Origin: Bacillota bacterium
GTDB taxonomy: Bacteria; Bacillota; UBA4882; UBA10575
Assembly: GCA_012735195.1 (NCBI GenBank)
Contig: JAAYIC010000076.1
Span: 1 to 43,944, forward strand
Direction of reading: 5' to 3'
Length of the DNA stretch: 43,944 bases
Positions within the stretch are counted from its first letter, which is position 1; every line of letters starts with the position of its first letter. A program made the translations under genes and the position numbers. The notes under the pieces are model-generated. The model was not told where the DNA came from. It ran no database searches and saw nothing but the letters and a program-made list of their open reading frames with translations. Positions 1-43,944 of the stretch are shown here, one piece after another.

Positions 1-420
1 AAGGGCATGCAGGCGTTGACCCCTTTACCGCGGAGACCCAAGTGCGTGGGAAGAGTATCGCTCCGACTACGGCTTGGGATTAAACCTGCAACCGGTTAGC
101 TACATAATCGGTGCAGTGTAGCCTGCCTTGAGGTGAAGCGCGGAGGAGACGGGGAACCGGGACGATATTTTCCAGGCCAGAGAATACCGTCCTTTGCCGT
201 TCGAAACCCGCTTTGCAAAAGAGGCTAGCAGCGGCCGGTTTCTGCCGGGGAAAACCCCTAGGCTATTCCCGGGCCGGGACATCTGTTGGGGATTGCGGTA
301 TGAGCTAAGTGGTGATCCAGTTTTACTTGAGGCGACTCGGTAAGACGGTCATAAAGGGAAACCGCCGGAACGGCAACGTTCCGGAGACCGTCGGGAAAAC
401 CTACTGGACCTTAAGCCATA
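1..420 (+). ncRNA. ole: OLE RNA, 3' portion (5' end outside window)
   Basis: No protein reads through this stretch on the plus strand, yet it is dense with pairing. A 7-bp helix at 344-350/386-392 (GACGGTC/GACCGTC) encloses a perfect 8-bp hairpin at 365-372/377-384 capped by a GCAA tetraloop (373-376). It lies directly upstream of a gene I recognise as oapA, followed by dxs. From family knowledge, OLE (ornate, large, extremophilic) RNA is about 600 nt, occurs mainly in anaerobic or extremophilic Bacillota within isoprenoid operons, and forms a membrane complex with OapA. About 400 nt would be inside the window. The assignment rests on context plus structure; I have not matched the Rfam model. 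The 3' end is uncertain because no terminator separates it from oapA, so the RNA is probably processed from a longer transcript. Confidence 0.75.
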
Positions 421-1068
421 ATGTTTACTCAACAGGTGACCTTCCTCCCCAATATTTACCGTTATTTTTGTAGGAGGCCATTTCGCTTACCCTTTTTTGC
501 ACGTCGGGTATTTGGGGTCGGATTGCTGACCTTTTTTTTATCCATGGCGTTTTCGACTTTTTTCCGGTTGACCCGGGCGGTGGTGCCATTCTGGATTTCC
601 ACCGGTGTTTTATTGATTGTGGTCCTGTTGGGGATTATCTTTGACATAGTCGGTACTGCCGTTACCGCTGCTCAGGAAGCCCCTTTTCATGCGATGGCCA
701 GTGACCGCGTTTCCGGTGCCCGGACAGCCATTGCGCTGGTGCGGAACGCCGACAAGGTTGCCAGTTTTTGCAATGATGTGGTAGGTGATATCTGCGGTAC
801 CGTAAGCGGGGCAATTGGTTCCGCGCTGGTGATCGATCTGGTTATCCATTACCGGGTCTTTCGTTTTGAAGATTTGCTCTCCATAATCATGGTTAGTTTG
901 GTTGCCGCTGTGACCGTGGGCGGTAAGGCTTGGGGAAAGGCCTTCGCGATTCAGCGGGCCAATTTCATTATTTTGCAGGTGGGAAAGGCTTTTGAAAAAG
1001 GAAGAAGGTTGCTTGGTCTAAAGGAGAATAATAAGAGAAAAAGAGTACCTAGAAGACAGCTTGGATGA
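421..1068 (+). CDS. oapA: OLE-associated membrane protein OapA
   Basis: Integral membrane protein expected to bind OLE RNA and hold it at the membrane. It has about four hydrophobic segments (roughly residues 31-48, 55-75, 130-143, 152-167) and a very basic C-terminus (KENNKRKRVPRRQ). The central stretch after the second segment (GTAVTAAQEAPFHAMASDRV, then RNADKVASFCNDVVGDICG) is what I recognise as the conserved OapA core, related to the DUF21 region of CNNM/CorC-type proteins. Downstream dxs starts 13 nt after the stop. The start is uncertain: ATG421 has no clear ribosome site, whereas a strong AGGAGG lies inside the frame at 472-477 without a well-placed ATG/GTG/TTG after it. The first 30 residues, rich in Arg, may therefore be over-extended. 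Confidence 0.8.
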   Translation: MFTQQVTFLPNIYRYFCRRPFRLPFFARRVFGVGLLTFFLSMAFSTFFRLTRAVVPFWISTGVLLIVVLLGIIFDIVGTAVTAAQEAPFHAMASDRVSGARTAIALVRNADKVASFCNDVVGDICGTVSGAIGSALVIDLVIHYRVFRFEDLLSIIMVSLVAAVTVGGKAWGKAFAIQRANFIILQVGKAFEKGRRLLGLKENNKRKRVPRRQLG

Positions 1069-1081
1069 AGGCGGGGTTTTG

Positions 1082-2995
1082 ATGGACGACAAAAGCATAA
1101 ACAGCACTAATCTCCTCAGCACTCTACAACTCCCGGAAGGCTTAAAAGAACTGTCTTATAAAGAACTGGAGACGGTTGCCGCGGAAATCCGGCAGCTTCT
1201 CATCTCCACCCTGGCCAAGACCGGGGGCCACCTGGCCCCCAATTTGGGCGTGGTGGAATTAACCCTGGCCTTACATAGGGTTTTTAACAGTCCGCAGGAT
1301 AAGATCATCTGGGATGTGGGGCACCAGTCTTATGTGCATAAACTGCTAACCGGACGTCTCCAGCGGTTTTCAACCCTCCGGCAGTTTGGCGGTATCAGCG
1401 GGTTTCCAAGGCCGGAAGAGAGTGAACATGATATCTTTGCCACCGGGCACAGCAGTACTTCCATTTCGGCTGCCGTAGGTTTGGCAAAAGCCCGGGACCT
1501 TTCCGGAGAGGATCACAAGATCATTGCCGTGATCGGTGACGGTTCGATGACCGGGGGAATGGCGTTTGAGGCCCTGAACCACGCCGGCCATCTAAACCTC
1601 GACTTAATGGTGGTTTTGAATGACAATGAGATGTCGATCTCCCCAAATGTCGGGGCCCTTTCTGCTTATTTGAGCAGGGTACGGATGAACCCGGCGGTCA
1701 ATCGCTTAAAAGAAGAGATTGAACACTTGATCCAGGGGATCCCGGGGGTCGGGGAGATGACCGTCAGGTATTTGGAAAAATTGAAGGACAGCCTCAAATA
1801 CCTGGTGATTCCGGGTATTCTCTTTGAAGAACTCGGGTTTTCTTATTTTGGTCCGGTCGACGGGCATAACATCCGCCAATTGGTCCAGGTCTTCCGTGAT
1901 GCCGCAGAGCGCAGCGGACCGGTGCTGATCCATGTTCTAACGAAAAAAGGCAAGGGTTTCTTACCGGCAGAGGAGGACCCCTTAAAATACCACGGGATTC
2001 CCGGCTTTGAGCTCCCCGGCGGCCATCTGCGGGAGCGGTCGGGGCCGCCGACCTATACCCAAGTGTTTGGGGAAACCCTGGTGGAACTGGCCCGGGAGGA
2101 CCGGCGGGTGGTGGCGATTACCGCCGCGATGCTGGAAGGAACAGGTCTGGTTAAATTTGCCCGCGCTTTTCCCGAACGTTTTTTTGATGTGGGCATCGCC
2201 GAACAGCATGCGGTGACTATGGCGGCGGGCTTGGCCCGGGGTGGGAAAAAACCTGTGGTCGCTATTTATTCCTCATTTTTACAACGGGCTTACGACCAAA
2301 TCCTGCACGATGTTTGCCTGCAAAACCTGCCGGTAGTCTTTGCCCTGGACCGGGCGGGTGTGGTCGGTGAGGACGGCCCTACCCACCATGGCGTATTTGA
2401 TCTGGCCTATTTGCGCTCGATCCCCGGGATCACCATCATGGCGCCGAAAGACGAAAATGAACTCCGGGAGATGCTCCGCTTGGCCCTGGCCATGGAAAAA
2501 CCGGTTGCCATCCGTTATCCCCGGGGGCAGGGACAAGGGGATAAACAACTCCTGGAACCGGTTGTGCCCGGCCGGGCGGAGGTGTTGCGCGGCGGGGAAC
2601 AGGCTGCGGTTTTCGCCTTGGGGCCCTTGGCGGCGGAGGCGGAAAAAGCCGCCCGCCGTCTCTCCCGGATGGGGATCAGCTGTGCGGTAATCAACGCCCG
2701 CTTTGTCAAACCGCTGGACCGGGAGACCATCCTGCATTGGGCGCGGCGGGTGCCGCATCTGGTTACTGTTGAAGACCATAATTTGACCGGGGGCTTTGGC
2801 TCCGCTGTTTTGGAACTCTTGGCGGAAGAAGGGGTCCGGGGGACCCGGGTGACAAGGATGGGGTACCCCGACCGGTTTGTAGAGTTTGGACCTGCACAGA
2901 AACTCCGCGCTTTATACGGTCTGAATGAGGAGGGAATCTGCCGGACGGTGACCGGTCATCTTTTACCCGTGGCGGATGCGGGAAGCAGCCGGTAG
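1082..2995 (+). CDS. dxs: 1-deoxy-D-xylulose-5-phosphate synthase
   Basis: Thiamine-diphosphate enzyme condensing pyruvate with glyceraldehyde 3-phosphate, the first step of the MEP isoprenoid pathway; cytoplasmic. The 637-residue length is typical. The N-terminal transketolase domain shows DVGHQSYVHKLLTGR and the ThDP/Mg motif GDGSMTGGMAFEALNHAG followed by NDNEMSISPNVG. The pyrimidine domain shows DVGIAEQHAVTMAAG and DRAGVVGEDGPTHHG, and a C-terminal transketolase domain follows. I chose ATG1082 because AAGGCGGGG (1068-1076) lies just upstream; a TTG at 1061 overlapping the oapA stop has no such site. The ole-oapA-dxs order is characteristic of OLE loci. Confidence 0.97.
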   Translation: MDDKSINSTNLLSTLQLPEGLKELSYKELETVAAEIRQLLISTLAKTGGHLAPNLGVVELTLALHRVFNSPQDKIIWDVGHQSYVHKLLTGRLQRFSTLRQFGGISGFPRPEESEHDIFATGHSSTSISAAVGLAKARDLSGEDHKIIAVIGDGSMTGGMAFEALNHAGHLNLDLMVVLNDNEMSISPNVGALSAYLSRVRMNPAVNRLKEEIEHLIQGIPGVGEMTVRYLEKLKDSLKYLVIPGILFEELGFSYFGPVDGHNIRQLVQVFRDAAERSGPVLIHVLTKKGKGFLPAEEDPLKYHGIPGFELPGGHLRERSGPPTYTQVFGETLVELAREDRRVVAITAAMLEGTGLVKFARAFPERFFDVGIAEQHAVTMAAGLARGGKKPVVAIYSSFLQRAYDQILHDVCLQNLPVVFALDRAGVVGEDGPTHHGVFDLAYLRSIPGITIMAPKDENELREMLRLALAMEKPVAIRYPRGQGQGDKQLLEPVVPGRAEVLRGGEQAAVFALGPLAAEAEKAARRLSRMGISCAVINARFVKPLDRETILHWARRVPHLVTVEDHNLTGGFGSAVLELLAEEGVRGTRVTRMGYPDRFVEFGPAQKLRALYGLNEEGICRTVTGHLLPVADAGSSR

Positions 2996-3097
2996 TTCAG
3001 GTGAAAAAGATATACCCGGAGGGTGCATCCGGCAGTGCACCCCCCGGTGAACCCTCCAGGTGACCCTAGCCGGGGATACCCGGGCTTGGCTGAAATA

Positions 3098-3142
3098 AAA
3101 ACCCATAATAAAGCAACAGCTTGAAGGGTTTTCTTTTTTTTT
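3098..3142 (+). terminator. Intrinsic terminator after dxs
   Basis: The arms AAAACCC (3098-3104) and GGGTTTT (3126-3132) are complementary. They enclose a small inner hairpin AAGC-AACA-GCTT and are followed by a run of T residues. A second GC-rich hairpin without a T run (GGGTGCA...TGCACCC, about 3020-3042) lies closer to the dxs stop. Confidence 0.75.
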
Positions 3143-3612
3143 GTCGAAAAATCTATGAGTATATGCGGTTCCATTTCAGGGGTTTAAGATTGGAAAAAAA
3201 ACAGGGGTTTTGTTTAATGCAAAGATGGGTACAGTCAATAGGCTTATGGTTTAAGGAACATCTTTCTTCACCGTGGCGGTGCGGCGTTTTTTTCCCACTA
3301 TTGCCCGGTTTTTTTGGTTATTTGGGGGAGAACACCGGCCCCATGCCTGCTCCGTACACCCCGGCCGGGGAGGTGAAAGAAAGATCCGTTAGGATAGAAA
3401 AAAGAGGGTTTTATAGAACGTTTATCAAAAAGCCGGAATCCTGCTGATTTTTTTGTGGGCAGTTTTGGCATTTTTTCTTTCCACCGGCCGTCCGGCACTT
3501 TACTTGCCGGCTCCTGCGGGCTTTGGTGGCAAACGGAAACCTTGACACCGCCTGGTTTTGCCATAGATCGTTATCTTTCTGACAGGTTCAATTTTATGCT
3601 AGGGTGGTAGCG
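3143..3612 (+). other. Gap without a convincing gene
   Basis: I see no gene with both a good start and a recognisable product. A frame running to 3447 begins inside the dxs terminator, so if anything is real it is a short peptide from ATG3217 (76 codons). A hydrophobic reading frame also lies at about 3420-3545 but has no start codon. TGTCGAA at 3142-3148 matches a Spo0A box, though a 7-mer is expected several times by chance. TTGACA at 3542-3547 with TAGATC about 16 nt downstream could be a promoter for the gene at 3613. Confidence 0.3.
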
Positions 3613-4113
3613 ATGCCTATTTATGCAAGATTCCTAAGGCTGTTCTGCTATATTCCAGAAGCCTTTGTGGTAGGATTGGCCTGTTTGACCTTTGTGGGGA
3701 TAAGACCGGCAATGAAAAGAATGGCTCTTTTCGGGGTTGTTTATGGATGCTTTATCCTGCTTTGCCGGGATCTTGTCTTACCCTTGTTCGGTCTACCCCT
3801 TGGTGTACATACTCTTATTTTATTCGTTATCAATACTTGTTTATTGGGCCTGTTCTTTGGTCTTAATTTAGCTGGGGCGATAATCTGTGCTTTTTTATAT
3901 TTTTTGATTTTAATAATAACTGAACCCTTGGTATCAATATTATTCAAGCTTACCGGAGTTTCAATCACGGAAATACTGTCATCCTGGTGGATAAGTACCC
4001 TGTTTAACTGTTTAAGCTTGAGCTTGGTTTTTATTGTCCTTTACTTGCTCAGGAAGACAAATTTCACCCTTCTTCCCATTACAAAATTGATCAGGGATGA
4101 GAGAGATGACTAA
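3613..4113 (+). CDS. Small multi-pass membrane protein, function unknown
   Basis: I do not recognise this 166-residue protein. It has about five hydrophobic segments separated by short loops and ends in a charged tail (TKLIRDERDD). Its composition is more AT-rich than that of the housekeeping neighbours. The stop overlaps the start of the HD-GYP gene that follows, so the two are probably co-translated. That suggests, by inference only, that it is a membrane sensor or partner for the phosphodiesterase. ATG3613 is preferred over GTG3604 because AGGGTGG lies 5-11 nt upstream. Confidence 0.7.
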   Translation: MPIYARFLRLFCYIPEAFVVGLACLTFVGIRPAMKRMALFGVVYGCFILLCRDLVLPLFGLPLGVHTLILFVINTCLLGLFFGLNLAGAIICAFLYFLILIITEPLVSILFKLTGVSITEILSSWWISTLFNCLSLSLVFIVLYLLRKTNFTLLPITKLIRDERDD

Positions 4114-4807
4114 AAAAGGAGAACAAATTTTAATCCTGGAAATGGCTGTTTTTGGCGTGTTAAGTCTGGTTTTTTTCCTCGCCGGGGCCTATTTCTTCTT
4201 ATGGCGGCCGTTTGTGGAAAACAAGAGTACCGAATGGCAGTATTTAGCCTTTACTTTGGTGTTTTTTGCTATGACCATCTCCATGCTCTTCTTTTTCCGC
4301 AAGAGCCTGTTGCTCCTGAATCTGGAGATGAGGAAGCGGTTGGCCATGCAAAAGAAGCACCTGGAGCAGTTGCAAAGGACTTGTGAAGGGACCTTGCGGG
4401 CTTTGAATTATGCCCTGGACTACCGGGACCATGAGACCTGGGGGCACTCCGCCCGGGTGGTGGGTTATGCCGTCGCTATTGGGCGGGCAATGAATTTTAA
4501 AGGCAAAGAAGAACTCACCCAACTGGTTTGGGGCGGATTTCTCCATGATATTGGTAAGATTGGAGTACCCGATGCCATCCTTTTTAAAGAAGCGCCTCTT
4601 GATGGTAAAGAGTGGGAGATCGTAAAGCGCCATCCGGTCCTGGGACATGAGATCATTAACCAAATCGATTTTTTACAGACCACGACAGAGATCGTTCTCT
4701 ACCATCATGAACACTATAATGGCAATGGCTATCCCCACGCATTGGGGGAGAGGAGATTCCTTTGCCAGCCAGGATTTTTGCGGTGGCGGATGCCTTGGAT
4801 GCCATGA
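4106..4807 (+). pseudogene. HD-GYP phosphodiesterase, N-terminal part up to frameshift
   Basis: Membrane-bound HD-GYP protein, a family that hydrolyses cyclic di-GMP. It has two N-terminal transmembrane segments (about residues 8-32 and 44-66) and a short coiled linker. The HD domain shows HSARVVGYA, the metal-binding LHDIGK at about residue 145, and HHEHYNGNGYP, a GYP motif variant. In this frame the sequence turns to nonsense right after GYPHALGE and stops at 4807. The expected continuation (IPLPARIFAVADALDAMTS) is in the next frame. Restoring one G in the run GGGGG at 4744-4748 would give HALGGEEIPLPARI. Either a recent inactivating deletion or a sequencing/assembly error explains this. 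The start at 4106 has AGGG nine bases upstream; ATG4097 is also possible. Confidence 0.8.
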
Positions 4808-5016
4808 CCAGTAACCGCCCGTACCGTCCGGCCCGCAGTTTGGACGAGGCGCTGGCAGAGATTAAGAGGCTTTCCGGGGAGCAGTTTTGCCCCCGGGTGG
4901 TCAAGGCCCTGCTCTCCATAGGAAAAAACAAGTTGGAAGCGATCCGGGCCAAGGTGAGCGAGGCCGGCAGTATTGGGGCGCTCAGGGAGGAGCTGGCAAA
5001 TTTTCCCCTTGTTTGA
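4762..5016 (+). pseudogene. HD-GYP phosphodiesterase, C-terminal part after frameshift
   Basis: This is the remainder of the same protein in the shifted frame. It shows PARIFAVADALDAMTSNRPYRPARSLDEAL, the conserved C-terminal half of the HD-GYP fold, with helices to the end. It has no ribosome site of its own and the TTG at 4762 is only the first possible start, so independent translation is unlikely. Read together, 4106-5016 encodes one protein of about 300 residues. Confidence 0.8.
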
Positions 5017-5047
5017 CTTGATAAAACAGATAAACATTTATTTTGAG

Positions 5048-5071
5048 AGCCCGAAGGGACGGGCTTTTTTT
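5048..5071 (+). terminator. Intrinsic terminator after HD-GYP gene
   Basis: AGCCCG (5048-5053), loop AAGGGA, CGGGCT (5060-5065), then seven T residues. Confidence 0.85.
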
Positions 5072-5089
5072 GTCATTGACGGAAAATGA

Positions 5090-5111
5090 TATAATATTAT
5101 TATGAAAAAGA
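5090..5111 (+). promoter_or_regulatory. Possible -10 box and ribosome site of apbE
   Basis: TATAAT at 5090-5095 is a perfect -10 hexamer, but the -35 region 17 bp upstream is only the T run of the preceding terminator. Transcription would begin near 5102, at the first ATG of apbE. AAAGAGG at 5105-5111 would then serve the second ATG at 5123. Confidence 0.4.
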
Positions 5112-6139
5112 GGCTTTTGCAAATGGGAAAAAGATGGCGGCGTGTGTATGTTTACCTTGTTCTCGCGGCGGTCCTCCTTATAAGCGCCGGGGCTTACCTT
5201 TATCTTAACGTCACAACCAAGCCCCTGCATAAAGAGGGGTTTCTCTTTGGCACTCTGATCCGGATTACCGCCTACGGTCCGGGCGCCCGGGCGGCGCTGG
5301 ACCGCGCGTTGTCGGAGATGGCCGGGATTGAGGAGAAGATCGCCGGGGCAGTGGCGGCCGTCAACAGTAAAGCCGGTGAAGAACCGGTGAAAGTGGACGA
5401 GGAGGTCTTTGCCCTCTTAAAGGTTGTTTTTGCTCGGTCCGGAGAGACTGGCGGTTATTTTAACCCGGTCATCGGGCCGCTGGTGGAGACCTGGGGGTTC
5501 GGACCGGGAGGGAGCGGGCGCCTGCCAGCGCAGGAAGAGATTGATCAGGTACTGCCTTTGCTCGAACCGGACGGAGTAATACTGGACGAAGCAGCGGGTA
5601 CCGTCTATTTAACCAGGAAAGGCATGCGCCTCGACTTGGGCGGGGTGGCGAAGGGCTATGCGGTCGACCGGGCCTGGGAACTCTTGGCCGGGACCGGTCT
5701 TAAGGGGGCTTTAGTGAACGCCGGGGAGAGCAGTATCCGGGTTTTGGGGGAGCGGCCCGGCGGCGGCCCCTGGCGTGTGGCGGTCAGTCACCCCCGGAGC
5801 CAGGAGTGGCTTGGTATCCTGGGCCTACCGCCTGGAAGCGCGGTGGGAACCTCCGCTGATACCCAGCGTTATATAGTCGTTGACGGTCACAGGTATTCAC
5901 ACCTGCTTAATCCTTTTACCGGTTACCCGGCGAAGGATCTGCTCTCTGTTACTGTAATCACCGGGAATGCCCTTGAGGCCGATATTCTTTCCACCGCGCT
6001 TTTTGTAGCCGAAGGCCGGGACAGGCTGGAACTCCTTGACCGGTGGGGAGCGGAGGGCGTGATGGTGACCGCTTCCGGGATGACGGTACAAACCCCCGGA
6101 CTGGCGGGGTTTTGGTATAAAAAAGAAGGCCCCCCCTGA
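5102..6139 (+). CDS. apbE: FAD:protein FMN transferase ApbE
   Basis: Transfers FMN from FAD to Thr/Ser of target flavoproteins such as RnfG/D-type subunits, acting outside the membrane. A basic N-terminus and one transmembrane helix (about residues 16-36) give a membrane-anchored extracytoplasmic protein; there is no lipobox Cys. Family motifs present are GGYFNPVIGPL, LDLGGVAKGYAVD (FAD-binding), the metal-site region SHLLNPFTGYPA and ALEADILSTALFV. Length (345 aa) is normal. No Rnf or Nqr target gene is in the window, so the substrate lies elsewhere. The first ATG (5102) may lie at the transcription start, and ATG5123, with AAAGAGG upstream, is a realistic alternative start. Confidence 0.93.
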   Translation: MKKRLLQMGKRWRRVYVYLVLAAVLLISAGAYLYLNVTTKPLHKEGFLFGTLIRITAYGPGARAALDRALSEMAGIEEKIAGAVAAVNSKAGEEPVKVDEEVFALLKVVFARSGETGGYFNPVIGPLVETWGFGPGGSGRLPAQEEIDQVLPLLEPDGVILDEAAGTVYLTRKGMRLDLGGVAKGYAVDRAWELLAGTGLKGALVNAGESSIRVLGERPGGGPWRVAVSHPRSQEWLGILGLPPGSAVGTSADTQRYIVVDGHRYSHLLNPFTGYPAKDLLSVTVITGNALEADILSTALFVAEGRDRLELLDRWGAEGVMVTASGMTVQTPGLAGFWYKKEGPP

Positions 6140-6150
6140 GCAAAGCAGGA

Positions 6151-6245
6151 TAATAAAAGAACATGACAACAGAAGAATGTGACAACAAAAGAAAGAACAT
6201 GATAGCAAAAGAGTATGATAACAAAAGAACATAATAACAAAAGGG
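6151..6245 (+). repeat. Degenerate short tandem repeats, 5 copies
   Basis: Five imperfect copies of a 15-20 nt unit close to ACATGATAACAAAAGA follow each other between apbE and the next gene. Copies diverge by point changes and small indels. There are no unique spacers, so it is not a CRISPR array. The run accidentally opens long minus-strand frames with no family signature. Confidence 0.7.
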
Positions 6246-6306
6246 TATCCAGTAGTATCTTAAAGGTGGCAAAGGATGATACACGTACGGAAAGGAGGTG
6301 GCGGTT

Positions 6307-6723
6307 GTGTCCAGGTTCGACGAGTTGAAGGAGACAATCAAAAAGGGCGTTGACAAAGGGGTTAGGGTTGTTAAGAGTACATCCCGGAAGATGCTGGCCA
6401 TTACCCATTTGCATAATGAGTTAAGACGTTTGCAGCAGGCCAGGGAGGAAAAACTGAAAACCATCTCTGAACGGACTTGTGTTTTGGTACGGGAGGGCAA
6501 GATTACCCTGGAGGAGCTTGTAGAGCTGGTGGAGGCGGTTACCCGGACCGAGCAGGAAATCGCGGAGATGAAGGAGGAAATTGCCCAGATTCGCCAGGCT
6601 GACGAAGATATAACCGAAGAGCAGCTGGCAAAGATCCGGAAGAAAAGGGCGTCGGTTGACGGGTGTGACCACGAGATTCCAGAAGGAGCAAGCTTCTGCC
6701 CTGTTTGTGGCAGGAAAGTATGA
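6307..6723 (+). CDS. Coiled-coil protein with C-terminal zinc-ribbon-like end
   Basis: Hypothetical cytoplasmic protein of 138 residues. Residues about 30-115 are highly charged heptad-like helix (REEKLKTISERT, EEIAEMKEEIAQIRQADED), predicted coiled coil. The C-terminus GCDHEIPEGASFCPVCGRKV matches the end of zinc-ribbon domains, but the first knuckle has one Cys instead of the usual CxxC. Metal binding may therefore need a partner or be lost. GTG6307 is chosen because a strong AAGGAGGTG (6292-6300) sits 6 nt upstream; GTG6298 would lie inside that site. It is apparently a single-gene unit followed by a terminator. Confidence 0.75.
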   Translation: MSRFDELKETIKKGVDKGVRVVKSTSRKMLAITHLHNELRRLQQAREEKLKTISERTCVLVREGKITLEELVELVEAVTRTEQEIAEMKEEIAQIRQADEDITEEQLAKIRKKRASVDGCDHEIPEGASFCPVCGRKV

Positions 6724-6773
6724 TTAAACGATGATTGCACCAGGAAGCAGGAAAAACGAATCATCCCCTTTGG

Positions 6774-6832
6774 AGTGCGGCGGAAAAGGGTTTTAAAGCG
6801 CGTGGATTTCCCTTTCATTCCGCACTTTTTTT
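6774..6832 (+). terminator. Terminator-like long hairpin before rnhB
   Basis: AGTGCGG (6774-6780) pairs with CCGCACT (6820-6826), with inner AAAGGG/CCCTTT pairing and a T run to 6832. The rest of 6833-7016 is an untranslated-looking stretch. The frame is open there, but there is no ribosome site before 7017. Confidence 0.6.
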
Positions 6833-7016
6833 ATGGGTTTTCCAACGCAGGGAAGAAAAACAGGGTGGGACCGGGGCAGGGATCAAGGGGCCTTGCCGCG
6901 AAGATCCTTTAAGAGGTTTTCCGGCAGGAAAAACCTTTAAGAAGCTTTTCGCCAGAAGTTCTTTTGAGCATGTTTTTGATGGAGTTCCTTTACAGCTTTT
7001 CGGCGGGGAGGCAAAG

Positions 7017-7718
7017 ATGCAGAGGCGAAGTGGCGCGTGCGTGTCCGCGGAAGAGGACCGCCGGCAACGCATGTACATAGTAGAAACGGAACTGCGGAAA
7101 GCCGGGTATAAGGTGATCGCCGGGGTGGATGAGGCCGGACGGGGTCCCCTGGCCGGGCCAGTGGTGGCGGCTGCCGTGATTCTCCCGCCGGACGTTGGGA
7201 TCGAGGGGATTGATGACTCAAAAAAACTCTCTCCGGCCCGGCGGAAGCAGGTTTATGCCCGGATGAGAAGGGAAAGAATCCCGTTTGCGGTCGGCGCGGC
7301 CACTGTGGAAGAGATTGACCGCTTTAATATACTGGTGGCCTCAAGAATGGCAATGATGCGGGCGGTGGCGAAACTTCCGGTCAGGCCTGATTTTTTGTTA
7401 ATTGACGGTTATGCCTGGCAGGGAATTGATCTGCCCCACCGTGGTTTGATCGGAGGAGACGCCCGCAGTCTTTCCATTGCCGCCGCTTCCATTGTCGCCA
7501 AAGTAACCCGGGACCGTCTCATGGGCCTGCTTGACCGGAAATATCCGGGTTATGGGTTTGCCAGGCATAAGGGCTACTGTACCCGTGAACACCTGGAGGC
7601 TTTGGCCCGTTTGGGGGCTTCCGCCGTTCACCGGCGGAGCTTCCGGGTAAAGAGCTCTGCAACCGGCATACAGTTGGCCCTGGCCTTTCCGGAAGAGGCA
7701 GGGGGGGAAGACGGATGA
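7017..7718 (+). CDS. rnhB: Ribonuclease HII
   Basis: Removes RNA from RNA-DNA hybrids and single ribonucleotides from DNA. Catalytic motif I is GVDEAGRGPLAGPVVAAAV; DDSKKLS follows; LLIDGYAW carries the next acidic residue; and SIAAASIVAKVTRDR with GYGFARHKGY completes the family signature. At 233 aa it is of normal length. The frame is open back to 6735, but ATG7017 has GGGGAGG (7004-7010) at good spacing, and the upstream translation is low-complexity with no homology signal. The stop overlaps the next ATG by 4 nt. Confidence 0.95.
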   Translation: MQRRSGACVSAEEDRRQRMYIVETELRKAGYKVIAGVDEAGRGPLAGPVVAAAVILPPDVGIEGIDDSKKLSPARRKQVYARMRRERIPFAVGAATVEEIDRFNILVASRMAMMRAVAKLPVRPDFLLIDGYAWQGIDLPHRGLIGGDARSLSIAAASIVAKVTRDRLMGLLDRKYPGYGFARHKGYCTREHLEALARLGASAVHRRSFRVKSSATGIQLALAFPEEAGGEDG

Positions 7719-8761
7719 ATTTCTCTTTCCCCACGGGTATACCCCGCTTGCTCCGCGGGCAATTGGTCAAGGGCGAAGAAGGCCGGCTCTTTCTAAAGAC
7801 CGCAAGGGGGTTTTTCCCTGTTAAACTGGAAGGGGAGCCGATCCCCCTCGGGCAGGAATTTACCTTCAAGTTTCTCCGGCACGAGCCCGGACGGGTGGTT
7901 ATGACCCGGTTGTCGCCCTGGGAATACTGGCAGGAGGCGCTCCCTTTTCTGAAAGAGCTGCCGGGTAATGAAGAGGAATGGCAGAAGTTGCTCCAGGCCG
8001 CTCTCCGGCAGAACCTGCCTTTGGAGAAAGACATCCTGCTTTCCCTCAGAAGGTGGGTTTTAACAGCTGAGAAAAAATGGGGGGTCAGCGTTGACCCTCA
8101 GGTCTTTGCTTTCCTGTTAAAGAGGAACCTGCCGGTTACTCCCGGAAGTATCCTTGCCACCCTTTATCTGCTTTTCCCTAGGGTGCAAAAGGAGATCTGG
8201 CTTAACGCCCATGCCTTTCCCGGCAAGACCCCGGGAGGGGAGGACGAAGAGACAGGGAAGCGCCTGATATCCTTTTTCACATCAGCCTTGGCCAAGGCGG
8301 GCGGGAAGGGAGAAGACGGGGCGGGTTTACGCAGGCTCTGGACCGGGCTTCTCCGGATGGCCACCAAGTTCCTGGCCGTCCAGGCCGGAAAGGACGAGGG
8401 CCTCCCGCAGATGGTGGTCTGTTTCTCCCCCGGGCCGGAGAAGACGGTGCGCTGGGAGGGACGGGGCACGGCTGAAGGCGACGAAAGAGAGAAGGGCTAC
8501 TCTTTCCGGCTGACCTGGAATTCCCAGGTTTTGGGGCGAGTGGAGGTCGCCGGGGTGGCAAGGGAGGAAGAGGCGGAGCTATTGGTCGCCGTGGAAAAAG
8601 CCTGGGCTGAAGCGCAGCCGGAGGCCTGGCGGGCTTTGCAAGAACTCAAACCATATCTTGAGGATCGGGGTTGGAGGATTAAGCAGGTTCTTTTTTCGCG
8701 AATAACGGAAGGGGAGGAAAAGGCGGAACCCATGCCTCCCCGGGTCGACGGGTGGGTTTAA
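7715..8761 (+). CDS. YlqG-like protein, possible FliK-type hook-length relative
   Basis: A 348-residue protein without sharp motifs. It has an N-terminal beta-rich segment (RLFLKTARGFFPVKLEGEPI), a helical middle and a C-terminal region (SFRLTWNSQVLGRVEVAG, then a long helix) that resembles the C-terminal fold of flagellar hook-length proteins. Gene order rnhB-this-ylqH matches Bacillus subtilis rnhB-ylqG-ylqH, which is the main basis for the name. It overlaps rnhB by ATGA, implying translational coupling. No other flagellar gene is present in the window. Confidence 0.65.
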   Translation: MNFSFPTGIPRLLRGQLVKGEEGRLFLKTARGFFPVKLEGEPIPLGQEFTFKFLRHEPGRVVMTRLSPWEYWQEALPFLKELPGNEEEWQKLLQAALRQNLPLEKDILLSLRRWVLTAEKKWGVSVDPQVFAFLLKRNLPVTPGSILATLYLLFPRVQKEIWLNAHAFPGKTPGGEDEETGKRLISFFTSALAKAGGKGEDGAGLRRLWTGLLRMATKFLAVQAGKDEGLPQMVVCFSPGPEKTVRWEGRGTAEGDEREKGYSFRLTWNSQVLGRVEVAGVAREEEAELLVAVEKAWAEAQPEAWRALQELKPYLEDRGWRIKQVLFSRITEGEEKAEPMPPRVDGWV

Positions 8762-8762
8762 G

Positions 8763-9050
8763 ATGGACCGGAGGGAACTGGCGGATTTAAAGGCTGTCGC
8801 CTTGCGTTACCGGGAAAAAGAGGATTATGCCCCGGTGGTGTTGGCCAAAGGCCGCGGCCACCTGGCGGAGGCGATTTTGGCCCTGGCCAGGCAGGCGGGG
8901 GTCCCGGTGATGGAAGAACCTGAACTCCTGGAGATTCTGGAAAAGGTGGAAGTGGGCGAGTATATCCCGCCCGAAGCCTATACCCTGGCCGCAGAGGTCA
9001 TCGCCTTTCTCATGCGGCTGGAAGGCCGTTTGGAACGGGGGGAGGATTGA
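8763..9050 (+). CDS. ylqH: FlhB C-terminal domain homologue (YlqH/FlhX type)
   Basis: This 95-residue protein corresponds to only the cytoplasmic C-terminal part of the flagellar export switch FlhB. Motifs APVVLAKGRGHLAEAILALARQAGVPVMEEPEL and VGEYIPPEAYTLAAEVIAFLMR align well with FlhB-C from memory. Where FlhB has the self-cleaving NPTH before AVALRY, this protein has ADLK, so autocleavage is not expected. It starts 1 nt after the preceding stop. Such stand-alone copies may partly replace FlhB-C; in this organism the role is open. Confidence 0.88.
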   Translation: MDRRELADLKAVALRYREKEDYAPVVLAKGRGHLAEAILALARQAGVPVMEEPELLEILEKVEVGEYIPPEAYTLAAEVIAFLMRLEGRLERGED

Positions 9051-9220
9051 GACTGATCCGGTAAAGATAGGTTAAATGATCTGGTAAGCCGGTAAGATAG
9101 AATAAAACAGTGCAGGATCTCTTGCCCGGGCGGGGCATGTCGATCCGTGCACGAAAAGGCTCCAATAAAGGTTTTAAAACTTCAAAAAGAGACTCTTAAA
9201 AAGAAACCTCTGAAAAGAAA

Positions 9221-9248
9221 AACCCCTTTGGCAAGGGGTTGTTTTTTT
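9221..9248. terminator. Terminator between convergent ylqH and redox operon
   Basis: AACCCCTT (9221-9228), loop TGGC, AAGGGGTT (9233-9240), then G and seven T residues. An A-rich run on the other side makes it usable in both directions. The remaining 9051-9325 interval shows no gene. Confidence 0.85.
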
Positions 9249-9325
9249 ACTTTTTCAGCCGGTTTTTTTCAACCGGCCATTTCTTTTTTAGCCGGCTATC
9301 CCTTCTTCAACCGGTGTTCTCTTTT

Positions 9326-11605
9326 TCAGCCGCTTTCCTCCCGGCCGGGCGCGACTAATCGTTGCACCTCTGCGGCGATTGCCTGGAAATCCCCGGCCTC
9401 CCGGCAAAACCCCATTTTTTCTGCCAGTTCCAAAAGGATTTGCCAGTTTTCCTTGCCGCCCGGCGGGGTCAGGGCTTGGGCCGTCCACTGGAGGCGCCCT
9501 TCGCTATTGAGATAGCTTCCGCGGGTTTCCGGGTAGGCCGTTCCCGGCAGGAGGAGCCCGGCGGCGGCCAGTTCTTCCCGGTAAAACGGGGTGACAACGA
9601 CGGTGAAGAGCCCGGGGCGGCAGAAGGAGGCGGGGAGTTTCTCCTCGTCCGCTACTGCCAGCAGGCCTTTACATTTTTCTTGCCCCGCGACCGCCAGGAT
9701 CTCTGTGAAGGCGGCCTGCGGGTGGAAGGGGGCGGCGCCGGGGTGGAGTTCCCCGGACCGGCCGGGACCGTGCCCAATACCCATCTTCTGCAGGCCGTAG
9801 ATATTACCCCAGGGGACCAGGGGCAGCAGGGTGGCTCTCTCATGGGCGGAGAGAAGCTCTTGCAGCCGCCGGAGTTCCTGCCAACTCAAGTCCCGGGTGT
9901 CGCAGACAACAGCCGGGTTTTTTGCCCGGCGGAAGGCCGCGGCAAAGGCGGCAAATTTCTTGCGGAAACAGCCTTCCACCTCCGGGAGTGCCGTTTCCGG
10001 GGCGGCGGACCCGGCCCGGGCGAGGGCTGTCAGCAACTGCAGGCAGTCCTCCCGGCCCGCCCGCAGCACGGCCCGGGCTGCCGGGTCGAGGGCGGTGGTC
10101 CGGTGGTGCATGATTCCCAACCAGGAACCATTTTCAGCCGCTTTCTTGATTTGCCGGGCCAGGACGGGGTAATCCGCGCCCGGTGTTACCCGGTACAAGA
10201 GGATAAAGTCGCTCTCCGCCAGGGTGGCAAAGTCGCCCTTCCGGCTCTCCAGAAAGCGCTGCCAGCCTGCGCCCGGGGTGGTAAAGAGGTTGTCTGTCCC
10301 AAGGTCGCGGGCAAGGGCGGCGGTAAGGAGGGCCGCTTCATTGGTTACATTGGGGGCTACAAAAAAGGCGATGCTTTCCGGCCCGTAATTCTTCGCCAAT
10401 TCCGTGAAGGTCCGGGCAGCGGTGGCGATAGCCTCTTCCCAGGTTGTCTCCTGCAGGGTACCGTCCACCCGGAGCAGGGGCGCTGTAAGGCGTCTTTCCT
10501 TATGGGCGGCACTGAAATGATAGGCGCCCTTCACGCAAAGCAGGCCGTGGTTAACGCCGCTGGTGGCCGGAACGGATGTTTCCATTACCCTTCCGTCGCT
10601 GCTGTGCAGGGTTAAAGAACACCCGACCCCGCAGTGGGGACAGATAACCGGGGTTTTCCGGGTCTCCCACGGGCCCGGCTTGGCAAAAGCCGGGGCGGTT
10701 TTGTTGCTGAGGGCGCCGGTTGGGCAGACCACCACACACAGACCGCAGCTTTCACAGGCGGCTGCCGCCGGAAAGCGGCCGGGAGCAAGGATCGTGGTTT
10801 CAAGGCCCCGGTGGAGGAAGTTCAAGGCGTTGCTTCCCTGGGCCTCCCGGCAGGCGCGGACACAAAGGCCGCAAAGGATACATTTATTCGGGTCATAGGC
10901 AATATACGGGTGGGAGAGGTCTAGGACAGGGGACGGTTCCCTGTCTTGCCGTAGGACAGGGAACCGTCCCCTGTCTTGCTCGTCAATCCCGTACGCGGTG
11001 GCCAGTTCCCGCAGGCGGCAAGCAAAGACGTCGCTGCAACCGCAAGAAAGGCAGCGCTCTGCTTCGTACCGCGCCTGTTCGGGTGTGAGCCCCGCCTGGT
11101 AGGGGGCAAAGCCTTTTTTCCGCTCGGTCACGGAAAGGATCTGCGCCGGTATTACCCGTTCTTTCTTTTCGAACTCTTGAAATTCTGCCGGGTCCAGCTC
11201 TTCCAGGTTTCCTTTCCGGCAGTTGTAACAGGCGGCCTCGCCGGTTACCGGTTCACCCCGGAGGTACTGGCCGATGGCAAGGGCGGCGATCCTGCCCGCG
11301 GCCACCGCTTCCACGACCGTTGCCGGGCCGCTGACACAGTCGCCGCCGGCAAAAACCCCCGGGACCGGGGTGGCCATGGTTACAGGGTCGGCCTGGATCC
11401 ACCCGCCGTCCAGCGGGAGAAGGTTTTCCCCGGGTGCGCCCTGCCCATTGCCCGCCTCCCCCTGTAACGAAGTTTCATCAAGTACCTGGCCGATGGCGAG
11501 GATGACGCGGTCGGCGGGAAGGAGAAACTCCGAATTTTCCAGGGGGACCGGGCGCCGGCGGCCGCTGGCATCCGGCTCGCCCAGGGTCATTTTGATTAGT
11601 TCCAA
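9326..11605 (-). CDS. Stn/NfnB-NuoG-like redox fusion, C-terminal part after internal amber
   Basis: Continuation, in the same frame, of the gene starting at 12784. It completes the GltD/NfnB-type FAD-NAD(P) domain (PADRVILAIGQ, GVFAGGDCVSGPATVVEAVAAGR, residues about 30-110 of this part). It then has CxxC/Cys-rich segments (CYNC; CLSCGCSDVFAC), a two-cluster ferredoxin domain (KCILCGLCVRAC near 242; CESCGLCVVVCP near 284) and a molybdopterin-oxidoreductase [4Fe-4S] motif (CPHCGVGC...LLCVKG, 322-359). A shortened molybdopterin fold ends in ETRGSYLNSEGRLQW. The position where formate dehydrogenases carry the catalytic Cys/Sec reads TTPGAGWQRF, and the surrounding insertion is missing, so catalysis at Mo/W is unlikely, as in NuoG. 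A start at ATG11605 has no ribosome site; production needs readthrough or a corrected sequence. Confidence 0.8.
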   Translation of the reverse strand: MELIKMTLGEPDASGRRRPVPLENSEFLLPADRVILAIGQVLDETSLQGEAGNGQGAPGENLLPLDGGWIQADPVTMATPVPGVFAGGDCVSGPATVVEAVAAGRIAALAIGQYLRGEPVTGEAACYNCRKGNLEELDPAEFQEFEKKERVIPAQILSVTERKKGFAPYQAGLTPEQARYEAERCLSCGCSDVFACRLRELATAYGIDEQDRGRFPVLRQDREPSPVLDLSHPYIAYDPNKCILCGLCVRACREAQGSNALNFLHRGLETTILAPGRFPAAAACESCGLCVVVCPTGALSNKTAPAFAKPGPWETRKTPVICPHCGVGCSLTLHSSDGRVMETSVPATSGVNHGLLCVKGAYHFSAAHKERRLTAPLLRVDGTLQETTWEEAIATAARTFTELAKNYGPESIAFFVAPNVTNEAALLTAALARDLGTDNLFTTPGAGWQRFLESRKGDFATLAESDFILLYRVTPGADYPVLARQIKKAAENGSWLGIMHHRTTALDPAARAVLRAGREDCLQLLTALARAGSAAPETALPEVEGCFRKKFAAFAAAFRRAKNPAVVCDTRDLSWQELRRLQELLSAHERATLLPLVPWGNIYGLQKMGIGHGPGRSGELHPGAAPFHPQAAFTEILAVAGQEKCKGLLAVADEEKLPASFCRPGLFTVVVTPFYREELAAAGLLLPGTAYPETRGSYLNSEGRLQWTAQALTPPGGKENWQILLELAEKMGFCREAGDFQAIAAEVQRLVAPGREESG
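10922..10981. repeat. Two-copy 30-bp palindromic repeat inside coding sequence
   Basis: Two adjacent 30-bp units each begin TAGGACAGGG and end CCCTGTCTTGC. The 21-nt cores at 10925-10945 and 10955-10975 are exact reverse complements of each other, and each is itself nearly palindromic (GACAGGG...CCCTGTC). The 60 bp add 20 codons in frame to the linker before the ferredoxin domain, encoding Arg/Asp/Pro-rich residues. It resembles the short palindromic REP-type elements scattered in many genomes. Confidence 0.85.
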
Positions 11606-11641
11606 CTGCTTTTCGGCGTCACGGTACCGCGTGGGGTTGGC

Positions 11642-12784
11642 CTAAAACTGAAAGGCTACGCCTTCTTCCTTGGCTTCGGCAATTTCCTCGACGGCGGCGG
11701 GCATTTCCTTCTCCGTCCGCCGGTAGACGATGGTGACGCTCTCCGCTCCCAGGCGGACGGCGGTCCTGGCCGCGTCAATCGCGGTGTTCCCGCCGCCGAC
11801 CACCACCACCCGGTGGCCGGCTTTGACTAAACCGGCCTGCGGATCCCTCAAAAATTCCAGGGCGGAGCAGACCGCAGGGGGCTCCCCGCCTTCCAGCCGT
11901 ATATCGCGGCCCAGTTGGGCGCCGATCCCGACAAAGATGGCATCGTAGCCTTCCCGGCGGAGGGTTTCGATGGTAAAATCCTTGCCCATCGCCGTTTGGA
12001 GGCGAAGGTCAATCCCCACGCTCAGGATCTCTTCGATCTCCCGGTTTAAGACCTCTTTCGGGAGGCGGTATTCGGGGATCCCGTAGCGGAGCATGCCGCC
12101 GGCTTCCTTTTCCGCTTCAAAGACGGTGACCCGGTGGCCCATAAGACGCAGGTAGTAAGCGGCGGTCAGGCCGGCGGGGCCCGCGCCGACAACCGCCACC
12201 TGTTTGCCGGTCTCCGGGAGCGGGGTGACAGGGTTGGACTCTCCGGATTCGGCGTCCTCATCACCGGCGTATTGCTTTAAGGCGCAGATCGCCACCGGTT
12301 TATCCACAAGATTGCGCCGGCATTCGGTTTCACAAAAACGGGTACAGACGCGCCCGACCGAAGACGGGACGGGGAGTTTCTCCCGGATTAGCCGGGCGGC
12401 CTCCCCGGGGTTGCCATTGGCGAGATGGGCGATGAAACCCTGGATATCAATCCCGGCCGGGCAGGCCAGTTGGCACGGGGCGACACAGTCACCATAATGG
12501 TAGGCGAGGAGCAGTTCCAGGGCAAGGCGGCGCAGCCGGGTTATGGTTGCACTGTCGGTCCGGACCACCATCCCGTCGGTTGCCTGTGTGGTGCAGGCGG
12601 TAACGGGTTTGGGCGCCCCGTTAATCTCCACAAAGCAGAGGCGGCAGGCGCCAAAAGGCTTAACCCGCGGGTCATGGCAGAGGTTGGGGATATCGATCCC
12701 TGCCTCTTGAGCTGCTGCCAGGACGGTGGTTCCCTTCTTAACCGTTACCCTGGTTCCGTCGATTGTCAATGTTACTGTTGCCAT
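11642..12784 (-). CDS. Stn/NfnB-NuoG-like redox fusion, N-terminal part up to internal amber
   Basis: First 380 residues of a 1152-codon fusion. A [2Fe-2S] ferredoxin domain carries C36, C47, C50 and C64. A GltD/NfnB-type N-terminal iron-sulfur domain follows (DCVAPCQLACPAGIDIQGFI, 99-118; VCTRFCETECRRNL, 147-159). The FAD-binding VVGAGPAGLTAAYYLR (198-213) and NADPH-binding VVVGGGNTAIDAAR (327-340) come next. Codon 381 (11644-11642) is TAG where relatives have a hydrophobic residue (FQF-x-ANPTRY, compare FxFLxxP). The frame stays open for 771 further codons. ATG12784 is used because GGGAGAGGGAG lies just upstream. With NuoE- and NuoF-like partners, the set resembles StnABC, the electron-bifurcating NADPH:NAD/ferredoxin transhydrogenase of Sporomusa; function is inferred. 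Confidence 0.82.
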   Translation of the reverse strand: MATVTLTIDGTRVTVKKGTTVLAAAQEAGIDIPNLCHDPRVKPFGACRLCFVEINGAPKPVTACTTQATDGMVVRTDSATITRLRRLALELLLAYHYGDCVAPCQLACPAGIDIQGFIAHLANGNPGEAARLIREKLPVPSSVGRVCTRFCETECRRNLVDKPVAICALKQYAGDEDAESGESNPVTPLPETGKQVAVVGAGPAGLTAAYYLRLMGHRVTVFEAEKEAGGMLRYGIPEYRLPKEVLNREIEEILSVGIDLRLQTAMGKDFTIETLRREGYDAIFVGIGAQLGRDIRLEGGEPPAVCSALEFLRDPQAGLVKAGHRVVVVGGGNTAIDAARTAVRLGAESVTIVYRRTEKEMPAAVEEIAEAKEEGVAFQF

Positions 12785-12785
12785 C

Positions 12786-14648
12786 TTACTCCCTCTCCCC
12801 GGAAGCTGTGGTCGTATTGGCATTGGTGTCTGCGGTGTGCGTGTCCTGCCCTTCGGAAATGGTGATTATCGCATCAAAATGGCAGGTACTGAGGCACAAG
12901 CCGCAACGGATACAGACCGTTTCATCCAGGTGGTAAGGCCGGCGCCTCTCACCGGAAATGGCCTGCACCGGACAGATTCTGGTACAGAGACCACAGCCTG
13001 TGCATGTTTCCGTTTCAATTCTGTAGACAATTAAATCTTTGCAGATCCGGGCCGGACAGCGTTTCTCGTTAATATGGGCGTCGTATTCATCCCGGAAATA
13101 ACGGATCGTTGTAAGAACGGGGTTGGGCGCGGTTTGCCCCAGGCCGCAGAGGGAACCGTCTTTAATTGCCTCTCCCAGTTCTTCCAGGCGCTTAAGATCA
13201 CCGGGGCGGCCCTTCCCCCGGCAGATCCGGTCCAAGGTCGCCAGCATCAGCGGGGTGCCGTTGCGGCAAAAAGTACATTTGCCACAGGATTCTTCAGTGG
13301 TGAAATTTAAAAAGAAACGCGCCACATCAACCATGCAGGTCTCATCATCCATGACCAACAGGCCCCCGGAACCCATAATCGCGCCGATTTCTGCCAGCGA
13401 CTCGTAATCTACGGGTGTTTCCGCCAGGCTGGCCGGGATGCAACCGCCGGAAGGACCGCCGGTCTGGACGGCCTTGAAAGGCTTGTCGCCGGCGATCCCC
13501 CCGCCGATGGCAAAGACGATCTCCCGGATGGAGATGCCCATCGGCACTTCAATCAAGCCGCTGCGCCGGACCTTGCCGGCGAGGGCGAAGACTTTCGTTC
13601 CCTTACTTTTTTCCGTACCGCAGTTTTTATATACCTCCGGCCCCAATTCGAAGATGCGGGCCACATTGGCCAAGGTCTCGACATTATTGATGCCCGTGGG
13701 TTTTCCCCAGCGCCCTTCCTGCGCCGGGTAGGGAGGGCGCGGCCGCGGCATCCCCCGTTTCCCCTCGATACTGGCGAGGAGGGCGGTCTCTTCCCCGCAG
13801 ACAAAGGCCCCTGCGCCTTCCCGGATATGGATGTGAAAGGAAAAGCCGGAGCCGAGGATATTCTCACCCAGGTAGTTTCGTTCCTCCATCTGGGCGATGG
13901 CCAGGCGCAGGCGTTGCACGGCCAGGGGATATTCGGCCCGGATATAGATATACCCTTCATTGCTGCCGATCGCATAGCCGGCGATGATCATCCCCTCCAA
14001 CACGCTGTGGGGGTCGCTCTCCAGGATACTGCGGTCCATAAACGCCCCGGGATCGCCCTCGTCGGCATTGCAAACCACATATTTGGGAGCGCCCGGCGAC
14101 TGGCGGGTAAAACGCCATTTCAAAAAGGTCGGGAAGCCGGCGCCGCCCCGCCCGCGCAGGCCGGACTCTTCAAGCGTGGCGATGACCTCTTCCGGAGTCA
14201 GCGATGCCAGTACTTTTTGTAGCCCCCGGTACCCGCCGGCCTTCACGTAGCTGCCGATATCCTCCGGATCGATTTTTCCGCTGTTTTTCAGGAGGATCCG
14301 GTGCTGGCGGGTGAGGTAATCCTGTTCCCGCCCGGTAATGACATCCGAATAAACAACCCAGTCGTTACAAGGCCGGCCGGCTCCCAGGTGTTCCTCGAGG
14401 ATACGGCGGGCTTTTTCCAGGTCGACTTCACCATATAAATAGACCCCTTCCTCATCTTCCACCTCGACGAGGGGTTCACAAAAACACATGCCGATACAAC
14501 CTGTCCGGATCAGAGTGAAACTCTTCTCCGGCATCTTTGCCAGTTCCGAACAGAAAAAATTATAAACCGGACGGGCGCCGGCGGCAATACCGCAACTGGC
14601 CAGCCCGACACGGACAATTCTCTTTTTTGCTGTTGCGACACGTTTCAT
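12786..14648 (-). CDS. NuoF/HydB/StnB-like NADH-binding flavoprotein subunit
   Basis: 620-residue diaphorase subunit of a soluble NADH-linked redox complex. An N-terminal thioredoxin-like [2Fe-2S] domain has Cys at about 19, 51 and 55. The FMN site is GLRGRGGAGFPTFLKW (163-178), the NADH site is YVVCNADEGDPGAF (190-203), and the N3-type cluster is ESCGKCTFCRNGT (453-465) plus C501. Two [4Fe-4S] ferredoxin motifs (CTGCGLCTRICP, 549-560; CIRCGLCLSTC, 579-589) end the domain order. This full layout is that of electron-bifurcating HydB/StnB-type proteins rather than complex I NuoF. A Thr/Asn-rich tail (TADTNANTTTASG) follows. The gene shares one base with the stop of the NuoE-like gene, and the fusion starts 1 nt after its own stop, so the operon is tightly coupled. 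Confidence 0.93.
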   Translation of the reverse strand: MKRVATAKKRIVRVGLASCGIAAGARPVYNFFCSELAKMPEKSFTLIRTGCIGMCFCEPLVEVEDEEGVYLYGEVDLEKARRILEEHLGAGRPCNDWVVYSDVITGREQDYLTRQHRILLKNSGKIDPEDIGSYVKAGGYRGLQKVLASLTPEEVIATLEESGLRGRGGAGFPTFLKWRFTRQSPGAPKYVVCNADEGDPGAFMDRSILESDPHSVLEGMIIAGYAIGSNEGYIYIRAEYPLAVQRLRLAIAQMEERNYLGENILGSGFSFHIHIREGAGAFVCGEETALLASIEGKRGMPRPRPPYPAQEGRWGKPTGINNVETLANVARIFELGPEVYKNCGTEKSKGTKVFALAGKVRRSGLIEVPMGISIREIVFAIGGGIAGDKPFKAVQTGGPSGGCIPASLAETPVDYESLAEIGAIMGSGGLLVMDDETCMVDVARFFLNFTTEESCGKCTFCRNGTPLMLATLDRICRGKGRPGDLKRLEELGEAIKDGSLCGLGQTAPNPVLTTIRYFRDEYDAHINEKRCPARICKDLIVYRIETETCTGCGLCTRICPVQAISGERRRPYHLDETVCIRCGLCLSTCHFDAIITISEGQDTHTADTNANTTTASGERE

Positions 14649-15244
14649 CAGGACAACCGCCCCTCTTTATTTTGCGGACTCACATTATTCTGCGGACCTG
14701 CTTTGTCTTCCACACCTTTTTTATTCTGCGTCTCTTTTTTCTTTTGCCCGGCCCCGCCCCGCACCAGCCGGACGGCCTTCTCCGGGGTCAAACGGCCGAA
14801 GGTCTCGCCGTTGATTGTTATCACCGGAGCCAGGCTGCAACAGCCCAGGCAGGCCACTTTTTCAATGGTATATTTCTGATCCGGGCTGGTATCGCCCTCT
14901 TCAATCCCAAGCTCCCGGCGGAGCGCCGCGGTGATCTCTTCCGCTCCCGCCAGGTGGCAGGCGGTGCCGTGGCAGACCTGGATCAGGTTTTCGCCGATGG
15001 GGTGGAGACGAAATTGTGAGTAAAAAGTAGCGATACTATAGAGTTCACTCCCGCATAATCCGGTCAAGGCAGCGACCCGCGGTAAGAGCTCGGGGGGGAT
15101 ATACCCGAATTCTTTCTGGATTTCCTGGAGGACCGGTATTGCCGTCTCCTGCCCACGGCCCAGGCGGCGGATGAGTTGGTCAATCCTCTCGCGGAGCGGA
15201 CCGCCGGGTTGCAAATAGGCTACCTTCTCGGCTGTACCGGCCAT
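14648..15244 (-). CDS. NuoE/HydC/StnC-like [2Fe-2S] subunit
   Basis: Thioredoxin-fold subunit carrying one [2Fe-2S] cluster that passes electrons to or from the flavoprotein. Ligands are visible in CHGTACHLAG and in CLGCCSLAPVITINGE. The N-terminal helical region (REIQKEFGYIPPELLPRVA, read as QEIQKEFGYIP) is typical of NuoE. The core ends near residue 163 (VRLVRGGAG). The last ~35 residues (QKKKETQNKKG..., PQNNVSPQNKEG) are low-complexity and come from a DNA stretch of degenerate repeats, so the tail is probably a recent addition. It is the second gene of the minus-strand operon, 2 nt after the Lrp-like gene. Confidence 0.93.
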   Translation of the reverse strand: MAGTAEKVAYLQPGGPLRERIDQLIRRLGRGQETAIPVLQEIQKEFGYIPPELLPRVAALTGLCGSELYSIATFYSQFRLHPIGENLIQVCHGTACHLAGAEEITAALRRELGIEEGDTSPDQKYTIEKVACLGCCSLAPVITINGETFGRLTPEKAVRLVRGGAGQKKKETQNKKGVEDKAGPQNNVSPQNKEGRLS

Positions 15245-15246
15245 TA

Positions 15247-15519
15247 TTACCCCTCCCCCGGGTGCGGGGTCTGACGGTCAAAAAGGTCAACAACCCGCAG
15301 TGTAGTGAGCTTTTCTACCCAGGGCAATCCGGTGATTTTGGCGGTGATCTCCTCCAGGCCTGATGGGGTTTCGACCGTTACCACCAGGTCAAACTCGCCG
15401 GCCACCGGCTCCACATAGTCAACGTCCGGGAGTTCTTCCAGTTCCAGCAGGCCGTTGCGGAGATCATCCCGGTCGGTTTCACTTTTTACCTTGACTAAGA
15501 AATATGCTCGCAAGCCCAT
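15247..15519 (-). CDS. Stand-alone Lrp/AsnC ligand-binding (RAM) domain protein
   Basis: A 90-residue protein matching only the C-terminal effector-binding and dimerisation half of Lrp/AsnC regulators: AYFLVKVKSETDRDDL, YVEPVAGEFDLVVTVET and LTTLRVVDLF form the alternating beta-alpha-beta pattern. No helix-turn-helix is present, so it cannot bind DNA alone. Being the first gene of the redox operon, it may sense an amino acid or nucleotide and act on a partner regulator or on the enzyme itself, which is inference. ATG15519 has AAAGG adjacent and AAGGAG (15533-15538 on the complement) somewhat farther upstream. Confidence 0.85.
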   Translation of the reverse strand: MGLRAYFLVKVKSETDRDDLRNGLLELEELPDVDYVEPVAGEFDLVVTVETPSGLEEITAKITGLPWVEKLTTLRVVDLFDRQTPHPGEG

Positions 15520-15871
15520 ACCTTTGGTCGCTCCTTCCTTTTCTCTACCTTTCCTCCTGTTACCGGCCTGAGCAGGAAAATCTCATCCCTTATACTATAC
15601 CACTTTGTACAAGGGAGAACCGTTTTTTTCGCAGGCCGGTCCCGGCAAGCCTTAAGCGGAAATGGCGGCCGGTGGAGGGATATCATGCTTTTATTCGCGA
15701 TAAGAACTAAGATACCTGCTAAAAAAAAGAATATAGGTTTAACGATTTGTTGTAATTACTTTAACCGCAATTTTAAACTACAGATACCTACTTTATTATG
15801 TAAATACAGGGAGGAAAAGGAAATTAAAGCGCGAATATTTATAAACATAAAATTTTGGGCGGGAGAGGTTT
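15520..15871. other. Divergent intergenic region between redox operon and yraN
   Basis: No gene is visible. The half next to the redox operon contains minus-strand TTGTAC and TATAGT/TATAAG elements around 15588-15610 with non-canonical spacing. The half next to yraN (about 15700-15870) is sharply AT-rich. It contains a GGGAGG at about 15810 with no good start behind it and the ribosome site of yraN (GGGAGAGG). Confidence 0.4.
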
Positions 15872-16252
15872 ATGCAACAGAAAGAAATTGGGAACTACGG
15901 CGAGTCTCTGGCCGGGAAGATTCTGGAGCAAAAGGGATATGTGATCCTTGACCGCAATTTCCGGACCCGTTACGGGGAAGTGGATTTGGTGGCGAAAGAA
16001 GGAGAGGTCCTGGTTTTTGTCGAGGTAAAGGCCAGAAGAAGCATGAACTACGGGTCAGGGGCGGAGGCCGTGACCAGGGTGAAGCAGCAGCGGTTGATCC
16101 GGACGGCTCTTCACTATATGTTCCGCCGGGGCTGGCAAAACCGTCCCTGCCGGTTTGACCTGCTTGAGCTGAACCTGGATCAGGAGGGGAAGCTTCTCAG
16201 TTACCAATTGCTACAAAACGCGTTTGTGCCGGAAAGGGGGAAGAACTGCTGA
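15872..16252 (+). CDS. yraN: YraN family (UPF0102) nuclease-fold protein
   Basis: A 126-residue member of UPF0102 with a restriction-endonuclease-like fold. Signature residues visible are GNYGESLAGKILEQKGY, NFRTRYGEVDLVAKEG and VFVEVKARRSMNYGSGAEAV, i.e. the E-D-ExK pattern of that fold. The cellular role is not settled; it is usually found beside comM/dprA as here. ATG15872 has GGGAGAGG 4-11 nt upstream. The stop shares one base with the comM start. Confidence 0.93.
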   Translation: MQQKEIGNYGESLAGKILEQKGYVILDRNFRTRYGEVDLVAKEGEVLVFVEVKARRSMNYGSGAEAVTRVKQQRLIRTALHYMFRRGWQNRPCRFDLLELNLDQEGKLLSYQLLQNAFVPERGKNC

Positions 16253-17766
16253 TGCCGGCCAGGCTCTTTAGTGCGGCGGTTTTAGGGATCGACGGGTATC
16301 TGATTGAGGTGGAGGTGGACCTCTCCCGCGGGCTGCCCTCTTTTGACCTGGTCGGGTTGGCGGATACCGCCGTTAAAGAAGCTAAGGAGAGGGTGAAGGC
16401 GGCGATAAAAAACTCGGGGTATCCCTTTCCTACCCATAAAATCGTTGTGAACCTGGCTCCGGCGGACCTGAGAAAGGAGGGCGGCGGCTTTGATCTGCCG
16501 ATTGCCCTCGGGATTATGAGCGGGGCGGGCCTAATTGCTCGCGGGCGCCTGGCTGAAGGTGTGATCACCGGTGAATTGGCCCTGGATGGAACCGTCCGTC
16601 CGGTCCGCGGGGTCTTGGCGATTGCTTTGGCCGCCCATAAAGCGGGGAAGGGGTTTGTTCTACTTCCGGCCGCCAATTATGCCGAAGCCCGTGTGGTAAA
16701 AGGGATTGAGGTTGTGCCTGTCCGGAACCTCAGTCAGGCGGTGGCTTATTTGAACGACGGGCTCGTCCCGCCGGCGCCCCCGGCCCGGGAGGCGGAAGGA
16801 GCCAATCCCGGGGAAGGGGAGGACTTCGCCGAAGTCAAAGGGCAGGAGACGGCAAAGAGGGCCTTGGAGATTGCCGCCGCCGGCGGGCACAATCTATTGC
16901 TCAACGGGCCGCCCGGGTCCGGCAAGACAATGCTGGCCCGGAGAGTCCCGTCAATCCTGCCGCCCCTTACCCGGGAAGAATCAATCGAGATCACCAAGAT
17001 CTACAGTATCGCCGGGCTGTTGCCTCATGGGGCTTCTTTGGTGACTAGACGCCCGTTCCGCAGCCCGCACCATACCATTACCAAAGCGGGGCTGACCGGC
17101 GGGGGCAGTCACCCGCGGCCGGGTGAGGTAACCCTGGCCCACCACGGGGTCCTTTTCCTCGATGAGCTTACCGAATTTCGCCGGGAAGTACTGGAGGTCT
17201 TGCGGCAACCGCTGGAAGACGGGGTGGGCTTGATCTCCCGGGCTTTGCTCTCCCTGGTCTACCCAGCCCGTTTTATGCTGCTCCTCGCGAAAAATCCCTG
17301 TCCTTGTGGATTTCTTGGCGACCCGGAACACCCTTGTTCCTGCACGCCCTGGCAGTTACAGAGGTACCGGGCGCGGGTCTCCGGCCCGCTGCTCGACCGG
17401 ATTGACCTACGGATTGAAACACCGCGCCTGAATCACCGGGAGATTCTGGCGGACGGCGCCGGCGAATCCTCAGCACAGATCCGGGAACGGGTGGTCCGGG
17501 CCCGCGCCCTGCAGGAAGAGAGGTTTACCGGAACCGGGATCCACTGTAATGCCCATATGGGCCCTGGAGCAATAAAGAAGTTTTGCCGTCTCGGGGCTGA
17601 AGCCCGCCGGCTGTTGGCCGGGGCGATCCAGCATTACGGGCTCTCGGCCCGCGGCTGCGACCGGCTTTTAAAGGTGGCAAGGACCATCGCGGATCTTGAG
17701 GGGAAAGAGATGATCAACAGCGCACATTTGGCCGAGGCCATCCAGTACCGGGAAGAAAAAGGCTAA
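16252..17766 (+). CDS. comM: ComM/YifB family AAA+ ATPase (Mg-chelatase-like)
   Basis: 504 aa, full length. The N-terminal ChlI-type domain (VEVDLSRGLPSFDLVGLAD; VNLAPADLRKEGGGFDLPIA) precedes an AAA+ module with Walker A NGPPGSGKTMLARR (about 217-230) and Walker B VLFLDEL. A zinc-finger-like CPCGFLGDPEHPCSC insertion and a C-terminal helical domain (SARGCDRLLKVARTIADLEG) follow. In naturally competent bacteria ComM is a helicase helping branch migration of incoming DNA, and it is widespread also outside competent species. It is coupled to yraN by a one-base overlap. The usual next gene dprA is absent, and a minus-strand cation-efflux gene follows instead. Confidence 0.95.
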   Translation: MPARLFSAAVLGIDGYLIEVEVDLSRGLPSFDLVGLADTAVKEAKERVKAAIKNSGYPFPTHKIVVNLAPADLRKEGGGFDLPIALGIMSGAGLIARGRLAEGVITGELALDGTVRPVRGVLAIALAAHKAGKGFVLLPAANYAEARVVKGIEVVPVRNLSQAVAYLNDGLVPPAPPAREAEGANPGEGEDFAEVKGQETAKRALEIAAAGGHNLLLNGPPGSGKTMLARRVPSILPPLTREESIEITKIYSIAGLLPHGASLVTRRPFRSPHHTITKAGLTGGGSHPRPGEVTLAHHGVLFLDELTEFRREVLEVLRQPLEDGVGLISRALLSLVYPARFMLLLAKNPCPCGFLGDPEHPCSCTPWQLQRYRARVSGPLLDRIDLRIETPRLNHREILADGAGESSAQIRERVVRARALQEERFTGTGIHCNAHMGPGAIKKFCRLGAEARRLLAGAIQHYGLSARGCDRLLKVARTIADLEGKEMINSAHLAEAIQYREEKG

Positions 17767-17789
17767 AAAAGAAAAGTGTGGTTATCCCG

Positions 17790-18671
17790 TTATTCTTTTG
17801 CATCTTCTTCATAAGGCTCAATATGAGCTATTACCTGTGAATTTTTTTTAAATTTTGCCTTGATCGCATCTTCTATATCATGAGCCAGTTTATGTGCTTT
17901 TTCAACATCCAATTTTGAATTGACTTCTATGTGCAAGTCAATATATAAATTATTGATACTGCCTCTACTTCTGATATTATGAACGCCTTTAACATCTTCA
18001 AAGCTCAGGACAACATCGCTTATTTCTTTTGCATTAATAGCCACACCGTCAAGAAGGACATCGCTATTTTCTTTAAAAATTTCATAGCCGGCGTGAATTA
18101 TAAAACCGGCCACGATCAATGAAACAATAGGGTCGGTTTCCGGGGGAAGCCCTAATTTGACACCGGCGAGGGTTATCAAAACCCCTAATGAGATATAAAT
18201 ATCACTTCTTGTGTGCATTGAGTCGGAGATAAGGATTTGACTGTTAAGTTCTTTTCCCTTTCTATACTCTACAACAGAAACAACGATATTAACAATTAAA
18301 GTAAAAATCAGGACGATAAGGCTTTCGATTGTTATTTCCGGAATTACTGGTTCTATAAATCTTTTAACTGCATCCAAAATCACCTTTCCGGCAGCAAGAA
18401 AAAGCATGACCGCTATAAATAAACCCGCTAATGTTTCATATTTGGTATGTCCATAAGGATGGTCCTCATCTTCAGGTTTGGCGGCAAAATGAATGCCAAT
18501 CAACCCGACAATGTTGGAAGAACCATCCGAAAGTGAATGGAATCCGTCTGCGGTCATGCTCGCGCTTTTAATAATTGAACCGATGATAATTTTCAATGCA
18601 GCTACGAGTAGATTAGCCAGCAAAATAAGGAAAAGAACTCTTTGTATTCTATGGAAATTGTTTTTTTTCAT
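17790..18671 (-). CDS. Cation diffusion facilitator (CDF) metal efflux protein
   Basis: Divalent metal/proton antiporter of the inner membrane, about 293 residues. Six transmembrane helices occupy residues ~10-195. The metal-site residues lie in TADGFHSLSDGSSNIVG (helix 2) and SDSMHTRSDIYIS (helix 5, HxxxD). DEDHPYGHTKYE is the conserved CDF loop, and a C-terminal cytoplasmic metallochaperone-like domain follows (DVKGVHNIRSRG, YIDLHIEV). The gene is clearly AT-richer than its neighbours, suggesting acquisition. ATG18671 (MKKNNFHRIQRV) has GGGGGG upstream; ATG18716 is an alternative. The long structured leader upstream implies metal-responsive control. Substrate (Zn, Co, Ni, Fe or Mn) cannot be read from the motifs alone. 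Confidence 0.92.
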   Translation of the reverse strand: MKKNNFHRIQRVLFLILLANLLVAALKIIIGSIIKSASMTADGFHSLSDGSSNIVGLIGIHFAAKPEDEDHPYGHTKYETLAGLFIAVMLFLAAGKVILDAVKRFIEPVIPEITIESLIVLIFTLIVNIVVSVVEYRKGKELNSQILISDSMHTRSDIYISLGVLITLAGVKLGLPPETDPIVSLIVAGFIIHAGYEIFKENSDVLLDGVAINAKEISDVVLSFEDVKGVHNIRSRGSINNLYIDLHIEVNSKLDVEKAHKLAHDIEDAIKAKFKKNSQVIAHIEPYEEDAKE

Positions 18672-18787
18672 AGAAAAACCCCCCGCTAGGGACTGACTCT
18701 CTTTTTCTCCTCGCATTTATTCACAGTATTCATTCGCACCTCTTTGGGTGATATGAGCATACTGTGTTACCATAATATATTTCTATT

Positions 18788-18910
18788 AATAAAAAAATCC
18801 ATGAGCCCTGTTTAATGCAATGTCCCATGGATTTGATGATATCCACTGTCTTATAAAAAGACCCGGCCGCACACGTATTGAACCGTGTCGCCTGTTCATT
18901 TGCATATTAT
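18788..18910 (-). promoter_or_regulatory. Riboswitch-like leader with terminator upstream of CDF gene
   Basis: On the minus strand the leader can form a four-helix junction. P1 is ATGCAA (18905-18900) with TTGCAT (18820-18815). P2 is ACACG (18888-18884) with CGTGT (18875-18871). P3 is GTCTT (18862-18858) with AAGAC (18852-18848). P4 is GTGGAT (18846-18841) with ATCCAT (18832-18827). The P4 3' strand also lies in the 5' arm of an intrinsic terminator, AAATCCATG (18834-18826) with CATGGATTT (18803-18795) plus a T run. P4/P1 and the terminator are therefore mutually exclusive. Purine-rich junction pieces (ACAGGC, GACAG, GGGACA, ACAGGGC) recall the Ni/Co (czcD) riboswitch, which regulates CDF genes, but I could not match its consensus. 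Confidence 0.6.
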
Positions 18911-18957
18911 TAGATAAAACTAACATTATTAATTTTTTGTAAACATACTTATAAAAT

Positions 18958-18986
18958 ATTATATTGGTCAATCGTGCAACTGTCAA
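18958..18986 (-). promoter_or_regulatory. Sigma-A promoter of CDF gene
   Basis: Minus-strand TTGACA (18986-18981), exactly 17 nt, then TATAAT (18963-18958): both hexamers perfect. Predicted start is near 18951, giving a leader of about 280 nt before ATG18671. Confidence 0.85.
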
Positions 18987-19200
18987 CAGCAAATAGTTGC
19001 TTATGTGTTTCCTGCGACGGAGCCCTCATCGGGTATATCTGGCTCAACTGGGACGGGGTAGAAAATGAGGTTAGAGAGGCTACAGTTCTTGACACTATCC
19101 TTTATTTTTCTTTAAGTTGCAATAATTTACGGTATAAAGTAATATATAGGTAGCACATACGGGCAAGGAAGCGAAGAAATGGTAGAACGGTGGTGAGAAG
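18987..19200 (+). other. Intergenic region upstream of lipoprotein gene
   Basis: No gene or known RNA recognised. A perfect TTGACA (19089-19094) is followed 17 nt later by the weak TTAAGT, and TATAAA occurs near 19134. Either could start transcription toward the lipoprotein gene. Confidence 0.3.
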
Positions 19201-20121
19201 GTGAAGGACCTTACCAGAGTGGCCTTAGTGACGGTAATTCTTTTATCCGTGTTTTTCTTCGCCTGCCGGCAAGAGAAGGAAGTAGCCGCATTTACATACC
19301 GGGGAATTCTCTTCGAAGGCTTTAACCCGGTGAAACACAAACCCACTCCGGAACTGGCCCGTGGCGTTGAAATGGAGCAGGTTATGATTACCCATACCCA
19401 AATGAGGACTTTGATGGGTATCGTCGATATGCTGGAAAAGGAGAACCTGCTTTACCTTATGGAAATCCCCGGACGGTTTGTCCTCGTAAACTGTCCGTAT
19501 TCTTTTGCCGATAAACCCCAAATGACAATCTATCTTGACCGGCAAAAAATTAATATGGATTATTCCGTAGCCGATGATTGGCAGAACAAATTATCCAAGT
19601 TTACTCCTGGTTTAACCCTTGAAGAGCGGATTTCTCTCCGGGGGGTCCCGAAACTCCCCAACTTGTTGCGTATTATTATTCATGAAGTGGGCCATTTGAT
19701 CGAGTACAAAGTTTTGGGGTTCAGTTGGCAAGGAGAGTTTATTGCCAACGAATTAAACCGGGATTTTGTCGAGATCTCCTGGGATAAGGAGAATAATTGG
19801 CGGGATCGGGAGAAGATCCTCTTACGCCTGGAAACGATCAGGGAAGATGAAGAATTGGTGGAGTTTTTGACCTGGTTTGCCGGGAACTCTTCGTTTTTCA
19901 GTGTATATAGTAGCACGGGAATGACCGAGGATTTTGCTGAAAGCTTTGTTTCTTACTATTTTAAAACCCATTTTGATTATGCGTTACAACTTTTCTACCG
20001 CGGTGAACTGCGCCTTGCCGATCTGACCGCGCCAACCAAGGGAAGAGAAGAAAAGATCGGTTTTATCGCCGGCGTGATGCAGGATCCGGAGTTGTTCGAT
20101 CTGATAAAAAAGGGGAGATGA
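19201..20121 (+). CDS. Lipoprotein with HExxH metallopeptidase motif
   Basis: I recognise no named family. The first 22 residues form a signal peptide ending in a lipobox-like FFFAC, so lipid attachment at Cys22 and an extracytoplasmic location are likely. IIIHEVGHLIEY near residue 160 is a zincin HExxH motif, and MTEDFAESFVSYYF near 243 supplies a candidate third ligand Glu, the pattern of membrane-associated zinc peptidases. Length is 306 aa. GTG19201 follows GAGAAGG. It lies 4 nt before a TRAP-type binding protein, so the two exported proteins are probably co-expressed. Confidence 0.78.
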   Translation: MKDLTRVALVTVILLSVFFFACRQEKEVAAFTYRGILFEGFNPVKHKPTPELARGVEMEQVMITHTQMRTLMGIVDMLEKENLLYLMEIPGRFVLVNCPYSFADKPQMTIYLDRQKINMDYSVADDWQNKLSKFTPGLTLEERISLRGVPKLPNLLRIIIHEVGHLIEYKVLGFSWQGEFIANELNRDFVEISWDKENNWRDREKILLRLETIREDEELVEFLTWFAGNSSFFSVYSSTGMTEDFAESFVSYYFKTHFDYALQLFYRGELRLADLTAPTKGREEKIGFIAGVMQDPELFDLIKKGR

Positions 20122-20125
20122 TGTA

Positions 20126-21160
20126 ATGCGTTGTAAATTTCTCCCGGCTATCCTTGTGGTTTTTCTGTTGGCAAATTTTACGGTATCCGCCCGCGACCCC
20201 TTTATCCTGCGGGTTGCTACGGCGGAGGTTCAGGAGTCGCCGGTTGCGGAGGGGCTCTACAGGTTTAAAGAATTGGTGGAGCGAAGGACCAACGGGAGGA
20301 TAAAGGTCCAGGTATATATGGGCGGTGTCCGCGGGCAGGAGGAGGAGCTGCTTGAGGGGTTGCGCCGCGGGACGGTGGATGCGGTTTTGGTCACGTCCTC
20401 CAAATACAAGGCTCTGGTCCCGGAGATGGAGTTGTTGAGCTTGCCGCTGCTCTTTGCCACCGAAGAGCACTGGCAAGAGGCGTTAAGCGGCTCCCCTGGC
20501 CGACGCCTGGGGGATTTCGCCTTACAACGCCGCCAGGAAGTGGTCATGGGTTATATGACCACAGGTTCCCAGAATATTTTCGCCCGGCGGGATCTGATTA
20601 GCCTCGGCGCATTACGGGGGATGAAGATCAGTGCCGGGTCGTCGCCGTTGGCCCTGGAAGCTTGGCGGGCTTTAGGCCTGGAGCCTATGGTGGTTGCCGA
20701 TTCGGAACTGACCGTCGCCTTGCAGAGCGGCTGGGTGGATGCGGTGGGGAGCAATTTCTTTGATTACAACAGGTTGAAGTTGTATGAGGCTGCCAAATGC
20801 GTGGTCCGGACCTGTCATATGATAAGAGCCTACCCGCTTATTTTAAGCGGAATGGCCTGGGAGCGGATTCCGGCGAATTTCCGTCCGGTGGTGGTCTCCT
20901 GCGGCAGAGAGGCCTGCCTGTGGCAGGCAAGTCGTGCCTTTACCAGAAACAAGGAGATAAACGAGGAGTTGTCACGGAAGTACTGGGTGCGCCCGCTTAA
21001 CCCGACACCGGAGGAGAAGGCGGTTTGGGAAAAACAGATCATTCCTCTGCAAAACAGAGTGGCCAAGCAGTTGGGATTGGAAGATATCCTTCAGGAGATC
21101 CGGGCGATGGCGCCGGTACCAGAGACAGCAAAGGAGAAAGAGAAGGAAGAGAAGGAGTAA
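20126..21160 (+). CDS. Orphan TRAP transporter solute-binding protein (DctP family)
   Basis: 344 aa with a cleavable-type signal peptide (LPAILVVFLLANFTVSA). The DctP fold is visible in LRVATAEVQESPVAEGLYRFKELVERRTNGRIKVQVYMGG, LRRGTVDAVLV, LSLPLLF and VALQSGWVDAVGSNFFDY. In most DctP proteins the segment corresponding to LRGMKISAGSSP reads K-I-R, the Arg that grips the ligand carboxylate; here it is Ser, so the ligand may not be a simple acid. No DctQ/DctM permease genes are nearby. The protein ends in a Lys/Glu-rich tail (KEKEKEEKE). It could be a sensor component or a receptor for a distant permease. Confidence 0.88.
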   Translation: MRCKFLPAILVVFLLANFTVSARDPFILRVATAEVQESPVAEGLYRFKELVERRTNGRIKVQVYMGGVRGQEEELLEGLRRGTVDAVLVTSSKYKALVPEMELLSLPLLFATEEHWQEALSGSPGRRLGDFALQRRQEVVMGYMTTGSQNIFARRDLISLGALRGMKISAGSSPLALEAWRALGLEPMVVADSELTVALQSGWVDAVGSNFFDYNRLKLYEAAKCVVRTCHMIRAYPLILSGMAWERIPANFRPVVVSCGREACLWQASRAFTRNKEINEELSRKYWVRPLNPTPEEKAVWEKQIIPLQNRVAKQLGLEDILQEIRAMAPVPETAKEKEKEEKE

Positions 21161-21162
21161 AA

Positions 21163-21216
21163 CGGGCATACGCCGCGGGTATATGCCCGACGAAGCCGGG
21201 ATTGCACCCGGCTTTT
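21163..21216. terminator. Convergent terminator (two hairpins)
   Basis: CGGGCATA (21163-21170) pairs with TATGCCCG (21182-21189). A second hairpin AGCCGGG (21194-21200)/CCCGGCT (21207-21213) is followed by TTTT and overlaps the last bases of rqcH. It serves the TRAP gene and possibly rqcH. Confidence 0.8.
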
Positions 21217-23020
21217 ATTTTGGCCCTGTTTGCTCTCGTTCCGCCTCAATTCCCAGGCGTTTCAGAACCGCCGGATCCGGGGTAATAGTTAAGGTCTGAA
21301 AGTTTTTGTACAGGACAAAACCGGGCCGGGCGCCAGCGGGTTTGCGCACATGGCGCCTTTCGGTATAATCCACCGGCACCTTGCTGGAATGACGGGCTTT
21401 GCTAAAATAGGCGGCGAGGTTGGCCGCTTCCAACAGGGCCTCCTTGCCGACCTCCTTTCCCCCGCAGCGGAGCAGGACATGGCTGCCGGGGATTTTTTGT
21501 GTGTGGAACCAGAGATCACGGGGAGAAGAGAGCTTAAAGGTCAACTGGTCGTTTTGCCTGTTGTTTTTGCCCACCATAATCTCCCACCCTTCGCTGGAAC
21601 GGAAGAGCGCCGGGCGCCCGCCGGGCGACTGCCGGGGACGGCCCGGGAGCCGGCGGCCTTTAGTCAAGCCCGCCCCCTGCATCTCTTCTTCGACTGCCGC
21701 CAGTTCTTCAAGGTCCAAATCATTTTGCAAGGAGTTTTCTAAAGATTCCAGGTAGGCCAGTTCCTCTTTGGTCTTTTCCAGCTCCGCGGCGATCCGGGTC
21801 CGCCCTTTCTTGGCTTTGGCATATTTTTTGTAGTAATTCTGCGCGTTCTGATTTGCCGAAAGCGACGGGTCCAAAGGGATGGTTACGGTCTTACCCTCCG
21901 GGTCATAATAGTTTGCCAGTTCCACATGGCCGGCGCCCCGGGGAACTTGGTGCCGGTAGGCGGTAAGAAGCTCTCCGTAGAGACGCCAGTGATCGGCATC
22001 CTCCGCCTGGGCCAGTTCCTCCCGTTGTTTCTGTGCTTTTTTTTCCGCCTTTTTTTTGGCCCGGGTGATGATCTTGAGCAGCTTCCGCTGCCGCAAGGCC
22101 AGCTCTTCCCGGTATTCCCGGCGGTCAAGGGTCTCCGCCACCGCCCGGCTCAGGCTGGCGGCGGGAACCAACGCGGACTCAGGCAGGGAGAGGGGCCGGT
22201 AGGGGAAGAAATCTACCGGTTGTCCGTTTTTTTTGTAGCAATAAGGATGGATCCGCCCCGCCTCGATCTGCCGGTGGAGTTCACCCAGGACGGTGTGGAT
22301 TTTTTCCGCATATACCGGTGTATCCTCCGGGGAAATGGAGCCCGCCGTGGTTTTGGGGTCAAGGCCGGCCCGGTGCAAGACCTCTGCGGCCAGGAACGGG
22401 GAGACGCCCAGGATCTCTTCGACCAGGATTTGGCGGAGGGACCGTTCTGAGGGTGAACGGTCGATGATCAGCCGGAGATCGTAGGCTGTCAGGGTCTCCA
22501 GATTCCGCCCGGCCGGAGTAGGCGGCGGGGTGTAGATGGCGCCCGGCAGGATCCGCCGGGACTCGCCGTCCCTGTCCGGGAGGCGCTTTAAGGCATCCAG
22601 GATCCGGCCTTCCCCGTCGACCAGCAGGAGATTGGCGAAGCGGCCGATGGCTTCAAAGACCAGGGTAAAGACGGTTAACCCCTCTTCGGCGTAGTAATTT
22701 TCAATTTTAAAATGGAGAATTCTCTCGGAAGAAGGTCGGCTTACCTCTAAAAACCTTCCCCCTTGCAGGTATTTGCGGAGCAGCATGCAAAAGGCCGGCG
22801 GTTCCCGGTGGGACACGGGTTTTTTATTAATCAGATGGCTCCGGTAAAAACGGGGATGAACCGAAAAGAGCAACCAGAGATCCCGCCGGGGAAAAGGATG
22901 AAAGACCGAGAAGACCACTTTTTCCCTGTCTGGTTGAAAGATCCGGTCGATTCTCCCGTTGACCAGGGTTTGTTGGTACTCTTGTCGCAACGCGGCTACG
23001 GCCAGAGCATCAAAAGGCAT
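21215..23020 (-). CDS. rqcH: Ribosome quality control protein RqcH (NFACT family)
   Basis: Binds stalled 50S-peptidyl-tRNA complexes and directs C-terminal alanine tailing; formerly called fibronectin-binding protein. The start MPFDALAVAALRQEYQQTL is the canonical NFACT-N beginning, so I use ATG23020 (ATG23026, two codons earlier, is equally possible). Order: NFACT-N with helix-hairpin segment (EEILGVSPFLAAEVLHRAG), a Lys/Glu-rich coiled coil (RAKKKAEKKAQKQREEL and again LEKTKEELAYLESLENSL), then NFACT-R (WEIMVGKNNRQNDQLTFK, DLWFHTQKIPGSHVLLR). About 601 aa, normal. The C-terminus is complete. Confidence 0.94.
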   Translation of the reverse strand: MPFDALAVAALRQEYQQTLVNGRIDRIFQPDREKVVFSVFHPFPRRDLWLLFSVHPRFYRSHLINKKPVSHREPPAFCMLLRKYLQGGRFLEVSRPSSERILHFKIENYYAEEGLTVFTLVFEAIGRFANLLLVDGEGRILDALKRLPDRDGESRRILPGAIYTPPPTPAGRNLETLTAYDLRLIIDRSPSERSLRQILVEEILGVSPFLAAEVLHRAGLDPKTTAGSISPEDTPVYAEKIHTVLGELHRQIEAGRIHPYCYKKNGQPVDFFPYRPLSLPESALVPAASLSRAVAETLDRREYREELALRQRKLLKIITRAKKKAEKKAQKQREELAQAEDADHWRLYGELLTAYRHQVPRGAGHVELANYYDPEGKTVTIPLDPSLSANQNAQNYYKKYAKAKKGRTRIAAELEKTKEELAYLESLENSLQNDLDLEELAAVEEEMQGAGLTKGRRLPGRPRQSPGGRPALFRSSEGWEIMVGKNNRQNDQLTFKLSSPRDLWFHTQKIPGSHVLLRCGGKEVGKEALLEAANLAAYFSKARHSSKVPVDYTERRHVRKPAGARPGFVLYKNFQTLTITPDPAVLKRLGIEAEREQTGPK

Positions 23021-23181
23021 GGTCATCCCCCATTTCCTAAACAGTATAACACTCCTGGAAGCGATTTGGCAACCCTCCCCAGGAAGCATTTTTCACCGGG
23101 CCCGGCATAGAATTAGGACGAGATAAAGATCGTTAGATTACTGCACGATCCTGCCGAACGACAAAGGGGGGGTTGACAAAA

Positions 23182-26007
23182 TTGGCGAAAAGCTGGTGGA
23201 TGATGTCGCCGGAAGAGACCGCAAAAGAGTTGGGCGTCCCATTTCATGGCGCCTTCATGCCGGCCACCGGTCTTACGCCTCAGGAAGCCGCCAGGAGACT
23301 GGGGGTTTTCGGGGAAAACCGTCTGCAGAAAAAAGAGAGATTCTCCCCTTGGCGTCTGTTTTTTTCCGAGTTTGCCGATTTTATGGTTCTGGTGCTGCTG
23401 GGAGCGGTAATCATCTCCGGAGCACTGGGAGAATGGGATGATGCCTTTACGATCCTGGCCATTGTTTTTCTCAACGCAATTTTGGGCTTTGTCCAGGAAT
23501 ATCGGGCGGAACGCTCATTGCAGGCATTAAAAGAGTTGGCGGCCCCACAGGCCCGTGTGATCAGAAGGGGAAAGCTGCAAGTCATCCCCGCAGTGCAGGT
23601 AGTCCCCGGGGACCTGCTGGTCCTTGAGACTGGGGACCGGGTGGCCGCTGATGCGCGTTTGGTGGAAGCCGAAGCCCTGGAAGTGGATGAATCACCGTTG
23701 ACCGGTGAGTCTTTGCCGGTGGCCAAGGAGACGGCGCCGATGAAAGAGAAAAATCCGGGCCTGGGGGAACGGCGGAATATGGTCCAGGCCGGGACAACGG
23801 TTACGCGCGGGCGGGCCAAAGGCCTGGTGGTCGCGACCGGGATGGAGACGGAATTGGGGAAGATCGCCGGGCTTTTGGAGTCTTCCGCCGGCGGTCCCAC
23901 GCCATTACAAAAACGCCTGGACCAGCTGGGCAAAGTCCTAGTTGCCTTCTGCCTTTTTATCTGTGTCTGCGTTGGTTTGCTCGGCCTTTACCGGGGAGAG
24001 AGCTTCCGGAGCATGTTTCTTTCCGCCGTCAGCCTGGCGGTCGCCGCTATCCCCGAAGGGCTGCCGGCGATCGTCACTATTTCCCTGGCGTTAGGGGTCC
24101 AACGGATGATTAAGCGCCAGGTGATTATCAGGCAACTGCCGGCTGTGGAAACCCTGGGTTGCGCCTCGGTCATCTGTTCGGATAAAACCGGGACCCTTAC
24201 CCGGAATCAGATGATGGTGACCGCGGTTTTTTTAAACGGGGAGGAACTCTCCGTTACCGGTAACGGCTTTGCCCCCTGCGGGCGTTTATACTGGCGGCGA
24301 AGACCCTTGTCCCCTCTGACCTCCGGTGCGGCGGTCCGGCCGGCGCCGGCGGCAATGAAAACCGCAGCAGAGCGCGGCGGGGGAGAGGTGAGCTACCCGG
24401 ACGGGGAAGGGTTGCGGCTTTTGCTCAAGACCGGTTTGTTATGTAATAACGCGGTCTTGACTGGAGACGGAGACGGTCCGGACTGGAAGGTGACCGGCGA
24501 CCCCACGGAGGGCGCGTTGCTCGTTTTGGCGCGCAAAGCGGGCCTGACAGGCGGCAAGGCCCGGCGACGGCAGGAGATTCCTTTCACCCCGGAAAGGAAA
24601 AGAATGAGTGTGGTGGTGGAGGAGGGCGGGAAAACAACGCTCTATACCAAAGGCGCCGCCGACCTGCTTTTGGACCTCTCGGACCGGATCCGCTGGCAGG
24701 GGAAGGAGGTGCCTTTGCAGCGGATGCACCGGCGGCTGGTCTTAAGAGCGGTGGAGAGCATGGCAGCCCGGGCCCTGCGGGTGCTGGCCCTGGCCTACCG
24801 CCCGCTGCCAGCTATGGAAAAGGCGGGGGAGGATGAGGAGAAGGACCTGATCTTTCTGGGGCTGGTAGGGATGATTGATCCGCCGCGGCCGGAGGTGAAA
24901 GCGGCGATCCAAACCTGCAAGGAGGCGGGGATCAGGACAGTGATGATTACCGGGGATTTCCCGGGGACCGCCCGGGCGATCGGTGAAGAACTGGGGTTGT
25001 TGCGCCCGGACGGGTTGATCCTGACCGGGGCTCAGCTGGACCGATTATCCGAGGATGAACTGGCCCGGATGATCGACCGGGTTGATATTTTCGCCCGTGT
25101 CAACCCCTACCATAAGCTGCAGGTGGTAAGGGCCTTTAAAAAACAGGGGAAAGTGGTGGCCATGACCGGCGACGGGGTCAATGACGCCCCGGCGGTGAAA
25201 GAGGCCCAAATCGGGGTGGCAATGGGGATCTCCGGTACGGAGGTGACAAAAGAGGCATCGGATATGGTGATTGCCGATGATAATTTCGCCACCATTGTGG
25301 CAGCGGTGGAAGAGGGGCGGGGGATTTACAGTAACATCAAAAAATTCCTCCGTTATCTCTTGGGTTGCAATACAGGGGAGATTATCACCATGTTTCTGGC
25401 GGGCGCGGCCGGGATCCCCTTTCCCCTACTGCCCATCCAGATTCTCTGGACCAACCTGGTGACCGACGGCCTGCCGGCGGTGGCCCTCAGTATGGAGCCG
25501 GCGGAAAAAGAGTTGATGCAGGCGCCGCCGCGGGCGCCGGAAGAAAGCATCTTCAGCCACGGCATGGGCTGGCAGATTTTTTGGCAAGGGGCGGTGATCG
25601 GCCTCAGCACGGTTCTTCTCTTTCTTCTCACCTTATTCCAAGGCGTCACCCTGGCAAAAGCGCGCACCGTGGCCTTTTCCGCCCTGGTCTTTTCCCAGCT
25701 GAGCTACGCCTTTGTTTGCCGCAGTGAGAGTGGGTCTCTCCGGACGGGCAAAACCCGGAAGACCCCCCCGCTGGTGGCGGCGGTACTTTTTTCTGCCTTT
25801 ATGCAATTGTCCGTGGTCTATCTTCCTTTTTTGCAGAGAATTTTCCGTACCGCCCCCCTGGCCTTGGGCGACTGGGTGCGGGTGGCGGGCGCCGCCGTTC
25901 TTTCGTTCCTGGCAACGCCGCTGATGAATGCCGCGCTCGCTCGTGCTGCCGGGAAGAAGTGCGGGACCCGGATGGAAAAACCGCAGGCAGTAGGAGATAC
26001 AGGCTAG
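23182..26007 (+). CDS. P-type Ca2+-transporting ATPase (SERCA-like, P2A)
   Basis: Calcium export pump of the cytoplasmic membrane, 941 aa. Features in order: N-terminal cation-ATPase segment, helices 1-2, actuator domain (DESPLTGES), helix 4 with the Ca site PEGLP ([14 protein letters not shown]), phosphorylation motif SDKTGTLT (Asp about 334), nucleotide domain (KGAADLLL), hinge [21 protein letters not shown], helix 6 [16 protein letters not shown] and C-terminal helices. The PEGLP and N..TD residues are those of Ca2+ pumps rather than heavy-metal pumps. AAAGGGGGGG (23163-23172) is 9 nt before TTG23182, so that TTG is preferred over TTG23173; ATG23200 is less well placed. It is a monocistronic-looking gene divergent from rqcH. 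Confidence 0.93.
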
Positions 26008-26132
26008 GGCCGGACAATGCATACCATAAAACCGCCACTCGCCGCCCGCGCCAAGGCAGGACAGATGGCCGCGTACATACGTAAGAAGGAGGCAAAAGCC
26101 GGATATAATTTACTATTGAGGTGTGGATCTTC

Positions 26133-26831
26133 GTGAACCTTCTCTTTCTGCTCTTTCTTTTCGGCGCCCTGGTCCTGCCCGTCCGTTTTCACCTGCACCT
26201 GCACGGCAGGGGGAACGTCTTTTTCTTCTTTATCGAGATGGGCCTCCCTCCTTTGCGCTTTCTCAACCATACCTTTTTATTTACCCTGGAATCGCCGGAA
26301 AAACCCGGAACGCCATCCCGGGAGGGAGCACGCGTACACACGCCGGAAGTCGGCAAGAAAGGGGAGTTGCCGGCGGTCCCCGGGCTGGTCCCCGGGCTGA
26401 TTCCCGCCGGTTTAAACCAGGTCAATAAGTTGCTAAGCAAGTACGGGGTTGGGGGGACCTTTCTTTATCTGCTTTTGCCTTCCGGATACCGGCGGTGGTT
26501 ATCGGTAACACAGGATCTGGAAAAGCGGGGGAGGTTTTCCCGCTTTAACTGGGGAACGGTAGTTGGGTGCAATGACGCGGCCCTGACGGGGATCGCCACC
26601 GGTCTCCTCTGGGGGGTAAAAGAATCGCTCCTCCAGTTTTTTTTGGGCGGTTACCGGTTTGGCCCGGAAAGCCCGCGCATCGTCATCCTGCCCCGGTTTA
26701 AAACACCGGGTTGGGAGACCATGCTGGACTGTATATTTGCCGTTCAGGTGGGACATATTATCCTTGCCGGCGTGAAAGGTTTTATTTACAGCATGATAGG
26801 GGGCGAAAAACATGGCGGACCACCCGATTGA
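26133..26831 (+). CDS. DUF2953 protein (YtfI-like)
   Basis: Membrane-anchored protein of 232 aa, partner of GerW in many spore formers. An N-terminal hydrophobic segment (NLLFLLFLFGALVLPV) is followed by a beta-rich part (RFHLHLHGRGNVFFFFIEM). The conserved DUF2953 C-terminal half reads NWGTVVGCNDAALTGIATGLLWGVKESLL, and VILPRF lies near the end. It overlaps gerW by 20 nt. GTG26133 is used as start (GAGG at 26118-26121); GTG26121 would put the start on the ribosome site. A TATAAT at 26103-26108 lacks a good -35, and a sporulation sigma factor is possible. Confidence 0.85.
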   Translation: MNLLFLLFLFGALVLPVRFHLHLHGRGNVFFFFIEMGLPPLRFLNHTFLFTLESPEKPGTPSREGARVHTPEVGKKGELPAVPGLVPGLIPAGLNQVNKLLSKYGVGGTFLYLLLPSGYRRWLSVTQDLEKRGRFSRFNWGTVVGCNDAALTGIATGLLWGVKESLLQFFLGGYRFGPESPRIVILPRFKTPGWETMLDCIFAVQVGHIILAGVKGFIYSMIGGEKHGGPPD

Positions 26832-27264
26832 AGGGTTGATGAAAACGGCCATGGAAAGCATAAAAGATATGGTTGATGTCAATACCATCCTTGGCGACCC
26901 GGTGGAGACCCCGAACGGCGATGTCATAATCCCTGTTTCCCGTGTTTCCTTCGGTTTTGCCGCCGGCGGCAGTGAATTTGAGAGTATGCGCCGGACCGGA
27001 GAGAGAAGAGGCGGGGACAGTGAAGGGGAAAAGATGCCCTTTGGCGGTGGCAGCGGCGCCGGGATTACCCTAAGCCCCGTGGCTTTTCTGGTGGTTGGTA
27101 GGGAACAGCCCCGCCTGCTGCCGGTGGACGGCAATGTCCTGGCCGACCGGATTATTGATCTGGCTCCGCAGCTTCTGGGGAAAGTGCAGAACCTTCTTGG
27201 CCGGAACAACAGGAACAAGGAAGAAATGCTCACACCTGCTGTTTCCCAGCCTTCACCTTCATAG
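26812..27264 (+). CDS. gerW: Spore germination protein GerW (YtfJ family)
   Basis: 150 aa, family YtfJ/GerW, a spore core protein needed for normal germination in Bacillus. The pattern IEGLMKTAMESIKDMVDVNTILGDPVETPNGDVIIPVSRVSFGFAAGG is diagnostic, followed by a Gly-rich loop (PFGGGSGAGITLSPVAFLVV). Its presence beside the DUF2953 gene reproduces the ytfI-ytfJ pair and supports an endospore former. Confidence 0.95.
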   Translation: MADHPIEGLMKTAMESIKDMVDVNTILGDPVETPNGDVIIPVSRVSFGFAAGGSEFESMRRTGERRGGDSEGEKMPFGGGSGAGITLSPVAFLVVGREQPRLLPVDGNVLADRIIDLAPQLLGKVQNLLGRNNRNKEEMLTPAVSQPSPS

Positions 27265-27282
27265 ATTGGGCGGTGAAAACCA

Positions 27283-27477
27283 TTGCCATTGCGGGCGGAA
27301 GTCATCCCTGACCTGTGTATCGCTTGCGGACTGTGTATAGATATCTGTCCGGAGATTTTCTCCTGGAGCCATGAGGAGAAGGCAGAGGCCAAAGCCGGGG
27401 AGGTCCCTGCCAAACTGGAGGAAAAAGTGGAGGAAGCAGCGGAAAACTGCCCTACGGATGCCATAAAGACCGGTTGA
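27283..27477 (+). CDS. Small [4Fe-4S] ferredoxin
   Basis: 64-residue single-cluster ferredoxin: CIACGLCIDICPEIF near the N-terminus and ENCPTDAIKTG at the end provide the CxxCxxC...CP ligands, with the extra Cys (CP after DI) typical of Thermotoga-type ferredoxins. A Lys/Glu/Ala-rich middle joins them. TTG27283 is the apparent start; the preceding GGCGG is a weak ribosome site. It is a possible electron partner of the NADH/NADPH redox operon, which is inference only. Confidence 0.88.
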   Translation: MPLRAEVIPDLCIACGLCIDICPEIFSWSHEEKAEAKAGEVPAKLEEKVEEAAENCPTDAIKTG

Positions 27478-27488
27478 AGACCGGTCTT
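27466..27488. terminator. Hairpin terminator between ferredoxin and minus-strand gene
   Basis: AAGACCGGT (27466-27474), loop TGAAG, ACCGGTCTT (27480-27488), then ATTCAATTTTT. It overlaps the stop codons of both convergent genes. Confidence 0.65.
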
Positions 27489-30400
27489 ATTCAATTTTTA
27501 CCATGTAGAAGGGGAGGGAACGCAGGGGGTCGGGGAGAATAAAGCCGTCCCCGCCGGCGGTGATCACCTGGAAGTAATAGAACAGCCGTTGCCCGCTGCG
27601 GAAATAAGAACCGGGAATTGCCGCCGTAAAGTTTTCTCCGTCGAAGGCCATGGGCAGGACGGCGGTTTTTTCCTCCCGGGACAACCGGTAACAAAGGGAG
27701 ATTTTTTTGATTTCTCCGGGGTCCCGGGGCGTGACGGTTATGGGCAGTGGTGCGTACGCCGGCCCGGGCTCGGGAGAGATCTTCTCCGGCGGGTGGTGAA
27801 GAAGGTAGGGGATATCCCGGCGGGTTCTTTTCCACCGGGGGATCAACGGAGCCACCGGGCTGCCGTACACGGCCTTGCCGCCTTCACTGTCAAAGGCGCT
27901 GATGTAATAGCCGGTGATTTTTTCGGCGGCGGTCGCGGGCGGCGGCAACTCACACCGGAAAAGGCCGTTGCCCGCAGGGCGCATCTGCGCCTGCCGGTAG
28001 CCTCCGACAGTTGCGGTTTGGTAGTGAAGGGTTACGCCGGTTACCGGTTTAACCCCGGTGACCGTGGCCTGAAAAACCTGGGGAGAACCGGGCCTTAGCA
28101 CGGCGGGGCTGTGGGCGATCAGAGGAACGGTGGGCCTGACGGTCAATGCGGAGATAAACCAGTCGGCCCCCTGTCGGCTGGAGAATTCCACCGCCAGATG
28201 TTCCCCTTCCTTGATGGTGATTGTTCTTACCAGATCAACCCTTTTCCCGGCGGGAACCACCAGGTTTTCTGTGATCACCCTCCCATTCAGCCTTATGCTC
28301 AAGGGACCGCGGGTCAGGGGGCGGGAGGTTTGGTCGCACAAGCTTAAACGGACTTGATAAGACCCGGGGAGAAGGTCAACCCGGAAGACGGCCGGCTTTC
28401 GCGCCCAGACCAGGTCGTTAAATAGTTGCAGCCCGTAGCTGCAGGTGGCGCTCCCGGTGATCAACTCCTTTACACTCAACCGGGCGGGGGCTGGGGGGAC
28501 CCCTTGTAAATCCGTGGCGTCCAACCAACCGAACCCCTTTTCTATACTGTATCCGGTCTTCGGTCCAACAAAGAGAAATCTTTTTTCAACACCGTTATCT
28601 CCGGTTCCCTGGGCGGCCGACGACGGGAAGGAACCAAAATCAAAGCCCAGCAGGAAGAGGCCCTGCCGCTGGTGTTCGCGGATTAAGGCATCGATCCTTC
28701 TCTCCTCTTCCAGCAGGAAGAGGAGTTTGTCCCGCCAGTGGCCGGCTTCGCCCGGGCCGGTGACCATCCGGTGGAAATAAAGGTTGCTGGTGATGCGGAT
28801 TATTTCCCCCCAGAACCTTCCGGACTCCCGCAGAAGGTCACGGGCAAGGAAGAGTTGGGTCCGGTCTCCGGTTTCGTAAAAAAGGGCCAGGGCCAACGCA
28901 GACCGGATTTTTACCGCGTGGTACCGGGCAAAGTTGGCCAGAACCGTAAAGTCCCGCAGGGTGCTGTCGTCTTCTTTGATCTCTCCTTGCACCGCCTCCC
29001 GGCTTGTAAGATACCGCGGCAAGGGGTTGTTCCCCCGGCAGAGGGTGATTTTTTCCAGGAGATTGCTACCCAGCTCCTCCAGGTGTTCTGACACATCTTC
29101 CGGGTTTACCCGGCAGCTGGGTTTTCCGGCCAGAAAATCCCGGACGTACTGGCTGATGCTGCTGAAAAATTCCGGTACTCCCGGCGGGGTCCGGAGATAG
29201 TGATCCAATAAGCCACCGGTGTCGATCTCCGGCCACAGCAGGTCTTGATCCGCACCTGCGCGGGCGGTAACGTAAAGGGTGATAATTTTCCCGGCCATAC
29301 TGTAAAGCTCCGCCAGTTCCGCCCCGGCCGCGCCGAACCGCCGGAGGAATTCCCGGAGCCATATTTTGCCGGAAGTATACGGGTTGTAACTCAGGCGGCC
29401 GAAGAGCAGGTAGAAATACCAATACCGCTCAAATTCCCAAGTATAATAGGTCTGGCCATACCTGAGGAGCGGCCAGTCCCTCCGGTCATAGCCCGCGTCC
29501 TTCCAGGCCAGGGGAGGAGCAACAGCACAGCCACAGGGACCCGCAGAAGTAAAATTGAGGATAAACCGGCGGGCCAGTTCCGGGTCTCCCCACGGCAGCA
29601 CCCGGTGGGAGGCGGTCCTTAATTCATGGATCAGGGGGAGGGAGGCGTCTTCGGGCTCGGAACCGCCATATCCTGCTTCAGCCGGCGTTTTCACTGGGTA
29701 GCAGGGGAGGGTAAAAAACATCCCTTGATATTTTGTGGAGAGCGCAAGGGGAACCCCCTCCCGGCGGAGCGCGGCAACAGCCTCCGGGGCAAATCCTTCC
29801 GTATCAAGGATTAACCCTGCTTTTCGCGGGTTTTCCTTGAATACGCGTATGTAGGTTTTAAGCAGAAAATCGATCTGCCGCTCTACGGGGATCATGGGCG
29901 CGTCTTTCCAGCGGAGGAAGAACCCGTCAATCCCCGGGCAGAGGGTAAGGAGTTTTTTAAGGATGGTATAGGTATAGGAGATAATCTTTTCCTGGCTCAG
30001 GCCGGTAACAGGAAAGGGCGGGAAGAGAAGGCCTTCCGCGGGCAGGGTCTGTTCCAGGCCGAGGATGAAGTCGATACCGTGGCGGCGGGCTGCCGTGGAA
30101 ATATTCTGCAGCAGGGAGATGTTTTTTTCTTTCACCGCCGGCGGGACATCAACCGCCCGGATCTCCGGGAATTCCGGGGCATCCAAGAAGTAAGGAAGGG
30201 CCAGTCCGGGGGATTTTTCCGGAGTGGTGAGGAGGAAACGGAAACGGTTAAACCTCGTCCTTACCAGCAATGAAAAATATTGCTCCCAGTAAGCCGGGAG
30301 GAAATAGGTTTGTTGTGGACGCCGGAAATTATGGAAGATGAAGACCTCCCGGATGGGGAGGAACGGTTTTTCCGTCACCGGTGTTACCAACTCGTTCAGC

Positions 30401-30750
30401 GGTTGGGAGTCGATCCGCTCCGCCAGTTCATAGAGGGCATAATTCAACCCTCTGGTATCGGTGGCGCAGACAATCACCGCCGGCGGCCCGCTGTCGTTTA
30501 TAGCCACTTCCTGAATGGTCAAGCTTTCGGCGCCGGGCAAAAGATCGATTCTTTTTTGGGCGGCGAGTTTTTGGAGGAGAGGACTTTCTCTCAGAGTGCC
30601 GATAAAAAAGTCGGCGGGCGCTTCCTGCGGGGAGAAGATCATCTCCACGCTCACACCCTGCCTTATGAGACTTTCTTTAACTTGTTGAAGGGCGATACTG
30701 GTGCTCTCTTCCGGTTGCTCCCGGTTGACAAAACGCATAATTACTGCCAT
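27487..30750 (-). CDS. Large glycoside-hydrolase-like multidomain protein, specificity unknown
   Basis: 1087 aa with no signal peptide (MAVIMRFVNREQPEES), so apparently cytoplasmic. Residues ~1-125 look like the alpha/beta domain preceding GH67/GH20 barrels (VIVCATDTRGLNYALYELAE, 92-111). Residues ~130-450 look like a TIM-barrel (REVFIFHNFRRP, 134-145; GFFLRWKDAP, 276-285; LILDTEGF, 313-320). A helical region, ~450-700, is followed by a malectin/CBM-like beta domain opening with FDFGSFP and GYSIEKGFGWLDA (703-745), as in rhamnogalacturonan-active enzymes, and two Ig-like beta domains (~880-1085). I cannot place the catalytic residues. ATG30750 has AGAGGGG 7 nt upstream. It is a lone gene between sporulation and housekeeping loci. 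Likely an intracellular uronic-acid or oligosaccharide hydrolase, low certainty. Confidence 0.7.
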   Translation of the reverse strand: MAVIMRFVNREQPEESTSIALQQVKESLIRQGVSVEMIFSPQEAPADFFIGTLRESPLLQKLAAQKRIDLLPGAESLTIQEVAINDSGPPAVIVCATDTRGLNYALYELAERIDSQPLNELVTPVTEKPFLPIREVFIFHNFRRPQQTYFLPAYWEQYFSLLVRTRFNRFRFLLTTPEKSPGLALPYFLDAPEFPEIRAVDVPPAVKEKNISLLQNISTAARRHGIDFILGLEQTLPAEGLLFPPFPVTGLSQEKIISYTYTILKKLLTLCPGIDGFFLRWKDAPMIPVERQIDFLLKTYIRVFKENPRKAGLILDTEGFAPEAVAALRREGVPLALSTKYQGMFFTLPCYPVKTPAEAGYGGSEPEDASLPLIHELRTASHRVLPWGDPELARRFILNFTSAGPCGCAVAPPLAWKDAGYDRRDWPLLRYGQTYYTWEFERYWYFYLLFGRLSYNPYTSGKIWLREFLRRFGAAGAELAELYSMAGKIITLYVTARAGADQDLLWPEIDTGGLLDHYLRTPPGVPEFFSSISQYVRDFLAGKPSCRVNPEDVSEHLEELGSNLLEKITLCRGNNPLPRYLTSREAVQGEIKEDDSTLRDFTVLANFARYHAVKIRSALALALFYETGDRTQLFLARDLLRESGRFWGEIIRITSNLYFHRMVTGPGEAGHWRDKLLFLLEEERRIDALIREHQRQGLFLLGFDFGSFPSSAAQGTGDNGVEKRFLFVGPKTGYSIEKGFGWLDATDLQGVPPAPARLSVKELITGSATCSYGLQLFNDLVWARKPAVFRVDLLPGSYQVRLSLCDQTSRPLTRGPLSIRLNGRVITENLVVPAGKRVDLVRTITIKEGEHLAVEFSSRQGADWFISALTVRPTVPLIAHSPAVLRPGSPQVFQATVTGVKPVTGVTLHYQTATVGGYRQAQMRPAGNGLFRCELPPPATAAEKITGYYISAFDSEGGKAVYGSPVAPLIPRWKRTRRDIPYLLHHPPEKISPEPGPAYAPLPITVTPRDPGEIKKISLCYRLSREEKTAVLPMAFDGENFTAAIPGSYFRSGQRLFYYFQVITAGGDGFILPDPLRSLPFYMVKIE

Positions 30751-30884
30751 GATCTAACCCCTCTTTTGCTGCGGAGTCCATAAGTTTGTCCTAAGGAAAA
30801 AACCGGACTGGTTGTTATCTTCGCTTAAAATGGAGTTTTTCCTCTTTCTTGCGGGGAATAGGCGCCCGGCCGGCCCACTGCTTG

Positions 30885-30913
30885 TTCTATTTCTCCTGTT
30901 TATTCCATATATT
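30885..30913 (+). promoter_or_regulatory. Possible sigma-E promoter of spoIVFA
   Basis: TTCTATT (30885-30891), 14 nt, then CATATATT (30906-30913), close to the mother-cell sigma-E pattern (-35 ATATT-like, -10 CATA...T). spoIVFAB is a sigma-E operon in Bacillus. GGAAGGAAG ribosome site follows before ATG30931. Confidence 0.4.
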
Positions 30914-30930
30914 TAGGAAGGAAGCCGGGT

Positions 30931-31620
30931 ATGGGGGAGCAAAAGAAAAGGAGGGCGGCGTCCTTGTCAAGGCCGGTTTATTCGTACCTATACCGCTTGT
31001 TCTTCCTCCTTCTGCTGGCGGCGGTTTTTTTCGCCGGGATGCTGGCCGGAGCCGGAAACGGCCGCAGGCTGACAGGGAAGCTACAGGAGGCCTTTCCCGG
31101 CTGGCAGGAGAGATGGGCGGCCTCCCGGGAGTGGATCGTTGGCGCCGGGAAGAAGGTTACCGGGTTTACCGGCGAGGTTAGAGAGGTGTTCGCGCGGCGG
31201 GCGCGCCCGTCTGCGCGGTTGCGTACTGCACAGTCACACCCGCCGGAGAAAAGAAGGGTTTTTTTTCCGGTTTTGTCCTGGGAAAAACAGGAGCTCTTCC
31301 CGGACCGGATTGGTTTTACCCTGCCGGAGAAGGCATCGGTCTATGCGGCGGCCGCCGGTTTTGTTGCGGAGTTGCTTCCGGTTAAGGGAGGATGGCGGGT
31401 ACGGTTAGATCACGACGGGGAATGGAGCTCTTTCTATTATCCCCTGGCCGGGCTGGCCGTCGCCCGCGGCGAGCAGGTACAGCCCGGAGAAAAACTGGGC
31501 CATTGCGCGGCGGTGAAAGACGGGGAAACAAAACTGTTCTGGGAGGTCTGGCGCGGGGGAGAGGCGGTTCCTCCCCGGAATTTGCTAACGCGCAGGCCGG
31601 TGCAGGAAACGGGGAAATAA
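30931..31620 (+). CDS. spoIVFA: SpoIVFA-like stage IV sporulation protein, degenerate M23 domain
   Basis: 229 aa; one transmembrane helix (about residues 22-42) after a basic N-terminus, a linker, then an M23/LytM-like domain (FTLPEKASVYAAAAGFVAEL, WRVRLDHDGEWSSFYYPLAGLAVARGEQVQPGEKLGH). The HxxxD and HxH zinc ligands of active M23 peptidases are not present, as expected for SpoIVFA, which tethers and inhibits the protease SpoIVFB in the mother-cell membrane. It is followed 3 nt later by spoIVFB, which fixes the identity. Confidence 0.87.
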   Translation: MGEQKKRRAASLSRPVYSYLYRLFFLLLLAAVFFAGMLAGAGNGRRLTGKLQEAFPGWQERWAASREWIVGAGKKVTGFTGEVREVFARRARPSARLRTAQSHPPEKRRVFFPVLSWEKQELFPDRIGFTLPEKASVYAAAAGFVAELLPVKGGWRVRLDHDGEWSSFYYPLAGLAVARGEQVQPGEKLGHCAAVKDGETKLFWEVWRGGEAVPPRNLLTRRPVQETGK

Positions 31621-31623
31621 CCG

Positions 31624-32523
31624 GTGATCCGGATCCGAATTCACCCTCTTTTCCTCTTGACCCTCTTTATCTCCGGGGTCACCGGCCGGTACCTCAGTAT
31701 GATCCTGGTTTTTTTATCCGTCCTCCTCCATGAACTGGCGCATATCCTGACCGCCTTTGGTTTCGGGTACCGGGCGACCGCTGTGGAACTCTTTCCCTTT
31801 GGCGGCGTGGCCAGGATGGATTATTCCCTTTTTAATGACCCCCGGGCGGAAGCGGTCACCGCCCTGGCCGGGCCTGTCCAGAGCGGGGTTCTTGCCTTGC
31901 TGGCCAAAGTAATGGAGGGTTGGTTAGGTCACCCGCCGGTCTTCGGGGAGTTGTTCCGGATCAATCTGGGTTTGGCCTTTTTTAATCTGCTCCCCCTCTT
32001 CCCGTTGGACGGGGGGAGGATTCTCCGGGCGTTTCTGGCGACCGCGCGGGGTTACACCGCAGCCACCCGGCAGGCGGTGAAATTGACCAAGTACACGGCG
32101 GCTGTGGGCATCCCGGTTTCCTTTTTCTTAGTGAGAAGAACACCCGTCCCTTTCTACCTCCCTTTCCTCCTGGTCTTTTTGTATATGGCTGCTGGAAAGG
32201 AGAATTTTTTTTACGCCTATTGGCGGCAGAAGGACCGGAAATTGCAGGTATTGAAGGAGAAGGGCATGCTGCCGGCCAAGGTTTGGCTGATTGACGCCAA
32301 ACGCCGCCCCGGGGAGGTACTCCCGTTTTTGCAGGGTAGAGATTATCACCTTTTTTTACTGCGCGACCGGAGAGGGCGGATCTTTGCCCTGTTCAAAGAG
32401 GAGGAATTGGCTGCGCTTTCCGGGGAGAATTTGTCTCAAAGCTTTTACCGGTTATGGCGGAAGGGAAGAAGTGGAAAAGGAGATCCCTTCTTTCTGTCGA
32501 AAAAAATAGATAACCAAATGTAG
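31624..32523 (+). CDS. spoIVFB: SpoIVFB-like intramembrane metalloprotease (M50)
   Basis: Site-2-protease family enzyme that cleaves pro-sigma-K in the mother cell. HELAH (about residue 37) is the zinc motif, and NLLPLFPLDGGR near residue 120 supplies the third ligand Asp. About six transmembrane helices are followed by a cytoplasmic C-terminal domain (~205-299) comparable with the CBS domain of SpoIVFB. Length is 299 aa. GTG31624 starts 3 nt after the spoIVFA stop, implying coupled translation. Confidence 0.93.
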   Translation: MIRIRIHPLFLLTLFISGVTGRYLSMILVFLSVLLHELAHILTAFGFGYRATAVELFPFGGVARMDYSLFNDPRAEAVTALAGPVQSGVLALLAKVMEGWLGHPPVFGELFRINLGLAFFNLLPLFPLDGGRILRAFLATARGYTAATRQAVKLTKYTAAVGIPVSFFLVRRTPVPFYLPFLLVFLYMAAGKENFFYAYWRQKDRKLQVLKEKGMLPAKVWLIDAKRRPGEVLPFLQGRDYHLFLLRDRRGRIFALFKEEELAALSGENLSQSFYRLWRKGRSGKGDPFFLSKKIDNQM

Positions 32524-32551
32524 GCAAAACACTGACAAAGGAGACAAATTC

Positions 32552-34426
32552 ATGTATAATGCCTATGAGGAGCTTTTTGACAGGGTAAAAAAACCCGGCA
32601 GGTACACCGGGGGAGAGCTTAATGCCGTAGTCAAGGATTGGCATAAGGCAAAGGTCCGGGTCGCCTTGGCCTTCCCCGACCTCTACGAAGTCGGCTTATC
32701 CCACCTCGGTCTCCGCCTGCTTTACTATAGGATCAACGATCAAAAAGAGTTTTTGGCCGAACGGGTCTATGCCCCGGCGGAGGATATGGAAGCAGAACTC
32801 CGCTCGGCGGATCTCCCCCTCTTTTCCCTGGAAACCCGGCACAGTCTGGCCGCCTTTGATCTCCTCGGCTTTAGCCTTCAGTATGAGCTGAGCTATGTTA
32901 ATATCTTGAACATGATGGCGCTCGCCGGGATCCCCCTGCGCAGAGCGGAGAGGGACGGAGCCGGGATGGGATTTCCCTTGGTCGCCGGGGGCGGTCCCGG
33001 CAGTTTCAACCCGGAACCGCTGGCGGATTTTTTCGACTTTTTTCTCCTGGGCGACGGGGAAGATGCCATCCTGGAGATCCTGACGATTATGGCGGCAGGA
33101 AAAGAAAAGGGAAAATCCAGGGCGGAACTGAAAAAAGACCTGCAGACCGTGGCCGGGGTTTATCTTCCCGAGTTTTACCGGGTGGAATATTTACCCTCCG
33201 GGGCGGTGGCCGCCGTCACCCCGGTGAACGGGGCGCCACCGGTCGTCCATAAACGGGTGATCCCCGATCTTAACCGGGCCTATCTTCCCAAAAAAGATCT
33301 CGTCCCGTGGCTGGAGATCGTCCACGACCGGTTGGCGCTGGAGATTATGCGCGGTTGCACCCGGGGCTGCCGGTTTTGCCAGGCGGGAATGGTTTACCGG
33401 CCGGTCCGCGAGCGGACGGGAAAACTCATCGAAGAGCACCTGGCGGAGCTGCTGAAAAACACCGGCTATGAGGAACTCTCCCTCACTTCGCTCAGCAGTG
33501 CGGACCATAGCGAGATCACCGAACTGGCCGGGCGGCTCGTCGCCTGTTATACACCGGAGGTTTCCATTTCCCTGCCGTCCTTGCGCCTGGACGCCTTCTC
33601 ACCGGAACTCGCCGCCCGCCTGCAGGGGGGGAAAAAAAGCACCCTGACGGTTGCCCCGGAGGCGGGAACCGACCGTTTGCGCCGGGTAATTAATAAGAAC
33701 CTCACGGAGGAAGAGATTATTGCCATGGCCCGTACGGCCTTTGGCGGCGGTTGGCAGCGGTTAAAACTCTATTTTATGATCGGCCTCCCCACCGAGGAGC
33801 AGGAGGATTTGGATGGGCTGGTGACCTTGGCGCGCCGGGTATACGAAATTGGCCGGGAGTTTCATGGGAGCCGGGCGCGGGTGACGGTCAGTGTGGCGAA
33901 TTTTGTCCCCAAGGCCCATACGCCTTTTCAATGGCGTCCCCAGGCCGGGATCGAGGAGATCCGGGAAAAGCAGAGTTTTCTCCGGCGCCGCCTGGCGGGG
34001 GCCGGAAGAGGGCTGACCTTCTCCTGGCATGAGGCGGAGCTGAGTTTCTTGGAAGGGGTTTTTGCCCGCGGCGACCGGCGGTTAAGCGCGGTCCTTGCTG
34101 AGGCCTTCCGGTTGGGATGCCGCTTTGACGCCTGGGCGGATAAGTTCCGGTGGGACCTCTGGCAGGCGGCTTTTGCCGCCACCGGGCTGGATCCGGCGTT
34201 TTACACCACCCGTCCCCGACCGCGGGAAGAGGTCCTTCCCTGGTCCCATTTGAGCGCCGGGGTGAGCCCGGAGTTTTTATGGGAGGAAAACTGCCGGGCG
34301 GAAAAGGGGATCCCCACCCCCGACTGCCGCGACCACTACTGTACAGGGTGTGGGGTCTGTACGGTCTTTGACCTTCCGTTCCCACCGGCAAAAAAGGCCA
34401 AGGCGGGAGGTGGGAAGGATGCATAA
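32552..34426 (+). CDS. TIGR03960 family B12-binding radical SAM protein
   Basis: 624 aa. The N-terminal half resembles a cobalamin-binding-like region (VALAFPDLYEVGLSHLGLRLLYY). The radical-SAM cluster is MRGCTRGCRFCQAGM (CxxxCxxC, about residue 268). The C-terminus carries CTGCGVC near residue 607. It is almost always followed by a TIGR03936 gene, as here, and often by RNase E/G. The reaction is unknown to me; a tRNA or ribosome modification is often guessed from this context. AAAGGAGA precedes ATG32552. Confidence 0.93.
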   Translation: MYNAYEELFDRVKKPGRYTGGELNAVVKDWHKAKVRVALAFPDLYEVGLSHLGLRLLYYRINDQKEFLAERVYAPAEDMEAELRSADLPLFSLETRHSLAAFDLLGFSLQYELSYVNILNMMALAGIPLRRAERDGAGMGFPLVAGGGPGSFNPEPLADFFDFFLLGDGEDAILEILTIMAAGKEKGKSRAELKKDLQTVAGVYLPEFYRVEYLPSGAVAAVTPVNGAPPVVHKRVIPDLNRAYLPKKDLVPWLEIVHDRLALEIMRGCTRGCRFCQAGMVYRPVRERTGKLIEEHLAELLKNTGYEELSLTSLSSADHSEITELAGRLVACYTPEVSISLPSLRLDAFSPELAARLQGGKKSTLTVAPEAGTDRLRRVINKNLTEEEIIAMARTAFGGGWQRLKLYFMIGLPTEEQEDLDGLVTLARRVYEIGREFHGSRARVTVSVANFVPKAHTPFQWRPQAGIEEIREKQSFLRRRLAGAGRGLTFSWHEAELSFLEGVFARGDRRLSAVLAEAFRLGCRFDAWADKFRWDLWQAAFAATGLDPAFYTTRPRPREEVLPWSHLSAGVSPEFLWEENCRAEKGIPTPDCRDHYCTGCGVCTVFDLPFPPAKKAKAGGGKDA

Positions 34427-35165
34427 GATGCACAAGTACCGGCTCCGCTATGCCAAATATGGTCCAGCCCGCTTTGCTTCCCACCTGGATCTGGGCCGGG
34501 CTTTAGGCCGCTCCCTGCGCCGGTCGGGGCTGCAGGTGGCGTATTCCCAAGGTTTTCATCCCCTCCCAAAAATGGCCTTCGGACCCCCTCTTCCCGTCGG
34601 CGTGGAGAGTGAAGCGGAGTTTGTGGATATCACTTTCACCGGAGAACTGGCGGATGAGGAGATCTCCCGGCGGCTGAATGCCGTTTTACCAACGGGCCTG
34701 GTGGTCACGGGGGTACTGAAACTGCCGCCAAAGACCCCGTCTTTAATGAGTTTGATTGACCGGTTTACCTATATTTTTTTCTTCGTTATTTCTCCGGAGG
34801 ACGCCGGCGAGTGGGACAAGGAGAAGACCGCCGCTTTTCTTGCGGCTTTATGGCAAAAAGAAGAACTGCCGGTGGTACGGAAAAAACAGGGGCGTGAAAG
34901 AAGGGTTAATCTGCGTCCCTTCTGGTATGATTATAATTTTTCCTTTATTGAACAGGGCTTGCTTCAGGTCGTGGTTGATGTGGCCTACGGGCCGCAGGGG
35001 ACCTTACGCCCCGATGAGTTGCTGCCGTTTTTCCCTTCCGGATGGCGGCTGCAGAAGGTCGTTCGGGGGCAGGCCTGGAGTGGGGGGGAACCCGTTCTCC
35101 CCGTTGCTGTTCATAGGGGTAGATTGAGGAGTATAGAAAGGAATGGGCAAGGAATTTTTGATTAA
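34419..35165 (+). CDS. TIGR03936 (DUF2344) radical-SAM-associated protein
   Basis: 248 aa; hallmark N-terminus YRLRYAKYGPARFASHLDLGRALGRSLRRSGLQVAYSQGFHPLPKMAFGPPLPVGVESEAEF. It is the obligate neighbour of the TIGR03960 protein, and its role is unknown. ATG34419 is chosen because GGGAGG lies 8 nt before it. It overlaps the upstream stop by 8 nt and the rng start by 23 nt, so the three genes form one translational unit. Confidence 0.93.
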   Translation: MHKMHKYRLRYAKYGPARFASHLDLGRALGRSLRRSGLQVAYSQGFHPLPKMAFGPPLPVGVESEAEFVDITFTGELADEEISRRLNAVLPTGLVVTGVLKLPPKTPSLMSLIDRFTYIFFFVISPEDAGEWDKEKTAAFLAALWQKEELPVVRKKQGRERRVNLRPFWYDYNFSFIEQGLLQVVVDVAYGPQGTLRPDELLPFFPSGWRLQKVVRGQAWSGGEPVLPVAVHRGRLRSIERNGQGIFD

Positions 35166-36831
35166 CGCCGGTCTCAGCGAGACCCGCATGGCCGTGTTGG
35201 AAGAGAAGAGGCTGGTGGAGATTGTGATTGAGCGCTTCCATGTTTCCCGCCGGGTGGGGAATATTTACCGGGGAAAAGTCGAGAATATCCTCCCCGGTAT
35301 GGAGGCGGCTTTTATTAATATCGGGATGGAAAAGAACGCTTTCTTGTACGTGGACGACCTGCAGGTTTTTAAAGGCCACGAAGAAGAGGTTAACGGACCG
35401 GCGCCCCCCATCAACAAGCTACTCCGCGAAGGACAGGAGATCATTGTTCAGGTGGTCAAGGAACCGATGGGCAGCAAAGGGGCGCGGGTGGTAACAAACC
35501 TGACCCTTCCCGGGCGGTACTTTGTTCTGATGCCTTCCGTCAATTACATCGGGATCTCCCGGCGCATCGAAGATGAGGACGAACGGGAACGCCTGCGGGC
35601 GTTGGCCCAGAAATTGCAGCCGCGGGGGATGGGGTTGATTGTCCGGACGGCCGCCGAAGGGGTCGACGAGAGAGAATTGCGGGCGGACAGGGACTTTCTC
35701 TTGAACCTCTGGCAGAAAGTGAGGAAAAAATCCCGGAAAGGACCGGTTCCCGCCCTGCTTTACCATGATCATGACTTGCTGTACCGGATGTTGCGAGATC
35801 ACTTTACCGAAGATATTGAGCGGTTAATCATTGATGAGGAGCAGGCTTATAAAAAGGCTCTGGAGTTTTTAAACAGTATGAATCCGCGCTTGAAAAGCCG
35901 GGTGGAATTGTACAGGGGGAGCCTTCCCTTATTCGATTATTACAGTATAGAACACCAGATTAAAGAGGCGTTGCAGAATAAGGTCTGGTTGCCGTCCGGT
36001 GCCTATCTCGTTTTTGACCAGGGCGAGGCCTTGACGATGATTGATGTCAATACCGGCAAGTTTACCGGCTCCACGAATTTGGAGGATACGGTTTTAGCCA
36101 CCAACCTGGAGGCGGCGCAGGAGATCGCCCGCCAGATTCGCCTGCGGAACCTGGGCGGGATAATTATTATCGATTTTATTGATATGGGGAGTGAGAAAAA
36201 CCGGCGGCAGGTTTTGGAGGTATTAGCCGCGGAATTGGCGAAAGACAAACAAAAATCAAACATCCTTGGTTTTACCGCCCTCGGTTTGCTGGAGATGACG
36301 CGGAAAAAAATCCGCCCGAGCTTGCGCGAGCAATTACAGCAACCCTGCGCCTGCTGTAACGGCACCGGTTATCACTCTTCCCTGGAGACACAGGCAGCCG
36401 CCGCCGAACGCCGGATTATTCAACTGGCCGCCGAAAGCGGGAGAGACCAGGCTTTGCTGGTGGGGGTTAATCCTGCGGTGGCCTCCTTATTAATCGGGCC
36501 GGGCGGCGGCCACCTGGAAGCCTTGGAGAGGATGACCGGGAAGACGATTTTCATCAGGGGCCAGGAGGAACTCTCCACCGAGGAGGTGAAGGTCCTGGCG
36601 GTGGGCGAGTTGTCACTGGTAGAAAAAGAGGCGTTACCGGTCAGCGAGGGCGAGGTCTTAACGGTCAAGGTTCTGGAGGCCCATGCCAACAACCCGGCCG
36701 ACGGGATTGCCCGTATCGAAGGGTATGTCCTTGATATTGAAGACGGCGGCCGCTGCCTGGGGGAGACGGTGAAGATAATGATTGAAAAAGTATACCGGAC
36801 TTATGCCCGGGCGCGGCTGGTTGACGGTTGA
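35143..36831 (+). CDS. rng: Ribonuclease G/E family endoribonuclease
   Basis: 562 aa. S1-like N-terminal RNA-binding region (RRVGNIYRGKVENILPGMEAAFINIGMEKNAFLYVDDL); catalytic DNase I-like subdomain with metal Asp residues in MIDVNTGKF and IIIIDFIDMGSEKNR; zinc-link CACCNGTG (CPxCxG type) joining subunits. The C-terminal ~70 residues (GEVLTVKVLEAHANNPADGIARIEGYVLDIEDG) form a TRAM-like domain common in Clostridia. It processes rRNA and mRNA. It precedes rplU with its own promoter overlapping the rng stop region. Confidence 0.95.
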   Translation: MGKEFLINAGLSETRMAVLEEKRLVEIVIERFHVSRRVGNIYRGKVENILPGMEAAFINIGMEKNAFLYVDDLQVFKGHEEEVNGPAPPINKLLREGQEIIVQVVKEPMGSKGARVVTNLTLPGRYFVLMPSVNYIGISRRIEDEDERERLRALAQKLQPRGMGLIVRTAAEGVDERELRADRDFLLNLWQKVRKKSRKGPVPALLYHDHDLLYRMLRDHFTEDIERLIIDEEQAYKKALEFLNSMNPRLKSRVELYRGSLPLFDYYSIEHQIKEALQNKVWLPSGAYLVFDQGEALTMIDVNTGKFTGSTNLEDTVLATNLEAAQEIARQIRLRNLGGIIIIDFIDMGSEKNRRQVLEVLAAELAKDKQKSNILGFTALGLLEMTRKKIRPSLREQLQQPCACCNGTGYHSSLETQAAAAERRIIQLAAESGRDQALLVGVNPAVASLLIGPGGGHLEALERMTGKTIFIRGQEELSTEEVKVLAVGELSLVEKEALPVSEGEVLTVKVLEAHANNPADGIARIEGYVLDIEDGGRCLGETVKIMIEKVYRTYARARLVDG

Positions 36832-36856
36832 CAAGACCGATCCTTGGTGTTAAGAT
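36828..36856 (+). promoter_or_regulatory. Sigma-A promoter of the L21-Prp-L27 operon
   Basis: TTGACA (36828-36833) overlapping the rng stop, 17-nt spacer, TAAGAT (36851-36856). Predicted start near 36863. Confidence 0.8.
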
Positions 36857-36862
36857 ATTAAA

Positions 36863-36978
36863 GGCAGGTGGCGCCTGTGCGCCGCGCCTGTCGCAACCGC
36901 ACGGTTCCGGTGGCAAACTCTCAGGCGGAGAGGTGCGCTGAGATACCATAACCGGCGAGTCTGGACAGGGAGGGTTGA
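36863..36978 (+). promoter_or_regulatory. L21 leader (autoregulatory 5' UTR)
   Basis: A structured leader precedes rplU. GGCGC-CTGT-GCGCC forms a tight hairpin at about 36872-36885, extended by outer AGG/CCT pairs. A second structured part contains GGTGGCAAACTCTCAGGCGGAGAGG. Position and appearance fit the L21 leader of Bacillota, thought to bind L21 and limit its own synthesis. Identification is from memory of the family, not a model search. Confidence 0.65.
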
Positions 36979-36981
36979 GTT

Positions 36982-37293
36982 ATGTTTGCGGTAGTGGAAT
37001 GCGGTGGCAAGCAATACCGGGTGGCGCCCGGAGACGTGATCACCGTGGAGAAGCTTCCCCAAGAGGAAGGCCAGGAGGTTGTCCTGGAAAAAGTCTTGCT
37101 CCTGGGAGATGCGGAGGGAGTCCGCATCGGGAGACCCTTGGTGGAAGGGGCCAAGGTCCGGGCGAAAATTATCGAACACGGAAAAGGGAAAAAGATCTTG
37201 GTCTTCAAGTATAAGGCGAAGAAGAATTACCGCCGGCGTTACGGTCACCGGCAGCCTTACACCCGCCTGTTGGTGCAGGAAGTGGAAGGATGA
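36982..37293 (+). CDS. rplU: 50S ribosomal protein L21
   Basis: 103 aa, complete: MFAVVECGGKQYRVAPGD start, basic KILVFKYKAKKNYRRRYGHRQPYT end. Binds 23S rRNA. GGGAGGG ribosome site upstream; the last four bases overlap the prp start. Confidence 0.98.
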   Translation: MFAVVECGGKQYRVAPGDVITVEKLPQEEGQEVVLEKVLLLGDAEGVRIGRPLVEGAKVRAKIIEHGKGKKILVFKYKAKKNYRRRYGHRQPYTRLLVQEVEG

Positions 37294-37646
37294 CAAGGAT
37301 CTCCTTTTTCACAAAAGGGGATTTCTTTGCCGGTTTTCGGGCGGAAGGTCATGCCGGATACGCACCGGCAGGAAGTGACATCGTTTGCGCCGGGATCTCG
37401 GCTCTCCTCCAGAGCACCGTTATCGCCCTGGCCGAGTTGCTGTCGATCCCGGTGGAACTGAAAATGGAAAAAAAGACCGGTCTCTTTATTTGCCGGCTGC
37501 CGGCAGCATTGACCGGGGAGAAGCAAGAGAAAGCCGATCTGCTGCTTCGCAGCATGCATCTGGGTTTGCTGCGGATGGCGGATGAATATCCCGGGCATTT
37601 AAAGGTTTCAATTAAGGGAGGTGGCGAAGATGCTGAAGCGTTTTGA
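37290..37646 (+). CDS. prp: Ribosomal-processing cysteine protease Prp
   Basis: 118 aa. Catalytic His and Cys lie in [20 protein letters not shown] (about residues 20-39). Prp removes the N-terminal extension of L27 in Bacillota and relatives; the following gene carries exactly such an extension. Translation is coupled: ATGA overlap with rplU and a 17-nt overlap with rpmA. Confidence 0.95.
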
Positions 37647-37926
37647 TCTACAGTTTTTTGCCCATAAGAAGGGGATGGGCAGCACCAGAAACGGCCGGGA
37701 CAGTGAAGCAAAAAGACTTGGCGTCAAGCGGTATGACGGGCAGAAGGTCAATGCCGGCAGTATTTTGGTACGTCAACGGGGAACAAGGATTCATCCGGGC
37801 AGTAACGTGGGGATCGGTAAAGACGATACGTTATTCGCCCTGATCGACGGATATGTGACTTTTGAACGGAAAGGGAAGAGAGATAAAAAGGTCAGTGTCT
37901 ATCCTGAGCCCGCAGTGACGGCCTAA
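37630..37926 (+). CDS. rpmA: 50S ribosomal protein L27 with cleavable N-terminal extension
   Basis: 98 aa. The N-terminus [19 protein letters not shown] shows the LQFFA/HKKG Prp cleavage motif; mature L27 begins HKKG, reaching the peptidyl-transferase centre. ATG37630 has GGGAGGTGG just upstream (about 37617-37625); a GTG at 37621 lies inside that site. Confidence 0.98.
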
Positions 37927-37948
37927 CCGCCTTCATGGCGGTTTTTTT
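37926..37948 (+). terminator. Intrinsic terminator after rpmA
   Basis: ACCGCC (37926-37931), loop TTCAT, GGCGGT (37937-37942), then a run of T. Confidence 0.9.
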
Positions 37949-38007
37949 ATACGGGAAGGAAATATGCCGGAGGGCGAGAATACAATAGTTGGGATGAACT
38001 CCTGAAA

Positions 38008-39300
38008 ATGTTCATTGATGAAGTGCGGATTTCGGTTGCCGCCGGTAAGGGCGGCGACGGGGTGGTAAGTTTTCGGCGGGAAAAATATGTCCCCCGGGGC
38101 GGGCCGGACGGCGGCAACGGCGGCCGTGGCGGCCATGTCTATCTCCGGGTGGACCGGGGCCTCTCCACCCTCAATGATTTACGGTACAAGCGGCGCTTTA
38201 AGGCGGAGGCCGGCGCCAACGGGGGAAAAAACAACAGAACCGGAAAGAGCGGTCATGACCTGGTAATCCGCGTCCCCCCCGGGACGATGGTCTTCTTGGA
38301 TGAACCCGGCAGCGAAAGGCTGCTCTGTGATCTTACCGGCGAGAACGAAGTGTTTCTGGCGGCCCGCGGCGGCCGGGGCGGACGGGGGAATGCGGCTTTT
38401 GCCGGCCCTACATATCAAGCACCCCGGTTTGCAGAGAAAGGTGAACCCGGGGAGGAAAGAAGATTGCGCCTGGAGTTAAAACTCCTGGCTGATGTGGGTT
38501 TGGTGGGATACCCCAATGCCGGCAAATCCACTTTATTATCGGTGATATCCGCCGCCCGCCCGAAAGTTGCCGATTATCCCTTTACCACTTTAAGTCCGGT
38601 TTTGGGCGTTGTGGGAATAGGTGACGAGAGTTTTGTCGTGGCCGACCTCCCGGGCCTGGTGGAAGAGGCCCATAAGGGAGTGGGTTTGGGACACCGGTTT
38701 CTCCGGCACAGCGAACGGACCCGTCTTCTTTTACACCTGGTGGACCTGGCGGCGGAGGGTGAGGATCCCTTAGCCATCTGGGAACTGGTCAATAGTGAAC
38801 TTGCCGCCTACAGCGGTGAACTGGCGAAAAAGCCCCAGATCGTTGTGGGCACCAAAATAGAACTCCCCCGTGCCCGGGAAAATTGGCCCCTTTTCCAGCA
38901 GGTGCTCACGGAGAAAGGTTATGAGGTGTATGCCATTTCCGCTGTTACCGGGGAAGGGGTTAAGGAATTACTCTACCGGGTGGCCGCCCGTTTAAAAGAA
39001 TTACCGCTTCCCAAGGCTGAAGTACCGGCGCATTGGGAGGCACACCCGTCTTTGGCCGAAGACGGCGGTTTCCGGGTTATAAAAGAAGAGGACGGGGTTT
39101 TTCGCTTGGAGGGCGAAAGATTACTGAAGAGGATTGCCCGTTATGATTTGAATCAAGAAGAAGCAGTCTTCCGGCTGCAGAAATATTTGCGCCGCCGGGG
39201 AGTGGAAGAAGCCCTGAAAAAAGCGGGAGTAAAGGAAGGTGATCTGGTCCGGGCAGGTGAGGTCGAATTTATCTATTACGGTGAACCGGATGAATTTTAA
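38008..39300 (+). CDS. obgE: GTPase ObgE/Obg
   Basis: 430 aa ribosome-assembly and stress GTPase. Glycine-rich Obg fold (1-158: [32 protein letters not shown]). G domain with G1 GYPNAGKST, switch region [13 protein letters not shown]3 [10 protein letters not shown] and G4-like GTKIEL (Gly-Thr-Lys in place of the usual Asn-Lys-x-Asp). C-terminal OCT domain ([43 protein letters not shown]). The G4 substitution is worth noting: the canonical NKxD appears as TKIE, which could weaken guanine specificity. The ribosome site before ATG38008 is weak. Confidence 0.96.
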
Positions 39301-39355
39301 CTTTTGGCCTTTCTTTTTTATTCTTGAGTTTGAAGAATAATAGGAGGTTAAGAAG

Positions 39356-39550
39356 ATGACCTGCTTGGAGTGCGGGAATTGTAAGGAGGGAAAGAAGGTC
39401 TTTTACTGCCCCGCGCGTAATGAATTCGAAATCCGGGAAGAGGTTGTGGTCAGGGAAAAGGAGAACTCCCGCTGGAAAAAGGGAGACCCCCGGTATGAAC
39501 AACACCGCCGTCGTTTACGCAAGGACCGTGAAGACTTAAAGATCAGTTAA
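39356..39550 (+). CDS. Small Cys-rich, highly charged protein of unknown function
   Basis: 64 aa, not recognised. The N-terminus MTCLECGNCKEGKKVFYCPARNEF has C-x2-C-x2-C and C-x9-C spacing suggestive of a metal-binding knuckle. The rest is strongly basic and acidic (RRRLRKDREDLKIS), which would suit nucleic-acid or ribosome binding. An excellent TAGGAGG lies 8 nt before ATG39356. Its position between obgE and proB suggests translation-related work, by inference only. Confidence 0.75.
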   Translation: MTCLECGNCKEGKKVFYCPARNEFEIREEVVVREKENSRWKKGDPRYEQHRRRLRKDREDLKIS

Positions 39551-39592
39551 ATATAGATGGAAAGAAAGTAAACAAAGGAAAATAAGGAAGAA

Positions 39593-39638
39593 TGGACACC
39601 GGATTTCGGTGTCCAATCATCATCCGGGTATTTTTTTT
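39593..39638 (+). terminator. Hairpin with delayed T run
   Basis: TGGACACCG (39593-39601), loop GATTT, CGGTGTCCA (39607-39615), then 15 nt before eight T residues (39631-39638). The gap makes it an atypical terminator. TATAAT at 39643-39648 without a clear -35 may start proB transcription. Confidence 0.45.
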
Positions 39639-39747
39639 ATGGTATAATAGATTCGTCCTGTACCCGTAGGAAAACACAACCTTGTGGCTGCGTGCCGGGG
39701 TTATGAACTGAAGCGGAAGAGTCTCGAGCAGCAAGTACCGAGCAATA

Positions 39748-39782
39748 GACGAGTGACGAGCGACGAGCGACGAACGACGAGG
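39748..39782 (+). repeat. Five tandem heptamers GACGAGN before proB
   Basis: GACGAGT-GACGAGC-GACGAGC-GACGAAC-GACGAGG, ending right at the proB ribosome site (GGGAGG). Related GAG/CGAG pieces extend upstream from 39720. Confidence 0.85.
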
Positions 39783-39793
39783 GAGGTTTAACC

Positions 39794-40957
39794 GTGACGG
39801 AGCGCAAGAAAGTTCTGGAAGAGGCCCAGAGAATTGTGATCAAGATTGGGACCAGCACTTTAACCCGCGCTTCAGGCCAACTCAATCATGAATTCCTCTC
39901 GGAACTGGTTTGTCAGGTGGCGCATGAACATAATAAAGGAAAAGAGATCTTAATTGTTACTTCGGGTGCGGTCGGTGCGGGCCTGGGAAAGCTTAATTTG
40001 CTGAAGAAAAAGCCGGCCTCCCTTCCGGAACGCCAGGCGGTGGCTGCGATTGGCCAGGGCTTATTGATGGAGGTTTACGAGAAACTCTTTGCCACCCATG
40101 GGATTACTGTAGCCCAGATTCTTTTAACCCGGGACGATATGAACGACCGCCGTAGGTATTTGAACGCCCGTAACACCCTCTTGCAGTTGATCACCGGCTA
40201 TAAAGCAGTGCCAATTATCAATGAGAATGATACGGTGGCCACGGAAGAGCTTGATCTCCGGTTCGGAGATAACGATACCTTATCCGCTTTGGTTGCCAGT
40301 CTGGTGGGAGCGGATCTCCTCGTGCTCCTGTCGGATGTCGGTGGTTTGTATACCGGCGACCCCCGCCGGAACAAAGAGGTTTCCCTGGTTCCGGTGGTAA
40401 GAGAGATCACCCCCCGGATCCAGGCAATGGCCGGTGAAGCAGGGACCCTTTTTGGTACAGGAGGCATGCAGACCAAGATCGAGGCCGCCCGGATCGTTAC
40501 CCGTTCGGGTATTGCCATGGTCCTGGCTTCCGGGCAAGAACCGCGGGTGGTAGAGAGAATAATCGCCGGGGATGCGGTGGGTACCATTTTTCTGCCGGCC
40601 CAGGAGACACTCCTCGGGAGGAAACGGTGGATTGCCTTTGCTGGACAACCTCGGGGGGAGATCGTGATCGACCCCGGGGCGGTGGAAGCCCTGGTGACAC
40701 ATAAAAAAAGCCTGCTACCGTCGGGTGTCGTTGATGTGAAAGGCCGGTTTGAACTGGGCGATCTGGTGCGGATTGTCGACGAGGAGAACCGGGAAGTGGC
40801 CAGAGGCCTCAGCAATTTCTCTGCCGATGAGATCAGAAAGATCATGGGCGGCAAAACCCGTACGATCGCGCAAATATTGGGCTACAAGACCTATGATGAG
40901 GTTGTCCATAGAAACAACCTGGTCTGCCTGGAAGAACCGGCCGGCGCCGGAAAATAA
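39794..40957 (+). CDS. proB: Glutamate 5-kinase
   Basis: Phosphorylates glutamate in the first step of proline synthesis. 387 aa: amino-acid kinase domain (IKIGTSTLTRASGQL; VTSGAVGAGLGKL; NENDTVATEELDLRFGDNDTLSALVA; LLSDVGGLYTGDP; GTGGMQTKIEAARI) and C-terminal PUA domain (GRFELGDLVRIVDEENREVARGLSNFSADEIRKIMG). GTG39794 follows GGGAGGTTT. proA, usually adjacent, is not here; nadD follows directly. Confidence 0.96.
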   Translation: MTERKKVLEEAQRIVIKIGTSTLTRASGQLNHEFLSELVCQVAHEHNKGKEILIVTSGAVGAGLGKLNLLKKKPASLPERQAVAAIGQGLLMEVYEKLFATHGITVAQILLTRDDMNDRRRYLNARNTLLQLITGYKAVPIINENDTVATEELDLRFGDNDTLSALVASLVGADLLVLLSDVGGLYTGDPRRNKEVSLVPVVREITPRIQAMAGEAGTLFGTGGMQTKIEAARIVTRSGIAMVLASGQEPRVVERIIAGDAVGTIFLPAQETLLGRKRWIAFAGQPRGEIVIDPGAVEALVTHKKSLLPSGVVDVKGRFELGDLVRIVDEENREVARGLSNFSADEIRKIMGGKTRTIAQILGYKTYDEVVHRNNLVCLEEPAGAGK

Positions 40958-40980
40958 GGAACCGGGGGGCGAGACTTCAC

Positions 40981-41589
40981 TTGACAAGAATCGGACTTTT
41001 TGGCGGCAGTTTCGATCCACCACACGCCGGGCATCTGTTACTGGCGGAGTCGGCCCGTGAAGAATTGCATCTGGAAAAGGTCTATTTCATCCCCGCCCGG
41101 CAATCGCCTTTGAAAGACTGGTCGGCTTTTGCCTCTCCCGAAGAGCGCCTGGCCATGGTTGGCCTGGCGGTGGCGGATAACCCTTTTTTTGAGGTTTGCC
41201 GGGTGGAACTGGAGAGAGAACCGCCTTCTTATACCGTGGAAACGGTCAAGTATTTTCACCGGTTGTTTCCGGAGGCGGAATTATGGTTGATCCTTGGTGA
41301 GGATAACTTGGCGGAGTTACACCGCTGGTATCATGTGGACGAATTGCTCGCTCTCACCCGGGTGGGAGTAGGAAAAAGACCCGGCAACTGCGTGCATGGG
41401 GGTGGGGAAGAAAAGAGGTTTCCGGTTTTGGCCGGAGGGGAGGAGAGGATCCGGTTTTTTTCCCATCCCGGGATTGAGCTTTCCTCCCAGGAGATCCGGG
41501 AGCGGATCCAAGCGGGGCGGTCCATCCGCTACCGCGTACCGGAGAAAGTCCGGGAGTATATCGAAAGGCGCCGGCTTTATGGAGGTTAG
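40981..41589 (+). CDS. nadD: Nicotinate-nucleotide adenylyltransferase
   Basis: 202 aa. Adenylates nicotinate mononucleotide in NAD synthesis. GLFGGSFDPPHAGHLLLAE is the nucleotidyltransferase GxFDPxHxGH motif, and ELSSQEIRERIQAGRSIRYRVPEKVREYI carries the ISSTxIR-like end motif. The start is TTG40981 with a G-rich run (GGGGGG, about 40963-40968) upstream. In order with yqeK and rsfS, as in most Bacillota. Confidence 0.95.
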   Translation: MTRIGLFGGSFDPPHAGHLLLAESAREELHLEKVYFIPARQSPLKDWSAFASPEERLAMVGLAVADNPFFEVCRVELEREPPSYTVETVKYFHRLFPEAELWLILGEDNLAELHRWYHVDELLALTRVGVGKRPGNCVHGGGEEKRFPVLAGGEERIRFFSHPGIELSSQEIRERIQAGRSIRYRVPEKVREYIERRRLYGG

Positions 41590-41643
41590 TTTTTTCACCG
41601 GATATGCTGGTTTTTACGAGGAACGTAGGTGGGGAGCGAATTG

Positions 41644-42246
41644 ATGATTGATCTTCCGGCCTTGCAAGCGAGGTTAAGCCGGACCATTTCTCCGGCCCGT
41701 TACCGTCATTCTTTAGCCGTTATGGACCTGGCCCGGGAGCTGGCAGCGGCTTACGGCGCGGAACCGGAGGAAGCGGCGGTTGCCGGACTTCTGCACGATG
41801 TCGCCAGGGAGATAGAGCCCGGACGCCTTCTGACATTGGCGGAGGAATGGGGGGTACCCCTTTGCGAGGTGGACAGAAAAGTCCCGATTCTTCTCCACGG
41901 AGCGGTTGGAGCCGAAATCTTGCGGCGCGAATGGAACCTGGAAAATCCCCGGATTTTAGCAGCTGTTGCCCAGCACATTACCGGTGGACCGGCAATGTCC
42001 CTCCTTTCCCAAGCGGTCTTTATCGCCGATTATGCTGAACCCGGGCGCAGATTTTCGGCGGCCAAGACCGCCCGCCAGCTGGCGCGGGAGGATCGCGTAA
42101 AAGCCCTTAAGTTTGTTTTTCACCGGGGCATGCAGTATGTTTTGAACCGGGGTTTTTTAATTCACCCGTTGACTGTCGAGGCTTGGAACCAATTGGCGGC
42201 CGAGGGTGATCTCAACCCCGGAACAACAAGGGAGGAACAAGGATGA
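41644..42246 (+). CDS. yqeK: YqeK family bis(nucleosyl)-tetraphosphatase (symmetrical), HD domain
   Basis: 200 aa HD-domain phosphohydrolase that splits Ap4A into two ADP. Motifs RYRHSLAVMDLA, LLHDVAREI, HGAVGAEIL, QHITGGPAMS and FIADYAEPGR are all in family order. ATG41644 is chosen with AGGTGGGGAG upstream; a GTG at 41629 lies within that site. ATGA overlap with rsfS. Confidence 0.93.
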   Translation: MIDLPALQARLSRTISPARYRHSLAVMDLARELAAAYGAEPEEAAVAGLLHDVAREIEPGRLLTLAEEWGVPLCEVDRKVPILLHGAVGAEILRREWNLENPRILAAVAQHITGGPAMSLLSQAVFIADYAEPGRRFSAAKTARQLAREDRVKALKFVFHRGMQYVLNRGFLIHPLTVEAWNQLAAEGDLNPGTTREEQG

Positions 42247-42590
42247 GTGAAGACCGGATTCTCAAGGCCGTGGTCGCAACAATCCAGGAGAAAAAGGGGG
42301 ACCGCCCGGTAATTTTGGACCTCAGAGAGGTTTCGATTATTACCGATTATTTTGTGGTTGCCGGCGGGCAGAACCCCCTCCACCTTCGGGCGCTAGCCGA
42401 CGCGGTGGAGAAGCGCCTGAAAGAGATGGGGGTTTTACCGCTGCGGATCGAAGGTTACCGGGAAGGCGGCTGGATTCTCATGGATTATAGAGATCTCGTC
42501 GTGCACTTGCTGGGGAAGGAAGAACGCGACTTTTATCGCTTGGAGCATCTGTGGCACGGGGCGAAGGTTATAGAGCCGGCGATGGCTTGA
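42243..42590 (+). CDS. rsfS: Ribosome silencing factor RsfS
   Basis: 115 aa. Binds L14 and blocks subunit joining under starvation. Family signature: VILDLREVSIITDYFVVAGGQNPLHLRALADAVEKRLKEMG, then EGYREGGWILMDYRDLVVHLLGKEERDFYRLEHLW. Its stop codon is overlapped by the -35 box of the leuS promoter. Confidence 0.97.
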   Translation: MSEDRILKAVVATIQEKKGDRPVILDLREVSIITDYFVVAGGQNPLHLRALADAVEKRLKEMGVLPLRIEGYREGGWILMDYRDLVVHLLGKEERDFYRLEHLWHGAKVIEPAMA

Positions 42591-42615
42591 CAACCGGTCC
42601 TTGCTGGGGTATACT
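42587..42615 (+). promoter_or_regulatory. Sigma-A promoter of leuS
   Basis: TTGACA (42587-42592), 17 nt, TATACT (42610-42615). The predicted start is near 42622, at the head of the T-box. Confidence 0.85.
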
Positions 42616-42621
42616 TATTTA

Positions 42622-42893
42622 AATAATAATTCAAAACCGGTGAAGAGGAGTAGTAGGCGGGCGCCCGGAAAGAAGAGAACCGGTGGGTGCTGCGAACCGG
42701 TCCGGAAAACCGCCGAACTCGCCTTGGAGGTGCAGGGGGAAGTGCATACGCATAGTCCCGCGCGTGCGCGCACCTTCTGCCCCGGCCCGGGTTAAAGGCA
42801 ATGAGGGTTTTCCCGCTTGAAGACGGGGGAAACTGAACAGGGTGGTACCGCGGTTATAGAATCGCCCCTGGCTTTTGGAGCCGGGGGTTTTTT
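42622..42893 (+). promoter_or_regulatory. T-box leader, leucine specific (CUC specifier)
   Basis: Classic T-box elements: AGAGAACCGGTGGGTGCTG...AACCGGT distal stem I (about 42673-42700), specifier context GAACTC with CTC (Leu) at 42718-42720, the T-box GGGTGGTACCGCGG (42840-42853) with bulge TGGT (42843-42846) fitting a tRNA-Leu acceptor end with discriminator A, and a terminator CCCCTGGCT/AGCCGGGGG plus T run (42865-42893). Uncharged tRNA-Leu would favour antitermination and leuS expression. Confidence 0.93.
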
Positions 42894-42934
42894 AATAGCC
42901 GTATGCACCGGGTTGCCAAACAGGAGGGAAGAAG

Positions 42935-43944
42935 ATGGAGCGTTATCATAGCCGGAAGATTGAAGAACACTGGCAGGAGAAATGGCAGGAGACCCAGTTG
43001 TACCGGTCGGTGGTCCAGCCGGATAGGCCAAAACATTATGCCCTCACCATGCTGCCTTATCCCAGTGGCGATCTGCATATCGGGCATTGGTACGCCATGG
43101 CGCCTTCGGACTGCCGGGCGCGGTTTATGCGCATGCGCGGGTACAATGTCCTTTTCCCCATGGGGTTTGATGCCTTTGGCCTGCCTGCGGAGAATGCGGC
43201 GATCAAAAGGGGAGTTCACCCCAGCATATGGACGCTGGAGAATATCGAAAAGATGCGGGAACAACTGAAGTCCATGGGGGCGATGTTTGATTGGGAACGG
43301 GAGGCCATTTCCTGCCTGCCCGGTTATTATAAATGGAGCCAGTGGTTCTTTCTGAAGTTTTATGAGAAGGGCTTGGCCTACAGGAAACGGTCGCCGGTGG
43401 ATTTTTGCCCCCAGTGCAACACAACCCTCGCCCGTGAACAGGTATGGGGCGAAGACCGTCACTGCGAACGCTGTAAAACCCCGGTGATCAAGAAAGAACT
43501 GGACCAGTGGTTCTTTAAAATCACGGACTATGCCGAAGAACTCCTGGATTTTTCAAAGATCGACTGGCCGGAACGGATTGTCACCATGCAGAAGAACTGG
43601 ATCGGCAAGAGCGAGGGGGCGGAAGTTATCTTCCAGCTCGAATCCGGCGATGAACTCAAGGTCTTTACCACCCGGCCGGACACCCTCTGGGGAGCGACTT
43701 TTATGGTCCTGGCCCCCGAGCACCCGCTGGTGGAGAAGATCACAACCGGGCCCAACCAGGAGGCGGTCAGGGAGTACCGGCGGCAGGCCGAACGGCGGAG
43801 CGAGATCGAACGCCTGGCGGTGGATAAAAAGAAGACCGGGGTCTTCACCGGCGCCTACGCCATCAACCCGGTTAACGGCGAAAGGATCCCGGTTTGGGTG
43901 GCCGACTACGTGATGATGGGCTACGGCACCGGGGCGATTATGGC
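42935..43944 (+). CDS. leuS: Leucyl-tRNA synthetase, N-terminal part (runs off window)
   Basis: The first 336 codons are present and the frame is open to the window edge. Class I HIGH motif in YPSGDLHIGHWYAMAP (about residue 49); zinc-binding CPQCNTTLAREQVW with CERCKTPV; the beginning of the editing (CP1) domain with TTRPDTLWGATFMVLAPEHPL. The KMSKS motif lies beyond the edge. CAGGAGGG precedes ATG42935. Confidence 0.97.
   Translation, partial: MERYHSRKIEEHWQEKWQETQLYRSVVQPDRPKHYALTMLPYPSGDLHIGHWYAMAPSDCRARFMRMRGYNVLFPMGFDAFGLPAENAAIKRGVHPSIWTLENIEKMREQLKSMGAMFDWEREAISCLPGYYKWSQWFFLKFYEKGLAYRKRSPVDFCPQCNTTLAREQVWGEDRHCERCKTPVIKKELDQWFFKITDYAEELLDFSKIDWPERIVTMQKNWIGKSEGAEVIFQLESGDELKVFTTRPDTLWGATFMVLAPEHPLVEKITTGPNQEAVREYRRQAERRSEIERLAVDKKKTGVFTGAYAINPVNGERIPVWVADYVMMGYGTGAIM

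Follow-up and report, generated by a model that had tools for sequence, protein, structure and literature searches.

Introduction

The closest described relative of the RNA considered here is the NiCo (czcD) riboswitch, Rfam family RF02683, for which PMC7689651 and PMC7266159 cite Furukawa et al. 2015; our description of the class is based on the two citing papers and on Rfam. Members fold into a four-helix junction with conserved GGG and GGGAC guanines, share the 3' strand of their last helix, P4, with a terminator, and precede a gene for a cation diffusion facilitator (CDF) exporter that is switched on by metal. PMC7689651 places G45-G47 and G87-G88 of the Eba RNA at the metal sites of its Co(II)-bound crystal structure. 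As told in PMC7689651, Ni and Co were proposed as ligands in the original study, with induction by Co and Ni in Clostridium, and the same paper cites Xu and Cotruvo 2020 for a response of the Eba-czcD riboswitch to Fe(II) and for estimates of cellular availability that favor Fe and Mn. The yybP-ykoY Mn2+ riboswitch is likewise a metal-sensing leader of metal homeostasis genes, built on a different structure.

The window, by which we mean the whole 43,944-nucleotide stretch of contig JAAYIC010000076.1 (Bacillota bacterium, assembly GCA_012735195.1), contains a leader that an earlier note, made from the sequence alone, had interpreted as a probable metal riboswitch ahead of a cation-efflux gene, perhaps a divergent Ni/Co riboswitch or a new class. 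Here we report that the element is a typical and well-formed representative of the NiCo (czcD) class, new in sequence and of a kind already described.

Results and Discussion

The element is genuine, and all of its parts lie on the minus strand, which the earlier note had left unnamed. A sigma-A type promoter, TTGACA-N17-TATAAT, occupies 18986-18958 with 12 of 12 consensus bases and a 17-base spacer, as perfect as had been claimed, and the same promoter with the same spacer is found at the same-genus locus L026. Counted from a start near 18951 to the CDF ATG at 18671, the leader spans ∼280 nt, again as proposed.

Infernal searches with the NiCo, yybP-ykoY and other metal-riboswitch models had been suggested as a check. 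When the whole window was scanned with cmscan, RF02683 matched at 18910-18818 (minus strand) over its full length (96 of 96 model positions, 1-96) with a score of 59.0 bits, 22 bits above the gathering cut-off of 37, and an E-value of 3.7e-11. No other riboswitch family matched this element, either at gathering scores over the whole window or in a permissive scan (E up to 5) of the 701 bases from 18500 to 19200, and the yybP-ykoY model in particular gave no hit in either search. The permissive scan also returned SCARNA7 and FTX_1 (E of 0.068 and 4.4, respectively), both far under their own gathering scores and taken as chance. The conserved core positions, columns that hardly vary among homologous aptamers, are kept in the window RNA. 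The first option of the earlier note, a Ni/Co (czcD) riboswitch, was thus the right one, and with the whole model covered and the core intact there is no reason to call the RNA divergent.

In order to examine the junction we mapped the RF02683 structure line onto the window, which places the four helices between 18900 and 18819, and counted pairs through the window in an alignment of 35 homologous aptamers. The alignment was made with MAFFT without structure and so does not lean towards the model; the 35 sequences themselves were collected with the NiCo model. The junction is paired in 88.8% of cells, whereas displaced registers reach 25-42%, and changes on both sides occur in 20 of its 26 pairs. 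Its covariation score is 0.514, as opposed to 0.228 for shuffled controls and at most 0.125 for structures displaced by 1-3 columns. The covariation in homologues that the earlier note had called for is therefore present, and together with the full-length Rfam match (E 3.7e-11) it excludes chance as the origin of the element.

Helix by helix, P1 (18900-18894 with 18824-18819) is paired in 92% of cells, P2 (18892-18865, an outer GGC/GCC, an internal loop and an inner stem) in 84.7% with both-sided changes in 8 of 10 pairs, P3 (18862-18848) in 92.5%, and P4 (18846-18827), whose 3' strand also serves the terminator, in 90% with both-sided changes in 5 of 6 pairs. The closed junction of P1-P4 had been recognized earlier, with a P1 (18900-18905/18815-18820, AUGCAA/UUGCAU) that is one base out of register: the family P1 consists of 18900-18897/18819-18822 plus C18894-G18824, and the outer pairs 18902-18905/18815-18818 can extend it only if A18901 is bulged. 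The 3' strand of P1 overlaps the conserved GGGAC (18826-18822). The window has the unpaired guanines of CCGGG and GGGAC, which vary hardly at all across the 35 sequences and which correspond, by motif rather than by structural superposition, to G45-G47 and G87-G88 of the Eba structure.

The gene downstream (17790-18671, minus strand) encodes a CDF family metal exporter (PF01545, 5.5e-48; PF16916, 2.2e-22; TIGR01297, 7.3e-69), in agreement with the cation-efflux assignment of the earlier note. An alternative ATG lies upstream at 18716; homologues start at or near Met 18671. The closest solved relatives of the protein are YiiP/FieF proteins. Site A of the protein, as located by alignment with FieF, reads H-D/H-D (FHSLSD, MHTRSD), as in nearly all homologues examined, in contrast to the D-D/H-D of FieF/YiiP. 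An H-D/H-D site is of the zinc type in the CDF family and lends no support to iron as the main substrate of the exporter.

The pairing of NiCo RNA and CDF gene recurs in related organisms. A NiCo aptamer stands directly upstream of the gene at 19 of the 30 Bacillota CDF homologue loci scanned, and at none of the archaeal loci scanned. Counting against the NiCo reading, the aptamer is absent at gathering score from the other 11 close Bacillota loci; relaxed filters still gave no NiCo at 8 of these, nor at the same-family homologues L086 and L087, and at two of the 11 (L035 and L047) fewer than 200 bases lie upstream of the gene. The genome from which the window derives has a single NiCo match and two CDF genes, the aptamer not being found at the second (L090). 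A match with E ≤ 0.001 occurs in 24 of 61 related genomes, 19 of them above the cut-off, and in none of 14 control genomes. The next gene after the aptamer in the related genomes is mostly CDF; in three distant relatives (L002, L003 and L004) it is an open reading frame whose N-terminus, judged by eye, resembles cation-transporting P-type ATPases.

Which metal the RNA senses is a separate matter from its class. Fe2+ (or another metal) may be the real ligand here, with the CDF gene serving mainly for iron relief, a serious contender that we place somewhat below an even chance and that, concerning the ligand, leaves the class untouched. In its favor are the results of Xu and Cotruvo 2020, given in PMC7689651, on the response of Eba-czcD to Fe(II) and on an estimated availability that favors Fe and Mn. 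Against it stand the Co/Ni induction in Clostridium that PMC7689651 relates from the first work on the class, and a site A that, being H-D/H-D rather than D-D/H-D, carries no pointer to iron.

The 3' strand of P4 is also part of an intrinsic terminator (18834-18785, minus strand), as the earlier note had claimed. Its stem, AAATCCATGGGAC / GGCTCATGGATTT, is followed by the U tract TTTTATTA and has 12 of 13 positions paired with a predicted stability of -13.8 kcal/mol, with AAATCCATGGGAC running from the 3' strand of P4 into the beginning of the metal-binding strand. The stem is among the weaker ones of the set compared, which counts against the switch proposed here. A terminator sharing P4 is found in 19 of 20 leaders (the window and 18 of 19 other CDF-linked leaders), the exception being L027, where the hairpin begins after P4. 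These leaders fall into two groups with a P4 3' strand of either ATCCAT or ACCTGT, and both the terminator arm (ATGGAT or ACAGGT) and the P4 5' strand (GTGGAT or GCAGG) follow the group; the three strands thus change together in a three-way covariation. Folded by itself, the leader has the terminator form as its predicted minimum free energy structure (z -2.33), as a switch kept off in the absence of metal should. This same fold would also be produced by a plain intrinsic terminator or attenuator that senses no metal, an explanation that we consider highly improbable, as it fails to account for the covarying P1-P3 and for the conserved unpaired guanines. Another candidate terminator (18694-18677) coincides in part with the position of the CDF ribosome-binding site (AGGAGG in L026) and has only 3 G-C pairs; we do not believe it.

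That the RNA might belong to a new metal-riboswitch class merely resembling NiCo is barely conceivable given the full-length 59-bit match, the conserved core, and an architecture and gene context identical to those of the NiCo class. We conclude that the element is almost certainly a riboswitch of the NiCo (czcD) class that acts through transcription termination and is turned on by metal. It shares with the class the four-helix junction, the GGG and GGGAC guanines, the P4 strand common to the terminator and the CDF gene downstream, and presumably the metal-on logic as well, and differs only in details of sequence such as stem lengths.

The leader, unlike those of many NiCo relatives, carries a stretch of ∼110 nt between terminator and start codon. 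Within it a hairpin, CACAGTAT...ATACTGTG (∼18767-18723, minus strand), encloses a short open frame and the ribosome-binding-like sequence GAGGTG. The hairpin is the predicted fold in the window; in L026, the one close relative compared, its sequence is partly kept and it is not the predicted fold. That this hairpin provides the NiCo switch with a second, translational or protein-mediated, layer of control is in our view very unlikely. We also considered and rejected a conserved leader peptide (ATGAATACTGTGAATAA...) downstream of the terminator, as its frame ends differently in L026 and is probably due to chance.

The promoter, aptamer, alternative terminator, conservation, covariation and CDF gene, as read from the sequence and its comparison with homologues, suggest the following scheme. 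RNA polymerase would initiate near 18951 and synthesize the aptamer, 18910-18818. Once free transition metal is plentiful enough (Co2+, Ni2+ or, according to later work on the class, Fe2+), ions would bind cooperatively at the CCGGG and GGGAC guanines, the four-helix junction would close and the P4 3' strand would be retained in P4; with the junction so stabilized the terminator could not form and the exporter would be transcribed. Without metal the P4 3' strand would instead pair with the downstream arm (end ∼18788), forming the terminator and leaving the CDF gene untranscribed. The mutually exclusive junction and terminator proposed in the earlier note are borne out by these data, and metal binding, the identity of the metal and the direction of switching, as drawn from what is known of the class (PMC7689651, PMC7266159), would complete the picture.

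Several other features were seen elsewhere in the window. The region 1-1068 (plus strand) opens with an OLE RNA (RF01071, 331.7 bits) that is truncated by the left end of the window, so that its 3' part remains. A hydrophobic 215-residue open reading frame at 421-1068 (plus strand) comes after the OLE RNA, is followed by a dxs-like frame and may, judging by its position, be the OLE-associated protein OapA. A T-box leader at 42631-42872 (plus strand) scores 94.1 bits, narrowly above its gathering score of 93. At 19201-20121 (plus strand) a lipoprotein-like frame with an HEVGH motif has a sole, weak Pfam match, PF07737, with 20.3 bits under the curated cut-off of 27.4, so that probably no more than a metalloprotease fold of the zincin-like kind is indicated. 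The frame after it, 20126-21160, is a DctP-type solute-binding protein. A frame resembling, by eye, a cation-transporting P-type ATPase is found at 23173-26007 (plus strand), ∼4-5 kb from the riboswitch and on the opposite strand.

Conclusions

By analogy with the class, the switch described here most likely activates a metal-ion exporter in response to an accumulation of cobalt, nickel or possibly iron. The instance extends the known range of NiCo riboswitches by one uncharacterized genome and is routine by itself. The ∼20 leaders linked to CDF genes, in which P4 and the terminator clearly covary, form a set that could serve to test Ni/Co against Fe sensing.

Follow-up and report, generated by a model that had tools for sequence, protein, structure and literature searches.

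The stretch of DNA analyzed here (the window; 43,944 nucleotides, from a member of the Bacillota) carries on its reverse strand a gene for a protein of 1087 residues. The gene and its nearest neighbors are:

26121..26831, forward strand: DUF2953 protein (neighborhood annotation)
26812..27264, forward strand: GerW/YtfJ sporulation protein (TIGR02874)
27283..27477, forward strand: ferredoxin, convergent, ending 10 bp from the 1087-residue gene (neighborhood annotation)
27487..30750, reverse strand: whole gene, 1087 aa, putative GH138-related pseudo-glycosidase (ORF call, family conservation)
30931..31620, forward strand: M23 (LytM) gene, divergent, occupying the spoIVFA position (neighborhood annotation)
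31624..32523, forward strand: M50 protease of SpoIVFB type (neighborhood annotation)

The reading frame begins with an ATG at 30750, preceded by a GAGGGG-type Shine-Dalgarno sequence. One copy is found, in one syntenic place, in all 16 genomes (mostly draft assemblies) from which the window's family is known here, and dN/dS is about 0.22 across the whole gene in three congeners, with each domain below 0.5. This conservation implies that 27487-30750 encodes a maintained protein and is not a chance reading frame, confirming what an initial annotation of the window had assumed. One copy, that of G009 (L013 / L050), has a single in-frame TAA at codon 73 in an otherwise intact frame, which is either a sequencing error or an early pseudogene. 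The same annotation was right to call the product cytoplasmic: we found no signal peptide or transmembrane segment in it (maximum 19-residue hydropathy 1.14) and no N-terminal hydrophobic segment, and the other family members likewise have neither a signal peptide nor a transmembrane segment. Its description as an uncharacterized family holds too for the curated libraries used; the protein matched zero families in Pfam at E values up to 10 and zero in NCBIfam, and single-sequence searches with Pfam, NCBIfam and phmmer returned nothing significant.

Wherever both sides lie on one contig, the series begins with Ca-ATPase, DUF2953, GerW/YtfJ and ferredoxin, and then comes the 1087-residue gene on the opposite strand; beyond it follow the divergent M23 and M50 genes, rSAM, DUF2344, RNase G, three small genes and Obg. 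The three small genes presumably represent the L21/L27 region, given their position in the rplU-ysxB-rpmA-obg order. As the initial annotation had stated, there is no sugar operon among these neighbors, from the Ca-ATPase through Obg. In clostridia, the spoIVFA position is held by non-orthologous LytM proteins (PMC3533761), a pattern that the M23 neighbor fits. Elsewhere in the window, on the reverse strand at 9326-15244, lie NuoE/NuoF/NuoG-like and glutamate-synthase-like oxidoreductase genes, a set that resembles an electron-bifurcating or formate-dehydrogenase-type complex; one of these genes is apparently split or frameshifted (759 + 393 aa).

A sample of 398 Bacillota genomes held no other full-length copy, and in the sampled Bacillota outside the family only the Ig-like C terminus found matches. 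In G016, which belongs to the same order but another family and is the sole order-level outgroup genome sampled, about 85 bp separate the ferredoxin from the spoIVFA-type gene, with no gene in between: an empty site. Synteny within the family, together with this one empty site, shows a single gain between the ferredoxin and spoIVFA.

The protein divides into six domains, all encoded on the reverse strand:

30376..30750, residues 1-125: alpha/beta domain at the N terminus, GH67N/GH20b-like and lacking a signal peptide (profile, model)
29431..30375, residues 126-440: GH138-type (beta/alpha)8 barrel that has lost its active-site residues (profile, model, alignment)
28663..29430, residues 441-696: helical domain (profile, model, structural alignment)
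28123..28662, residues 697-876: AGA-YXIM/malectin-like beta-sandwich (Pfam PF21254 match)
27847..28122, residues 877-968: Ig-like domain 1 (profile, model)
27490..27846, residues 969-1087: Ig-like domain 2 (model)

The AlphaFold model has a pLDDT of 80; residues 697-878, folded as a single domain, reach 51. PF21254 (AGA-YXIM_GBD) matches residues 697-876 in 14 of 14 members (best E 3.4e-6), and this domain is the densest of the protein in residues invariant within the family. Profiles, the PF21254 match and the model thus bear out the N domain, barrel, malectin-like domain and Ig-like repeats that had been read from the sequence.

The nearest characterized relative is BPa0997 of family GH138, found at E 2.5e-14 by hmmsearch with a 16-row family profile, and by the profile only, since the single sequence gives no GH138 match; a single-sequence PDB search reached only E ~0.06, to GH115. 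Structure agrees with the profile. Foldseek with the AlphaFold model placed GH138 first (E 1e-26), and VIA-align gave it a Z of 26.4 over 605 residues at an rmsd of 3.7 A, spanning residues 1-695, with the next families below Z 20. BPa0997/BT0997 is a retaining alpha-galacturonidase of rhamnogalacturonan-II (PDB 6HZE/F/G), the GH138 activity being that of an alpha-1,2-galacturonidase, and its N domain, barrel and helical domain align with ours at 16% identity. Our protein differs in having extra YxiM/malectin-like and Ig domains and no signal peptide, in its sporulation locus and in belonging to the Bacillota. The GH115 and GH67 alpha-glucuronidases share the overall fold order, but their structural scores fall far below those of GH138. 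GH115 membership was rejected because there is no PF15979 or PF17829 match up to E 10, whereas a true GH115 of the same genome scores 1.9e-143 with PF15979; GH67 membership was rejected because there is no full catalytic domain, weak GH67N similarity appearing in 6 of 16 rows (best E 0.043). The earlier description of the front domain as GH67/GH20-type therefore stands as to the uronidase-type fold, but the front part is closest to GH138, and the GH67/GH20 impression can be traced to weak N-domain similarity to GH67/GH115.

That own-genome GH115 (L060:3008-6874, G000:C21) has 1289 residues with GH115_C and CBM96 domains. It shows no obvious signal peptide, and its neighbor is a GH10 xylanase with CBM60. 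The distribution of true GH115 genes is patchy: they occur in four of the 16 family genomes (G000:C21, G001:C141, G002:C45 and G014:C81), as expected of a catabolic enzyme; the 1087-residue gene is universal, which makes a catabolic role unlikely.

We then asked what stands in the catalytic columns of GH138:

29899..29901, reverse strand: codon 284, an Ala following strand beta4, aligned with GH138 Glu294 (acid/base) (alignment)
29719..29721, reverse strand: codon 344, a Met following strand beta6, aligned with GH138 Glu361 (alignment)

The BPa0997 numbering of both glutamates was checked against the alignment. The catalytic role of Glu294 was reportedly established by Labourel et al. in 2019, and the 2019 GH138 paper is said to name Arg332 as the specificity arginine; that Glu361 is catalytic is supported by a solved E361S mutant among the PDB matches. 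The window protein, by contrast, reads WKDAPM at the first column and KYQGMF at the second, and has Glu318 in the column of Arg332. Both glutamates are absent from 14 of the 16 family genomes; the other two, G006 and G007, have Glu in both columns. In a phylogenetic tree the family forms one clade (support 100/99), and G006 and G007 branch early in its large sub-clade, implying that catalysis was probably lost at least twice.

The comparison extends to exported planctomycete proteins. They are 27-29% identical to the window protein over most of its length and have the same order of N domain, barrel and helical domain, several of them with an Ig-like C terminus; most of the complete ones bear signal, lipoprotein or TAT-type leaders. 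Unlike the window protein, they keep the glutamates (RMHGESG and KYWMEQM at the catalytic columns; both in 14 of 15, E361 in 15 of 15), and we found no recognizable equivalent of the AGA-YXIM/malectin-like domain in them. Pocket-side positions that are invariant in planctomycetes are lost or mostly lost in the window's family (window residues 235, 282, 297, 318, 340 and 351), whereas scaffold residues are kept (R134, W155, R166, N168, G225, G250, W387, P390, G451 and R452). Conservation of the barrel is reversed as well. Among planctomycetes it is the best conserved core domain, with a mean pairwise identity of 54% (16.5% invariant) against 39% for the N domain and 48% for the helical domain; in the window's family it ranks last of the three core domains that both groups share, at 37% (8.9% invariant) against 50% and 44%, with the YxiM/malectin-like domain at 49%. 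Such a reversal is expected if catalysis has gone but the scaffold persists. The planctomycete proteins (L083-L092, L098 and other loci) occur as several paralogues per genome, with no Pfam match where tested, and would constitute a candidate new uronidase family that, from its residues, appears active.

As judged from sequence, then, loss of catalysis in the window protein is well supported, and we infer that the protein very probably hydrolyzes no glycosides in its organism. The initial annotation had proposed intracellular uronide breakdown, with a conserved acidic pair to be sought in the barrel; none follows beta4 or beta6, and with Ala284 and Met344 in place of the glutamates and the gene fixed in a sporulation locus, that role is unlikely. 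A version in which relocated catalytic residues cleave imported uronic oligosaccharides draws on the uronidase-clan fold, on an E193 that is invariant in the family and a D389 that is nearly so, and on the two lineages that keep both GH138 glutamates. Nevertheless, both congeners have Gly where the window protein has Asp283, beside Ala284; among the core domains the barrel is conserved least; the gene adjoins neither transporter nor sugar genes; and it occurs universally, unlike GH115. We regard such an active enzyme as distinctly improbable.

What a non-catalytic protein might do is suggested by its place. Only two blocks of the divergent intergenic region align readily:

30817..30845, reverse strand: promoter-like element AGAGGAAAA-N11-nnnGAAnnn, sigma-H-like, -10 off consensus (14/14 upstream regions)
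30880..30912, forward strand: element GCTTGTTCTA-N14-CCATATA, oriented to the divergent spoIVFA-type gene (conserved in the family)

The first, AAAGAGGAAAA-N11-nnnGAA, faces the 1087-residue gene in 14 of 14 cases, and in most genomes it lies 55-95 nt ahead of the start; the second resembles a sigma-E promoter without a clear fit. Because the element pattern was framed post hoc from the sequences of related genomes, we let it carry no weight in our confidence. A scan of the window's own genome with the sigma-H consensus gave 28 sites against 3 in the control, but no recognizable sigma-H genes were among the downstream genes inspected, which leaves the sigma-H reading weak. In most genomes the exact upstream element occurs almost nowhere but at this locus, and hence no regulon can be read from it.

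One reading of this arrangement is a cytoplasmic early-sporulation scaffold or regulator of the SpoIVFA/SpoIVFB checkpoint, its expression driven by the divergent promoter region that it shares with those genes, and not a component of the spore surface. The gene is divergent to spoIVFAB in all genomes with both sides on a contig, the intergenic elements are conserved while their flanks are not, and the upstream element is sigma-H-like. However, the domains are of carbohydrate type, interaction with SpoIVFA/FB is hypothetical and the adjacency may be incidental; we consider this rather unlikely. Incidental adjacency is also the basis of another reading, a housekeeping glycan-binding protein (serving, for example, a storage polymer or a precursor of the cell envelope) whose gene lies beside sporulation genes by chance. 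The Obg and RNase G genes in the neighborhood and the conserved lectin-like domain would suit it, but it leaves the insertion between sporulation genes, and fixation there, unexplained, and the order-level relative that lacks the gene manages without the protein. This too we think improbable.

We instead favor, at roughly even odds, a domesticated pseudo-glycosidase, non-catalytic and probably used in sporulation. The ancestor of the family gained one GH138-related gene between the ferredoxin and spoIVFA. In the family the product has no export signal and includes a YxiM/malectin-like domain absent from the planctomycete relatives; most lineages then lost the two catalytic glutamates along with the majority of pocket residues, the scaffold being kept under purifying selection. 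The protein would probably be delivered by the mother cell onto the spore as it develops, in the manner of coat proteins. There is a precedent in the SleL/YaaH spore-coat proteins of Bacillus, in which a glycosidase-type protein made under sigma-E reaches and encases the forespore (PMC6282716), although SleL belongs to an unrelated family and is likely a peptidoglycan hydrolase with LysM domains. The single origin of the clade (100/99), the adjacent GerW and SpoIVFB-type genes and the presence of SpoIVA in all 16 genomes, which marks an endospore former, support domestication, and a protein without a signal peptide is likewise compatible with a spore coat. Against it count the glutamates of G006 and G007 and a promoter-like element closer to sigma-H than to sigma-E/K, with its -10 off consensus; adjacency to sporulation genes can be incidental, the flanks also holding RNase G and Obg. 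The more specific suggestion of a cytoplasmically made glycan-binding or structural sporulation role, drawn from locus, fixation and lineage, is plausible at somewhat less than even chances. We are similarly tentative about the full history, in which a pectin-type glycosidase, captured once and placed beside the SpoIVFA/SpoIVFB genes, lost catalysis and export, acquired a lectin-like domain and was fixed in the sporulation machinery.

Several implications follow. Automated CAZyme annotation may count such pseudo-glycosidases as carbohydrate catabolism, and the comparison exposes an exported, apparently active GH138-like planctomycete family that is unnamed in the curated libraries tried. Within one bacterial family, the loss of catalysis looks stepwise, the glutamates being kept by two early-branching lineages and lost elsewhere. 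If our reading is true, the fold of a plant-cell-wall-degrading enzyme has been recruited as a non-catalytic developmental protein, and a captured glycosidase fixed in sporulation would represent a new kind of sporulation protein.
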